Assembly (NCBI GenBank): GCA_015063135.1
Contig: SUTA01000014.1
Coordinates: 1-46,222, forward strand
Source: Thermoplasmata archaeon
GTDB taxonomy: Archaea > Thermoplasmatota > Thermoplasmata > Methanomassiliicoccales > Methanomethylophilaceae
Reading direction: 5' to 3'
Length of the DNA stretch: 46,222 nucleotides
The position numbers and the translations under genes are program-made. Positions 1 to 46,222 of this stretch are shown in pieces; the first letter of the stretch is position 1; every line of letters starts with the position of its first letter. The notes under the pieces are model-generated. The model had not been told where the DNA came from. It saw only the letters and a program-made list of their open reading frames with translations, and did not search any database.

Positions 1-76
1 CCGTCGCCCTCTTTTGCGGCCATGACCGCCTTGAAAAATTACGGAGTCGACCGACGACCAGGCTCGAAAAGTCATC

Positions 77-403
77 TTACGGCCATCCGGACCGTCTAAA
101 GTAAATTGCGTTGGCATGACAGGACCGGTGGGTCGGATGCGGGGATCCGTCAGCGTAAGCTATAAACAGCAAGCAAAAACATGCAGTAACAACGCTCGTT
201 TTTGTCAAGTAAAGAGGGAAAATGGGGCCCAAAGGCCCCTGTTTCTTTGTTCGGAGCAATCTCTCGTAGATCAGCACGCCGACGATTATGAAGGCGCCGA
301 GTATGAGCATCGCATAGGAGGCCACCCAGATCGCGGTGAAGGCCCGTTTTACCTTGACGGGGTCCTCCTTCGCCTCTTCGTAGCGGTCCTCCAGCGACTT
401 CAT
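77..403 (-). CDS. small membrane protein closing the ATP synthase operon (AhaG position)
   Basis: A 108-residue protein with a charged N-terminus, a clear transmembrane segment at about residues 22-47 and a weaker hydrophobic stretch near 69-82. Its ATG overlaps the atpD stop as ATGA, with GAGG just upstream, so it is probably translationally coupled to atpD. In Methanosarcina the homologous operon ends with a small gene, ahaG, after ahaD; position and size suggest an equivalent, but I cannot show homology. The reading frame crosses a GC-rich hairpin (224-239). The final 40 or so residues are low in character, so the functional protein may be the N-terminal 60 residues. A membrane-anchored assembly or accessory role for the A1AO enzyme is inference. 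Confidence 0.6.
   Translation of the reverse strand: MKSLEDRYEEAKEDPVKVKRAFTAIWVASYAMLILGAFIIVGVLIYERLLRTKKQGPLGPIFPLYLTKTSVVTACFCLLFIAYADGSPHPTHRSCHANAIYFRRSGWP
224..239 (-). terminator. GC-rich hairpin after the ATP synthase operon
   Basis: Six-base GGGGCC/GGCCCC arms enclose a four-base loop. On the minus strand the stem is followed by an ATTTT tract and then a T/C-rich run. This could terminate or process the ATP synthase transcript. It lies inside the frame of the last small gene, which is odd for a terminator and lowers confidence. Confidence 0.35.
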
Positions 404-1035
404 TCCTCGACGTCCCCCTTCTTCTTCAGGTGCTTGAGGCGGGTGACGTTCTCCCTGTCCATCTCTTCGAGACTGAACTTGACGAACCTCTCCGCCTCCT
501 TGAGCTCGGGAATGATCTTGAACTCGAGCGCGTTGACCCTTCTCTTGGTCTTCTCGATCTCGTCCAGGAGCTTCTTCATGGTGGTCTCCACCTCGGCGGC
601 GCGGACGATCGTGTCGAGGAGGTTCTCGAACGCGATGGCCGCTCCCTCGATGAAGGCGGAGGTCGATATCACACCGTAGCCCTTGTCGGGCATCTTGGCG
701 TGGATGTTGTCGGCCTCTACCCTGGGGACCATCATACCCATGATGCTCTTGCTTCCCAGCTTGACCTGCGGTTCCTGCTTGAGAGCGTACGCCGCGCTCT
801 TCACGGCGATCTCTCCCACGACTGCGCGGGCGACGGTGATCTTCTCCATCGCGACGTCGTAGTCGGCGGAGACACCCTCACGCATCTTCCTGGCCTTCTC
901 CAGGACCTCGAAGAACTCGATGATGAGGCCGTCCCTCTTCATCTTCATGATCTTGTAACCGCTCTGGGTCAGCTTGATCTTCTTCTTCAGGTCCAGGAGG
1001 ACCGAACGGTTGGGGGTGACATCGTGCGCGGACAT
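400..1035 (-). CDS. atpD: A-type ATP synthase subunit D
   Basis: Central-stalk subunit of the A1AO ATP synthase, 211 residues, the family's usual size. It begins with the typical VTPNRSVLLDLKKKIKL segment and is mostly long alpha-helical coiled coil at both ends, as expected for the rotor shaft inside the A3B3 hexamer. The chosen ATG has a GAGTGA site five bases upstream that contains the atpB stop; an ATG two codons earlier (1041) overlaps that stop and is also possible. It follows atpB directly and its own stop overlaps the next small gene. Rotation coupled to ion flow through the membrane ring drives ATP synthesis. Confidence 0.93.
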   Translation of the reverse strand: MSAHDVTPNRSVLLDLKKKIKLTQSGYKIMKMKRDGLIIEFFEVLEKARKMREGVSADYDVAMEKITVARAVVGEIAVKSAAYALKQEPQVKLGSKSIMGMMVPRVEADNIHAKMPDKGYGVISTSAFIEGAAIAFENLLDTIVRAAEVETTMKKLLDEIEKTKRRVNALEFKIIPELKEAERFVKFSLEEMDRENVTRLKHLKKKGDVEE

Positions 1036-1040
1036 CGGCA

Positions 1041-2423
1041 TCACTCTTTCTTGGGCAGGTACTTCTCGATGTACTTGCGGTCGATCCTTGTGAGCTGATC
1101 GAGGTCGAGCTCGGTGAAGATCTCCCAAGCGAGGTCCAGGGTGTCCTCGATGGACCTGTCCTCGTCGATGCCCTGCCTGACGATGCGGTCCTCGAAGACG
1201 TCCGCGAACTCAAGCAGCTTCCTGTCCTTGGCGGACAGGGAGTCCTTACCGACGATGGCCACGAGTCCCCTCAGGTCCTTACCCTCGGCGTACGAGGCGT
1301 AGAGCTGGTCGGAGACTCCCTTGTGGTCCTCACGGGTCTTGCCCTTACCGGTTCCTCCGCCCATCAGCCTGGACAGGGAGGAGGACACGTTGACCGGCGG
1401 ATAGATGCCGTTCCTGTGCAGCTCCCTGCTCAGAACGATCTGACCCTCGGTGATGTAGCCGGAGAGGTCGGGGATCGGGTGGGTGATATCGTCACCGGGC
1501 ATGGACAGGATGGGGATCTGTGTGATGGATCCCTTCTTGCCCTTGATCCTTCCCGCACGCTCGTAGAGCTGTGCCAGATCGGTGTACATGTAGCCGGGGT
1601 AACCGCGCCTTCCGGGCACTTCCTCACGGGCCGCTCCAACCTGACGGAGGGCCTCGCAGTAGTTGGTGATGTCGGTCATGATGACCAGCACCTGCATGCC
1701 CAGGTCGAACGCCATGTACTCCGCAGTGGTGAGTCCCAGACGGGGAGTGACGATACGCTCGACGGCGGGGTCGTCGGCGAGGTTCAGGAAGACCACGGCG
1801 TTCTTCAGGGCGCCGGTCCTCTCGAACTCCTTCATGAACATCTGCTTCTCTTCGTTGGTGATACCCATGGCGATGAACACGACGGCGAACTCCTCGTTCT
1901 CTCCGCGGACCTTGGCCTGCCTGGCGATCTGCAGAGCGATCTCGTTGTGGGGGAGACCGGACGCGGAGAAGATAGGCAGCTTCTGTCCCCTGACCAGGGT
2001 GTTCATTCCGTCGATGGTCGAGATGCCGGTCTGGATGAAATCAGACGGGCTGTCCCTGGCCCACGGGTTGATGGCCGCTCCGACGATGTCCAGCTCTTTC
2101 TCGGGGACGATCTTGGCGCCTCCGTCCAGGGGCTCACCGGCTCCGGTGAGGACCCTTCCGAGCATGTCCTTGGAAACGGGCATCTTCATGGTGTCGCCCA
2201 GGAAGCGGACGGACGCGTCCCTGTCGATACCGGAGGTTCCCTCGAACACCTGGACGACGACGATGTCGTCGGAGGAATCCAGGACCTCTCCCCTCTTCAT
2301 GGAGCCGTCGGACATCCTGATGCTGACCATCTCCTTGTAACCGACGGGCTCGGTCTTCTTGACGAAGATCAGAGGTCCGGCGATCTGGGAGATCGTCTTG
2401 TACTCTTTGGTAACACTTGCCAT
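1041..2423 (-). CDS. atpB: A-type ATP synthase non-catalytic subunit B
   Basis: Non-catalytic nucleotide-binding subunit alternating with A in the A3B3 head; 460 residues, full length. It shows the N-terminal beta-barrel segment, the central RecA-like fold with [20 protein letters not shown] in place of a functional P-loop (normal for B), and the [27 protein letters not shown]-type region of the family. I chose the ATG at 2423 because GGAGTG lies at the right distance upstream. A GTG three codons earlier overlaps the atpA stop and would add MIP. No anomalies. Confidence 0.96.
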
Positions 2424-2428
2424 TGGAA

Positions 2429-4159
2429 TCACACTCCGAGGGTGCCGAACTGGGCGTCCATGTCCTTCTCGACAGCGTCGAACTCGGCGTCGGTGTTCTC
2501 CTCGTACTTCGCCTGGGCGAATCTGAGCCTGACAGGGAGACTCGAGATCTTGTCCACGGTCACGCCAGCGGCGAGGGCCTTCTCGGACATGTCGGAGTAC
2601 TTCTTGATCAGGGACATCATCTTGTACTGCCTCGGGAGGGGGCAGTAGCAGTCCACGGGGTGGTACGCGTTCTGCTGGAGGTAGATCTCACGGATCATCT
2701 TGGCGACCTCCAGGGTGACCTTCTGCTCATCGGGCAGGGAGTCGGATCCGACCATCTGCACGACCTCCTGCAGCTCGGCCTCCTTCTGGAGGGTCTGCAT
2801 GGCCCATGCGCGGAGCGCGGGGAAGTCCTCGGCGACGTTCGCCTTGTACCAGCCCAGCAGCTGCTTGTCGTACATGGTGTAGGAAGTCAGCCAGTTGATG
2901 GTGGGGAAGTGCCTCCTCTCCCTCAGCTTGGTGTCCAGCGCCCAGAAGACACGGACGATACGGAGGGTGTTCTGAGTGACGGGCTCGGACAGGTCTCCTC
3001 CGGGAGGAGAGACCGCACCGATGACGGAGATGGATCCGTCCTCGCCGCACAGGGTCTTGGCCCTGCAGGCACGCTCGTAGAACTCGGAGAGACGGCCGGC
3101 CAGGTACGCGGGGTAACCCTCTTCTCCGGGCATCTCTTCGAGCCTGGAGGAGATCTCACGCATGGCCTCTGCCCACCTGGAGGTGGAGTCGGCCATAAGG
3201 GAGACGTTGTATCCCATGTCCCTGAAGTACTCGGCGATGGTCATTCCGGTGTAGACGGAAGCCTCCCTGGCCGCCACAGGCATGTTGGACGTGTTGGCGA
3301 TCAGGACGGTCCTCTTCATCAGGGACTCGCCGGACCTGGGGTCCACGAGCTCGGGGAACTCGGTCAGAACCTCGGTCATCTCGTTTCCGCGCTCGCCGCA
3401 TCCGATGTAGACGACGATCTCGGCATCGGAATATTTGGCCAGCGACTGCTGGGTGACGGTCTTTCCGGTACCGAACGCACCGGGGATGGCCGCCGCTCCT
3501 CCCTTCGCGAGGGGGAACATGGTGTCCAGGACACGGAGTCCGGTGACCAGCGGGACGTCCGGCTGATACTTCTCGGAGACGGGTCTGGGGACACGGACGG
3601 GCCAGTACTGCAGCATGGAGACCTCGCGGCCGCCGATGATGGCGATGGTGTCGTCGACGGTGAAGGAGCCGGGTTTGATCGAGTCAACCTTGGACTTCTT
3701 GATGTCGACGGGGGCCATGATCTTGTGGAGGATGGGTCCCTCCTGCACGGTACCGATGACCTGTCCGCCGGAGACCTCGTCGCCCACGTTGACGGTGGGT
3801 TTGAAGTCCCATTTCTTGTCGTGATCCAGTCCAGGCGCGGAGACTCCCCTGTAGATGAAGTCTCCCATCTTGTCCCTCAGCACGGGCAGGGGCCTCTGGA
3901 TTCCGTCGTAAACGGAGGTGAGGAGGCCGGGGCCCAGCTCGACTGCGAGGGGCCTCCCGGTGTTGGTGACGGGCTCGCCGGGTTTGATACCCGACGTGTC
4001 CTCGTAAACCTGGATGATAGAATAGTCGCCGACGATCTTGATGACCTCGCCCATCAGCTGCTCGTTCCCCACGTGCACGACATCGTACATTTTGGGGGAG
4101 ATTCCGGTAGCTGTGACGACAGGTCCGGCGACCCTGTAAATTACACCTTCAGTGCTCAT
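2429..4159 (-). CDS. atpA: A-type ATP synthase catalytic subunit A
   Basis: Catalytic subunit, 576 residues. The Walker A motif GAFGTGKT is near residue 225, preceded by the A-type insertion (non-homologous region) absent from F-type beta subunits. The sequence [29 protein letters not shown] is the diagnostic catalytic and Arg-containing block of A/V-type A subunits. No intein interrupts the P-loop region, unlike some archaeal homologues. The start has GAGG eight bases upstream and sits directly after the atpF stop. ATP forms at the A-B interfaces, driven by rotation of the central stalk. Confidence 0.97.
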
Positions 4160-4465
4160 TTATTCATCCTCTGTCTTGTATAAATCAACGCCAATGACCC
4201 TCCTAACCTTCTCACGGAGGTCGGATTCGCTTCCGCCGACAGGGACAACGACGGGCTGGATAGAATCCATAACCCTTGCCTTCACCTGGACGGAGAGGTT
4301 GGCGAGGTCCTTCGCATCGCATGCGAGGATACCTATGTTTGGCTGGGACATTGCCTCCAGCATTTTTTCCTGGTAATTGTCGGCATCTGCGACGAAAACG
4401 CTACGGATTCCGGCGAGCCTGAACCCGAGCGTGAACTCCTCGCTGCCTATAACTGCTATCTGCAT
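4160..4465 (-). CDS. atpF: A-type ATP synthase subunit F
   Basis: A 101-residue central-stalk subunit with a Rossmann-like fold. The N-terminus reads MQIAVIGSEEFTLGFRLAGI, the family signature, and IGILACDAKDL matches the second conserved strand. Length is normal. The ATG overlaps the stop of atpC as TGATG, with GGTGA upstream. In A/V enzymes subunit F binds subunit D and modulates coupling. Position between C and A matches the methanogen operon order. Confidence 0.93.
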   Translation of the reverse strand: MQIAVIGSEEFTLGFRLAGIRSVFVADADNYQEKMLEAMSQPNIGILACDAKDLANLSVQVKARVMDSIQPVVVPVGGSESDLREKVRRVIGVDLYKTEDE

Positions 4466-5517
4466 CAGATCACCAGCAAGTCCTTGACTTTCTCTTTGCT
4501 CAAACCGCTCTCGATGCCCCTAGCGACGGTCCTGATGTTGCTGACCTCAATCTCCTTGTGGATCATGTAGTCGATAACGGGGACCGCGGACAACGGGTAC
4601 TGGTGGGACAGCTTGTTGGCCTGCGCCATCTCGTACTTCTTCATAGCGAGCACGACGTCGCGGACCTTCATGTCCTCCGCCTCGAAGACGTCCTTGATTG
4701 CCTCGTAGAACTCGAGCTGAGCGATATCGGAGGATGCTCCCTCGATGGTCTCGGCTCCAGCCAGCTGCATGGCCGTCTTCTTGTCTATGTACCTTCCGCC
4801 CGGGATGAGGTACGGGGCTACTGCCTCTCCGTACACTCCGACCACCTTCAGCTTCAGGATGGTCTCCAGGTTGCGGACATCGATCTCGGTGCGGACGTAT
4901 TTCTGGAAGTTCTGGGACGGCCTGTCGTTGGGGTTGATGCTCTTGAGGAGCCTGCGGTAGTGCTGAATGTCGCAGTAGTCCTCGACAGGACCGAAGCTGT
5001 TCTTCGACTTGTAGACGTCGAGCAGCTCCTGGCCGTTCATTCCCATCATCTTCGCGAAATTCGTGAGGATATCTTCCGTGGAATCTATCGATATCAGTTT
5101 GTCAAGTGCCTCGGCGTCGAGCTTGCCGGCAATCACCAGGTCCTGCCTGATGTATTCCGCTGCCAGACCGTACGACTTGCCCCTCAGGATGACCTTGAGG
5201 TTCCAGAAGTCCCACTTCTCCAAGTAGGACTGAACCAGAGTCCTCAGGTTGCCCTGGGATGCCAGGAGGATGCTCCTGAACGCCTTCGCCATGTTGGCGT
5301 TGGTGGCGTACTCGAGGAGGTCGATACCGGACAGCGTGGCTGCCAGGTCGGTCATCTCCTTGTTGTATCCGGCTTCGCTGATGTAACGGGAGATCTCGGC
5401 GGTGCTCATGTTGAGCATCTTGTCGAAGTCCTCGACTTTCAGAAGCTTGGACTTCTTCGCCTTGACCCTCGCGACAGCGTACGCGTAGTTGCCTTCAGTT
5501 CCTCTGCGGCCGATCAT
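4465..5517 (-). CDS. atpC: A-type ATP synthase subunit C
   Basis: Funnel-shaped connector between the central stalk and the membrane c-ring (V-type d, archaeal C), about 350 residues and almost wholly alpha-helical. It contains the family's GNYAYAVARVKAKKSKLL start and repeated three-helix units. I set the start at the ATG at 5517 because GGTGA, which includes the atpE stop, lies five bases upstream. A GTG three codons earlier would overlap that stop. Neighbours and order support the call. Confidence 0.93.
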   Translation of the reverse strand: MIGRRGTEGNYAYAVARVKAKKSKLLKVEDFDKMLNMSTAEISRYISEAGYNKEMTDLAATLSGIDLLEYATNANMAKAFRSILLASQGNLRTLVQSYLEKWDFWNLKVILRGKSYGLAAEYIRQDLVIAGKLDAEALDKLISIDSTEDILTNFAKMMGMNGQELLDVYKSKNSFGPVEDYCDIQHYRRLLKSINPNDRPSQNFQKYVRTEIDVRNLETILKLKVVGVYGEAVAPYLIPGGRYIDKKTAMQLAGAETIEGASSDIAQLEFYEAIKDVFEAEDMKVRDVVLAMKKYEMAQANKLSHQYPLSAVPVIDYMIHKEIEVSNIRTVARGIESGLSKEKVKDLLVI

Positions 5518-5522
5518 CTCGC

Positions 5523-6080
5523 TCACCCGAAGAGCATGTCGGACACGGTCTTGATCTCGCGGTCCCAGATCTCCTGAAGGAGAGTGGAGTACTGCATGTC
5601 GACCTCGATCTGCCCGTCCTCGCTCTGGAGGATGAGGCCGGACCTGACCTTGCTGTCCTTCACCACTTCGCTGACCCCGAGCTCGTCCGCGGTGAAACTG
5701 TCATTCACCGAGATGAACGCCTTGGGCTTGTCGATGACCTTCTTGGCGCTCGCGACCATTGCCTTGTAATGACCCAGCTTGACGTCTTTGGGTGCATTCT
5801 CGAGGTCGGCGAGGGTAGCCTCGAAGGCCCTGGTGAGGACGTCCTTCTTCTTGGCCAGGACGATCTTCTTGCTCTCCAGCTCGGAGCTGGAGACTTCCTG
5901 GCGCTCGAGGAGGGCGATCTCGTCCTTGAGCCTCTTGTCCTCTTTCTCTTTCATCTCAGCGATTCTCGCGTCGGCGTCCGCCTTGATCTTCTCGATCTCG
6001 GAGGAGGCTCCGGCCCTGATGGCCGCGGCCTTGTCGTCCGCGTCCTTGAGGATCTCCTGAGTAACCTTGTCCAGTGCCAT
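5523..6080 (-). CDS. atpE: A-type ATP synthase subunit E
   Basis: Peripheral-stalk subunit, 185 residues. The N-terminal half (to about residue 100) is a long charged helix rich in Glu, Lys and Ala that pairs with subunit H. The C-terminal half is the globular domain that binds the A3B3 head. The ATG at 6080 has GAGGT six bases upstream. An upstream TTG would add PRGNL, which is just the Shine-Dalgarno region read as protein, so I rejected it. Confidence 0.92.
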   Translation of the reverse strand: MALDKVTQEILKDADDKAAAIRAGASSEIEKIKADADARIAEMKEKEDKRLKDEIALLERQEVSSSELESKKIVLAKKKDVLTRAFEATLADLENAPKDVKLGHYKAMVASAKKVIDKPKAFISVNDSFTADELGVSEVVKDSKVRSGLILQSEDGQIEVDMQYSTLLQEIWDREIKTVSDMLFG

Positions 6081-6102
6081 GAGATTACCTCTTGGCAAGA
6101 AC

Positions 6103-6333
6103 TCAGCTACCCATCACGAAGATTCCGAGAATAGCGACGACCAGTCCGAAAATGACGATAGTCTCGGGCAGAACCACGAAAATCATGGCCTTTCCGAACA
6201 GGGAGAGATCCTCGGTGATAGCACCGACAGCGGCGGCACCGATGTCTTTCTCAGCCATTCCGGATCCGAGTCCAGCAAGTCCGACTGCGAGTCCAGCTCC
6301 AATTGCGATAAGTCCAGTTCCTTCGTCAACCAT
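6103..6333 (-). CDS. atpK: A-type ATP synthase membrane ring subunit K (proteolipid c)
   Basis: A 76-residue hairpin of two transmembrane helices. The second helix carries LPETIVIFGL, whose Glu (about residue 57) is the ion-carrying carboxylate. The glycine-rich first helix and polar loop (EKDIGAAAVGAITED) match methanogen single-hairpin proteolipids. I chose the ATG at 6333 because GAGGT stands nine bases upstream; an ATG three codons earlier overlaps the atpI stop but sits one base from the ribosome site. Whether the ring carries protons or sodium cannot be settled by eye. Confidence 0.93.
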   Translation of the reverse strand: MVDEGTGLIAIGAGLAVGLAGLGSGMAEKDIGAAAVGAITEDLSLFGKAMIFVVLPETIVIFGLVVAILGIFVMGS

Positions 6334-6338
6334 TTTAA

Positions 6339-8384
6339 TCATACCTCTTTTGTAGATTTCTCGGTGTAAATCGTTTGTTTGCGTTTGATCCTGAGGGGTT
6401 TGAACTCGATGCCGCCTCCCTCATAGAACTTGTTCATCAGCTCGACGAGCTGCAACCTCATTCCGTGCAGACCAGCCGACAGGATTGCCAGGGTCCAGAC
6501 CATGAGATGCAGGAAGGCGAACAGAAGACCGCCGACGATGATGCCGGCGACGCCGCCAAGTCCCATTGCGATCATGTTGATCGCGATGTAGTTGAACGCC
6601 AGGGCCATTCCGGCCTTGGACATACCGATGGCGGCGAGACGAGTGTACGAGAGAATGTTCCCGATGAAACCGGGCAGCTCCAGGATGGCCTGGATTCCCT
6701 CGTGCTTTATGTTCATGACGATCTCGACCACGATGAGCACCAGTCCGATGCCTACGAAGGGCAGGACATCACTGAAACTGTAGTCGTCAGGATAGATGAG
6801 GAACATCGCGAGTCCGAAGCACAGGAGCACGATTCCAATGAATCCGAGGAGCCATCCTCCCTTCTCCTTGAAAGCGTGGGCGAACCCGTGCTGGATCGTC
6901 AGGTTGTACAGAGCGCATCCATATCCGATGAGGAGATGGACGATTCCGATGTAGACGGACATCTTAAGCAGAAGTCCGACGTCGTGGAGTTTACCGACAC
7001 CAGTCTCGTGGGGCAGCAGACCGTTGAAGATTTCAGGCAGTCCGTCGAGTCCCAGGAGCCCCTGCCACGTGGATTCGACATCCAGTGTGTGGGCGGACTC
7101 GACGAAGTGCATTCCCAGGCATTCTCCGAAGAAGAAGAAGCCGAAGACGAATGCCCAAATACCGCCGAAGAACAGAACGGTGGCGATAGCACGCCAGTCC
7201 TTGTTCTTGGCGACTTTGAGTCCATATGCTCCAAGAATGATGAACGGTATAGCGTAACCGACGTCTCCGACCATGAGACCGAAGAACAGCGGGAAGAAGA
7301 TGGCGATCAGGATTGAAGGGTCTATCTCCTGATACTTGGGAGTGGCGACCAGCTTGGTCACGTACTCGAACTCCTTCACCACCTGTCCGTTCTTGAGGTT
7401 GGACGGCGGCACTTTGAATCTGGGCTCAGCCTCTTCCTGCTCGGCCATTTTCCTGCCGCGGGTCTCCTGGACCTCGACATAGATGCCGTCGACCATGGAC
7501 TCGAGGTCGCTCTTGACGGCCTCGACCTTGGATGCGGGCACCCATGCATCGATCACGAAGGTGAACTCGCTGGAGGCGACACGGAGGGGGAGCTCCCCCT
7601 TCTCGAGCTGAATGGACAGCTCCTCGTCAGCGGCCTTCAGGAAGGACTTGTGTTTCTCAAGAAGCATTTCGAGCTCTTTCTGAACGACTTCGAGCCCGCT
7701 CTCTGCGGTGCTGATATCGCGGTCGACCGCCGCGAGAGCGGCGGAAGCGGACCCGGTACCAGTGGGCAGGGCGATCTCGTTGAAGCCGACGGAGCTCAGG
7801 GCCTCGACGGCCTTGTCCCTGTCGGACTTCCTGACGAATACGGCCACGGGCCTGTCGCCTTTCTTGGCGACGCCCTGGAAGATCTCGCACTCGATGCCGC
7901 TGAGGGCTGAGGTGGGGTCTTCCCCGGCCATACCGACCAGAGCATCTATGGTGGCGTAGCCGGAATAGAGCTCAAGGTCGATCGGCAGTTCAGAAAGGAT
8001 CTCGAGATTCCTCTTCGTAGCGTTTAAATCGGTGATTCTCTGATTGAGATCATTCCTTCTGTCAATGACGGAGCGGACCTCCGCATCGACAGCTTCGACG
8101 CTGTCAGATGATATCTGGCTCTTGATTTCCACGTCGGTAATGGGCAGGGCTTTCGTCTTTTTGTCGATTCCCAGCTCCTTCTCCATCGCACGCACCTTCA
8201 GGAGCCTCTCGGCGACCTTGGGGGCGTACGGGCGGGAGTTACCGATGTTGAAACCCTCGTCCGCGTCGACGGTATGATCGATCAGGTGGACGGCATTCAC
8301 ACTGTACAGGGCCTCGATGGCCTCGTCAATGTGAGAGTTGGCGCCCACGATCACAATCCTACTCATCGACTCAGGAAGTAACAT
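6339..8384 (-). CDS. atpI: A-type ATP synthase subunit I (a/stator)
   Basis: Membrane stator subunit, 681 residues. The N-terminal half is cytosolic with coiled-coil segments (DRRNDLNQRITDLNATKRN and the region around residue 220-250). From about residue 350 come multiple transmembrane helices starting with ILIAIFFPLFFGLMVGDVGYA, a family hallmark. The conserved RLAAIGMSKAGMALAFN segment holds the Arg that faces the ring carboxylate. The start at 8384 has GAGAGG seven bases upstream and overlaps the end of atpH by 14 bases; an internal ATG (8366, MSRIVIVG) lies after the atpH stop and is the alternative. Confidence 0.94.
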   Translation of the reverse strand: MLLPESMSRIVIVGANSHIDEAIEALYSVNAVHLIDHTVDADEGFNIGNSRPYAPKVAERLLKVRAMEKELGIDKKTKALPITDVEIKSQISSDSVEAVDAEVRSVIDRRNDLNQRITDLNATKRNLEILSELPIDLELYSGYATIDALVGMAGEDPTSALSGIECEIFQGVAKKGDRPVAVFVRKSDRDKAVEALSSVGFNEIALPTGTGSASAALAAVDRDISTAESGLEVVQKELEMLLEKHKSFLKAADEELSIQLEKGELPLRVASSEFTFVIDAWVPASKVEAVKSDLESMVDGIYVEVQETRGRKMAEQEEAEPRFKVPPSNLKNGQVVKEFEYVTKLVATPKYQEIDPSILIAIFFPLFFGLMVGDVGYAIPFIILGAYGLKVAKNKDWRAIATVLFFGGIWAFVFGFFFFGECLGMHFVESAHTLDVESTWQGLLGLDGLPEIFNGLLPHETGVGKLHDVGLLLKMSVYIGIVHLLIGYGCALYNLTIQHGFAHAFKEKGGWLLGFIGIVLLCFGLAMFLIYPDDYSFSDVLPFVGIGLVLIVVEIVMNIKHEGIQAILELPGFIGNILSYTRLAAIGMSKAGMALAFNYIAINMIAMGLGGVAGIIVGGLLFAFLHLMVWTLAILSAGLHGMRLQLVELMNKFYEGGGIEFKPLRIKRKQTIYTEKSTKEV

Positions 8385-8703
8385 TTAGGGTCCTCTCAAA
8401 TTCTTTATTAAGAAAATCTTTTACTTCCTCGATCCTCGCATCGGCGTTGGCGGTGATGGCGTCAGCATTCTTCCTTCCCTCAGAGAGGGCGGCTTCGCGC
8501 TGGGCGGCCAGTTTCTCCTTCGTCTCTGCGATTGCGGATTCGCTAGAGCTGCGCATCTGAGCCTCGGCGTCCTGAATCTTCTTCACAGAATCTCTCCGAG
8601 CTTCGGCGATGGCGGACTTCTTGTCGGCCTCGGCCTGTTTGACCTTGGCGTCGGCATCCGCCTCCGCTTTCTTAATCTCCGAAAGTATGTCAGTACGGCT
8701 CAA
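8371..8703 (-). CDS. atpH: A-type ATP synthase subunit H (peripheral stalk)
   Basis: A 110-residue, almost entirely coiled-coil protein rich in Ala, Glu, Lys and Asp that pairs with subunit E to form the peripheral stalk. First gene of the operon. The start is a TTG with GGAGAG seven bases upstream (8711-8716); no in-frame ATG exists near the N-terminus. Sequence conservation in this family is low, so the call rests on coiled-coil composition, length and first position before atpI. Confidence 0.85.
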   Translation of the reverse strand: MSRTDILSEIKKAEADADAKVKQAEADKKSAIAEARRDSVKKIQDAEAQMRSSSESAIAETKEKLAAQREAALSEGRKNADAITANADARIEEVKDFLNKEFERTLNVTS

Positions 8704-8743
8704 ATAAACACTCTCCGACCCTTGAGGGGCGCTACCCCCTCTT

Positions 8744-8753
8744 CTATATTTAA
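8744..8753 (-). promoter_or_regulatory. TATA box of the ATP synthase operon
   Basis: On the minus strand TTAAATATAG lies about 46 bases before the atpH TTG, leaving a roughly 20-base leader with a GGAGAG ribosome site. It overlaps the stop of the upstream dCMP deaminase gene. A short hairpin (GAGGGG 8724-8729 with CCCCTC 8736-8741) spans the expected transcription start and might be regulatory. Confidence 0.5.
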
Positions 8754-9247
8754 TAGTGAGGGTCAGAGTATAATGCGCGTAATACAGGAAGTCGCTGTTT
8801 TTGGGGGTGGAACTCGCGTATTTTTATATCCGTCTCATCCAAGAGGGATTTCGAGAGATCGTCCATATAGCCCTCGTCGTACACGATCTCCTTGATCCCG
8901 GCGTTGATTAGTATCTTGGCGCACATGGAGCAGGGGAACGTTGTGGTGTAGATCGAGGCGCCGTTGACGCTGACGCCGAAGTACGCGGCCTGGGCCACGG
9001 CGTTCTGCTCGGCATGGACGCCGCGGCAGAGCTCGTGCCTGGTGCCGGACGGGATGTTCATCTGGACCCTGATGCATCCCAGCTCCTCGCAGTGGCGGGT
9101 ACCCCTGGGAGAACCGTTGTAGCCCGTGGAAAGGACCCTCTTCTCCTTGACGATGACGGCGCCAACCTTCCTCCTGAGGCAAGTGGAACGGGTGGATACG
9201 AGCCTGGCCATCTCCATGAAGTACTCGTCGTTATCGGGTCTGTCCAT
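8750..9247 (-). CDS. deoxycytidylate (dCMP) deaminase
   Basis: Zinc-dependent cytidine/deoxycytidylate deaminase, 165 residues, converting dCMP to dUMP for dTTP synthesis. The HAE motif (GVHAEQNAV) and the PCxxC motif (FPCSMCAK) give the zinc ligands and catalytic glutamate. An additional Cys/His set ([16 protein letters not shown]) before HAE matches the second zinc site of dCMP deaminases of the ComEB type. The ATG is 27 bases from a TATA box, so the mRNA is probably leaderless. The gene diverges from the signal peptidase gene and lies just upstream of the ATP synthase operon. Confidence 0.9.
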
Positions 9248-9269
9248 GGCACTCCGATGTCATTGGACG

Positions 9270-9280
9270 TATATAATGGA
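9270..9280 (-). promoter_or_regulatory. TATA box for the dCMP deaminase gene
   Basis: CATTATATACG on the minus strand, centred 27 bases before the ATG at 9247, predicting transcription start at or next to the start codon. Confidence 0.55.
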
Positions 9281-9427
9281 GAGCATGATGATTCCGCATG
9301 CTGGCACATTGGATGGAATGGTGAACAGAGGGAACTTCGGGCGATGCTTGATTCTTCGCTCCCAAGCCGTCTCAGGGCGATTTCAGCATATGGAACCGTT
9401 TATCTACAAAGGAGAGTATCCCGTGGC

Positions 9428-10387
9428 GTGCTCTCCAGGAAGAAATGCATCTACGCGATCGTTTTGGCTGCCATCGCGGTCATCGGCGGGGTGGTTGTCT
9501 ACGTCGCCGTATCGGACAAGGTCTCCTTCAGCGTAGTCATGTCCCAGAGCATGCAGCACGACCAGTACGAATCGGCCCTCGGCATCATCGACACCGGGGA
9601 CATCGTCCTGGTCAAGGATGTAGAGCATTCCAAGATCGAGAGCTTCGTGAAGGGAACCCAGACTGGATACAAGACCTTCGGGGACTACGGTTCCGTGGTC
9701 ATTTACGACCGCGGCAACACCAAGAACCCGGTCATCCACCGGGCCATAGTATGGATAGATTACGATGCATCCACGGGCACATGGAGCTCGGAGGACCTCA
9801 AGGGCTACAAGGGCCAATGGTACTGCAAGACCAGCGATGGCAGGACTACCCATGATTGGAGCGACCTTTCGGGGACGATTTACTTCGAGGGGCTGACGCA
9901 ATCCCAGAAGAACGTCAACATCTTCATCAGTAAGTTCACATCGTCCGGTTTCCTCACAATGGGAGACAACGTCGCCAACGTGACGTTCGATCAGAACGCC
10001 GGGATCATCGACCATCTCATCTCCTTGAACAATATCAACTCCATCCCGTTCCAGGAGATACCGTGGCTGGGCACCCTAAAGATATACTTCAAGAACGATG
10101 GGGCCAACCTGGAGCACGTCCCCAACAGCATGCCCTCCCTGATCATGCTCATCGCGCTGCTCTTCGGGATACTGTTCCTGGTGGACATGCTGACCCTCAG
10201 GAGAAACTCCCGCGAGCTTGAAGACGAGCTCGATACCATCGTGAAGGAGCGAACTCCCCCACCCCATCATTTCCACTGGAGAATGGGAAGGGGGATACCC
10301 CATCACATTAAGGTTGTCTGTTTGCGGTTCTTCTTCTTGAAATCCATGAAGATCTCGTCATCCTTAACATTGTCGCAGATCTTCTGA
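9428..10387 (+). CDS. archaeal type I signal peptidase (Sec11-like)
   Basis: Membrane protease that removes signal peptides from secreted proteins. An N-terminal transmembrane segment (CIYAIVLAAIAVIGGVVVYVA) is followed by VVMSQSMQ, matching the box around the nucleophilic Ser, then IDTGDIVLVK, VIHRAIVW (catalytic His of archaeal and eukaryotic Sec11) and TMGDNVAN (the GDN box). A second membrane segment lies near the C-terminus (MLIALLFGILFLVDM). Start chosen as the GTG at 9428: a TATA-like TTTATCTA is centred 26 bases upstream. An in-frame ATG at 9344 would add 28 residues. The last 45 residues run through an origin recognition box and overlap the 3' end of cdc6 on the other strand, so the true C-terminus may be earlier. 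Confidence 0.82.
   Translation: MLSRKKCIYAIVLAAIAVIGGVVVYVAVSDKVSFSVVMSQSMQHDQYESALGIIDTGDIVLVKDVEHSKIESFVKGTQTGYKTFGDYGSVVIYDRGNTKNPVIHRAIVWIDYDASTGTWSSEDLKGYKGQWYCKTSDGRTTHDWSDLSGTIYFEGLTQSQKNVNIFISKFTSSGFLTMGDNVANVTFDQNAGIIDHLISLNNINSIPFQEIPWLGTLKIYFKNDGANLEHVPNSMPSLIMLIALLFGILFLVDMLTLRRNSRELEDELDTIVKERTPPPHHFHWRMGRGIPHHIKVVCLRFFFLKSMKISSSLTLSQIF
10249..10280 (-). other. origin recognition box (ORB) 1
   Basis: Minus strand reads a TCCAGTGGAA dyad followed by an ATGATGGGG run, matching the archaeal ORB pattern bound by Orc1/Cdc6. These 32 bases are an exact inverted copy of 11961-11992. Similarity continues for about 12 more bases on the dyad side. It sits beyond the 3' end of cdc6, inside the end of the signal peptidase frame. 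Confidence 0.72.
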
Positions 10388-11541
10388 GGGATGTTGAGCT
10401 CTATCTCCTTCGTCCTTCCGGCCCTTCCGAAGGACTTGACGCGGGCATGGACGATTCCGAGCATATCAAGCTCCGAGATGAGCCCGCCGACCCTCCTCTG
10501 AGTGAGAACGCTCAATCCCATCGTCTCGCAGACGAATTTGTAAGTGGAGAACACATCGCCGGTGGTCATGAAATCCATCCCGTTCTCCTTGTTGATGATG
10601 ATGCTCAGGAGGACGGTTTTGGATTGAACCGTGAGGGTCTTGACGATCTCGTTCATCGCATCCAGTTCAATCTTGTCCCTCGCGAGCTTGACATGTGCGG
10701 AAGTGACCTTCTCGTCGCCGTTCCTCTCCGCGAGATCAGCAGATATCCTGAGGAGGTCCAGAGCCTTCCTCGCATCTCCCATCTCCTGTGCTGACATCGC
10801 AGCGCAATAAGGAATGACATCATCGTCCAGCATATCCTCATCGAATGCATCCTTCGCACGGTCATAGAGGATATCCTTCAGCTGCTCCACATTGTAGGGA
10901 GGGAATACGATCCTCTCCTCTCCGAGACGGCTCCTGATCTTGGGATCCAAGAATTCGGTGAACTTGGCGTTGTTCGTGATCCCGACGATGGAAACCTTGG
11001 ATTCCTTGAGGATCTCGTTCATCGTTGTGAGATAATAGAAGATGTCATCCCCATTCTTCTGGATGGAACGGTCGATTTCATCGAGGACGATGATGAATAT
11101 TTTCTTCTCCTGTTCAATCACAGTTGTGAGCTCGCTGAGGATCCTGTCCATGCTCCAACCGGTGGGAGGCATCCTCTTCGCCGGATCCATGATTATCTGA
11201 TTGGAAATGCTGTAGAGGATTCCATAGGAAGTATCGACGACCTCACAGTTGATGTATATGAAGACGCACTTCGAATCCTCCATCTCGACCGTGGCCTTCT
11301 TCAATTCGTTCCCTATGAAATGCATAACGGCGGTCTTTCCGGTTCCTGTCTTTCCGATAATGAGGATGTTGGATGGCTTGTCCCCCTGCAGCGCAGGCGC
11401 GAGGATCTCTGCGATTTCCCCGATCTTATCATCCCTGTGTGGAAGGTTTTCGGGGATGTAGGTGGTCTGGAGGATCTTCTTGTTCTTGATGATAGTGTTC
11501 GTCTTCTTCAGATACTGGTTGAAGATATTCGTCTCTGTCAA
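10303..11541 (-). CDS. cdc6: Orc1/Cdc6 replication initiator
   Basis: AAA+ initiator, 412 residues, that binds origin recognition boxes and loads MCM. Walker A is GKTGTGKT, Walker B/DE box is IIVLDEIDRS, sensor 1 is VSIVGITNN followed by RLGEERIVFPPY. The C-terminal third has the winged-helix domain (MDFMTTGDVFSTYKFVCETMG, RRVGGLISELDMLGIV). The chosen start is a TTG at 11541 because GGAGG (11551-11555) lies nine bases upstream; a GTG at 11589 would add 16 residues but has no ribosome site. The gene is bracketed by two inverted ORB elements and follows an AT-rich, palindrome-laden stretch, which marks it as the origin-linked initiator copy. Confidence 0.93.
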   Translation of the reverse strand: MTETNIFNQYLKKTNTIIKNKKILQTTYIPENLPHRDDKIGEIAEILAPALQGDKPSNILIIGKTGTGKTAVMHFIGNELKKATVEMEDSKCVFIYINCEVVDTSYGILYSISNQIIMDPAKRMPPTGWSMDRILSELTTVIEQEKKIFIIVLDEIDRSIQKNGDDIFYYLTTMNEILKESKVSIVGITNNAKFTEFLDPKIRSRLGEERIVFPPYNVEQLKDILYDRAKDAFDEDMLDDDVIPYCAAMSAQEMGDARKALDLLRISADLAERNGDEKVTSAHVKLARDKIELDAMNEIVKTLTVQSKTVLLSIIINKENGMDFMTTGDVFSTYKFVCETMGLSVLTQRRVGGLISELDMLGIVHARVKSFGRAGRTKEIELNIPQKICDNVKDDEIFMDFKKKNRKQTTLM

Positions 11542-11639
11542 ATCATCACTCCTCCATCGGAATTGTTGGTTCCCGGTTGCAGTTTCCACTGTATAGCTAA
11601 TTCCTATTTAATGATTTGACAGGTGTTCGCGCGCGTACG

Positions 11640-11815
11640 CGGATGAAAACGAATATTTTATATATCATCTGAACTAATCTAGGGGATGTAGATTTGATTA
11701 TTAAATCAAAGATTTAAAATCAAATCTAAGTCAAAGAATCTATCATTAAATTCTTTAATAAAAAGAGAACTTGTCTGGGGATTTACATAATATACAACCT
11801 ATCTGTTATTCGGAA
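11640..11815. other. AT-rich duplex unwinding region of a candidate replication origin
   Basis: About 175 bases very rich in A and T within a GC-rich chromosome, lying upstream of cdc6 and inside the pair of inverted ORB boxes. It contains nested inverted repeats (11689-11728 and AAAGAAT/ATTCTTT at 11733-11756). No protein start is convincing. This is the classical architecture of an archaeal oriC. It must also hold the cdc6 promoter; ATTAAATAGG near 11607 is the likely TATA element on the minus strand. Confidence 0.6.
11689..11728. repeat. nested palindrome in the origin region
   Basis: TAGATTTGAT (11689-11698) and ATCAAATCTA (11719-11728) are perfect 10-base inverted arms. Between them TTAAATC (11701-11707) and GATTTAA (11711-11717) form a second perfect pair around AAA. 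The nearly continuous 40-base palindrome could be a protein-binding site or an unwinding feature. Confidence 0.7.
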
Positions 11816-11838
11816 TCATAGCATAGGAGTGATATCCC

Positions 11839-11919
11839 ATGAAAGGTTGGCTCGTAATTGGTGCTTGCATCGCAGGGATCGCCGCATTCATCGGCCTTCT
11901 TTGGGTCCTCGGACACTGA
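11839..11919 (+). CDS. 26-residue single-span membrane peptide
   Basis: ATG at 11839 is preceded by GGAGTGAT at good spacing, and a TATA-like ATAATATAC stands about 45 bases upstream. The peptide starts MKGW and is then almost continuously hydrophobic (LVIGACIAGIAAFIGLLWVL), ending GH and TGA. The composition, ribosome site and promoter together argue for a real small membrane protein rather than chance. It lies between the AT-rich origin region and ORB 2. I do not recognise a family. A comparative search for conserved short frames next to cdc6 would test it. Confidence 0.5.
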   Translation: MKGWLVIGACIAGIAAFIGLLWVLGH

Positions 11920-11960
11920 GTCCCTCGATCCTGAAACAGGGCTCATGCCCTTTTCCATTT

Positions 11961-11992
11961 TCCAGTGGAAATGATGGGGTGGGGGAGTTCGC
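11961..11992 (+). other. origin recognition box (ORB) 2
   Basis: TCCAGTGGAA dyad followed by ATGATGGGG and a further G run: the archaeal ORB layout of a dyad plus G string. It is the exact 32-base inverted partner of 10249-10280. The G strings of both copies point away from cdc6 and the AT-rich region. Confidence 0.72.
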
Positions 11993-12043
11993 CTGTGACC
12001 GCACGGTGCTCCCTTTATCAACCATGATTTCCACACCTGTTCC

Positions 12044-12361
12044 ATGCTCAAGATGTATGCTGTGATGGGGCTATCGGTGATAGCTGCGATGTCCCTCTTC
12101 GTAGCATTCGATTGGGATGATCCTTCAGATTTCGATACTTCCGGGATAGTCCATGGCATAAGGCAGACCGAGAACGGCTACATCTTCGAGCTCTTCACAT
12201 CGGAAGGAGTGGACATCAGATGCTATTCCACCGAGGAGCCGGTTGATCTGGGTCATTACGGGGTCAGCGGCAGCACGTCGTCTGACGGCACATTGTTCTT
12301 CGTCTCGGTATTGGGCTGCTTCGATGGCGCAGGTTTAAACGCTGCTCTACAATCGCAGTGA
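12044..12361 (+). CDS. small membrane-anchored or secreted protein upstream of tiaS
   Basis: A 105-residue protein with a hydrophobic N-terminus (MYAVMGLSVIAAMSLFVAF) that can act as a signal or anchor, followed by a short beta-rich domain. The pattern SGIVHGIRQTENGYIFELFT...VDIRCYS...GHYGVSG resembles a small OB fold of the kind that binds oligonucleotides or cofactors; this is an impression from strand spacing, not a family match. TATA-like TTTATC is centred 27 bases before the ATG, indicating a leaderless start. The stop is one base before the tiaS ATG. I do not recognise the family. Confidence 0.6.
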   Translation: MLKMYAVMGLSVIAAMSLFVAFDWDDPSDFDTSGIVHGIRQTENGYIFELFTSEGVDIRCYSTEEPVDLGHYGVSGSTSSDGTLFFVSVLGCFDGAGLNAALQSQ

Positions 12362-12362
12362 C

Positions 12363-13685
12363 ATGTTCGTCGCCGTGGATGATACTGATTCGATGAAGGG
12401 GAACTGCACGACGTTCCTGGCGACAGAGATAATCAGGGAATTCCGGGATCTGGATCTCATCGGCAATCCCAGGCTGGTCCGCCTCAACCCCGCCACCCCT
12501 TGGAAGACCCGCGGCAACGGCGCTCTCGTAATGAGGTTCGGCCGCGGCGAAGGGGAGCCTCGCTACATCGGGGAGATGGGCGGGAAGGTGTTCTGCTATG
12601 ATTCCTGCATGGATTACGAACCGGACCCCATGGAGATGAGAGACAGGATCATCCCTCTCATCGAGCGCAGGCACGAGGACGATGCGGACCCGGGACTGCT
12701 GATATCAAGCGTCAGGCCCGACCCTTCGTTCTACCGCAGGGGCGTCACCACCATAATGGACAGGGCCGACATCGACAGGGAGATCGAGAGGATAGGCGGG
12801 ACGACGTTCCAGATAGGCAACGGCAGGGGCTTGATAGGATGCACCTGCGGGATGGCCTGGATCCCCGGGGACTCGACCTTCGAGCTGCTCTCGTACCGTC
12901 CCGAGTCCAGATGGGGCACCAAGAGGGTCTTCGACCCGCTCACGATAAGGGATGTGGAGCACGGGTACCCCACGACGTTCAACAGCTGGGAGGACAGGGA
13001 GCAGAAGGTCGCCATGGTGCCGGCCACCCCCTGTCCGGTCATGTACGGCCTCCGGGGCGATTCGGAAGAGGACCTCATCGAGGCATCCGCGAAGATATCC
13101 ACGGAACCCATCGAGAGATGGATGGTGTTCCTCACGAACCAGGGGACGGACGACCACATCATCCGCGACCCGGAGTCGCTGATCCCCAATCAGTCGTATT
13201 CCATCAGGGGCACCGTATCATCATGTGCCAGGCACATCGCCGGAGGCCATGTGTTCATAGATCTGGATACCCGGTTCGGGACCCTCGAATGCGGGGCCTA
13301 CGAGCCGTCCAAGGAGTTCCGCTATGCGGTCGGCTGGCTGAGCCCCGGCGACGAGGTGGAGGTCCTGGGCGAGCTCAGGGAGGAGCCGAGGACGCTGAAC
13401 ATCGAGAAGATCCACGTGATCTCCGTGGCGGAGGAGAGGCGCAAGGTCTCCAACCCCGTCTGCCCCGGATGCTCCAGGACGATGAAGTCCGTGGGTCGCG
13501 GACAGGGGTACCGCTGCAAGCGCTGCGGGACATCCGCATATGAGCCGGTCACCGAGCCGGTGACCAGATGGATCGTTCCCGGGTGGTACGAGCCCCCCAC
13601 GGCGGCCAGGAGGCACCTGTCGAAGCCCCTCAAGAGGATGGGGCTGGAGCAGCCCGTGGAGTTCGTCAATAGCCGTAGTCGATAA
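12363..13685 (+). CDS. tiaS: tRNA(Ile2) 2-agmatinylcytidine synthetase TiaS
   Basis: ATP-dependent enzyme, 440 residues, that attaches agmatine to C34 of tRNA-Ile2 so that the anticodon reads AUA only. The start MFVAVDDTDSMKGNCTTFLA and the following RLNPATPWKTRGNGAL are characteristic of TiaS. An OB-type tRNA-binding segment (YSIRGTVSSCARHIAGGHVFIDLD) and a C-terminal zinc ribbon (CPGC...CKRCG) complete the known domain order. TTTAAA is centred 26 bases before the ATG, so it may have its own leaderless transcript in addition to read-through from the upstream small gene. Length is normal for archaea. Confidence 0.93.
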   Translation: MFVAVDDTDSMKGNCTTFLATEIIREFRDLDLIGNPRLVRLNPATPWKTRGNGALVMRFGRGEGEPRYIGEMGGKVFCYDSCMDYEPDPMEMRDRIIPLIERRHEDDADPGLLISSVRPDPSFYRRGVTTIMDRADIDREIERIGGTTFQIGNGRGLIGCTCGMAWIPGDSTFELLSYRPESRWGTKRVFDPLTIRDVEHGYPTTFNSWEDREQKVAMVPATPCPVMYGLRGDSEEDLIEASAKISTEPIERWMVFLTNQGTDDHIIRDPESLIPNQSYSIRGTVSSCARHIAGGHVFIDLDTRFGTLECGAYEPSKEFRYAVGWLSPGDEVEVLGELREEPRTLNIEKIHVISVAEERRKVSNPVCPGCSRTMKSVGRGQGYRCKRCGTSAYEPVTEPVTRWIVPGWYEPPTAARRHLSKPLKRMGLEQPVEFVNSRSR

Positions 13686-13695
13686 TCGACACGGT

Positions 13696-13705
13696 TTTAT
13701 ATAAA
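13696..13705 (+). promoter_or_regulatory. TATA box for the thiolase gene
   Basis: TTTATATAAA, centred 36 bases before the ATG at 13736. This predicts a short leader of about ten bases including GGGATG, a weak ribosome site. Confidence 0.6.
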
Positions 13706-13735
13706 AGCTTGAATCCCGAAGCAAAGGGATGTAAG

Positions 13736-14995
13736 ATGGACGAAGTAGTCATACTCAGTGCAGTCAGGACCCCCATAGGGAAATACGGAAAGACCCTCGC
13801 CGGAATCAAAGCGACCGACCTGGGCGCGATGGTAGTCAAGGAGGCGGTCAGCAGGGCCGGCCTCCAGCCCACCGACATCGAGGAGTGCATCATGGGGAAC
13901 GTCATCGGGGCAGGCCTCGGGCAGAACCCCGCCAGGCAGGCCGCGATCGGCGCCGGCCTCCCCGTAGAGATCGGTTCCTTCACCGTCAACGCCGTGTGCG
14001 GATCCGGGATGAAGGCGGCCATGCTGGCCTCCGACGCCATCAAGGCGGGCGAGTACAACGTCCTCGCCGTCGGAGGAATGGAGAACATGTCCGCCGCGCC
14101 CTACATCATGAACGGCGCCAGGTGGGGATACAAGATGAACGACCAGACCGTCGTCGACGCCATGGTTCACGACGGCCTCTGGGACATATTCAACAACCAG
14201 CACATGGGATTCACCGGCGAGATCGTCGCCGAGAGGTTCAACGTCACCAGGGAGGATGCGGACCTGCTGTCCGTCCAGTCCCACCAGAAGGCCGCCAAGG
14301 CCATCAAGGAGGGCAAGTTCAAGAAGGAGATCCTCCCCGTCACGATCCCCAGCAAGAAGGGGGACATCATCTTCGACACCGACGAGGGCGTCAGGGAGGA
14401 CTCCACCATGGAGACCCTCGGCAAGCTCAAGCCCGTGTTCAAGAAGGATGGGCTCGTCACCGCCGGGAACTCCTCCCAGCTGAGCGACGGAGCGTCCTCC
14501 CTCGTGGTCGCCTCCCGCAAGTGGGCAGAGGAGCACGGCTGCAAGCCCTTGGCCGTCATCGAGGCCTACGGCGAGCGCGGCGTCAAGCCCGAGTACATCA
14601 TGGAGGCCCCAATACCCGCCACCAGGCACGTCCTGAAGAAGGCCGGCATGACCATCGACGACATCGACCTCTTCGAGCACAACGAGGCCTTCGCGTCCGC
14701 TTCCTGCGCCGTCAAGAAGGAGCTCAACGTCCCCGACGAGATCTTCAACGTCAACGGAGGGGCCGTCGCCCTCGGGCACCCCATCGGATGCTCCGGAGCC
14801 CGCGTCCTCACCACCCTCCTGTACGCCCTGCAGGACAGGAACAAGGACGTCGGATGCGCTACCCTCTGCCTCGGCGGCGGGAACGCGGTCACCACCATCA
14901 TCAGACGCTGCCGATTCCTTTCACCAAACCATTTCCTGCCCTCCGGGGCGGATTCCTACATTATTTCTAAGCCCACATCCTTGCGGTGGTCATGA
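13736..14995 (+). CDS. acetyl-CoA C-acetyltransferase (bacterial-type thiolase)
   Basis: Condenses two acetyl-CoA to acetoacetyl-CoA, the first step of the mevalonate route to archaeal lipids. Catalytic residues are visible: Cys in NAVCGSGMKA (about residue 88), His in NGGAVALGHPIGCSGAR, and the second Cys in CATLCLGGG. The sequence looks like bacterial AtoB/PhaA biosynthetic thiolases rather than the archaeal SCP2-type thiolase that pairs with a DUF35 protein, suggesting acquisition from bacteria. Normal length is about 392 residues. Here the frame continues about 25 residues after the usual end and stops as ATGA over the start of the M20 peptidase. Confidence 0.9.
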   Translation: MDEVVILSAVRTPIGKYGKTLAGIKATDLGAMVVKEAVSRAGLQPTDIEECIMGNVIGAGLGQNPARQAAIGAGLPVEIGSFTVNAVCGSGMKAAMLASDAIKAGEYNVLAVGGMENMSAAPYIMNGARWGYKMNDQTVVDAMVHDGLWDIFNNQHMGFTGEIVAERFNVTREDADLLSVQSHQKAAKAIKEGKFKKEILPVTIPSKKGDIIFDTDEGVREDSTMETLGKLKPVFKKDGLVTAGNSSQLSDGASSLVVASRKWAEEHGCKPLAVIEAYGERGVKPEYIMEAPIPATRHVLKKAGMTIDDIDLFEHNEAFASASCAVKKELNVPDEIFNVNGGAVALGHPIGCSGARVLTTLLYALQDRNKDVGCATLCLGGGNAVTTIIRRCRFLSPNHFLPSGADSYIISKPTSLRWS

Positions 14996-16251
14996 AGTCC
15001 CTCGAAGCCGTCCTGTCCGAAGTGGAGTCATCCCGCCAGGAGATGGTGGATGCGATGATCGGCATGATCAGGATCCCGGCGCTGGCGCCGGTCAACGGCG
15101 GCGACGGCGAGTCCAGGAAGGCCGACTACCTCCAGGGCCTCCTGGAGGGGTTCGACAGCGTCCGCAGGATAGACGTGCCGGACGATCTGGATCCGAGCGT
15201 CATGAGATCCAACATCCTCGCCAGGAAGGACGGGAAGTTGCCCGGGACGGTATGGGTCGTGGCCCACATGGACGTCGTGCCCGCAGGGGACCCGGAGCTG
15301 TGGGAGATCCCCCCGTTCGATCCCGTGTACAGGGACGGCAGGGTCTACGGCAGGGGCACGGAGGACAACGGGCAGTCGGTCATCTCGGCGATGTTCTCGT
15401 CGCGCCCGTTCCTCGACCAGGAGCTCCAGGGCATGTCCCTCGGCATAGCCTACGTGGCCGACGAGGAGACCACCAGCAGGAAGGGGATCATCCATCTCCT
15501 TGACCTGGGGTGCTTCTCCGAGGGAGACATCATCTACGTCCCCGACTGGGGATCCCCCAATGGGTCCATGGTGGAGGTAGCCGAGAAGAACCTCCTGTGG
15601 CTCAGGTTCGAGGTCACCGGCAGGACCACCCACGGCTCGACCCCCGACGAGGGGATCAACGCCTACAGGGTGTCCACCGTCCTTCTGATGGATCTGATGG
15701 ATACCCTCGAGAGGGAGTTCGCCGCATCCGACGATTCCTTCCTGCCGCCCAGGTCGACCTTCGAGCCGACCATGAGGCCGGCCACGGTGGAGAACATCAA
15801 CACCATCCCGGGCTACGACGAGTTCTCCATGGACATGAGGCTGCTCCCATGCTACAGTCAGGAGGACGTCATCGCCAGGTGCAGGGAGATAGCGCGGAGA
15901 CACGCCGATGCCACAGGCGCGAGGATAGAGGTGAAGGAGGTCGCGAGGCACACGGCTGGCCCGCGCTCGTCCACGGATACCAAGGCCTTCCATGCGCTTT
16001 CGAAGGCGGTGGAATCGGTTGTGGGGAAGGCACCGACCGCGGTGGGCGTGGGCGGGGGCACATGCGCCAACTTCTTCAGGGAGAGGGGCTTCGACGCCTA
16101 CGTGTGGCAGTGCGGCGGAGGGACCCTCCACGCGCCCAACGAGTACGTGGTGATGGACGACCTGATGCTCGATGCGAAGGTCTTCGCCACGGTGTTCTAC
16201 AATCTGTGCCTCAGGCCCGCGGACCGACGTCCGCGGATGCATTTTCCGTGA
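14992..16251 (+). CDS. M20-family zinc peptidase/deacylase (ArgE/DapE-like)
   Basis: Metal-dependent amidohydrolase, 419 residues. Metal and catalytic residues of the M20 fold are present: HMDVVPAG, GRGTEDNGQ (bridging Asp), ADEETTSRKG (Glu pair), and a C-terminal GGTLHAPNEYV carrying the last His. The dimerisation lid lies around residues 200-310 (TGRTTHGSTPDEGINAY). Substrate cannot be fixed: succinyl-diaminopimelate, N-acetylornithine and small peptides are all used by relatives. ATG overlaps the thiolase stop as ATGA, yet a TATA-like TTATTTC is centred 27 bases upstream, so it may be expressed independently. Converges on ftsY. Confidence 0.82.
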   Translation: MKSLEAVLSEVESSRQEMVDAMIGMIRIPALAPVNGGDGESRKADYLQGLLEGFDSVRRIDVPDDLDPSVMRSNILARKDGKLPGTVWVVAHMDVVPAGDPELWEIPPFDPVYRDGRVYGRGTEDNGQSVISAMFSSRPFLDQELQGMSLGIAYVADEETTSRKGIIHLLDLGCFSEGDIIYVPDWGSPNGSMVEVAEKNLLWLRFEVTGRTTHGSTPDEGINAYRVSTVLLMDLMDTLEREFAASDDSFLPPRSTFEPTMRPATVENINTIPGYDEFSMDMRLLPCYSQEDVIARCREIARRHADATGARIEVKEVARHTAGPRSSTDTKAFHALSKAVESVVGKAPTAVGVGGGTCANFFRERGFDAYVWQCGGGTLHAPNEYVVMDDLMLDAKVFATVFYNLCLRPADRRPRMHFP

Positions 16252-16263
16252 TCGGGGAAGCGC

Positions 16264-17400
16264 TCACTCGGAGAACATGCGGTCGATCATCCACTCGGTG
16301 TTGAACTTGACGATGTCGTCGTATTCCTGACCGTTGCAGACGAACGCGATGGGCTTCCCGATGGTGTGGGCGATGGACAGCGCGGCGCCGCCCTTGGCGT
16401 CGGTGTCGATCTTTGTGAGGATGACGGCATCGATCCCGACAGCGGCATCGAAGACCTTGGCCTGCTCGATGGCGTCGTTCCCGGCGAGGGAGTCTCCGAC
16501 GAACACCTTGAGGTCGGGCTTGGAGACGCGGACGATCTTCTTCATCTCCTCGATGAGGTTGTTGTTGGTCTGCATCCTGCCGGCCGTGTCGATGAGCACT
16601 ACGTCCTTCCTCTTTGATCTGGCGTGCTCTATGGCGTCGTAGGCGACGGCCGCCGGGTCGGCGTCCTGGGCCTGCTTGACGATCTTGCATCCGAGCTTCT
16701 CGGCGTGGATGGTCAGCTGCTCTATGGCGCCGGCCCTGAAAGTGTCGCAAGCGGCCATGACGACGGTCTTCTCCTGTTTCTGCAGGCGGTTGGCGATCTT
16801 GGCGATGGCAGTGGTCTTGCCGGTGCCGTTGATGCCGACGAACATGATGACAGTGGGCCTCTCGCGGCCCTCCATCCACTGGTCGAAGTCGAACTCGTTG
16901 ATCTTGAGGACGTTCCTGATGGCGTCCTTGACGGCCATCTCGACGACCTGGTCCAGGGAGTAGGAGCGGTCGTACTTCCTGCCGACGAGGTTCTGCCTGA
17001 CGCCGGCCTTGATCTCCTCGACGACGGGGTAGGCCACATCGGCCTCGAGAAGGATGATCTCCAGCTCGTCGAGGATCTCGTCCAGGGGGTCCTCCTTGAT
17101 CTTCTTGCCGGAGTCTGAGACGGGTGCGGCGGAGGGCTCGGACTTCTTCTCGGCCTTCTCCTGCTTGCGGAGCTTCAGCATCTCCTTCCTGGAGAGCTTG
17201 GGCTCTTCCTTGACGGGTTCGGGCTGGGGTGCGGGCTCGGCGGCCTGCACGGGCTGCGAGGGGGTTTCCTGGGGGGTTGCCGCCGGAACCTCCTCGGGCT
17301 TCGGCTCCTCCTCCTTGTAGATCTTGCTCTCGTCCAATCCCTTCGGGGCCTTGGAGAACAGCCCCTTCATCTTGGATTTCAAGGATTCGAACAAGTCCAC
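16264..17400 (-). CDS. ftsY: signal recognition particle receptor FtsY
   Basis: SRP GTPase at the membrane, 378 residues. A charged, Pro/Glu-rich acidic N-terminal region (to about residue 100) precedes the N helical domain and the G domain: GINGTGKTT (G1), DTFRAGAIEQL, DTAGRMQTN (G3) and TKIDTDAKGG (G4). The start is a GTG at 17400; MKGLFSK at residue 11 is an alternative ATG. It ends the L18Ae-prefoldin alpha-ftsY cluster, a known archaeal arrangement. The whole gene is also open in the frame of prefoldin alpha, discussed under findings. Confidence 0.95.
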   Translation of the reverse strand: MDLFESLKSKMKGLFSKAPKGLDESKIYKEEEPKPEEVPAATPQETPSQPVQAAEPAPQPEPVKEEPKLSRKEMLKLRKQEKAEKKSEPSAAPVSDSGKKIKEDPLDEILDELEIILLEADVAYPVVEEIKAGVRQNLVGRKYDRSYSLDQVVEMAVKDAIRNVLKINEFDFDQWMEGRERPTVIMFVGINGTGKTTAIAKIANRLQKQEKTVVMAACDTFRAGAIEQLTIHAEKLGCKIVKQAQDADPAAVAYDAIEHARSKRKDVVLIDTAGRMQTNNNLIEEMKKIVRVSKPDLKVFVGDSLAGNDAIEQAKVFDAAVGIDAVILTKIDTDAKGGAALSIAHTIGKPIAFVCNGQEYDDIVKFNTEWMIDRMFSE

Positions 17401-17833
17401 CGCCTCGCTGCTGGGCGCGCCTGGAGTCGTATTCCTGCTGCACGGCGCCGGTCAGGTTGTTGAGCGTGACCTGCGCGTCGCTCAGGGCGTCGGCGGTCTT
17501 CTTCAGGGCCTCGGAGATCTCGGCGTTGTTGGCCTCCATGTAGTCGATGGCCTCTCCGACCTCCTTCTCCACGGAGATGTTCCCGCCGATGTCCACGATG
17601 ACGCCCTTGTTGGATGTCACCTTGACGGTGATGAACGACGAAGCTCCGACGGGGACCATGATCTCATCGCCCTCCTTCGCATTCCTGAATGCCTTTAGGG
17701 CTTCGGCGGTCATGGTGACCTCGTCGAGGGAGACGCGGAGGACCTGCACCTGGTGGGTCAGGGCCTCTACCCTCTCCTTGTAGGTTTCCATGGCGGCCAT
17801 GGCCTGGCGGAGCTCGTCGTCGTTCAAGTTCAC
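17399..17833 (-). CDS. pfdA: prefoldin subunit alpha (no stop codon at its expected end)
   Basis: Hexameric chaperone subunit. The 145 residues given here have the family's form: N-terminal helix (ELRQAMAAMETYKERVEALTHQVQ), central beta hairpins with MVPVGASSFI and GVIVDIGGNISVEK, and a C-terminal coiled-coil helix (EAIDYMEANNAEISEAL onward). ATG overlaps the L18Ae stop as ATGA. Oddly the frame has no stop at the ftsY start and stays open to 16211, another 395 codons through ftsY. The end given is the point where ftsY begins, not a stop codon. A lost stop, an assembly indel or real overlap are the options. Confidence 0.85.
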
Positions 17834-18057
17834 TCACCGATCTGGTATTTCACGACGTGGTTGGTCACTTCGCCGGCGGGGATCTCCTCGACCTTGGCGA
17901 TGGTGATCTGCCATCTCTTCAGCTTGTGCTTGCTTCCGATGGTGGACAGGGCTTTCTCCTTGACTGCGGCCTCATCCTCGGCAGCCATCTCGACGGAGAA
18001 CGCCTGCTGCTTCTGTCTGGGGTCGTCGTACGAACCAGTTACGCGGTATGCTTTCAT
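17830..18057 (-). CDS. rpl18a: large ribosomal subunit protein L18Ae (LX)
   Basis: A 75-residue archaeal ribosomal protein (also called L20a or LX). MKAYRVTGSYDDPRQKQQAFSVE and the KHKLKRWQITIAKVEEIP segment match the family. Full length. It leads the cluster with prefoldin alpha and ftsY. Promoter TATTAATA lies about 37 bases upstream, inside the end of the neighbouring ATPase gene. Role: component of the 50S subunit near the exit-side RNA of the large subunit in archaea and eukaryotes. Confidence 0.92.
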   Translation of the reverse strand: MKAYRVTGSYDDPRQKQQAFSVEMAAEDEAAVKEKALSTIGSKHKLKRWQITIAKVEEIPAGEVTNHVVKYQIGE

Positions 18058-18062
18058 AGTAA

Positions 18063-19586
18063 TTACCTGGGGTTCGTGAGATGGAGCCTATTAATAAAGA
18101 TTACCCTGGCGCGTATTATAACGATAGAAACGCGCGAAACCTGGGGAAATGGCATGTGCCAGACGGTCGTGGGGCTCCCGCCTCGGGACAGCCTGGGCGC
18201 AGGCGCACCCCCGTAGAGCTCCTCCGGTCCGATGAGGATCACGCCGGTTTCCGCTGCGAATTCGGAGAATTCCTCATCGAATCCCGATACGGATAGTATC
18301 ATCAGCCTGTTGTTCGCGGAAGGGTCGAACCTGGCGGACCTCCTGGCCAGCGCGTTGTACTCGTGGAATCCGGCCGGATTCGAGGTGAACTTGCATTCCC
18401 CGAGTATGCCGACGGTGTTCCTACCCTCGGAGACCCTCGCGACGATGTCGATGTCCTCGTGCACATCGTTCTTCGCATCGTCCATCCACCAGCTCCCCAT
18501 CTCCGTCACGGCGTAGTTGTCGGCGATGTAGTCGCGGCAGAACAGCTCGAACCTCTTGCCGAGATAGGTCCTGATGTGGGGCGTCAGTTCGTCGTAGGCC
18601 CTGGAGCCGTCCCTCATCCTCAGCATGCTCCCTTTGGGGATCAGGAACCCGTGGCAGAATGACAGTAGCGGATCGAGGATGAGGTATTCGGGGCGCTTGG
18701 GGGAGCTCAGCATGCCGGTCCGGCGGCCCACGGCCCCGTTGGATTCCAGCTCCCTCAGGATCTTCAGGCATTCCGGCTCGTCCAGCCCCGAGGCCGAGGC
18801 GATGTCCTTGAGCCTGGTGCGGCCGCACGCAATGGATGTCAGCACCGCCTCGACTTTGTACGGGCTCTTGTACTCCGACATGACCATGAAGGACGCCTCC
18901 TCCTCCACCCATCTGCTCTCGATGCATTCCAGGCGGACGAACTCCTCGAAACTCCTCCCACGCATCTCGATGTGATAGCGCGGGATGCCCCCGATCGCGA
19001 GGTAGAGCTGCAGGAGGTCTTCCCCCGGCATCCCGGGGTGCATCCCGCGGGTGTCCTCTAGGGAAAGGGGCCCCAGGTTGATTATGCGGGAGAACCTGCC
19101 GAACAAAGGTCCGCGGCCGTCCTCGGCCAGCCCCCTCATGGTGCCTATCGTCGAGCCGCACAGTATCAGCGTGGAATCTGTGCGCTTGAGGGTCCTGTCA
19201 ATCACGATCTGCATCCAGGAGTCTGCCTCGCGGTCCTTCCTGATGAGATACTGGTACTCGTCGATCACCACGGTGACGCTGCCCTTCCCAAGCGTCATGG
19301 CCAGGAGCCGTGAGAGGTCCTCGAAACCCGGGTGCTCGCCCGCATCCGCGGACGCGTACTCCGCCAGGGTGCCGCACATCATGCGGAGGTTGGTGGCGAC
19401 GGTGGTGTCCAGGCACGTCAGGTAGATGGAGTCCCTGTCCTTGCAATGTTCCTCCAGGAGCGTCGTCTTCCCGATTCTCCTGCGGCCGTACACGAGGACT
19501 GCCTTTCCTTTCCCCGAGCATTGTGCCAGGATGTCCAATTCCCTCTCGCGCCCGATGATGTCCATGGTCTCTTGTACGTGGTCCAT
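18063..19586 (-). CDS. archaeal AAA+ ATPase with DUF234-type C-terminal domain
   Basis: A 507-residue P-loop protein of the archaeal ATPase_2 family. It begins IIGRERELDILAQ, then Walker A GRRRIGKTTLLEE, Walker B TVVIDEYQYL and a sensor-like LILCGSTIGTM. The middle part has a winged-helix segment (RLKDIASASGLDEPECLKILRELESNGAV), and the C-terminal third contains GILGECKFT, typical of the nuclease-like DUF234 fold found in these proteins. TATA-like TTATAAAA is centred about 26 bases before the ATG. The last 45 residues run into the L18Ae promoter and look non-conserved. Such ATPases are often strain-specific and of unknown function; it adjoins the island boundary. Confidence 0.82.
   Translation of the reverse strand: MDHVQETMDIIGRERELDILAQCSGKGKAVLVYGRRRIGKTTLLEEHCKDRDSIYLTCLDTTVATNLRMMCGTLAEYASADAGEHPGFEDLSRLLAMTLGKGSVTVVIDEYQYLIRKDREADSWMQIVIDRTLKRTDSTLILCGSTIGTMRGLAEDGRGPLFGRFSRIINLGPLSLEDTRGMHPGMPGEDLLQLYLAIGGIPRYHIEMRGRSFEEFVRLECIESRWVEEEASFMVMSEYKSPYKVEAVLTSIACGRTRLKDIASASGLDEPECLKILRELESNGAVGRRTGMLSSPKRPEYLILDPLLSFCHGFLIPKGSMLRMRDGSRAYDELTPHIRTYLGKRFELFCRDYIADNYAVTEMGSWWMDDAKNDVHEDIDIVARVSEGRNTVGILGECKFTSNPAGFHEYNALARRSARFDPSANNRLMILSVSGFDEEFSEFAAETGVILIGPEELYGGAPAPRLSRGGSPTTVWHMPFPQVSRVSIVIIRARVIFINRLHLTNPR
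18087..18100 (-). promoter_or_regulatory. TATA box for the L18Ae-prefoldin-ftsY operon
   Basis: Minus strand TCTTTATTAATAGG, centred about 37 bases before the L18Ae ATG. It lies within the last codons of the upstream ATPase frame. Confidence 0.5.
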
Positions 19587-19642
19587 GGATATTAATCTAA
19601 TGAAAATTATTTTTTTTATAATTTTATTGTAAAATTATTTTT

Positions 19643-19785
19643 TCAATAATTTATGATTCGGAACATCTTGTCCTTCTTGGACTCCTCGGACAGGTAGCCG
19701 TAATCGGCCATCTTCCTGCCTATGAGGAATCGCTCTCATTCGGGAACCTCCGTTTTGTCATGAATCCTGGGGATGCAGTCTTAAA
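19643..19785 (-). pseudogene. fragment of the priS 3' end at the left edge of the island
   Basis: Read on the minus strand, this segment gives TEVPE, a TGA stop, then FLIGRKMADYGYLSEESKKD and KMFRIINY followed by TGA. The part from FLIGRK to MFR is identical in DNA to the priS gene at 25176-25250. Upstream (toward 19785) the match decays but still follows priS (ACGGAGGT, GCAT..CCAG). It ends differently from the current priS gene, which continues GTRMGKTRPT. This looks like a displaced or duplicated priS terminus. Right boundary is approximate. Confidence 0.75.
19656..19730 (+). repeat. 75-bp direct repeat, left copy
   Basis: Exact match to 25176-25250 in the same orientation, 5520 bases apart. 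The pair encloses the whole island and derives from the coding sequence of priS near its 3' end. Confidence 0.95.
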
Positions 19786-19962
19786 TTTTGCATTCTTTCT
19801 CAAGAAATCTGCTCGTATGCTCGGTATTCGAGATCATCAGGATGTAAGCATTAAGATACGCAGTGGAAAATTGGTTAAATTATCTAGAACAATGTCGACT
19901 TTATGTTTGGTGGTGAGACGAAATTACTAGCCAATCAGACATAATACTATGATTAATGGATT

Positions 19963-20259
19963 TCAATAATCATTTTTATCTCTCAAAAACTCTTCTATTG
20001 CGAATAACATGTTGGCGACTGTCTTGCCACGTGGCGTGAGACTGACAAAGATCTTGAACGGCTTGGTCGACTCGCGTTTCTCGGTGACCAGTCCCGCAGC
20101 CACCAATTCAGATATGCGGGCTTGCACAGTGGAGCTACCTTTAGCCAGGTTCCTGGCAAGATCTCCCTTCACAAGGTAATCCACGTCTTTCAGTTGCAAC
20201 AGTATTGAAATTGCGTATTTGTTTTCCAGAACGCTGCTTTCATTTTCCGTGCCGCTCAT
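19963..20259 (-). CDS. winged-helix transcriptional regulator
   Basis: A protein of 98 residues with an ArsR/MarR-like winged-helix plan: NKYAISILLQLKDVDYL, the helix-turn-helix KGDLARNLAKGSSTVQARISELVAAGLVT, and a wing KPFKIFVSLTPRGKTVANML. The ATG at 20259 was chosen because ATATAT is centred about 31 bases upstream, suggesting a leaderless start; a GTG at 20286 would add nine residues. A 24-base imperfect palindrome (CTCATT at 20255-20260 with AATGAG at 20273-20278) covers the start, a good place for autoregulation. Diverges from the membrane operon at 20399 and is its likely regulator. Confidence 0.72.
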   Translation of the reverse strand: MSGTENESSVLENKYAISILLQLKDVDYLVKGDLARNLAKGSSTVQARISELVAAGLVTEKRESTKPFKIFVSLTPRGKTVANMLFAIEEFLRDKNDY

Positions 20260-20278
20260 TATTTTTTTAAAAAATGAG
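20255..20278. promoter_or_regulatory. palindrome at the start of the winged-helix regulator
   Basis: CTCATT and AATGAG arms frame a T/A-run core. It overlaps the expected transcription start and start codon of the regulator. Operator function is inference. Confidence 0.35.
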
Positions 20279-20366
20279 AGTGCCACATATATCTAACGTT
20301 TCAAAAGTTATGTTTGTCAGATTGTCAACTATATAACTAATGTCCATAATGCTTTTTGATGTGCAA

Positions 20367-20376
20367 AATTTATAAA
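20367..20376 (+). promoter_or_regulatory. TATA box for the island operon
   Basis: AATTTATAAA centred 28 bases before the ATG at 20399; no ribosome site precedes that ATG, so a leaderless transcript is likely. Confidence 0.65.
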
Positions 20377-20398
20377 GCTAGTTTACGATTGCATCCGT

Positions 20399-20761
20399 AT
20401 GAGTGACAAAATAAAGCCCGCTCGTCCAATAATTGTTACGATTATTGGTATTCTGTATCTGATTACAGGGATTTTTGCTGCTCTGCTCGGAATGGGACTT
20501 ATCGGTCCGATCGGGGCAGTGCTTGGAATTGTGAACATCATCATTGGAATCGGACTTATCGTTGGTTGGAAGCCCATGTGGTATCTTGGTGTAATTTTCA
20601 CGATTATCGATCTGATTGTATCGATATTCATGGTCCTCGTGATAATTGGCATCATCCCTCTGATCATCAACATCGTGATCCTTTACTATCTCTTCACGCC
20701 CAAGGTCAAGCTGTTCTTCGGAGTCGGCACCTCCGGTGCAGGTGGTTCTGAAATCAGGTGA
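20399..20761 (+). CDS. island membrane protein, first gene of operon
   Basis: A 120-residue, Ile/Gly-rich membrane protein with hydrophobic spans at about 10-31, 33-56 and 62-98 (probably four helices, the last region holding two) and a short cytosolic tail ending VGTSGAGGSEIR. No charged catalytic residues stand out. It resembles generic small integral membrane proteins and I do not assign a family. Leaderless start from the TATA box at 20367. Its TGA lies inside the GGTGA ribosome site of the next gene, implying coupled translation with the zinc-binding proteins that follow. Confidence 0.75.
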   Translation: MSDKIKPARPIIVTIIGILYLITGIFAALLGMGLIGPIGAVLGIVNIIIGIGLIVGWKPMWYLGVIFTIIDLIVSIFMVLVIIGIIPLIINIVILYYLFTPKVKLFFGVGTSGAGGSEIR

Positions 20762-20766
20762 GTGAA

Positions 20767-21687
20767 ATGGCATTGTTCAAGTCCAAAGAGGAAAAAGCCG
20801 CGGCAAAGTTTGACAAGGGATCTGACCTTATCAGCCAGAAAAAGTTTGGAGAAGCCCTTGCTCAGCTCGAGAAGTCGATAAAGAAAGGAAATGCTTCTCC
20901 AGATGTCTACGTTCTGAAGCAGATGCTCGAGATGAGGGGAGATTATGAGGACCTTACCGTTCTGAACTCGGCCCTTAACATTTTTAAGAAGTATCCGGAC
21001 GTCACCGTCAAGTACGGCGTCTACGACGTTCCCGTCAGCAGGTTGATTCAGGAATGTGAACTCAGGATTGAGGCCAACAGCAAGTTGCAATCGGAAGAGT
21101 CAGCACAGAAGGGAAACGATCTTTGCCAGATTGCGGGGAAATACTTGGAGAATCTCGGTGATGAGACTCTCATGATGGAAGAGATATTCAGCGAGGAGAA
21201 AATCACCGGAAGGCAGTATTCTAATTTCCTCTATGCTCGCGGTTTCGAGATACTTGCTGAATCTACCAAATGGGATGATCCCCGTAAGGCCGCAGAGTAC
21301 ATGCAGTCCTCACTCCACTACAACCAGCTCAGGAATGACACGGAGAGGATGCAGAAGAACGAGGATTTCATCAACGGTGCAAAGGTTACAGCGAACTGTT
21401 GGTTCTGCGGCAGGCAGGTTTCCGGTTCCAACATCCACTTCGTCCCCATGCCCGCGCGGATTACCGAACCCATCGCTAAACAGACTGGCAATGGGCCTCT
21501 CCCCACGAACGATAAGGAACACGTGTTCGCGTGCCGTGCATGTTTCTCCTCTATCAACATTCAGGATGAGGCGTATCTGAGAATAGCGAAGAGATATGCG
21601 GATGAGGAAGATGCAGCTCTCCGCTCTGAGCTCATTGGCTATATCAATGATCTTCAGAGGCAGATCAACAATCTCGCCAGGAAGTGA
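20767..21687 (+). CDS. island protein with TPR-like N-terminus and C-terminal zinc site
   Basis: A 306-residue soluble protein. The N-terminus (MALFKSKEEKAAAKFDKGSD onward) is helical with a TPR-like repeat (LISQKKFGEALAQLEKSIKKG). A second helical block follows around residues 105-200. The C-terminal part has two Cys pairs, CWFC (211/214) and CRAC (256/259), which can make one zinc site. ATG at 20767 has AGGTGA five bases upstream. The first residues MALFKSK echo MAIFKKN of the SPFH protein three genes on. Not recognised as a named family; a scaffold or adaptor for the membrane module is inference. Confidence 0.72.
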   Translation: MALFKSKEEKAAAKFDKGSDLISQKKFGEALAQLEKSIKKGNASPDVYVLKQMLEMRGDYEDLTVLNSALNIFKKYPDVTVKYGVYDVPVSRLIQECELRIEANSKLQSEESAQKGNDLCQIAGKYLENLGDETLMMEEIFSEEKITGRQYSNFLYARGFEILAESTKWDDPRKAAEYMQSSLHYNQLRNDTERMQKNEDFINGAKVTANCWFCGRQVSGSNIHFVPMPARITEPIAKQTGNGPLPTNDKEHVFACRACFSSINIQDEAYLRIAKRYADEEDAALRSELIGYINDLQRQINNLARK

Positions 21688-21696
21688 GGTGGAAGA

Positions 21697-23247
21697 ATGG
21701 ACGAATTTGCAGAACTTCGTTGTAAATCTTGCGGCGCTTCTCTGGCCAGTCAGCCCGGAGCGACTTCCTTGAAGTGCGAGTACTGCGGTACAGTACAGCA
21801 GGTCATCGAGTCCCAGAAGTACATTGAACAGGCCAAGGCTGAGATGATGGCTTGGATGAGCAAGGCGATCCCGATGGGGTACAACCTTTCGCAGACCGAG
21901 ACCATGGACCCCGTGGCCAGGCATAACATCTTTATGAACAATGTCAAGCCCAGCCTCGAAGCGTCCTTGGATGAATACAGATTCGGATTCATCACCGCAG
22001 TGGCCAATCAGCTGATCGCCGTGCCTTTCCGTACCATTGTGGCGAATTCGATAAAGCATGATTCCAAGGCTCTCTTCGAGTTCGATGCGAGAGCCAAATC
22101 GGTTTCGGCTCTGGCAGTTGACGATGACAGCAAGAAGCTCATCTCCGAATGCTGTACGGTTTCCACGGCATACGCCATGACCCTCAACAATCTCCAGTTG
22201 GTCGCGAAGTATGATGCCGAGAGATACCATTTCATGTACAACAACTTCAACTCGGCTGCAGAGGCTTTGAAGGACTCCGAAAGATACGATGTCTTGAGGA
22301 GACGTTTCGAAGCACTGGCCAAAGCCTGCGATGGCATGACCAAAATCATGGGGAACAACAGCCTCGAAGCTAAGAACTCCCTGTCCGAAGCCGTCGAGCT
22401 CCTGGGGAAGGTGAAGAGCGAGGCTTACACGAATATCGATTTCATGTCAATGGGAACCGCTATTGCCAATGAGATCGTCGCGTGCAAATCGGCTCTCGAG
22501 ATTGCTCAGTCACTGCTCAATTCTCCAGAAATAGATGTGACAGAGGTCCTCAAGACTGTTAAGAACGTGATGGATGAGGTCGACAAGGAGGAGCACTCGA
22601 TAGGAGGAATCTATTCAACCCAGATGAAGCGCCCAGAGAGGAATTCCGACATTTTTGCCATGGTATCGATGATCCTGTCCTCCAAGTCTGGTGAGCCGTC
22701 TATCAATGTCGTCAAGGGTCAGGGCAGTTACTACATCCCAATGTGGGTTCTGGACCTGAAGTATAGTTTCATAGGCGGCTCTATGCTGAAAAAGAAAGCT
22801 GTGGAGGTCACCGAGACCGTCATGGTCTCAGCTATGTTCACAACCGAACCTAAGATTGTTGACCAGCCCCGTGTTGCTACGACAGACATTTTCAAGTCCA
22901 TGCCCGAGACCACCATGATGCAGCGCGTCAAAGGCAATCAGTCGAGCATGTCGATGGGCGGTGTTGTCACGCAGGCTTACCAGTCGGCAGCGCCTACAGC
23001 TATGTCCTCCGGCAAGATTATCGTTCCCACAAGTACCAAGCAGGAAGCAGAGATTCTGTGCAACGCCTATATGGATCAGTGTAAGAGCACGCATCCCAAG
23101 CTGCAGATGGGGAAGTCCACTGTGAAGGCTCTTGTTTTCGTCCCGTGTGAGATCAATGGAGACATGATCAAGCTGAGCATTAACCTGGGTAACATGGTCC
23201 CGGCCAACTTCGGCAATGTCATGACAATCAAACAGCTGGCACTTTGA
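21697..23247 (+). CDS. island protein with N-terminal zinc ribbon
   Basis: A 516-residue protein. C9/C12 and C27/C30 form an N-terminal zinc ribbon (CKSCGA...CEYCGT) of the kind seen in TFIIB-like or YdjG-like ribbon proteins. A long helical region follows (residues 35-290). From about residue 310 the sequence turns beta-rich and includes GSYYIPMWVLDLKYSFIGG. No transmembrane segment is convincing. A GAGGTG site precedes the ATG. Middle gene of the operon. I do not recognise a catalytic motif. In Bacillus, zinc-ribbon and SPFH proteins (YdjG/YdjI) act with PspA in membrane stress; the parallel is loose. Confidence 0.72.
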   Translation: MDEFAELRCKSCGASLASQPGATSLKCEYCGTVQQVIESQKYIEQAKAEMMAWMSKAIPMGYNLSQTETMDPVARHNIFMNNVKPSLEASLDEYRFGFITAVANQLIAVPFRTIVANSIKHDSKALFEFDARAKSVSALAVDDDSKKLISECCTVSTAYAMTLNNLQLVAKYDAERYHFMYNNFNSAAEALKDSERYDVLRRRFEALAKACDGMTKIMGNNSLEAKNSLSEAVELLGKVKSEAYTNIDFMSMGTAIANEIVACKSALEIAQSLLNSPEIDVTEVLKTVKNVMDEVDKEEHSIGGIYSTQMKRPERNSDIFAMVSMILSSKSGEPSINVVKGQGSYYIPMWVLDLKYSFIGGSMLKKKAVEVTETVMVSAMFTTEPKIVDQPRVATTDIFKSMPETTMMQRVKGNQSSMSMGGVVTQAYQSAAPTAMSSGKIIVPTSTKQEAEILCNAYMDQCKSTHPKLQMGKSTVKALVFVPCEINGDMIKLSINLGNMVPANFGNVMTIKQLAL

Positions 23248-23252
23248 AAACC

Positions 23253-23268
23253 GGGGGCATTGGCCCCC
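23253..23268 (+). terminator. hairpin between the zinc-ribbon and SPFH genes
   Basis: GGGGGC and GCCCCC arms with a four-base loop, followed by TTT and then the ribosome site of the next gene. It could weaken read-through or protect an mRNA end inside the operon. Confidence 0.3.
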
Positions 23269-23286
23269 TTTCCAAAGGTGATAAAA

Positions 23287-24453
23287 TTGGCAATTTTCAA
23301 GAAAAATCCGAACGAGGTCAACTACCCCAACGGCAAGAAACCGTTCCTGAGCATCATCAAGAACGAGGGCAGCCCCGAGGCATTGATATGGAAGGTTCCG
23401 TACGAGGACTTCAACCAACACTCCAAGGTCATAGTGGATGAGAACCAGGATGTTCTCTTCTACAAGAACGGAGTGATTGAAGAGGTGCTCTCTGCAGGCG
23501 AGTACGACCTCTCCACCGGGAACTATCCATTCCTCAGCAGAATCAGGAATTCCATCTCGGATGGGGTCAGCGCCTACAACTGCAAGATATTCTACGTGAA
23601 CAAGGTGCATAAGCTGGACAACAAGTGGGGGACCACGTCCCCTGTGCAGGTTATGGACATGCACCTTTCGTTAACGGGTCGTCCTATCCGTACGGATATG
23701 ATGGCCAGGGGCTCATTCACGCTCCAGATTGTGGATTCGAAGAAGTTCTTCCTCAAATACGTGGGAGCCAACTACGAACAACTCACGCCCGCCGTTGTAG
23801 CTCAAGAATTCCGCGCACCGATCAACCAGAAAATACGCGAACTCATAGGCAAGTCTGTCCAGGCTCTCGATGTTGAGATTCAAATCGTAGTGGCTTCCAT
23901 GATAAGCGATGTTGCGGACAGCGTCCAAGCTGGGCTCGAGCCTGCATTCGATGAATACGGGATGCGCTTGGTCCATTTCTACATAGAGGCCCTGGAGATC
24001 CTTGACAACGAGGAGAGGAAAAAGGCAATGGCGGGCCGTGCAGAGCAGGCTCGCTATGCGGAGCTCGGTATCAACTACCAGACAGAGAGGACATTCGACG
24101 TCTTAGAGACGGCAGCAGGCAATGAAGGTGCTGCTGGAACCGCCATGGGCGCCGGTATGGGTCTCGGGATGGGAGTTGGAATGGGAGTGCCCATGGGTAA
24201 TGGGATGTACCAGATGACCAGCAGCAATATGGCTCCCAACAATGGCGCTCCTGCTGGGCCTGCTCCCTCGGCGGTGAAATGCGCGGCATGCGGAGCTGCA
24301 GTGCCCTCCGGATCGAAGTTCTGCCCTGGCTGCGGTGCCCCAATCCAGGTGGCATCCTTCTGCCCTGCCTGCGGTACCAAAGCCGCTCCTGGGTCCGCGT
24401 TCTGCTCTAATTGCGGAGGTCGTCTGCGATGGTATCGAAAGTTAATGTTCTGA
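23287..24453 (+). CDS. SPFH-domain protein with C-terminal double zinc ribbon (YdjI-like)
   Basis: A 388-residue protein. Residues about 20-240 match the SPFH/virion-core-like family related to Bacillus YdjI (VDENQDVLFYKNGVIEEVLSAGEYDLST, then MARGSFTLQIVDSKKFF). A Gly/Met-rich linker (MGAGMGLGMGVGMG) leads to eight cysteines in four CxxC pairs, two zinc ribbons. Start chosen as TTG at 23287, with AGGTGAT upstream, giving MAIFKKNPNEV; upstream in-frame codons lie in the hairpin region. SPFH proteins oligomerise on membranes. Flanked by membrane-protein genes, it is the likely core of the island's function. Confidence 0.82.
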   Translation: MAIFKKNPNEVNYPNGKKPFLSIIKNEGSPEALIWKVPYEDFNQHSKVIVDENQDVLFYKNGVIEEVLSAGEYDLSTGNYPFLSRIRNSISDGVSAYNCKIFYVNKVHKLDNKWGTTSPVQVMDMHLSLTGRPIRTDMMARGSFTLQIVDSKKFFLKYVGANYEQLTPAVVAQEFRAPINQKIRELIGKSVQALDVEIQIVVASMISDVADSVQAGLEPAFDEYGMRLVHFYIEALEILDNEERKKAMAGRAEQARYAELGINYQTERTFDVLETAAGNEGAAGTAMGAGMGLGMGVGMGVPMGNGMYQMTSSNMAPNNGAPAGPAPSAVKCAACGAAVPSGSKFCPGCGAPIQVASFCPACGTKAAPGSAFCSNCGGRLRWYRKLMF

Positions 24454-25097
24454 ACATAGTAATAACGCTGGTGCTTCTCGCTATCGCCGATGCGTTGATC
24501 CTCGTCTTTGTAAGCGATTGGAATACGTTGAGGTATGTGACGGTAGGAATGATCAATGCGGCATTTTTGCTCCACATCATGGCGGGATTGTTAGTTCCTC
24601 AGACGGGTCACAACGATTACATCTACACCTCGAGTACTGGCATCTTCACGACGGTCTATGTCGTAATCGAGCTCCTAATTGGAATATCAATCCTCGTATT
24701 CGACATTCCTCTGGGAGATTCGATATTGATTGTCATCCAGGTTGTGCTATTTGTCCTCATCACGCTCTTCATTGTAGTTTATAATATCACGAACCACAAC
24801 GTGGAGCGTGAGCAGGCTCCCAAGGCCGTCAGCATAAACCTCGTGAAGAAGATTCGTGCTGAAGTGAAAGATGCTTACGACAGGTGCAACGACCCCGAGA
24901 CGAAGAAGGTCATCGATAAGGCGATGGATGATGTCAACGCCATTGCCGGATTTGCCTCCAAGTACGGTGATCTGGACAATGAGCTTATGAATCTTGCTCA
25001 ACAGCTTGTTTCGGCTGTTCTCTCTGAGAACAATAGTGAGATCGAGGCAATCTGCGCAGCGATTCATGACAAGTGTGCAGAACGTAAGAAAATCTGA
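24429..25097 (+). CDS. island four-span membrane protein with cytosolic tail
   Basis: A 222-residue protein with four hydrophobic spans (about 8-28, 36-55, 70-91, 97-117) and a cytosolic C-terminal domain of about 100 residues, mostly helical and charged (KKIRAEVKDAYDRCNDPETKK). ATG has GGAGGT eight bases upstream and overlaps the end of the SPFH gene by 25 bases. Its last 34 bases overlap the 3' end of priS on the opposite strand, just beyond the right copy of the 75-bp repeat. Last gene of the operon. Family not recognised; a membrane docking partner for the SPFH protein is plausible. Confidence 0.74.
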   Translation: MVSKVNVLNIVITLVLLAIADALILVFVSDWNTLRYVTVGMINAAFLLHIMAGLLVPQTGHNDYIYTSSTGIFTTVYVVIELLIGISILVFDIPLGDSILIVIQVVLFVLITLFIVVYNITNHNVEREQAPKAVSINLVKKIRAEVKDAYDRCNDPETKKVIDKAMDDVNAIAGFASKYGDLDNELMNLAQQLVSAVLSENNSEIEAICAAIHDKCAERKKI

Positions 25098-26407
25098 TGA
25101 CCTGATGTAAACCCTTTACCGGCCCCTAAATCTGGGTGTCGTGTGGGCCGGGTTTTCCCCATTCTTGTTCCGAGCATTCGGAACATCTTGTCCTTCTTGG
25201 ACTCCTCGGACAGGTAGCCGTAATCGGCCATCTTCCTGCCTATGAGGAATATGGCCGCGAACTCCGGCACCTCCGTCTCACCGCGGAGCTGGAAATGCTG
25301 GCCCAGCATGTCCAGGCCGGCGTCCCTCCTCATAGTGATCTTCACGGGGTCGTCGGTGTACTCCTTCGGGACCGCCATCTGCAGCGGGTCGAAGTCGGTG
25401 AGCTCCTGCCTGGTGATCGGGGTGACCCTCAGCCCGCTCTTGCCGTGGACCGATCCAGGCAGCCTTATCAGCCTCTTGATGTCGGCGGTGACGGGCTCGT
25501 CGACCTCTCCGGACAGGGTGTGGGCGACGTCCTCCTTCATGATCTTGACCAGGATGTTCTGGGTGCTCTTCGAGAGCATGACCATGGTGTCCTTCTCGAA
25601 CATGGCAGACCCGTTCTTCGTGACCTCCTTCTTCGCCAGGTCTAGGAACGCGCCCTTGGTCCCCTTGAGGCTGGGGTACCTGGCCTTGATCTCCGGCAGG
25701 TCGTTCTCGGAGATGAACTGGACGACGTCCTTCAGCCCGTTCCTCATCCTGAGCCTCCATCCGCCGGAGTCGGCGGGGGGTATGAGGCGGTCCTCGTTGA
25801 CGTTGGCCTTCACACCCGATGCGGTTGATGTGGATGCACCGGCGGTCCTCTTGATCGGGAAGATCCAATCGATGTTCATGCCCGAGCATGTGATGTAGTC
25901 GACCAGCTCCCTCCTCTCGTGGGTGCCCAGGGTCATGATGTCCGGCGTGCGCACGTGGGCATGGTACCCTCTGCCGCCGGAGAACGTTATGTGCACCTGG
26001 TCCTCCGAGAACCCAAGGTCCCCCAGCAGGAACGAGTCGACCAGGTTGATCATCTCCGAGCGGATCTGGAGCAGCATCTCGGCATACGTCATCTCTGCCG
26101 CGCCCTCAAGATGGTCGGCATCCAGGTCGAAGATGAGCTCCGCGCCCAGCCACTCCTTCTCGTCCATGGTCGGGGCTGCGGGCTTCCTGTAGTATGACGT
26201 GGAGTAGTACGAGTGCGCCGGGACGTTCCCGATCATGTACCTGCGCAGGTCGTCCTGGTTGGCGAATCCAAGGTGCCTCTGCACGAAGGACTTGTCGAAG
26301 AACATGAATCCGAACTCCCTGCGGGTGAACCTGTCCGGCAGGATGGGCGTGTTGGCCCGGTAGTACTTCCTGAAGGATTTCAGGAGGAAGCGCTGGTTCG
26401 AATCCAT
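25064..26407 (-). CDS. priS: DNA primase small (catalytic) subunit PriS
   Basis: Archaeal/eukaryotic-type primase catalytic subunit, 447 residues, making primers together with PriL. The catalytic acidic pair is in ELIFDLDADHL, with SGGRGYHAHV following, as in the family. The N-terminus FLLKSFRKYYRANTPILPDRFTRREFGFMFFD is typical. ATG at 26407 was chosen since TATATTAT is centred 27 bases upstream; an ATG four codons earlier would be too close to it. After KKDKMFRMLG the last 34 residues (TRMGKTRPTRHP onward) lie outside the repeat and differ from the terminus preserved at the left edge of the island, so the C-terminus may have been replaced by the insertion. Confidence 0.92.
   Translation of the reverse strand: MDSNQRFLLKSFRKYYRANTPILPDRFTRREFGFMFFDKSFVQRHLGFANQDDLRRYMIGNVPAHSYYSTSYYRKPAAPTMDEKEWLGAELIFDLDADHLEGAAEMTYAEMLLQIRSEMINLVDSFLLGDLGFSEDQVHITFSGGRGYHAHVRTPDIMTLGTHERRELVDYITCSGMNIDWIFPIKRTAGASTSTASGVKANVNEDRLIPPADSGGWRLRMRNGLKDVVQFISENDLPEIKARYPSLKGTKGAFLDLAKKEVTKNGSAMFEKDTMVMLSKSTQNILVKIMKEDVAHTLSGEVDEPVTADIKRLIRLPGSVHGKSGLRVTPITRQELTDFDPLQMAVPKEYTDDPVKITMRRDAGLDMLGQHFQLRGETEVPEFAAIFLIGRKMADYGYLSEESKKDKMFRMLGTRMGKTRPTRHPDLGAGKGFTSGHQIFLRSAHLS
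25176..25250 (+). repeat. 75-bp direct repeat, right copy (inside priS)
   Basis: Exact copy of 19656-19730, same orientation. Here it is an intact part of the priS coding sequence. It marks the right edge of the island. Confidence 0.95.
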
Positions 26408-26429
26408 CGCTCCGCCCATCGACGAATCA

Positions 26430-26439
26430 GATAATATAG
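26430..26439. promoter_or_regulatory. shared bidirectional TATA element between priS and the TatD-like gene
   Basis: GATAATATAG reads as TATA on both strands. Its centre lies about 27 bases from the priS ATG on the left and 28 bases from the ATG at 26462 on the right, the leaderless distance for both genes. Confidence 0.5.
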
Positions 26440-26461
26440 GTACCTTCACCTTCGGCAAAAC

Positions 26462-27367
26462 ATGGCCGGCAAGTTCCCCGCGTACGACAACCACTTCCAC
26501 ATGAGCCCCTCGGGCAGGAACATCGAGGCCCTGAGGGAGTTCGAGGCCGCCGGAGGCACGGGGATAACCCTGGTAACCCTCCCGTACCCGGAGGTGCCGA
26601 TCAGGAAGGGTTCGGATTTCGCGGACTCCTTCGACATCACGTACCGCCTGGCGCAGAGGGCCAGGGAGGAGACCTCCGTCGAGGTGAATGTCGCAGTCGG
26701 CCCGTACCCGATCATCCTGATCGGTCTGGCCGAGGCCTACGGCCTGGAGAGGGCCGAGGAGATCATGGTCGAGGGCATGGAGATCGCCGCGAAGGCCGTC
26801 GAGGAGGGGAGATCGGCGGCCATTGGGGAGATCGGCAGGCCCCATTTCCCGGTGTCCGAGGAGATATGGGACGCGTCCAACAGGGTCCTGAAAAGGGGCT
26901 TCGAGCTGGCCCGCGATGTCGGCTGCCCGGTGATAATCCATTGCGAATCCGATGCCGACACCATGCGCACCCTCGGGGAGATAGCCGACAGTGCCAGGCT
27001 GCCGAGGGAGATGGTGATCAAGCACCACTGCGACCCCCTCGTGAGGGATGACGAGGTGCTCGGGCTGATGCCCTCGATACCGGCGTCCAAGTCCCTGCTC
27101 AAGGAGGCCCTGTCAAAGGGAGACCGCTTCTTCATCGAGACCGATTTCATAGACGATGCGGAGAAGCCGTCGATCATGATGCCGCCCGCGACCGTCCCCA
27201 AGAAGGTCGCCTCATGGGCCTCATCCGGGGTCCCCGAGGAGACCATCTGCAGGATAAACAGGGACCTCCCCGAGCGCTATTACGGCCGACCCCGGATTCC
27301 AATCGCCCCGTCCTGCCGACTGACAGTATTAAGGACTTGGACCAGAATCCCGTCGGCATGGCAGTAA
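26462..27367 (+). CDS. TatD-related metal-dependent hydrolase
   Basis: A 301-residue amidohydrolase-fold protein of the archaeal TatD-like group. Metal ligands appear in order: DNHFHMSPSG (HxH), IGEIGRPHF (Glu/His), VIIHCESD (His), VIKHHCDP (His) and IETDFIDD (Asp). Such enzymes are predicted nucleases or esterases and the substrate is unknown. Leaderless start from a TATA element shared with priS. The frame ends ten bases into the next gene. Last 20 residues (APSCRLTVLRTW onward) look like a non-conserved tail that overlaps the next promoter. Confidence 0.82.
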   Translation: MAGKFPAYDNHFHMSPSGRNIEALREFEAAGGTGITLVTLPYPEVPIRKGSDFADSFDITYRLAQRAREETSVEVNVAVGPYPIILIGLAEAYGLERAEEIMVEGMEIAAKAVEEGRSAAIGEIGRPHFPVSEEIWDASNRVLKRGFELARDVGCPVIIHCESDADTMRTLGEIADSARLPREMVIKHHCDPLVRDDEVLGLMPSIPASKSLLKEALSKGDRFFIETDFIDDAEKPSIMMPPATVPKKVASWASSGVPEETICRINRDLPERYYGRPRIPIAPSCRLTVLRTWTRIPSAWQ

Positions 27368-28122
27368 TCAGGTGCGTCTACGACGAGGGGGCCATAGAGG
27401 ACACCCCGCTCATCGGCGCCAAGGGAACAGCGTTCGTCATCGAGTCTGAGGGGAAGAGGCTGCTCTTCGACACCGGACTCAGGCACAGGTACCTCATGCA
27501 CAACATGGAGCACCTGGAGATCCAGCCCGATTCCATCGATGCGATAGCGATATCCCAGGTCCACCCCGACAACTGCCGCGCCCTGAACGGGTTCCTGGAC
27601 GCCAGGACCCAGCCGGTCCCTATCTACTGCCCCGCGGAGCTCCGCGAGCCGTCCAAGGGCCTCTTCGGCAAGAAGGGAATCTCCGAGGAGAACACCCAGA
27701 AGGCCCAGTTCCAGGATTTCTCAGGTTGGACCGAGGTCATACCCAAGGTCTGGCTGTCCCCGCCCATGGCCTACACCAACGGATACTCCGAGATGTTCCT
27801 CGCCATCGCCTCCAGGAAGCTCGCCATCGTCAGCGGCCGGGGGGTCGCCGGCCCGGACGGCATCCTGGCGGAGGCCGAGAGGAGGTTCGAGAGGAAGCCC
27901 GGCGTCTTCGTAGGGTCCCTGCTGCTCGCCAAGAAGATGAAGCAGGAGGCCGCCCGCTACGCAACCGACCTCGAGTCCATGGGGGTCACCGACATCTACC
28001 TCAACCACTGCACTTCGCCCGAGGGCATGACCCAGCTCAGGCTGAAGCTCGGCCTGAAGGGCGTCAAGGAGTTCTACGTGGGGCAGACCCTGGAAGTGCG
28101 AATCCGGCGGGCAAAAGGGTAA
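27358..28122 (+). CDS. metallo-beta-lactamase-fold protein with degenerate metal site
   Basis: A 254-residue protein of the MBL fold, closest in layout to the archaeal COG1237-like group (dihydropterin-related). GTAFVIESEGKRLLFDTGLR is the first conserved block. The metal motif, normally HxHxDH after it, reads AISQVHPDNCRAL, and only one His and one Asp remain. Later metal positions also deviate (IVSGRGVAGPDG where relatives have a cysteine- and His-containing segment; YLNHCTSPEG at the end). It is probably not a normal dinuclear hydrolase and may be a binding or pseudoenzyme form. TATTAA is centred 28 bases before the ATG. Confidence 0.72.
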   Translation: MAVIRCVYDEGAIEDTPLIGAKGTAFVIESEGKRLLFDTGLRHRYLMHNMEHLEIQPDSIDAIAISQVHPDNCRALNGFLDARTQPVPIYCPAELREPSKGLFGKKGISEENTQKAQFQDFSGWTEVIPKVWLSPPMAYTNGYSEMFLAIASRKLAIVSGRGVAGPDGILAEAERRFERKPGVFVGSLLLAKKMKQEAARYATDLESMGVTDIYLNHCTSPEGMTQLRLKLGLKGVKEFYVGQTLEVRIRRAKG

Positions 28123-28148
28123 TCAACGGCCGCGCTATACTCCCGGTC

Positions 28149-28739
28149 ATGGGTTTCTTCAGCAGCGCCGCCCAGAAGACGGGCTCTACCGAGGAGGAGG
28201 TCCGCAGGATCGTCAGGAAGGTCCTGGACGGGGCCAACGTGAAGTACGAGGCGGCCGACGAGCACATAATCACCACAGGATTCATGGGGGACGACCTCCC
28301 GATAAGGATGGTCATCACCACGGACAACAACAGGCTCGCGTTCGTGTGCCTGCTGGACCTGGTGGCGGAGAAGTCGGCCTTCCCGAAAGTCACCTGGGAG
28401 CTGAACAGGATCAACTCCAGCCTCGCCTTCGGAGCGTTCTACATGAACCCGGACGACGGCCACATCTTCTTCGATTACGCCTTCCCGTACGCGACCTCGC
28501 CGGTCACCGAGGAGTTCGTAGTGACCTTCATCAAGCTGGTCGCCCAGATCGTGGACGAGCACGATGGGGACCTCAAGAAGCTGGCGGAGGAGGGGTCCGC
28601 CTCCCGCGACCCCATGATCGGCCGATCGCCGGAACCAATCCAATCAAACCTCTTCACGTTATCTTTATATATAGGGTATGTTAGGTATTCATCATGTCTT
28701 CCTGGCGCATACGCACGGCCGCGATGTTCGCGGCGATGA
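28149..28739 (+). CDS. YbjN-like (type III chaperone fold) protein
   Basis: A 196-residue frame whose first 135 residues look like the YbjN/DUF1790 alpha/beta fold: an N-terminal helix (STEEEVRRIVRKVLDGANVKYE), strands around MVITTDNNRLAFVCLLDL, LNRINSSLAFGAFYM and a last helix (EEFVVTFIKLVAQIVDEHDGDL). Function is not known for archaeal members. The remaining 55 residues cross the htpX promoter and overlap the htpX start by 46 bases, so the tail may not be functional or the annotated end may be displaced. A weak TAATC motif is at the right distance for a promoter. Confidence 0.62.
   Translation: MGFFSSAAQKTGSTEEEVRRIVRKVLDGANVKYEAADEHIITTGFMGDDLPIRMVITTDNNRLAFVCLLDLVAEKSAFPKVTWELNRINSSLAFGAFYMNPDDGHIFFDYAFPYATSPVTEEFVVTFIKLVAQIVDEHDGDLKKLAEEGSASRDPMIGRSPEPIQSNLFTLSLYIGYVRYSSCLPGAYARPRCSRR
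28664..28674 (+). promoter_or_regulatory. TATA box for htpX
   Basis: TTTATATATAG centred 25 bases before the htpX ATG, one of the best TATA matches in the window. Confidence 0.7.
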
Positions 28740-29776
28740 CGGGACTCCTGGTGCTGGTCGGCATGCTGGTCGGCTATCTGTTGCACAACGTCTACATCGG
28801 GATGATCGCTATGCTTTGCATATCGGTCCTCTTCAACGTGTACGCCTACTACGGCTCGAAGGGCATGGCCCTCAGGGCCAACAAGGTGCACCTGATCGAA
28901 CGCGACGAGGAGCCCAGGATGTACGACACGGTCTACAGGCTCTCCCAGAAGGCCGGGCTCCCAATGCCCGAGGTCGGGATCTCCGAGGTCCCCATGCCCA
29001 ATGCCTTCGCCACCGGCAGGAACCCCCAGAATGCAGCGGTGGTCGCCACCAGGCCCCTCCTGGACCTGCTGAGCGACGACGAGCTCGAGGGGGTCATCGC
29101 GCACGAGCTGTCCCACGTCAAGAACAGGGACATCCTCGTCATGTCCGTGGCATCCACCATGGCATCGATACTCTCCTACGCCGTCACGATGGCCATGTGG
29201 TCCTCCATGTTCAACAGCAGGGACAACGGCGGGGGCGCGATCATCGCATTGGCGGCGTACATCCTCGTCCCCCTGGCGGCCATGCTGGTCCAGCTCGGCG
29301 TGTCCAGGAACCGCGAGTACCTCGCGGACGAGACCGGGGCCAGGCTCACGGGCAAGCCGATGGCGCTGGCCAGCGCGCTCACCAGGATCGAGGGAGGCTG
29401 CTCCAGGAGCACCAACGACTACAACAGGACCGCCTACGAGAGCATGTGGATCTCCAATCCCTTCGGCAGCAAGCAGGGAATGATAGTCAGCCTCTTCCGC
29501 ACCCACCCGTCCACCCCCGACCGCATCGCGAGGCTGGAGGCTCTGGACAGGGAGCTCAACGGATTCCGAATCCCGAAGGGAGGGCCATGGAGGCTACGAA
29601 GGACCTCGAGACGATGCTGGGGGACCCCAGGAAGGCCATTCGGTCGATGTCGGTCCCCCTCCTCGTCTCCTTCCTGGTCATCCAGGTCAACATGTTCGTG
29701 GACACCGCCTGGTGCTCCGGGCTGGGGTCCGATGCCACCTCCGCGGTCTCATCCATCACCCCCATCTACTGGATAG
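28694..29776 (+). CDS. htpX: HtpX-family membrane zinc protease
   Basis: M48 metalloprotease that degrades misfolded membrane proteins. Two N-terminal transmembrane spans (about 9-30 and 35-52), the HELSH zinc motif in VIAHELSHVKNRDI, two further spans (about 155-175 and 183-205), then NREYLADETGA carrying the third ligand Glu, and RTHPSTPDRIARL near the end. Conserved sequence ends near residue 297. The frame then has no stop and runs 63 codons over the next gene, ending at TAG. The functional end is probably close to 29587. Leaderless start from the TATA box at 28664. Confidence 0.9.
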   Translation: MSSWRIRTAAMFAAMTGLLVLVGMLVGYLLHNVYIGMIAMLCISVLFNVYAYYGSKGMALRANKVHLIERDEEPRMYDTVYRLSQKAGLPMPEVGISEVPMPNAFATGRNPQNAAVVATRPLLDLLSDDELEGVIAHELSHVKNRDILVMSVASTMASILSYAVTMAMWSSMFNSRDNGGGAIIALAAYILVPLAAMLVQLGVSRNREYLADETGARLTGKPMALASALTRIEGGCSRSTNDYNRTAYESMWISNPFGSKQGMIVSLFRTHPSTPDRIARLEALDRELNGFRIPKGGPWRLRRTSRRCWGTPGRPFGRCRSPSSSPSWSSRSTCSWTPPGAPGWGPMPPPRSHPSPPSTG

Positions 29777-31158
29777 TTGGCGGCGTCGGCACCGCGATAG
29801 GGGTCGGCGCGTCCACCGCGATAGCGAGGTGCCTCGGCAGGCGCGAGAAGGCCCAGGCGGACGTCCTGGCGACCCAGGCGCTCCTCTTGTCGCTGGCGAT
29901 ATCGGTTGTAGCGATCCCCGTGCTCTGGATCCTGATAGACCCCACCATCTCGGTGATAGGCGCGTCCGACGTCGAGGGTCTCTGCAAGGACTACATAACC
30001 CCCATCATCCTGATGTCCGTGTTCCTGATGATGGAGGGAGTGGTCGCCGGCATCATGAGGTCGGAAGGGGCGGCCAAGAAGGCCATGGCCATACTCATCG
30101 TCTCCGCGGCCGTCAACATAGCTATCGACCCGATACTCATCTACACCCTGGACATGGGCCTGGCGGGAGCCGGATGGGCCACGGGGATAGCCGCGGTGGC
30201 CTCGTCTTCGCTGGGATTGTTCTGGTTGCTGACCAGCCACACGTATCTGTCCCCGTCCCTGAGGCACGCCCGCTTCAGGAGGAAGGAGGTCTCCGACATC
30301 ATGTACGTCGGGACCCCCAAGTCCATCGAGACCATCCTGATAGCGTCCATGTCCCTCGTCCAGAGGATCTTCGTGATCGCCGCGGGCGGGGTAATCGGCG
30401 TGATGCTCTACAACGTACCGTGGAGGTATGTGACGCTGGCCTGCGTGGTGTCCCTGGCGGTTAGCTCCGCGCTGGTCCCCGTATGCTCCGCGGCCATAGG
30501 CGCCAGGGACACGGCCAAGGCCGTGGACGGCTATCGGTACTCGGTGAAGATCACGGTGATAGCGATGGCCGCCATCACCGTGGTGACGTTCGTTTTCGCC
30601 GAGTACATGCTGATGCCGTTCACCTACTCCCCCACCATGGAGGAGCTGAGGCCGGACCTGGTCCACGTACTCAGGATATACTCCATGCTGTTCGTGTTCA
30701 TGGGCCTCATCGACATCGGTTCGGCTATCCTGCAGTCGCTGAGGAAGGCCCAGATCTCCCTGTGGTCATCCTTGATAAGGAACGTATTCCTGATAGGCTT
30801 GCTGTACGTCGCCAGTGGGGTATCCCTCGATGCCTGCTTCTGGGCGGTCTTGGCGACCGAGGCATTCGGTGCGTTCATAATGATGTACCCCGCTTTCCTC
30901 GCCGTGAGGAATTTCAAGAGGCTCAACCCGGAGGCGAAGGATGCGGTACGACCCCGGCATATCGATAGCCGCCGACCCGGACGTCTACCCCCCGTCGGAG
31001 GACAGCATCCTGCTGATAGAGTCGCTGGAGGTCTCCCCGGGCGAGAGGGTCCTGGAGATAGGGTGCGGGTCAGGAGTCGTCTCGTTGCACTGCGCGGCCA
31101 ACGGCTGCGAGGTGGTATGCGGCGACATCAACCCGAAAGCAGTGGATCTAGCACATAG
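29587..31158 (+). CDS. MATE-family multidrug/Na+ antiporter
   Basis: Twelve-span efflux transporter of the MATE (DinF/NorM-like) family. First span VPLLVSFLVIQVNMFVDTAW and the pattern GVGTAIGVGASTAIARCLGRREKAQA are typical, as is the second half repeat starting MYVGTPKSIETILIAS. Start chosen as ATG 29587, preceded by GGGAGG. The transporter body is about 452 residues, ending around FKRLNPEAKD; the frame continues 73 codons into the next gene to a TAG, with low-complexity Arg/Gly-rich sequence that is the other gene out of frame. Likely co-transcribed with htpX and the methylase. Confidence 0.86.
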   Translation: MEATKDLETMLGDPRKAIRSMSVPLLVSFLVIQVNMFVDTAWCSGLGSDATSAVSSITPIYWIVGGVGTAIGVGASTAIARCLGRREKAQADVLATQALLLSLAISVVAIPVLWILIDPTISVIGASDVEGLCKDYITPIILMSVFLMMEGVVAGIMRSEGAAKKAMAILIVSAAVNIAIDPILIYTLDMGLAGAGWATGIAAVASSSLGLFWLLTSHTYLSPSLRHARFRRKEVSDIMYVGTPKSIETILIASMSLVQRIFVIAAGGVIGVMLYNVPWRYVTLACVVSLAVSSALVPVCSAAIGARDTAKAVDGYRYSVKITVIAMAAITVVTFVFAEYMLMPFTYSPTMEELRPDLVHVLRIYSMLFVFMGLIDIGSAILQSLRKAQISLWSSLIRNVFLIGLLYVASGVSLDACFWAVLATEAFGAFIMMYPAFLAVRNFKRLNPEAKDAVRPRHIDSRRPGRLPPVGGQHPADRVAGGLPGREGPGDRVRVRSRLVALRGQRLRGGMRRHQPESSGSST

Positions 31159-31648
31159 GAACGCGGTCGCTAACGGACTGGATGTCAGCATCGTGGAGAC
31201 GGACGTCTACAGCGCTGTGGAGGGCAGGTTCGATACGATAGTCTTCAATCTCCCGTATCTCCCTGTGGACGAAGAGGGGGATTTGGCAAAGGCCTGGTCC
31301 GGCGGGGATGACGGTATGGGACCGCTGCCGGCCCTGCTGGAGGGCGCGCCCGACCATCTGGATGGGGACGGGAGGGTCATCGTCGTGGTTTCGTCGCTGA
31401 TGGACCTCGGCACCCTGGCCGATCTGCTGTCGCATTACAGCGTGTCCACTCTGGGCGAGGTCCACATGTTCTTCGAGACGCTCAGCGTGCTGGAGATACA
31501 CGGGTTTCGAGCATCGGCGACCCCCATTCCTACCGGGATTCACCACCCATCTCCCATTGCGGTTGTTACCCTCCCTCGATACGATCCCGGACTCCATGAG
31601 AGCCCTCAGGTGGGCATAAACCTTGCTGCGTCCGACCCCGGATTGTGA
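30941..31648 (+). CDS. HemK2/Mtq2-like protein methyltransferase
   Basis: Class I SAM-dependent methyltransferase, about 200 residues of conserved sequence. SAM motif I is VLEIGCGSGVVSLHCA; the catalytic NPPY motif appears as VFNLPYLP, with Leu in place of the first Pro. AWSGGDDG is characteristic of the archaeal HemK2 group, which methylates the Gln of release factor aRF1. ATG has GGAGG ten bases upstream. The last 40 residues are antisense to the convergent gene and are probably outside the functional protein. The NLPY variant is worth noting, since the family usually keeps NPPY. Confidence 0.82.
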   Translation: MRYDPGISIAADPDVYPPSEDSILLIESLEVSPGERVLEIGCGSGVVSLHCAANGCEVVCGDINPKAVDLAHRNAVANGLDVSIVETDVYSAVEGRFDTIVFNLPYLPVDEEGDLAKAWSGGDDGMGPLPALLEGAPDHLDGDGRVIVVVSSLMDLGTLADLLSHYSVSTLGEVHMFFETLSVLEIHGFRASATPIPTGIHHPSPIAVVTLPRYDPGLHESPQVGINLAASDPGL

Positions 31649-32926
31649 GGACAGCCCGTCAACGGTTATGGTACTGTCCTTCGACATGAGGGCGAGGATG
31701 GTGGAATCCAGGTCGCAGGCTTCAGCGGCCTTCAGGCGCAGAGTCACGACCGTCCTGGACGGGAAACGCTCTTGGGTTATCTCCGGTGCCGGCAGCCCTG
31801 CCGCTTCCATGGCGGTCTTCGAGCGGAATACCCCGGTGCCGGCGCGCTCGGACCTGCCGATGAGGCCGAACATCCTGAACAGCGTCGGGTTCCTGGGGCT
31901 GCTGAGGCCCCCTTCCAGGGCCCTGTCCACGGGTATCCTGAAAAGGCCCGGGTTCGCGATGGTCAGGTTGTCAGTCTTCAGGTCAATGGTCACCCCCGTC
32001 TCCCCCGAATAGTCGGCATGCACCAGCGCATTCATCAGTAGTTCGCGTGCGGCTCTCCTCATGCCGTTGTCCTCGACGCGAACCATGGAGCTGTTGAACT
32101 CCAAGGGCTCTGGCAGGCTCCTCCGGACCCTCTCGGATACCAGGCTGAAGAAGTCGAACACGTTGTCGCCGTTCCCGGGACGCATGGAGCTGATGCGGTC
32201 GCACCAGTCGGGGCCGTCCGTTCTGAATTCTCTGTAATCCAGGAAGAATCCAGGGAAGGTCCTCATCGTGTAGAGGCTGTTTCCGAACATGAGCGCCCCG
32301 GCGGCGGTCGGGTGCATCTCGCCCTCGATCTTCCCGACGGCTCCCAGCAGCTCCAGGAACCTCAGGTCGTCCATGTCGATGAGCTCGCTGTCCGGGTTCT
32401 CGCGCTTGAACTCGCGGCGGTAGGCCCTCACCGAATCCATGTTCAGGGCTTCCAGGGGGATCTCGCCCAGCGGGGCATTATCCTTCGGGACGTCCTGGGC
32501 GTCCCGGATCATATCTGCGATCTGGGTCATGTCGCAGAGGTGGTCCCCGCCTCCGTATCTGATGTACGTTCCCCCGTCCATGTCGCCATTGATGAAAACG
32601 GGCTTGAAGCGCCTGTCAGCCTCCGGCACGTCGATAACTATGACGTCGTGCCCCTCCATGGATTCGATGCGCACGTTCCTATCGAGCAGGATGTTTCTGC
32701 TCACCTTTTGCTTGTTGCAAACGATGTTCCAGAAATCATCGACAAGTTTCTGAGGCGAGTCTACTCCCGTGACCTCGTATCCGCCGTCTGTTTCGGATAC
32801 GCCGAGGACTATCCTGCCACCGGATGTGTTGGCGAAGGAGGAGTATGTCTCCCAGAGGCTGCGGGGGAGCCTTTCGGTTGCCTTCTTGTATTCTATTTCG
32901 AAGCCTTCTCTCCCCAATCTCATCAT
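31148..32926 (-). CDS. AlbA_2 (Schlafen-like)/ATPase-fold transcriptional regulator
   Basis: A 592-residue frame. The N-terminal AlbA_2 domain is clear: EFEYKK-type start (GFEIEYKKATERLP), SSFANTSGGRIVLGVSE and FIYIRYGGG-like GGTYIRYGGGDH. A GHKL/HATPase_c_4 region follows (RRAARELLMNALVHADYSGETGVTIDL...LTIANPGLF...NPTLFRMF), then a winged helix (LSSQSGVGRSKVYAHLRALMESGIV). Such proteins are predicted RNA/DNA-binding regulators. Conserved sequence ends near residue 468 (GRWVVNPG). The last 125 residues are antisense to the methylase and end at TAG, so they are probably not native. AATAAATA is centred about 30 bases upstream of the ATG. Confidence 0.82.
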   Translation of the reverse strand: MMRLGREGFEIEYKKATERLPRSLWETYSSFANTSGGRIVLGVSETDGGYEVTGVDSPQKLVDDFWNIVCNKQKVSRNILLDRNVRIESMEGHDVIVIDVPEADRRFKPVFINGDMDGGTYIRYGGGDHLCDMTQIADMIRDAQDVPKDNAPLGEIPLEALNMDSVRAYRREFKRENPDSELIDMDDLRFLELLGAVGKIEGEMHPTAAGALMFGNSLYTMRTFPGFFLDYREFRTDGPDWCDRISSMRPGNGDNVFDFFSLVSERVRRSLPEPLEFNSSMVRVEDNGMRRAARELLMNALVHADYSGETGVTIDLKTDNLTIANPGLFRIPVDRALEGGLSSPRNPTLFRMFGLIGRSERAGTGVFRSKTAMEAAGLPAPEITQERFPSRTVVTLRLKAAEACDLDSTILALMSKDSTITVDGLSSQSGVGRSKVYAHLRALMESGIVSREGNNRNGRWVVNPGRNGGRRCSKPVYLQHAERLEEHVDLAQSGHAVMRQQIGQGAEVHQRRNHDDDPPVPIQMVGRALQQGRQRSHTVIPAGPGLCQIPLFVHREIREIEDYRIEPALHSAVDVRLHDADIQSVSDRVPMC

Positions 32927-33043
32927 ATCGGATGCGGATATCGATTATTCTGTATTTATTTTGTTTTATTCTGTTTTCATTTTTTTGAAAATAATCGGAA
33001 AACGATCAATGGGGAGGAAGGGGCTGAGCCCCTTCCCCGGGCA

Positions 33044-34912
33044 TCAGCCCAGGAGTTTCTTGATGGATTTGGTCAGGAGCTCGTTGGCGGTCTTGCCGTC
33101 GATCTTTCCCCTGAGGGCGCCCATGACGGGGCCCATGAGGCCGCCGATGGCGCCCATGCCCTTCTCCCTGACGAAGGCCTCGCGCTCCTTGACGATCTGG
33201 TCGATGATCCTCTCGGCCTCGTCCGTGTCCACGGCTTCGAGCCCGAGCTTCTTCACCGCGTCGTCGATGGAAGTGCCAGCGGCCATCTCCTTCAGGATCG
33301 CCGGCATGGCCTCCTTGGCGAACTTGCCCTGCTTCAGGTGGTCGAACAGCGACAGGATCATCCCGTCGGTGATGACGCTCAGGTCCAGGCCTTCCTTCTC
33401 CAGCTCGCTGAAGGTGTTCAGGAACATGGTGGCGGCGATGGGGGCCATGGCCCTGTCCGCGGCGATCCTCTCGAAGAGCTCGTCGTTGGACTGCCTGACG
33501 ATCTGCTTGGCCTGCTGCGGGTTGATCCCGTACTGGCCGACCAGGCGGGCCTCGATCTGCTCCGGGAACTCCGGCATGGAGTCCCTGATGAGCTGGAGCC
33601 TCGCCGCGGTGATCTCGGTGGGCGGGACATCCGTCTCGGGGTACATCCTGGCGGCTCCGGGCAGCGGCCTGGAGTATTTGGTGGTCCCGTCCGGGAGCGG
33701 GTCCCTAGTCTCCTCGGGCACGCCCTCGAGGGCCTCGTTGGCCCTCTCGATGGCGGCCTGGAGGGCGTCCTTGGCCTTCTTCTCCCTGGCGGCGCAGATG
33801 ACGAACGCGTCGTTCTCGCCGGTCATCCCGAGGAACTCCCTCAGCCTGTCGACGTAGGACTGCTCGATGCCGTAGTTCGGCAGCTCGTCGGAGTGGAAAA
33901 TCCCCTTGACGCCCTTGGTCCTGGCGCGGCCGGCCATCTCGGATCCCAGCCTCAGGGTCTTGTTGTCCCCGTTCATGACGCCGGCGAACCCGGGCATCCT
34001 CACGGCTATGACGGCGCCCTTGTCGTCCAGGGCGCCCTTGATGACCTTGGACTCGCAGTCCCTGAAGATCTCGGTGGCGTCCACGGGCTCGAAGTCCAGG
34101 GGCTTTGCGCCCCTGCCGTTGAGGATCTCCCTGACCCTCAGGAGCATCTTCTGCCTGTTGACCTCGTTCCTGACGTAGTCGGGGATCATCTTCAGGTCCC
34201 CCACGCCCTTGAGCTCGATCCTGGCGCCGCCGGGGATGGAGATGTTCAGGTCCTGGCGGATGGTGCCGATGCCCCTCTTGACCCTGCGTGTTGCCCTCAG
34301 GAGGGTCCCCAGCCTGTAGGCGACCTCCTGGACCTCCTCGGGGGTCCTCATGTCGGGACCGGTGGCGACCTCGATGAGCGGTATCCCAAGGCGGTCGAGC
34401 CTGTAGAGGATCTCGTCGCTCTTGGCCTCGACCTTCCTGGCGGCGTCCTCCTCCAGGCACACCGAGAGGATGGAGATCTTCCTGTCCCCTACCTCGACGT
34501 ACCCGTCGGTGGCGACCAGGGCGGTCCTCTGGAAGCCGGAGGTGTTGGATCCGTCCACGACGATCTTCCTCATGAAGTGGATCTCGTCGATGACGTTGGC
34601 GTGGAGCATCACCGAGAATGTCAGGGAGATGCCCAGGGCATCCGCGTTCACGCTGTGCGGGGGCTCCTCGTCCAGCTCCACCAGGCAGGATGTGCCGTGG
34701 CAGCACTGGTACCTGTAGCCCAGGTGCCTTTGGAACTGGGCCAGGGCGGCCCTGTCGATCTCGCCCATCTCGGACGTGGTGGGCCTGAGCCTCCTGTAGA
34801 ACGCGCCGTACCCCTCCTCGCAGAGGCGGCTCTCGCAGTCGCAGAACAGCTTCTTGGTATCGAGCTGCTGGTGGATCTCGATGCCGCACATCATCTCGTA
34901 GTCCTCGGACAT
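33044..34912 (-). CDS. gatE: glutamyl-tRNA(Gln) amidotransferase subunit E
   Basis: Archaea-specific kinase/amidotransferase subunit that, with GatD, converts Glu-tRNA(Gln) to Gln-tRNA(Gln). 622 residues, full length. It opens MCGIEIHQQLDTKKLFCDCES, the GatB/E cradle signature with zinc-binding cysteines. LPGIPLIEV-like RLGIPLIEVATGPDM follows. An AspRS-like insertion lies in the middle (around residues 270-410). The C-terminal YqeY-like tail ends MGPVMGALRGKIDGKTANEL. The ribosome site AGGAGGG precedes the ATG, and the start falls at the end of gatD. Its presence implies that glutamine is charged indirectly, as in most archaea. Confidence 0.95.
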   Translation of the reverse strand: MSEDYEMMCGIEIHQQLDTKKLFCDCESRLCEEGYGAFYRRLRPTTSEMGEIDRAALAQFQRHLGYRYQCCHGTSCLVELDEEPPHSVNADALGISLTFSVMLHANVIDEIHFMRKIVVDGSNTSGFQRTALVATDGYVEVGDRKISILSVCLEEDAARKVEAKSDEILYRLDRLGIPLIEVATGPDMRTPEEVQEVAYRLGTLLRATRRVKRGIGTIRQDLNISIPGGARIELKGVGDLKMIPDYVRNEVNRQKMLLRVREILNGRGAKPLDFEPVDATEIFRDCESKVIKGALDDKGAVIAVRMPGFAGVMNGDNKTLRLGSEMAGRARTKGVKGIFHSDELPNYGIEQSYVDRLREFLGMTGENDAFVICAAREKKAKDALQAAIERANEALEGVPEETRDPLPDGTTKYSRPLPGAARMYPETDVPPTEITAARLQLIRDSMPEFPEQIEARLVGQYGINPQQAKQIVRQSNDELFERIAADRAMAPIAATMFLNTFSELEKEGLDLSVITDGMILSLFDHLKQGKFAKEAMPAILKEMAAGTSIDDAVKKLGLEAVDTDEAERIIDQIVKEREAFVREKGMGAIGGLMGPVMGALRGKIDGKTANELLTKSIKKLLG

Positions 34913-36203
34913 CGATGACCCTCCTGTCGGACATCTCGTTGGCGAGCGGCTTCATCATGAGCTCCTTGGCCTCCTCGGGGGAGGAGGAGTTGGCGAGGAC
35001 CCACATCAGCTTGACGTAGGCGGTCTCCGGGAGCATGTCCTCCACGGTGACCACGCCGGCGGACAGCATGTCCCTGCCGGTGTTGTAGACGTTGAGGTTG
35101 GTCCTGCCGTTGAGGCACTGGGAGGTGGCCACCACGACGGTGCCCCTGGAGCAGGCCTTCCTGATCAGCGGGATCATGTTCTCGTTCACGTGGCCCAGGC
35201 CGGATCCGGAGATCACGACGCCGTCGCATTTCTGGAACACTCCCTCGAAGAGCTCGGGGTCCATGCCGGGGTAGTACTGGAGCAGGGCGCAGGCCCTGTC
35301 CATGCCGGTGTTCGCCGAGACCTCGCCCTTCGACACGGCGGGGTACTCCTGGTTGACCGTTATCCTCCCGTCCTTGTCGATGTGGGCGACGGGGGCGATG
35401 TTGATGCTGTGGAACGCGTCCCTGCGGGAGGTGTGCATCTTCCTGACGCGGGTGCCCGCATGGACGGCGAAGGAGTCGTCGCCGGGGGTGTCGTGCATGA
35501 TGACGAACACTCCGGCCATGTTGCCCTTGGTGCAGAACCTGGCGCATGCCATGAGGTTGCTGGACGCATCGGAAGAGGGGCGGTCGGAGGAGCGCTGGGC
35601 CCCCACGAGCACGACCGGCTTCGTGACGCCCTGGAGCATGAACGAGAGCGCCGCGGCGGTGTACCCCATCGTATCCGTACCGTGGGGGATGATGACCCCG
35701 TCCGCACCGTTATCGATCTCCTCCTTGACCGCCTTGGCCAGGGCCTGCCAGTGCTCCACGTTCATGTTCTCCGAGAAGATGGAGAAGAGGACGCGGGCGT
35801 CGATGTTGGCGATCTCCCTGATCTCCGGGACGGCGTTGACCATGTCGGAGGTGGACAGGGCGGGATGGACTGCCCCGGTCCTGTAGTCGACGTAGGACGC
35901 GATGGTGCCGCCGGTTCCGATGAGGACCAGCTTGGGGAGGCCCACCTTGGGCTCCACGGGCTCCTCGGCCCTGGCCCTGGGGACGGCGTCCTCCAGCTTC
36001 CCTACGGATGTGTTCTCGTCGATCCTGAGGCCGACGTTGTATCCGCTCTTCATCTTGATGATCAGGACGTCGGGGGCGCTGAACTCGTGGTGCGGCATCA
36101 GGGTGCCAGCGTACTCCCTCCCGTCCTTGACCACCAGCAGCCTGGACCCCTCGGTCGCGCCGAGGGACGCCAGCTTCTTGGAAAGTGAATCTGAGTAGCT
36201 CAT
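34911..36203 (-). CDS. gatD: glutamyl-tRNA(Gln) amidotransferase subunit D (no stop at its expected end)
   Basis: Asparaginase-fold subunit that releases ammonia from glutamine for GatE, about 431 residues to the natural end. An N-terminal small beta domain (YAGTLMPHHEFSAPDVLIIK) is followed by the amidohydrolase motifs LIGTGGTIAS and IIPHGTDTMGYTAAAL, with EDMLPETAYVKLMW near the C-terminus. ATG at 36203 is about 31 bases from a TATA box. Normal GatD proteins end near ANEMSDRR; here the frame carries on without stop through 400 codons of gatE to a TAG at 33705. The end given is where gatE starts. The remaining frame ends 22 bases into gatE. Confidence 0.92.
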
Positions 36204-36229
36204 GCTCTTCGGGCGGGGGATGTGCGCGC

Positions 36230-36238
36230 GCGTATAAT
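36230..36238 (-). promoter_or_regulatory. TATA box for gatD
   Basis: Minus strand ATTATACGC about 31 bases before the ATG, next to an alternating GC run (GCGCGCGCG). The same few bases lie upstream of the divergent mntP gene. Confidence 0.45.
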
Positions 36239-36277
36239 GGTTTTTACGTCGGGAGTAGACAACTTTATTGTAGTCGG

Positions 36278-36901
36278 ATGCATCAGCCAACCACGGACGT
36301 CCTCACGATGGTCGCGATGAGCATAGGCATCTGCATGGATGCCATGATCGTCTCGATGTGCAAGGGCCTGGCACTGAAGGACATCACCATCCGTTCGGCC
36401 GTCATCGTGGGCCTTTGGTTCGGCATTTTCCACGGGATCATGCCCGTGATCGGGTACCTGATCGGGGAGGAGATCTACGATTTCATATCGAAGATCGATC
36501 GCTGGATCCTCTTCGCCGTCCTCTGCTACATCGGGATAATGCTGATAAAGGAGGCTGCGAGGGGAGAGGACGAGGGCGTCATGAGCTCCAGCCTGTCCGT
36601 CGAGACGATGCTGCCCATGGCCATCGCGGTCAGCCTGGATGCCCTTGCCGTAGGTGTATCGTTCTCGGCATCCGGCGACGGTCCCGTCTCCGGGCCCCTG
36701 ATGCTCGGGGTCACGGCCTTCGCGATGAGCGTCATCGGGATGTTCATCGGCGGGAGGTTCGGAATGAGGTTTGGCAGGATAGCCGGCATCGTCGGGGGCA
36801 TCATGCTCATCGCGCTGGGCATATTCTCCGTGATTCAAGGCGAGATGATGGTGCACCGATCGGGCAAAAGACTCAGAAGTAAGGGGTTTAAGGGGTTTTG
36901 A
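36278..36901 (+). CDS. mntP: MntP-type manganese efflux pump
   Basis: A 207-residue, six-span transporter of the DUF204/MntP family. The two internal repeats each carry the acidic motif of the family: SIGICMDAMIVSMCKG near residue 12-30 and AVSLDALAVGVSFS near 115-130, where the Asp residues are essential for Mn2+ export. ATG at 36278 was chosen from hydrophobic profile; ATG 36308 is an alternative. No manganese riboswitch is recognisable upstream. Diverges from gatD and converges on the ferredoxin gene. Confidence 0.86.
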   Translation: MHQPTTDVLTMVAMSIGICMDAMIVSMCKGLALKDITIRSAVIVGLWFGIFHGIMPVIGYLIGEEIYDFISKIDRWILFAVLCYIGIMLIKEAARGEDEGVMSSSLSVETMLPMAIAVSLDALAVGVSFSASGDGPVSGPLMLGVTAFAMSVIGMFIGGRFGMRFGRIAGIVGGIMLIALGIFSVIQGEMMVHRSGKRLRSKGFKGF

Positions 36902-36921
36902 TGGTCCTGCGCAGGGCAGAA

Positions 36922-37086
36922 TCACTCGGAGATAGCGGACGAGGGGCACTCGTCGACGCAGGCTCCGCAGTCGACGCATTTGGATGCATCGATCACGGCG
37001 ACATCGTCGCAGGTGATAGCGCTCTGGGGGCAGACATCGACGCATGCTCCGCATGCGACGCACTCGGACTCGTTAACAGTAACCAT
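36922..37086 (-). CDS. 2[4Fe-4S] ferredoxin, 54 residues
   Basis: Starts MVTVNESECVACGACVDVCP and ends KCVDCGACVDECPSSAISE. Two CxxCxxCxxxCP motifs give two four-iron clusters, the clostridial-type ferredoxin used as electron carrier in methanogens. A GAGGT site lies six bases before the ATG and a strong TATA box (TTTATATAGG) stands about 40 bases upstream. Full length and intact; easy to miss because it is so short. It is likely to be a well-expressed low-potential electron carrier. It converges on mntP. Confidence 0.95.
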   Translation of the reverse strand: MVTVNESECVACGACVDVCPQSAITCDDVAVIDASKCVDCGACVDECPSSAISE

Positions 37087-37121
37087 TTGGATACCTCTTG
37101 ACTTCTGCTAGATTCTAGAAC

Positions 37122-37132
37122 CTATATAAATC
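37122..37132 (-). promoter_or_regulatory. TATA box for the ferredoxin gene
   Basis: Minus strand ATTTATATAGG, about 40 bases before the ATG; the resulting leader of about 15 bases contains the GAGGT ribosome site. Confidence 0.65.
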
Positions 37133-37206
37133 TGAGGGTGAAATGCTCGGATTTCAGCCAAACCTAAACATTTTGAGGCATTTTTCCATAAGGATTTAGG
37201 GGCTCA

Positions 37207-37216
37207 TTCATAAATA
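37207..37216 (+). promoter_or_regulatory. TATA box for the phosphoglycerate mutase gene
   Basis: TCATAAATAC, centred 28 bases before the ATG at 37240. This distance supports that ATG over the one at 37228. Confidence 0.5.
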
Positions 37217-37239
37217 CGCTCAGTCGGATGTCCAAATCG

Positions 37240-38112
37240 ATGGTCAGCGTCATCCCCGGCTGGATCAAGGTGGTAGTGCCCATCTGCATCATCGCGGCGG
37301 CCGTAGCCGTGGTTCTGGCCATCGTCCCGCTGGGAGACGATTCGGACGAGCCGTCCGGAGACCAGACGATGACGCTCGTGCTCCTCCGCCACGGAGAGAG
37401 CGAATGGAACAGGCTGAATCTATTCACGGGCTGGACGGATGTGGACCTCTCGGATACCGGCAGGTCGGAGGCCGAGATGGCCGGTAAGATTCTGAAGGAG
37501 GAGGGGTTCGACTTCGACGTCTGCTACACATCGTATCTGAAGCGCGCCATCCATACGCTCGACATCGTGCTGGACGAGATGGACCTCGAATGGCTCCCCG
37601 TGACAAAATCGTGGAAGCTCAACGAGAGGCACTACGGAGCCCTGCAGGGACTTGACAAGAAGGAGACGGCGGAGAAGTACGGCGAGGAGCAGGTCAAGAT
37701 ATGGCGCAGGTCCTACGACGTCCCCCCTCCGGCGCTGGATCCCGATGACGAGAGGAACCCCGTCAACCAGGAGCAGTACAGGGGGATCCCCGCAGAGGAG
37801 CTCCCATTGACGGAGAGCCTCAAGGACACCGTCGCCAGGGCCGTCCCCTACTTCGAGGAAGTCATCAAGCCCCGGATGCTGGCGGGCGACAAGGTGATCA
37901 TCGTCGCGCACGGGAATTCGCTCCGCGCCATGGTGAAGTACCTCGAGGGCATATCGGACCAGGACATACCGGGGGTCGAGATCCCCAACGGGGTGCCCCT
38001 CGTGTACGAGTTCGACAAGGACTTCAACGTCATCTCCAAGAGGTACCTGGACTACCGCGATGCCAATTTCATCCGATTGGTCAGGTCCCGTCGGCGCGGC
38101 TCATCCGCATGA
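37240..38112 (+). CDS. gpmA: dPGM-type phosphoglycerate mutase with N-terminal membrane anchor
   Basis: Interconverts 3- and 2-phosphoglycerate. The catalytic domain is complete: LRHGESEWN (phosphorylated His), [37 protein letters not shown] and AHGNSLRAM (second His). Before it lies a hydrophobic segment (about residues 7-31, [19 protein letters not shown]) followed by an acidic linker, absent from ordinary dPGM enzymes. That would anchor the enzyme at the membrane, with orientation uncertain. Archaea usually use cofactor-independent mutase, so this looks acquired from bacteria. Start 37240 fits a leaderless TATA distance; 37228 would add four residues. Confidence 0.86.
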
Positions 38113-38186
38113 TCCTCCTCCCATCGCTTGCGTGAAACGTGGAAACGGTTCCAGACGGGGGCTCCCTAGGGGTTCTCAAGCGGGCT

Positions 38187-38196
38187 AGTTTTTATC
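38187..38196 (+). promoter_or_regulatory. TATA box for trmI
   Basis: AGTTTTTATC, centred about 27 bases before the ATG at 38220; predicts a leaderless mRNA and supports that start over the longer open frame. Confidence 0.5.
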
Positions 38197-38219
38197 GGGT
38201 GAAGGCATTGGGCGGAACC

Positions 38220-38999
38220 ATGCCCTTCTCAGAGGATGAATATGTGTTCCTGGAGGATGCCTCCGGAAAGAGGTACGGCTTCCGCATGTCGTTCGGGATG
38301 CTCAAGATCCCATCGCTCGGCGCCATAGACGGCTCCAGGTTCCGCGATGCGGAGGACGGGGACACCGTGTCCATAATGGGGAAGGAGTTCACCATCTTCA
38401 GGCCAGGGGCCATGGATATGATGCTGTCCCTCGAGAGGGGGGCCCAGATCATCACCCCCAAGGACGCCGAGACCATCCTCATGCACTGCGACGTGAGGTG
38501 CGGGCGCAGCGTCCTCGAGGTGGGCGCCGGATCAGGGGGCCTGACCACAGCGCTGCTCCACGCGGTCGCCCCGGAGGGGCGCGTACACACGCTGGAGCTG
38601 AAGGAGGAGAACGCCCAGAGGGCGAAGAGGAACGTCTCCAGGACCGGCCATGACAGGTACTGGTCCTACACCATCGGGGATGCCAGGGAGGCCAAGCCGG
38701 ACATAGACTGGAAAGCGGACGTCCTGACGATGGACATGCCGGACCCGTGGCTGGCGTTCCCCAACCTGGATCCGTATCTGAAGTCCGGGGGGAGGATCTG
38801 CGTGTACGTTCCAAACGCTAACCAGGTGTTCGATTCCGTGAACGCCCTTAGGGAAATGGGCTATGCGGACATCCACTCCCTGGAGAACATACAGCGCGGC
38901 ATGGATGTTCATCCCGGCGGTGTGAGGCCGTCGTTCGATACCCTCGGGCATACAGGATATCTCGTTTTCGGAAGAAAACGTTCGGGAAAGGTCCTCTGA
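38220..38999 (+). CDS. trmI: tRNA (adenine-N1)-methyltransferase TrmI
   Basis: SAM-dependent enzyme, 259 residues, making m1A at positions 57/58 of tRNA. The N-terminal small beta domain leads to SLERGAQIITPKDAETILMHCDV, typical of TrmI, then SAM motif I SVLEVGAGSGGLTTAL and the catalytic DMPDPW segment. It ends VFGRKR. Full length for the archaeal family. The start was set by the TATA distance and by homologous N-terminal length; an upstream in-frame ATG at 38139 would add 27 residues of non-conserved sequence. Confidence 0.88.
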   Translation: MPFSEDEYVFLEDASGKRYGFRMSFGMLKIPSLGAIDGSRFRDAEDGDTVSIMGKEFTIFRPGAMDMMLSLERGAQIITPKDAETILMHCDVRCGRSVLEVGAGSGGLTTALLHAVAPEGRVHTLELKEENAQRAKRNVSRTGHDRYWSYTIGDAREAKPDIDWKADVLTMDMPDPWLAFPNLDPYLKSGGRICVYVPNANQVFDSVNALREMGYADIHSLENIQRGMDVHPGGVRPSFDTLGHTGYLVFGRKRSGKVL

Positions 39000-39218
39000 G
39001 CGATTTCAAGATGGATATATAATAGAAATCATTATAATGACAATGACCGCAACGGAACCGTTATCGCCCTGGTATGCCCCATGACCGGAGGTATGTGATC
39101 ACGTAATATTAACCGCTGTCCTCGAAGGATCCGGGCATCGAATGTTCCGTTTGTCGTAATCACGGTCCGCAGGACCCATGAATGGATTAATTATTATTTC
39201 TATATAGTATGTATAGAC

Positions 39219-39252
39219 CAATATATATTATTTCGATTTTTTCTATATATTG
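39219..39252 (+). promoter_or_regulatory. promoter and inverted repeat upstream of the pst operon
   Basis: CAATATATA (39219-39227) and TATATATTG (39244-39252) are perfect nine-base inverted arms separated by 16 bases; the right arm is also the TATA element. Start codon TTG 39285 follows with AAGGTG seven bases upstream. The layout suits a repressor that hides the TATA box, possibly the operon's own PhoU-type protein. Between 39000 and 39218 there is also a separate TATA-like GATATATAATAG at 39014 and only a 15-codon open frame after it, for which I see no support. Confidence 0.5.
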
Positions 39253-39284
39253 ACCTGCTCTTGTTATTTCCAAGGTGCAATAGT

Positions 39285-40115
39285 TTGAATTTGAAAACCC
39301 TAATAATCGCAATAGTTGTAGTTACGATCATAGGCGTCTGTGTCTTCAGCAGCGTCAGTGGCGAAGACAGGACAGAGTCCATCAGTATCCAGGGATCCAC
39401 GACTGTCTCCCCTTACATGCTGAAGGTCCAGGAAGTCTATGAGTCAGAGAACGATGTCCGTCTCTACATCACCAGCAACGGCTCCGGTACCGGTGCCGCC
39501 GCCGCAATCAACGGTAGCGCCGACATCGCCATGCTCTCCCGCGACCTCAAGTCCTCCGAGACCGAGGCCGGGCTCGTTCAGACCGTCATCGGGATCGACG
39601 GCATCATGGCTATCGTCAACGATGATGCCGGGATCGCCGACATCACCGCCGCTCAGCTCGCCAGGATATATTCCGGAGAGATCACCAACTGGAGTGAGCT
39701 TGGGGGCAACGATCTGGGGATCAGCGTCATTTCCCGTGAGGAGGGGTCCGGTACCCGCGACGGGTTCGAGAGCATCCTCAGGAAGGCCTATCCCGATTAC
39801 GCAATCACCTCTTCTACCATCACCCAGGCCAGCACCAGTGCTGTCCTATCCACCGTCAACAATACAACAGGCGCCATCGGCTATGTCAGTCTCGGATATG
39901 CTGACAAGGTCGGCAGCAGCACAACGATGCTCAGCCTCGAAGGCGTCGAACCCACCGTCAAGAATGTTCAGGACGGCACCTACGCGATGCAGAGGAACAT
40001 TATCCTCGCCACCATGGGCGAGCCTTCCGGAGCCGCCAAGAATCTGATCGATTGGATCCTCGGTGAAGAGGGACAGGACCTCCTCCAGGAATGCGGCTTC
40101 ATCCGCGGGGCCTGA
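39285..40115 (+). CDS. pstS: phosphate ABC transporter substrate-binding protein PstS
   Basis: Extracytoplasmic phosphate receptor, 276 residues. An N-terminal hydrophobic signal/anchor (LIIAIVVVTIIGVCVFSSVSG) is followed by the phosphate-binding loops: SIQGSTTVSPYM, SNGSGTGAAAAINGSADIAMLSR, VISREEGSGTRDGFES and NTTGAIGYVSLGYAD. The start is a TTG at 39285 with AAGGTG seven bases upstream; TTG 39291 and 39261 are alternatives. First gene of pstS-pstCA-pstB, expected to be induced by phosphate limitation. Confidence 0.92.
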   Translation: MNLKTLIIAIVVVTIIGVCVFSSVSGEDRTESISIQGSTTVSPYMLKVQEVYESENDVRLYITSNGSGTGAAAAINGSADIAMLSRDLKSSETEAGLVQTVIGIDGIMAIVNDDAGIADITAAQLARIYSGEITNWSELGGNDLGISVISREEGSGTRDGFESILRKAYPDYAITSSTITQASTSAVLSTVNNTTGAIGYVSLGYADKVGSSTTMLSLEGVEPTVKNVQDGTYAMQRNIILATMGEPSGAAKNLIDWILGEEGQDLLQECGFIRGA

Positions 40116-40117
40116 AC

Positions 40118-42073
40118 ATGTTCACGTATCGGGGAGGTCCTAAAGCAGTCGCCGGATCATATTCCGATAAAGCGGTCAAGTACACGCTGATGGCGATTGC
40201 TTTCGCAGCCGTCCTGATCCTCATAGCCGTCACGGTGTTCATCGCCGGCAATTCCTTCACCGCCATATCGGAGATCGACCTCGTCAGATTCTTCACGGAT
40301 GCCGAATGGAAACCCTCCGATGGCCTTTACGGTGCCGGAAGCATAATCCTCGGCTCCCTTCTTGTGACCTTGGGCGCCATGGTCTTTGCCATCCCGGTGG
40401 GCGTCGGCTCCGCTATCTTCATGTCGGAGGTCGCTCCAGAGAAGGTCAGGAACATCCTAAGGCCCGTCATAGAGCTGTTCGCCGGGGTCCCTTCGGTGGT
40501 CTTCGGTTTCTTCGGCCTCATGGTCATAGTCCCTGCTCTTGCAGACCTCTTCCCCGACCAGACCCCCACGGGATTCTCGTGGCTGGCCGCATCCATACTC
40601 TTAGGCTTCATGGCCCTCCCCACGATCATTTCCATCTCGCAGGATGCTCTCGAGGCTGTGCCCCGCTCTTATCGCGAGGCTTCCCTCGCCATGGGGTCCA
40701 CCCGGTGGGAGACCACTTCGAAGATAGTAGTGCCGGCTGCCATGTCCGGTATCCTTTCGGCGATTATACTGGGCATCGGCAGGGCGATCGGCGAGACCAT
40801 GGCCGTCATGATGGTCACCGGCAACGCCGCCCTGGTTCCGGAACCCCTGTGGAACGTGTTCTCCTTCGTCAGGACGATCACCTCCACACTGGCCCTGGAG
40901 ATGCCCGAGGTGGTCGTTGGCAGTACCCACTACTCGGCTCTGTTCCTCCTCGGTCTGATACTCATGATCGTGACCCTCTGCATCAGCCTGGTCGCCAAGC
41001 ACGCCGTGAGAGCTATGGTGGAAAAGAGTTGCAGAGGGGACAGCACATCCCGCCTCGTGAAACTTGCAGGCGAGGACAGGATGCCGTTCCTCAAAAATGC
41101 CGTCTGCATATCATTCGTCGCAGTGGCAGTGTGCATGGCCTGTGTGCTCTTCATGCCATGGGGCCAGGCCGCGATTGTCGCCGTAGCCGTGGCAGTTTTC
41201 ACATTTGTCATAGGGTGCGTATCCCGCAGGATTTCGAGGGTCTTCAGGCAGAGGATCATGCATACTTTCCTGCTGGCATCGGTCCTCCTCTGCGTCGGCG
41301 TGCTAGTGATCATGATCGGGGACATCGTCATCAAGGCGATGCCCGCCCTCTCCTTGGACTTCATCACCGACTTCCCCTCGGATGCGGGAAGATCGGGCGG
41401 CATATGTCCTGCGATAATCGGGACCTTGAAACTCATCGCCGGCACCGCGGTGATCTCGCTGCCCATCGGCATCCTCACAGGGACCTATCTGGCGGAATAC
41501 TCGAAGAGGGGCAGGTTCACCTGTGCTGTGGAATACTCCATCGAGATTCTGAACGGGACCCCCTCGATCGTCTTCGCCCTTTTCGGACTCTCCGCCATAG
41601 TGACGATACTCGGCCTTGGGATTTCCTTGCTGGCGGGATGCATCACCCTGGCCTTCATGATCCTGCCTGTGATAATCAAGACCACCGAGGACGCCTTGAT
41701 GAATGTCCCCCGCGAGGTGAGGGAGGCGTCCTACGCCCTCGGTGCGAGCAAGCGGCATACAACATTCATGGTGGTCCTGCCCGCAGCTCTGGGGGGCATA
41801 CTGACGGGGGCCATCCTCGGACTGGGCCGTGCTGCGGGGGAGACCGCCCCCATAATGTTCACGGCCGCCGTCCTCATGCAATACAAGGTGGGCTGGGGTG
41901 TCCTCGACCCGGTCATGGCCTTGCCCTACCACCTCTACTACCTGGCGACCGAGGGTGCCGCAGACCCTTCGATGCAGTACGCCACCGCGTTGGTCCTGCT
42001 GGTTATCGTCCTCTCGATGTTCCTTCTGGCCAATGTCATAAGAAAACGCAGTAACGAAAAGAACAGATGGTGA
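40118..42073 (+). CDS. fused phosphate ABC transporter permease PstC-PstA
   Basis: A single 651-residue protein that contains both permease halves. The PstC part (residues 1 to about 310) has [21 protein letters not shown], the EAA loop [23 protein letters not shown] and [15 protein letters not shown] linker with two extra spans (about 333-375) follows. The PstA part has [53 protein letters not shown] and [15 protein letters not shown]. In most organisms these are separate genes. No stop or start signal is seen between the halves, so this is a real fusion, not a sequencing artefact at a junction. Ends in GGTGA used as ribosome site for pstB. Confidence 0.93.
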
Positions 42074-42078
42074 TAACA

Positions 42079-42936
42079 ATGGAAGATATCGCAATAACAG
42101 CAGATAATCGTACAGCCCAGATCCTGAACGGACAGGCTGTGTCCGATGCGGATGCATACGGTTTCAATAACGAGGGCATCGACGACACAGTGCTCTCCGT
42201 GAAGGGTCTGAACCTTTGGTACGGGGAGAAACAAGTCTTGTTCGATGTGGACATGCCGGTCGCGAAGAACAGCATAACCGCACTCATCGGTCCCTCCGGA
42301 TGCGGCAAATCCACGCTCCTCAGATGCATGAACCGCATGAACGACCTGGTCGACGGATGCCGCGTTGAGGGCAGGATAACCTACGCCGGGGAGGACATCT
42401 ACGCCGCCGGCACCGACATCAACGCTGTGAGGAAGTGCATCGGGATGATCTTCCAGAAGCCCAATCCGTTCCCGAAATCGATCAGGGAGAACATCGTCTA
42501 CGGCCCCAGGATCCATGGGATAACGAAGAAAGGCGATCTTGACGAGATAGTCGAAAGGACCCTCCGTCAGGCGGCGCTGTGGGATGAGGTCAAGGATCGT
42601 CTCGACACCAGCGGGCTGTCGCTCTCCGGCGGACAGCAGCAGAGGCTGTGCATCGCCCGCGCTCTCGCAGTCGACCCGGACATCATCCTGATGGACGAGC
42701 CCACATCCGCCCTCGACCCCATCGCAACCGCGAAGATCGAGGAGCTCTGTCTGGAGCTCAAGAAGAGATACACCGTGGTCACCGTCACCCACAACATGCA
42801 GCAGGCACGCAGGATCAGCGACAAGACCGGCTTCATGTACATGGGGAAGATGGTGGAGTTCGGAGATACCGAAAAGGTCTTCGACTCCCCCGCTCAGGAG
42901 AGGACCATGAAGTATGTTTCCGGAATGTTCGGATGA
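42079..42936 (+). CDS. pstB: phosphate ABC transporter ATP-binding protein PstB
   Basis: ATPase of the phosphate importer, 285 residues. Walker [13 protein letters not shown]-loop [13 protein letters not shown] (the PstB hallmark), signature [16 protein letters not shown], Walker [14 protein letters not shown] and H-loop [11 protein letters not shown]. It has a 35-residue N-terminal extension before the ABC domain begins at [15 protein letters not shown]. Start ATG 42079 chosen because GGTGAT, including the pstCA stop, lies four bases upstream; ATG 42067 overlaps pstCA and has no such site. Confidence 0.95.
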
Positions 42937-42955
42937 TTCTCCATAAACGATCTCA

Positions 42956-42965
42956 AAAATATATA
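42956..42965 (+). promoter_or_regulatory. TATA box for phoU
   Basis: AAAATATATA centred about 28 bases before the ATG at 42989, so phoU can be transcribed separately from the pst genes. Confidence 0.55.
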
Positions 42966-42988
42966 GACGGTGAACGATGCGCAATGTG

Positions 42989-43966
42989 ATGGAGATAAGG
43001 AGAATCCAGATCACAGGCGGATCATCATTCATGATCACCCTGCCCAAGAGCTGGGCGGAATCCAGGGGGCTGAAGAAGAACGATCCCCTAATGGTCGTCC
43101 CCCAGCCAGACGGCAGTCTGCTCATATCGGCCGATGGAGAGGAATCCACGAAGGAGTCGGTGAAGACGCTGAGGACAGGCGATTTCGATACCCCCGGTGC
43201 CCTCTACCGCTGCATGATAGGGGCGTACATCGCCGGATACGGGCAGATCTCCGTGGAATCCGACGGCCCCATCGAAGGAGCCTATCTGGAGGCCGTATCC
43301 GAGTTCACCCAGACCTCCATAGGCATGGAGATCGTGGAGGAGGAGGAAGGTTGCATCCTCATCAAGGACCTCATAGACCACTCCGAAGTGAAACCCCAGA
43401 AGAATGTGAGAAGAGAATACCTTCTGGTCAAGAGGATGGTGGCCGACGCCCTCTCTCCCGAACCTCCCGATGCGAAGGACATGGATATGCGCGACAAAGA
43501 GGTGGACCGCATACACTGGCTCGTCCAGAGACAGGCCAGCATCTACCAGATGGACGTGGGCCTCAGCAGCAGGACGGGACTCCGCCTCGCCACGGTGATG
43601 AGCTGCATGGGGGTCAGCAAGATACTCGAGAGGATGGGGGACCATGCCGTCCTCATCGTCAAGAACCTCTCCTCTCAGAATGACGCGGACAGGAAGATAT
43701 TCGCGGACAATCTCGATACCCTCAGCGGGAGCCTCCTCGGGTACATCGGGGGCTCCATGGAATCCTGGATGAACGCCAATTACATTCTCGCAGAGAGCAT
43801 CATCCGTTCCAAGAAGGATGTTCAAGCGATCGCCCGCAGGAGTTTTGCGGATTTCTCGGATAAGGATGCCGGCAATCTGCTCCGTGGCAGCATCGCCAGG
43901 ATAATCGACTACTGTTCGGACATAGCCGAGTCGGCCATCAACGTTGCCATGGCAAAGAGCGCTTGA
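42989..43966 (+). CDS. phoU: PhoU-like phosphate regulator with AbrB-type N-terminal domain
   Basis: A 325-residue protein. The N-terminal MEIRRIQITGGSSFMITLPKSWAESRGLKKND is a SpoVT/AbrB-like DNA-binding domain as found in archaeal PhoU proteins. Two PhoU helical repeats follow (about 105-200 and 210-320) with DKEVDRIHWLVQRQ and KILERMGDHAVLIV, the metal-binding acidic patches. It likely senses Pst activity and represses the pst promoter. ATG 42989 is supported by TATA distance and matches the usual N-terminus of the family; ATG 42977 would add four residues. Confidence 0.88.
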   Translation: MEIRRIQITGGSSFMITLPKSWAESRGLKKNDPLMVVPQPDGSLLISADGEESTKESVKTLRTGDFDTPGALYRCMIGAYIAGYGQISVESDGPIEGAYLEAVSEFTQTSIGMEIVEEEEGCILIKDLIDHSEVKPQKNVRREYLLVKRMVADALSPEPPDAKDMDMRDKEVDRIHWLVQRQASIYQMDVGLSSRTGLRLATVMSCMGVSKILERMGDHAVLIVKNLSSQNDADRKIFADNLDTLSGSLLGYIGGSMESWMNANYILAESIIRSKKDVQAIARRSFADFSDKDAGNLLRGSIARIIDYCSDIAESAINVAMAKSA

Positions 43967-44260
43967 ATAACAAGGGTCCTCGATGGCTGTTCAAGATGCT
44001 GGGATCATCCTACTGTATCTGTGCAGCTGACTATTGATTTGAACCCACTCACACTTGAAACGAGGCACGGAGGCATCAGATGAGCGTGAGGATCCGAACC
44101 AATAGAATTTTCCGAGAAGACCGCCCAATTAAAATTGAGCTCGCGCATTCAAACATTGCTTCAAAATGTTAACCGAATCACACGAGCAATAACAGTAGCT
44201 CCGATTGGATTTATGATTGTTTTATTCAGCCTTTCGGTCTTTTGGAGAGGAAAGGCGAGA

Positions 44261-44509
44261 ATGATGAAAATAGCCATAGGAATGGACCTTCACGCGAAGA
44301 CAGCTGTCTGTTTTGCGGTCTTCGTAGGCGAAGGAGAACCGAGAGAGAACCACATCGAATTCCTGGAGGAATTCAACAGGAAACACCGCAGCCGTGCGAA
44401 GACGAGGCTGATTTACAGTTCCGTCATGCGTCCGGACATGAAGAAGGAGGCATCGGAGAGGATCAGGCTTGCCAGGGCAAACGGGCTCCTGAGGCACAAG
44501 GACCTCTGA
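44261..44509 (+). CDS. possible transposase fragment (IS110-like N-terminus)
   Basis: An 82-residue frame starting MMKIAIGMDLHAKTAVCFAV, which resembles the first strand and catalytic Asp of DEDD/RNase H-fold transposases such as IS110. The matching region stops after about 45 residues; the rest (KTRLIYSSVMRPDMKKEASER) is not recognised. GGAGAGG is upstream of the ATG. No inverted repeats or downstream transposase domain were found. It may be a decayed insertion sequence or an unrelated small protein. The 294 bases before it (43967-44260) hold nothing I can identify. Confidence 0.35.
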   Translation: MMKIAIGMDLHAKTAVCFAVFVGEGEPRENHIEFLEEFNRKHRSRAKTRLIYSSVMRPDMKKEASERIRLARANGLLRHKDL

Positions 44510-44839
44510 GGGCCACTTTATACCGCACGAAACCTCTTTCCCCGAACTGCTACACCTTCCAGGCGGTTCGGAGCTTTTATACAATTTGCATCGGAAAAAA
44601 ATGTAACGGGTCTTTTTAGGACCGCCACGTGTTATTTTTGGGAATAGATATGCACGAATCATGTGCATACCAATTCAGACTCTTATTATCTAAATCCCGT
44701 TGCATAACGCGGATTTCGGAGTTTTTCGAAGGATCCGATGCAAAAGAGAGGACATCGAGGGGATTCAGAGGTAGGTTCGGAATGAGGAAGTTAGAATAAG
44801 TATACTCTAGTTAGAATATTCAAAGAATTCTGGAGAATA
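44510..44839. other. intergenic stretch without convincing genes
   Basis: Contains an inverted repeat ATGCAC (44650-44655) and GTGCAT (44663-44668) and a ten-base direct repeat AGTTAGAATA at 44789 and 44809, just 3' of the tRNA gene. AT-rich in parts. No protein frame of quality. Confidence 0.4.
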
Positions 44840-44916
44840 TGGCGGGCCTGAAGGGATTCGAACCCTTGACCACCTGATTAAAAGTCAGATGCTCTACCTA
44901 GCTGAGCTACAGGCCC
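44840..44916 (-). tRNA. tRNA-Lys (anticodon UUU)
   Basis: Minus strand folds as a complete cloverleaf: acceptor GGGCCTG with CAGGCCC, D arm GCTC/GAGC, anticodon loop CTTTTAA (anticodon TTT), T arm AAGGG/CCCTT with TTCGAAT, discriminator G. CCA is encoded at 44840-44842. A TATA-like element is about 40 bases upstream of the 5' end. No intron. Confidence 0.96.
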
Positions 44917-44950
44917 ATGGGAAATACCCACGATGATGCGTAGCCTTGTT

Positions 44951-44960
44951 CGGTATATAA
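44951..44960 (-). promoter_or_regulatory. TATA box for tRNA-Lys
   Basis: Minus strand TTATATACCG, centred 40 bases before the mature tRNA 5' end and just beyond the T tracts that appear to end the upstream RNA. Confidence 0.5.
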
Positions 44961-44999
44961 CAGTTTTTTAAGAATGGATCGAAAAACAAGGGAAAAGCA

Positions 45000-45020
45000 C
45001 TGGGGTGTATTGCACCCCAG
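45000..45020 (-). terminator. hairpin and T-run terminator of the structured RNA
   Basis: Perfect eight-base arms (CTGGGGTG at 45000-45007, CACCCCAG at 45013-45020) with a five-base loop; on the minus strand TTTT and TTTTT tracts follow at 44992-44995 and 44982-44986. Confidence 0.6.
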
Positions 45021-45522
45021 CCCTTCCAATGAGGAAGGCGTGCAGGATCAACCCACCCATTACGGGCGCTCCTTCGCAGGAGCTCTGACGTGTCGACGGC
45101 GGTTCTCACCACCACCAGCTCAATCAGCGGGAACATGGCTCGGCGCTATACGCATGGCGCTACGCGAACCATGACAGCGGACTCTATGCCACAACACTGC
45201 GCCATGGGGGCGCACCACCTTTACGGTGAACACTGGCGGTCTCGGTTTCCCGGAGACGTTTCCGTCCCTGGTACTCCTCGGACCGATTACAGCATGTTGC
45301 GGTCCACTACAGCGCGGAGCGCTGAGGGCCAGAGTTAACGCGGCGGAGCCGCGGGGGCAGTCGGGTCGATATGGCAGGGCGCCATATCGCAGCAGGGGAC
45401 GTTTAAGACCCAGTGCTGAACGCCTAATGTCTGATCCACCTAAGCCGGGTTCCGGTCAGAGATGGAGAGCGAACCCATCGCTCATGATATTCGGCGTATG
45501 TCGTATCGATATGCCGTATGTT

Positions 45523-45618
45523 GCAGGGCGAATCACTACCTTGGTGGTAGCGATTCATGTACGTGGAGCCAATCCACGAAAGGCGCTATGAAGCTGACCT
45601 GAATGCTGCTGCTGCGAT
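45523..45618 (-). repeat. 96-bp direct repeat, copy A
   Basis: Identical to 45663-45758 with a 140-base period. Contains the 27-base hairpin and the CGTGGA/TCCACG hairpin. Confidence 0.95.
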
Positions 45619-45662
45619 TACGTTATGTCGTGCGGTTCGACCCACAAACCGAACGCTTGGCC

Positions 45663-45758
45663 GCAGGGCGAATCACTACCTTGGTGGTAGCGATTCATGT
45701 ACGTGGAGCCAATCCACGAAAGGCGCTATGAAGCTGACCTGAATGCTGCTGCTGCGAT
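45663..45758 (-). repeat. 96-bp direct repeat, copy B
   Basis: Exact match to copy A. The sequences between and after the copies differ. Confidence 0.95.
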
Positions 45759-45795
45759 GATGCGTCGGTTACTACGATGACGTGTGTTCGACTGT

Positions 45796-45822
45796 GAATC
45801 ACTACCTTGGTGGTAGCGATTC
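45796..45822 (-). repeat. third copy of the 27-base hairpin
   Basis: Same 27 bases as at 45530-45556 and 45670-45696, followed by a diverged version of the neighbouring hairpin (GTGG...CCAC), so the 96-bp unit probably once existed three times. Confidence 0.9.
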
Positions 45823-46037
45823 CTGGATGGCGTGGTTCTGATCCACAATGTTGCGATGATGCAAACACTTCAGCGTCGTGGTGACGCTGACCAACCAGAC
45901 AAGCTGTTCTCATGATCCAAAGGCGGGAATTTCACCCACCAACACGGTGCCAAGTCTCCAAAGGCGCTAAGCCAACGGTCGACACAAACTCTAAGTGAAT
46001 TCATGTTAAACTTGGGGACTACTACATCCGCTTACAT

Positions 46038-46048
46038 GTATATAATAC
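46038..46048 (-). promoter_or_regulatory. TATA box for the structured RNA
   Basis: GTATTATATAC on the minus strand, followed about 25 bases later by the likely RNA 5' end near 46017. Confidence 0.5.
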
Positions 46049-46222
46049 TTTCTAAGATGTATTATTTAGGGAAATGGATTATCGAACTCTTACTTTCCTG
46101 ACTTTGACACAGCTGCGCGATAGCGTCAGCTGACAAAAACGGGAATCAATGGAATTTGACAGCGGCTCACGGCTCCGCTGCGCGGGGTCAAAGGTTACTC
46201 GTTTTACCCTGCCTGCGCGTGT
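46049..46222. other. window end, no gene identified
   Basis: Contains short GC-rich inverted repeats such as CAGCTG...CAGCTG near 46113-46131. No protein or RNA gene is recognised. Confidence 0.3.

Follow-up and report, generated by a model that had tools for sequence, protein, structure and literature searches.

A predicted free-standing structured RNA of about 1 kb beside an archaeal tRNA-Lys gene very probably belongs to a new, dispersed family of RNAs

The large HEARO RNA is encoded alongside its partner protein, IscB. As far as the accessible parts of the literature go, the large ornate RNAs traced to date are bacterial or phage-borne; the family described here would be archaeal. According to the accessible part of one description (PMC12286853), GOLLD and ROOL are large RNAs encoded by phages and prophages and frequently located near tRNA islands; GOLLD has a universally conserved 3′ region and a variable 5′ region, sometimes with tRNAs in the linker; and OLE, of about 600 nt, is well conserved in Gram-positive bacteria. 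We are highly confident that the locus analysed here encodes a non-coding RNA, free-standing and about 1.04 kb long, that represents a new family dispersed within the archaeal family of its host. A literature search weighted to openly accessible papers yielded no earlier description that we recognised, and we did not recognise the family in the accessible parts of the Methanomassiliicoccales genome paper (PMC4153887) or the 104-motif paper (PMC2864571).

The window, by which we mean the whole stretch of 46,222 nucleotides that was analysed, had been predicted to carry an ornate RNA locus of about 1 kb on its minus strand, and both the strand and the coordinates of that proposal were borne out. 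The main features are the following.

44980 to 46019, minus strand: predicted transcript of about 1.04 kb, its probable ends and nature judged from the TATA position, the T-rich 3′ end, folding and the lack of an exceptional ORF
46039 to 46046, minus strand: TATA-like box, starting 31 nt upstream of helix P1 and matching TTTATATA at 7 of 8 letters
44981 to 45020, minus strand: hairpin (45000 to 45020) followed by a T-rich stretch, the probable transcript end, from direct reading of the sequence
44840 to 44916, minus strand: tRNA-Lys(TTT), the downstream neighbour, outside the RNA and with a TATA-like box of its own

The original prediction had placed a TATA box at the upstream end, a hairpin with a T-run at the downstream end and the tRNA-Lys promoter beyond it, and all three are present, the last as tatata at 44954 to 44959 on the tRNA-Lys side. 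The 5′ boundary of the RNA, placed by its homologues, is helix P1 at 46015. The claim that there is no credible protein frame also held, the longest ORF on either strand of the region being 121 codons, a length matched by 38% of 200 dinucleotide shuffles, with no Pfam match. The minus strand from 44970 to 45960 has a minimum free energy of −413.9 kcal/mol (z = −6.5, with none of 20 shuffles equally low), the plus strand of the region gives z = −4.5, and the whole unit of 1,045 nt gives z = −5.7. Where at least eleven strong hairpins had been claimed, the minimum free energy (MFE) fold contains 21 (at least 4 bp, loops of 3 to 9 nt). A scan of 44700 to 46222 with the Rfam 15 covariance models returned the tRNA-Lys, sub-threshold matches overlapping it and nothing else, leaving the window RNA without a match to a known family. 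Archaeal RNase P RNA (RF00373) was ruled out as its identity; the genome's own copy is on contig C18 (199.6 bits).

Homologues were hard to find with the whole RNA as query. BLASTN returned only the self-match in the RNA's own genome, no match at E ≤ 0.001 in any of 59 relatives and, beyond the window, only short matches with E ≥ 0.1 among the 31 genomes of the genus. In the 147 genomes of the order there was one clear match across genera (41 nt, 85%, E 1.7e-5), to a genome of another genus in the same family, G081, where it lies near the 5′ end, as it does in the window RNA, and heads about 1.3 kb of intergenic sequence rich in hairpins (998 nt of which fold with z −7.1). The G081 contig is identical to SUSU01000003.1 (Thermoplasmata archaeon isolate SIG2) over the 3,041 bases compared. 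As a check on the original prediction, BLASTN gave this one match across genera and, within the genus, nothing beyond chance level. Matches in eight further genomes of the order (E 0.004 to 0.041 over 19 to 43 nt), inspected by local BLAST, were treated as chance because none was recovered by the covariance models described below. The window RNA had no match among phages, and its single plasmid match covered 37 nt at E 0.3.

Covariance models were built from two (R1), six (R2) and 16 (R3) sequences. R1 found four more members, at 42.7, 36.9, 36.2 and 27.8 bits; R2 found 16 copies in the 147 genomes of the order; and R3 returned exactly the same 16, at 50.1 to 80.8 bits, and no further match at E ≤ 0.1. 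Seven copies are in G069, four in G013, two in G012 and one each in G000, G081 and G123, so that carriers make up 6 of the 147 genomes, 3 of the 31 in the genus and 3 of the 74 with completeness of 90% or more and contamination of 5% or less. Stricter Infernal filters were applied in these searches, and weak members may for that reason have been missed. In a class-wide sample of 400 genomes, drawn evenly and searched with R2, the only added matches scored 22.9 to 24.1 bits and were not accepted; G012, G069 and G123 were absent among the matches listed. Several weaker candidates were set aside: G036 (19.0 bits with R1, apparently a coding region by eye, no R3 match at E ≤ 5); L113 and L114 (17.4 and 17.0 bits with R1, none with R3); G015 (24.1 bits with R2, falling to 17.6 with R3); weak R2 matches in G117, G133, G037 and G045 (18.6 to 20.3 bits); G393 and G283 of the class sample (23.4 and 22.9 bits with R2); the viral matches L156 and L172 (15.3 and 16.3 bits), which we read as chance; a Pirellulaceae match, L107 (15.8 bits); and L074 and L075, which have a 17-nt hairpin pattern and nothing beyond that hairpin in common.

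What unites the 16 copies is a domain of three helices at the 5′ end, kept both in sequence and by compensatory changes; in most of them a TATA-like box stands upstream of it at a constant spacing. In the window copy its parts are as follows.

45950 to 46015, minus strand: conserved 5′ domain of three helices, defined from 16 homologues in six genomes, covariation counts and single-sequence folds
46011 to 46015 paired with 45950 to 45954, minus strand: helix P1
45997 to 46006 paired with 45982 to 45991, minus strand: helix P2
45976 to 45978 paired with 45958 to 45960, minus strand: helix P3, with an upper stem of 45971 to 45973 paired with 45963 to 45965
45979 to 45981, minus strand: junction CGA
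45955 to 45957, minus strand: junction AGA

The conserved part covers about 66 to 71 nt. P1 is CCAAG/CUUGG, with the variants CCAAA/UUUGG, ACAAA/UUUGU and UCAAA/UUUGA; in most copies P2 starts with ACA and ends with UGU; P3 reads CCG/YGG, above which come a short internal loop and an upper stem that varies; and the CGA and AGA joints are invariant or nearly so. On the 16-row alignment, which was fitted to the model, 95.7% of cells are paired, as against at most 48.3% when the partner is slid; 9 of the 15 pairs show two-sided change, a level that none of 500 shuffles reached, and 27 cells are changed on both sides (7.1 in shuffles). An unfitted MAFFT alignment of six rows has 96.6% pairing and a covariation score of 0.262 versus 0.112 (0 of 500 shuffles). 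By pairing and score the homologues covary, as the original prediction required, but on these six rows only three pairs change on both sides, which is unexceptional (100 of 500 shuffles). A MAFFT alignment of all 16 copies visibly misaligned P1 and P2 and was excluded from the counts. With no Rfam match, with homologues and with covariation, the reading as an ornate RNA, either an archaeal counterpart of the known ones or a new class, is supported.

In 13 of the 16 copies a TATA-like 8-mer, agreeing with TTTATATA in six or more of its eight letters, begins between −29 and −33 relative to P1; among 9,174 background slots of the same width, 1.2% contain one. Archaeal TATA boxes keep a usual spacing to the transcription start and, given that spacing and the position of the box, transcription would begin at P1 or a few bases before it. 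This is consistent with the observation that the similarity between G069b and G069c sets in 4 nt ahead of P1.

Beyond the 5′ domain the bodies differ between most copies and, in most, consist of short, densely arrayed hairpins whose loops come from a common repertoire. In the window copy the following were noted.

45872 to 45888, minus strand: hairpin of the body whose pentaloop, ACCAC, recurs in other, non-alignable copies
45796 to 45822, 45670 to 45696 and 45530 to 45556, minus strand: three copies of a 27-nt hairpin with an ACCAA loop
45663 to 45758, minus strand: 96-nt body repeat, copy 1 in transcript order
45523 to 45618, minus strand: 96-nt body repeat, copy 2

The two 96-nt direct repeats are 100% identical at a spacing of 140 nt, and internal repeats occur in several copies besides this one. 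Estimated lengths range from about 160 to 1,325 nt, with 3′ ends placed by eye and G069e and G069f running off their contigs. Past the 5′ domain, few copies align at E ≤ 1e-4: G069b with G069c, G012b with G013d, G069c with the 3′-terminal part of G013a, and G123 with G069d over a tRNA-like stretch of the latter. In 12 of the 16 copies folding is better than in shuffles, with z at −2.56 or beyond; G012a, G069d, G069g and G123, all of 305 nt or less, reach only −1.63 to −0.39. The MFE folds of all bodies contain 198 hairpins against 83.5 in 60 shuffles, and three loop classes, picked after the loops had been inspected, are enriched over shuffles (GNRA 25 vs 0.8, RCCAN 13 vs 0.2, UCA-type 36 vs 1.4). 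A less biased test, with four near relatives dropped, counts identical loops of at least 5 nt between pairs of RNAs and gives 13 against 0.7. Loop–loop kissing potential shows no enrichment (11 vs 9.1; 179 of 500 shuffles). G069e contains an ORF of 189 codons, a length reached by 1% of shuffles.

Taken as a whole, these observations are best explained, in our view probably, by a new RNA family with a trans-acting, modular scaffold or decoy function; the scaffold or decoy mechanism itself we offer tentatively. The 5′ domain could be a handle by which one common partner, a protein or a complex, recognises or caps the family, and the body may fold into a compact scaffold whose modules serve as binding sites or decoys. 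The RNA would act in trans, since the downstream gene points toward the RNA in 7 of the 13 copies where it is legible. A more speculative elaboration, which we think unlikely, is a system of constant heads and variable bodies, with one to seven copies per genome sharing a nearly constant common handle and bodies continually rebuilt, as in variable-region systems, because they compete in an arms race against some agent that reads the folds of RNA. The module vocabulary would comprise GNRA, RCCAN and UCA-type hairpins and captured tRNA cloverleaves, and the opponents could be fold-recognising agents such as tRNA-targeting toxins, nucleases or viruses.

The tRNA-like modules bear directly on the alternatives. 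With a strict T-arm motif (a G closing TTCRANN, at least 4 bp) we found 15 T arms in 7 of the 16 RNAs (G069a, G012a, G013a, G013b, G069d, G013c and G123), where shuffles average 0.17 (with a maximum of 2 over 200 of them) and the antisense strand has none; the window copy and eight others have none. In the 15 copies other than the window's, Rfam 15 gives above-threshold tRNA matches inside three, its remaining matches being sub-threshold; the tRNA model scores 53.5, 51.3 and 51.0 bits in G013c, 42.4 and 30.8 in G069a and 31.2 in G123. The seven copies resemble tRNA genes in having T arms, D arms and acceptor stems; they differ in that the anticodon loop of some modules is short or aberrant, several having no normal one. 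The acceptor stems of the three G013c modules differ in their letters, yet pair at 6 of 7 positions.

One alternative is that the RNA is a decoy or resembles an antitoxin, soaking up nucleases or enzymes that act on tRNA. This possibility, which we hold to be doubtful, is supported by the T arms and cloverleaves and by the genes next to some copies. A TRAM/radical-SAM protein of the tRNA-modification type adjoins G069a, and PUA-domain proteins adjoin four copies, with PAPS_reduct and PUA at G069c, G012b (assigned by sequence similarity) and G013d and PUA alone at G069e. They lie at:

L146, 3966 to 5873, plus strand: PUA-domain protein beside an RNA copy
L146, 2041 to 3873, minus strand: PUA-domain protein beside an RNA copy
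L148, 3680 to 4681, plus strand: PUA-domain protein beside an RNA copy
L152, 9230 to 11359, plus strand: PUA-domain protein beside an RNA copy

As possible RNA-modifying partners these proteins are a lead, no more. Against the decoy reading, the 9 copies without a T arm include the window's. In addition, G012b and G013d share a neighbourhood, which points to descent in place, and with the same kind of gene at G069c the three PUA loci may be one ancestral locus.

A second alternative, improbable in our judgement, is that the bodies are relics, a graveyard of decaying tRNA genes and simple hairpin repeats expanded by replication slippage, with function limited to the 5′ part. The tRNA-like modules, the internal repeats, including the window's, and the rarity of alignment between bodies are all compatible with decay. 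However, the G013c stems still pair although their letters differ, non-alignable bodies have loop sequences in common, nine copies have no T arm, and the 5′ domain is strongly kept.

Equally improbable is a transcript-borne mobile element that copies itself, for example by reverse transcription. In its favour, the pair G069b and G069c, at different sites of one genome, is alike as far as the 3′ end and unlike in promoter and neighbouring genes, and there are seven copies in one genome and a patchy occurrence. Against this, G069f and G069g, and likewise G069a and G069d, share promoter sequence too, and the common neighbourhood of G012b and G013d speaks for descent in place; G081 and G069e, each placed after an ABC-Sel1 gene, hint at a further case. 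Within 5 kb of the copies 104 ORFs were listed, and of the 32 proteins among these that were scanned with Pfam, none with a match was a transposase, integrase, reverse transcriptase or phage protein, at least eight having no Pfam match. The neighbours are ordinary chromosomal genes (CobN, radical-SAM/TRAM, aldehyde dehydrogenase, M48 peptidase, EamA, MatE, MFS, Sel1/ABC and others). In the window, starts of an IS110-type transposase were read by eye at 44261 to 44509 and 44629 to 44796 (plus strand) and were rejected, with no Pfam, NCBIfam or PDB support. Directly downstream of G069d, L164 carries at 2 to 55 (minus strand) an archaeal C/D-box sRNA-like match (sR1, 34.0 bits, under the gathering score of 45).

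An mRNA leader acting in cis on the downstream gene, like a riboswitch, is very improbable and already disfavoured for the family as a whole, since by our own reading 6 of the 13 legible copies are followed by a gene on their own strand (in the window, the tRNA) but the other seven by a convergent one, and the neighbours are functionally unlike one another.

The proximity to tRNA genes is a separate matter. Besides the window copy with its tRNA-Lys, two copies have an intact tRNA gene within 200 nt, giving 3 of 16.

L116, 1 to 74, minus strand: tRNA-Gln upstream of G069a
L149, 3826 to 3902, plus strand: tRNA-Thr upstream of G069f

The expected number is 0.18 for random placement and about 0.7 to 0.9, on rough assumptions, if copies are confined to intergenic regions, and once the intergenic placement of both is allowed for, the link is suggestive at best. 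In all 28 other loci of the genus (L032 to L044 and L046 to L060, read by eye) tRNA-Lys(TTT) precedes a different, conserved leader, followed in L040 by frames resembling RNA polymerase subunits; in the window genome the tRNA lies, without that leader, between the RNA and a phosphate-uptake region. The leader was rejected both as a counterpart of the window RNA and as RNase P RNA. L055, from a relative in the genus, contains a pyrrolysine insertion element (PYLIS_3, 44.1 bits) at 2809 to 2908 on the plus strand, a sign that the order is probably Methanomassiliicoccales.

The reading that we prefer, a new family with a modular function in trans, supplies R3 as a model with which metatranscriptomes from gut and rumen archaea can readily be searched. 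With its several natural bodies on one common head, the family also permits clear comparisons on the question of why very large RNAs are retained by cells. The window RNA has no Rfam match to HEARO. The published accounts of the other three, as far as they are accessible, allow a closer comparison. Like OLE, the RNA is chromosomal and large, with protein partners plausible; unlike OLE, the family is conserved only at its 5′ end, and there is no Rfam match. With ROOL it has in common its size range, its structural density and, in some copies, a tRNA neighbourhood; it differs in lacking an Rfam match, in a body that varies among copies and in flanks without phage context, as judged from an incomplete scan that found no phage-type Pfam family in 32 of the 104 ORFs. 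GOLLD is the nearest in plan, being a large, dense non-coding RNA with one conserved end and one variable part, with tRNAs or T arms inside that part (here in 7 of 16 copies, the window's not among them) and often with tRNAs nearby. Membership of GOLLD was rejected on three grounds: the conserved end is 3′ there and 5′ here, most bodies are unalignable and there is no Rfam match. The archaeal copies are moreover chromosomal, among ordinary genes and up to seven per genome, and kissing loops are not supported in them, complementarity, a measure of loop pairing and not of assembly, being no higher than chance. On this evidence the family appears to resemble GOLLD and ROOL in design while being a member of neither, with an architecture that combines a conserved 5′ end, a non-alignable modular body, many copies per genome and, in some, tRNA-like modules.
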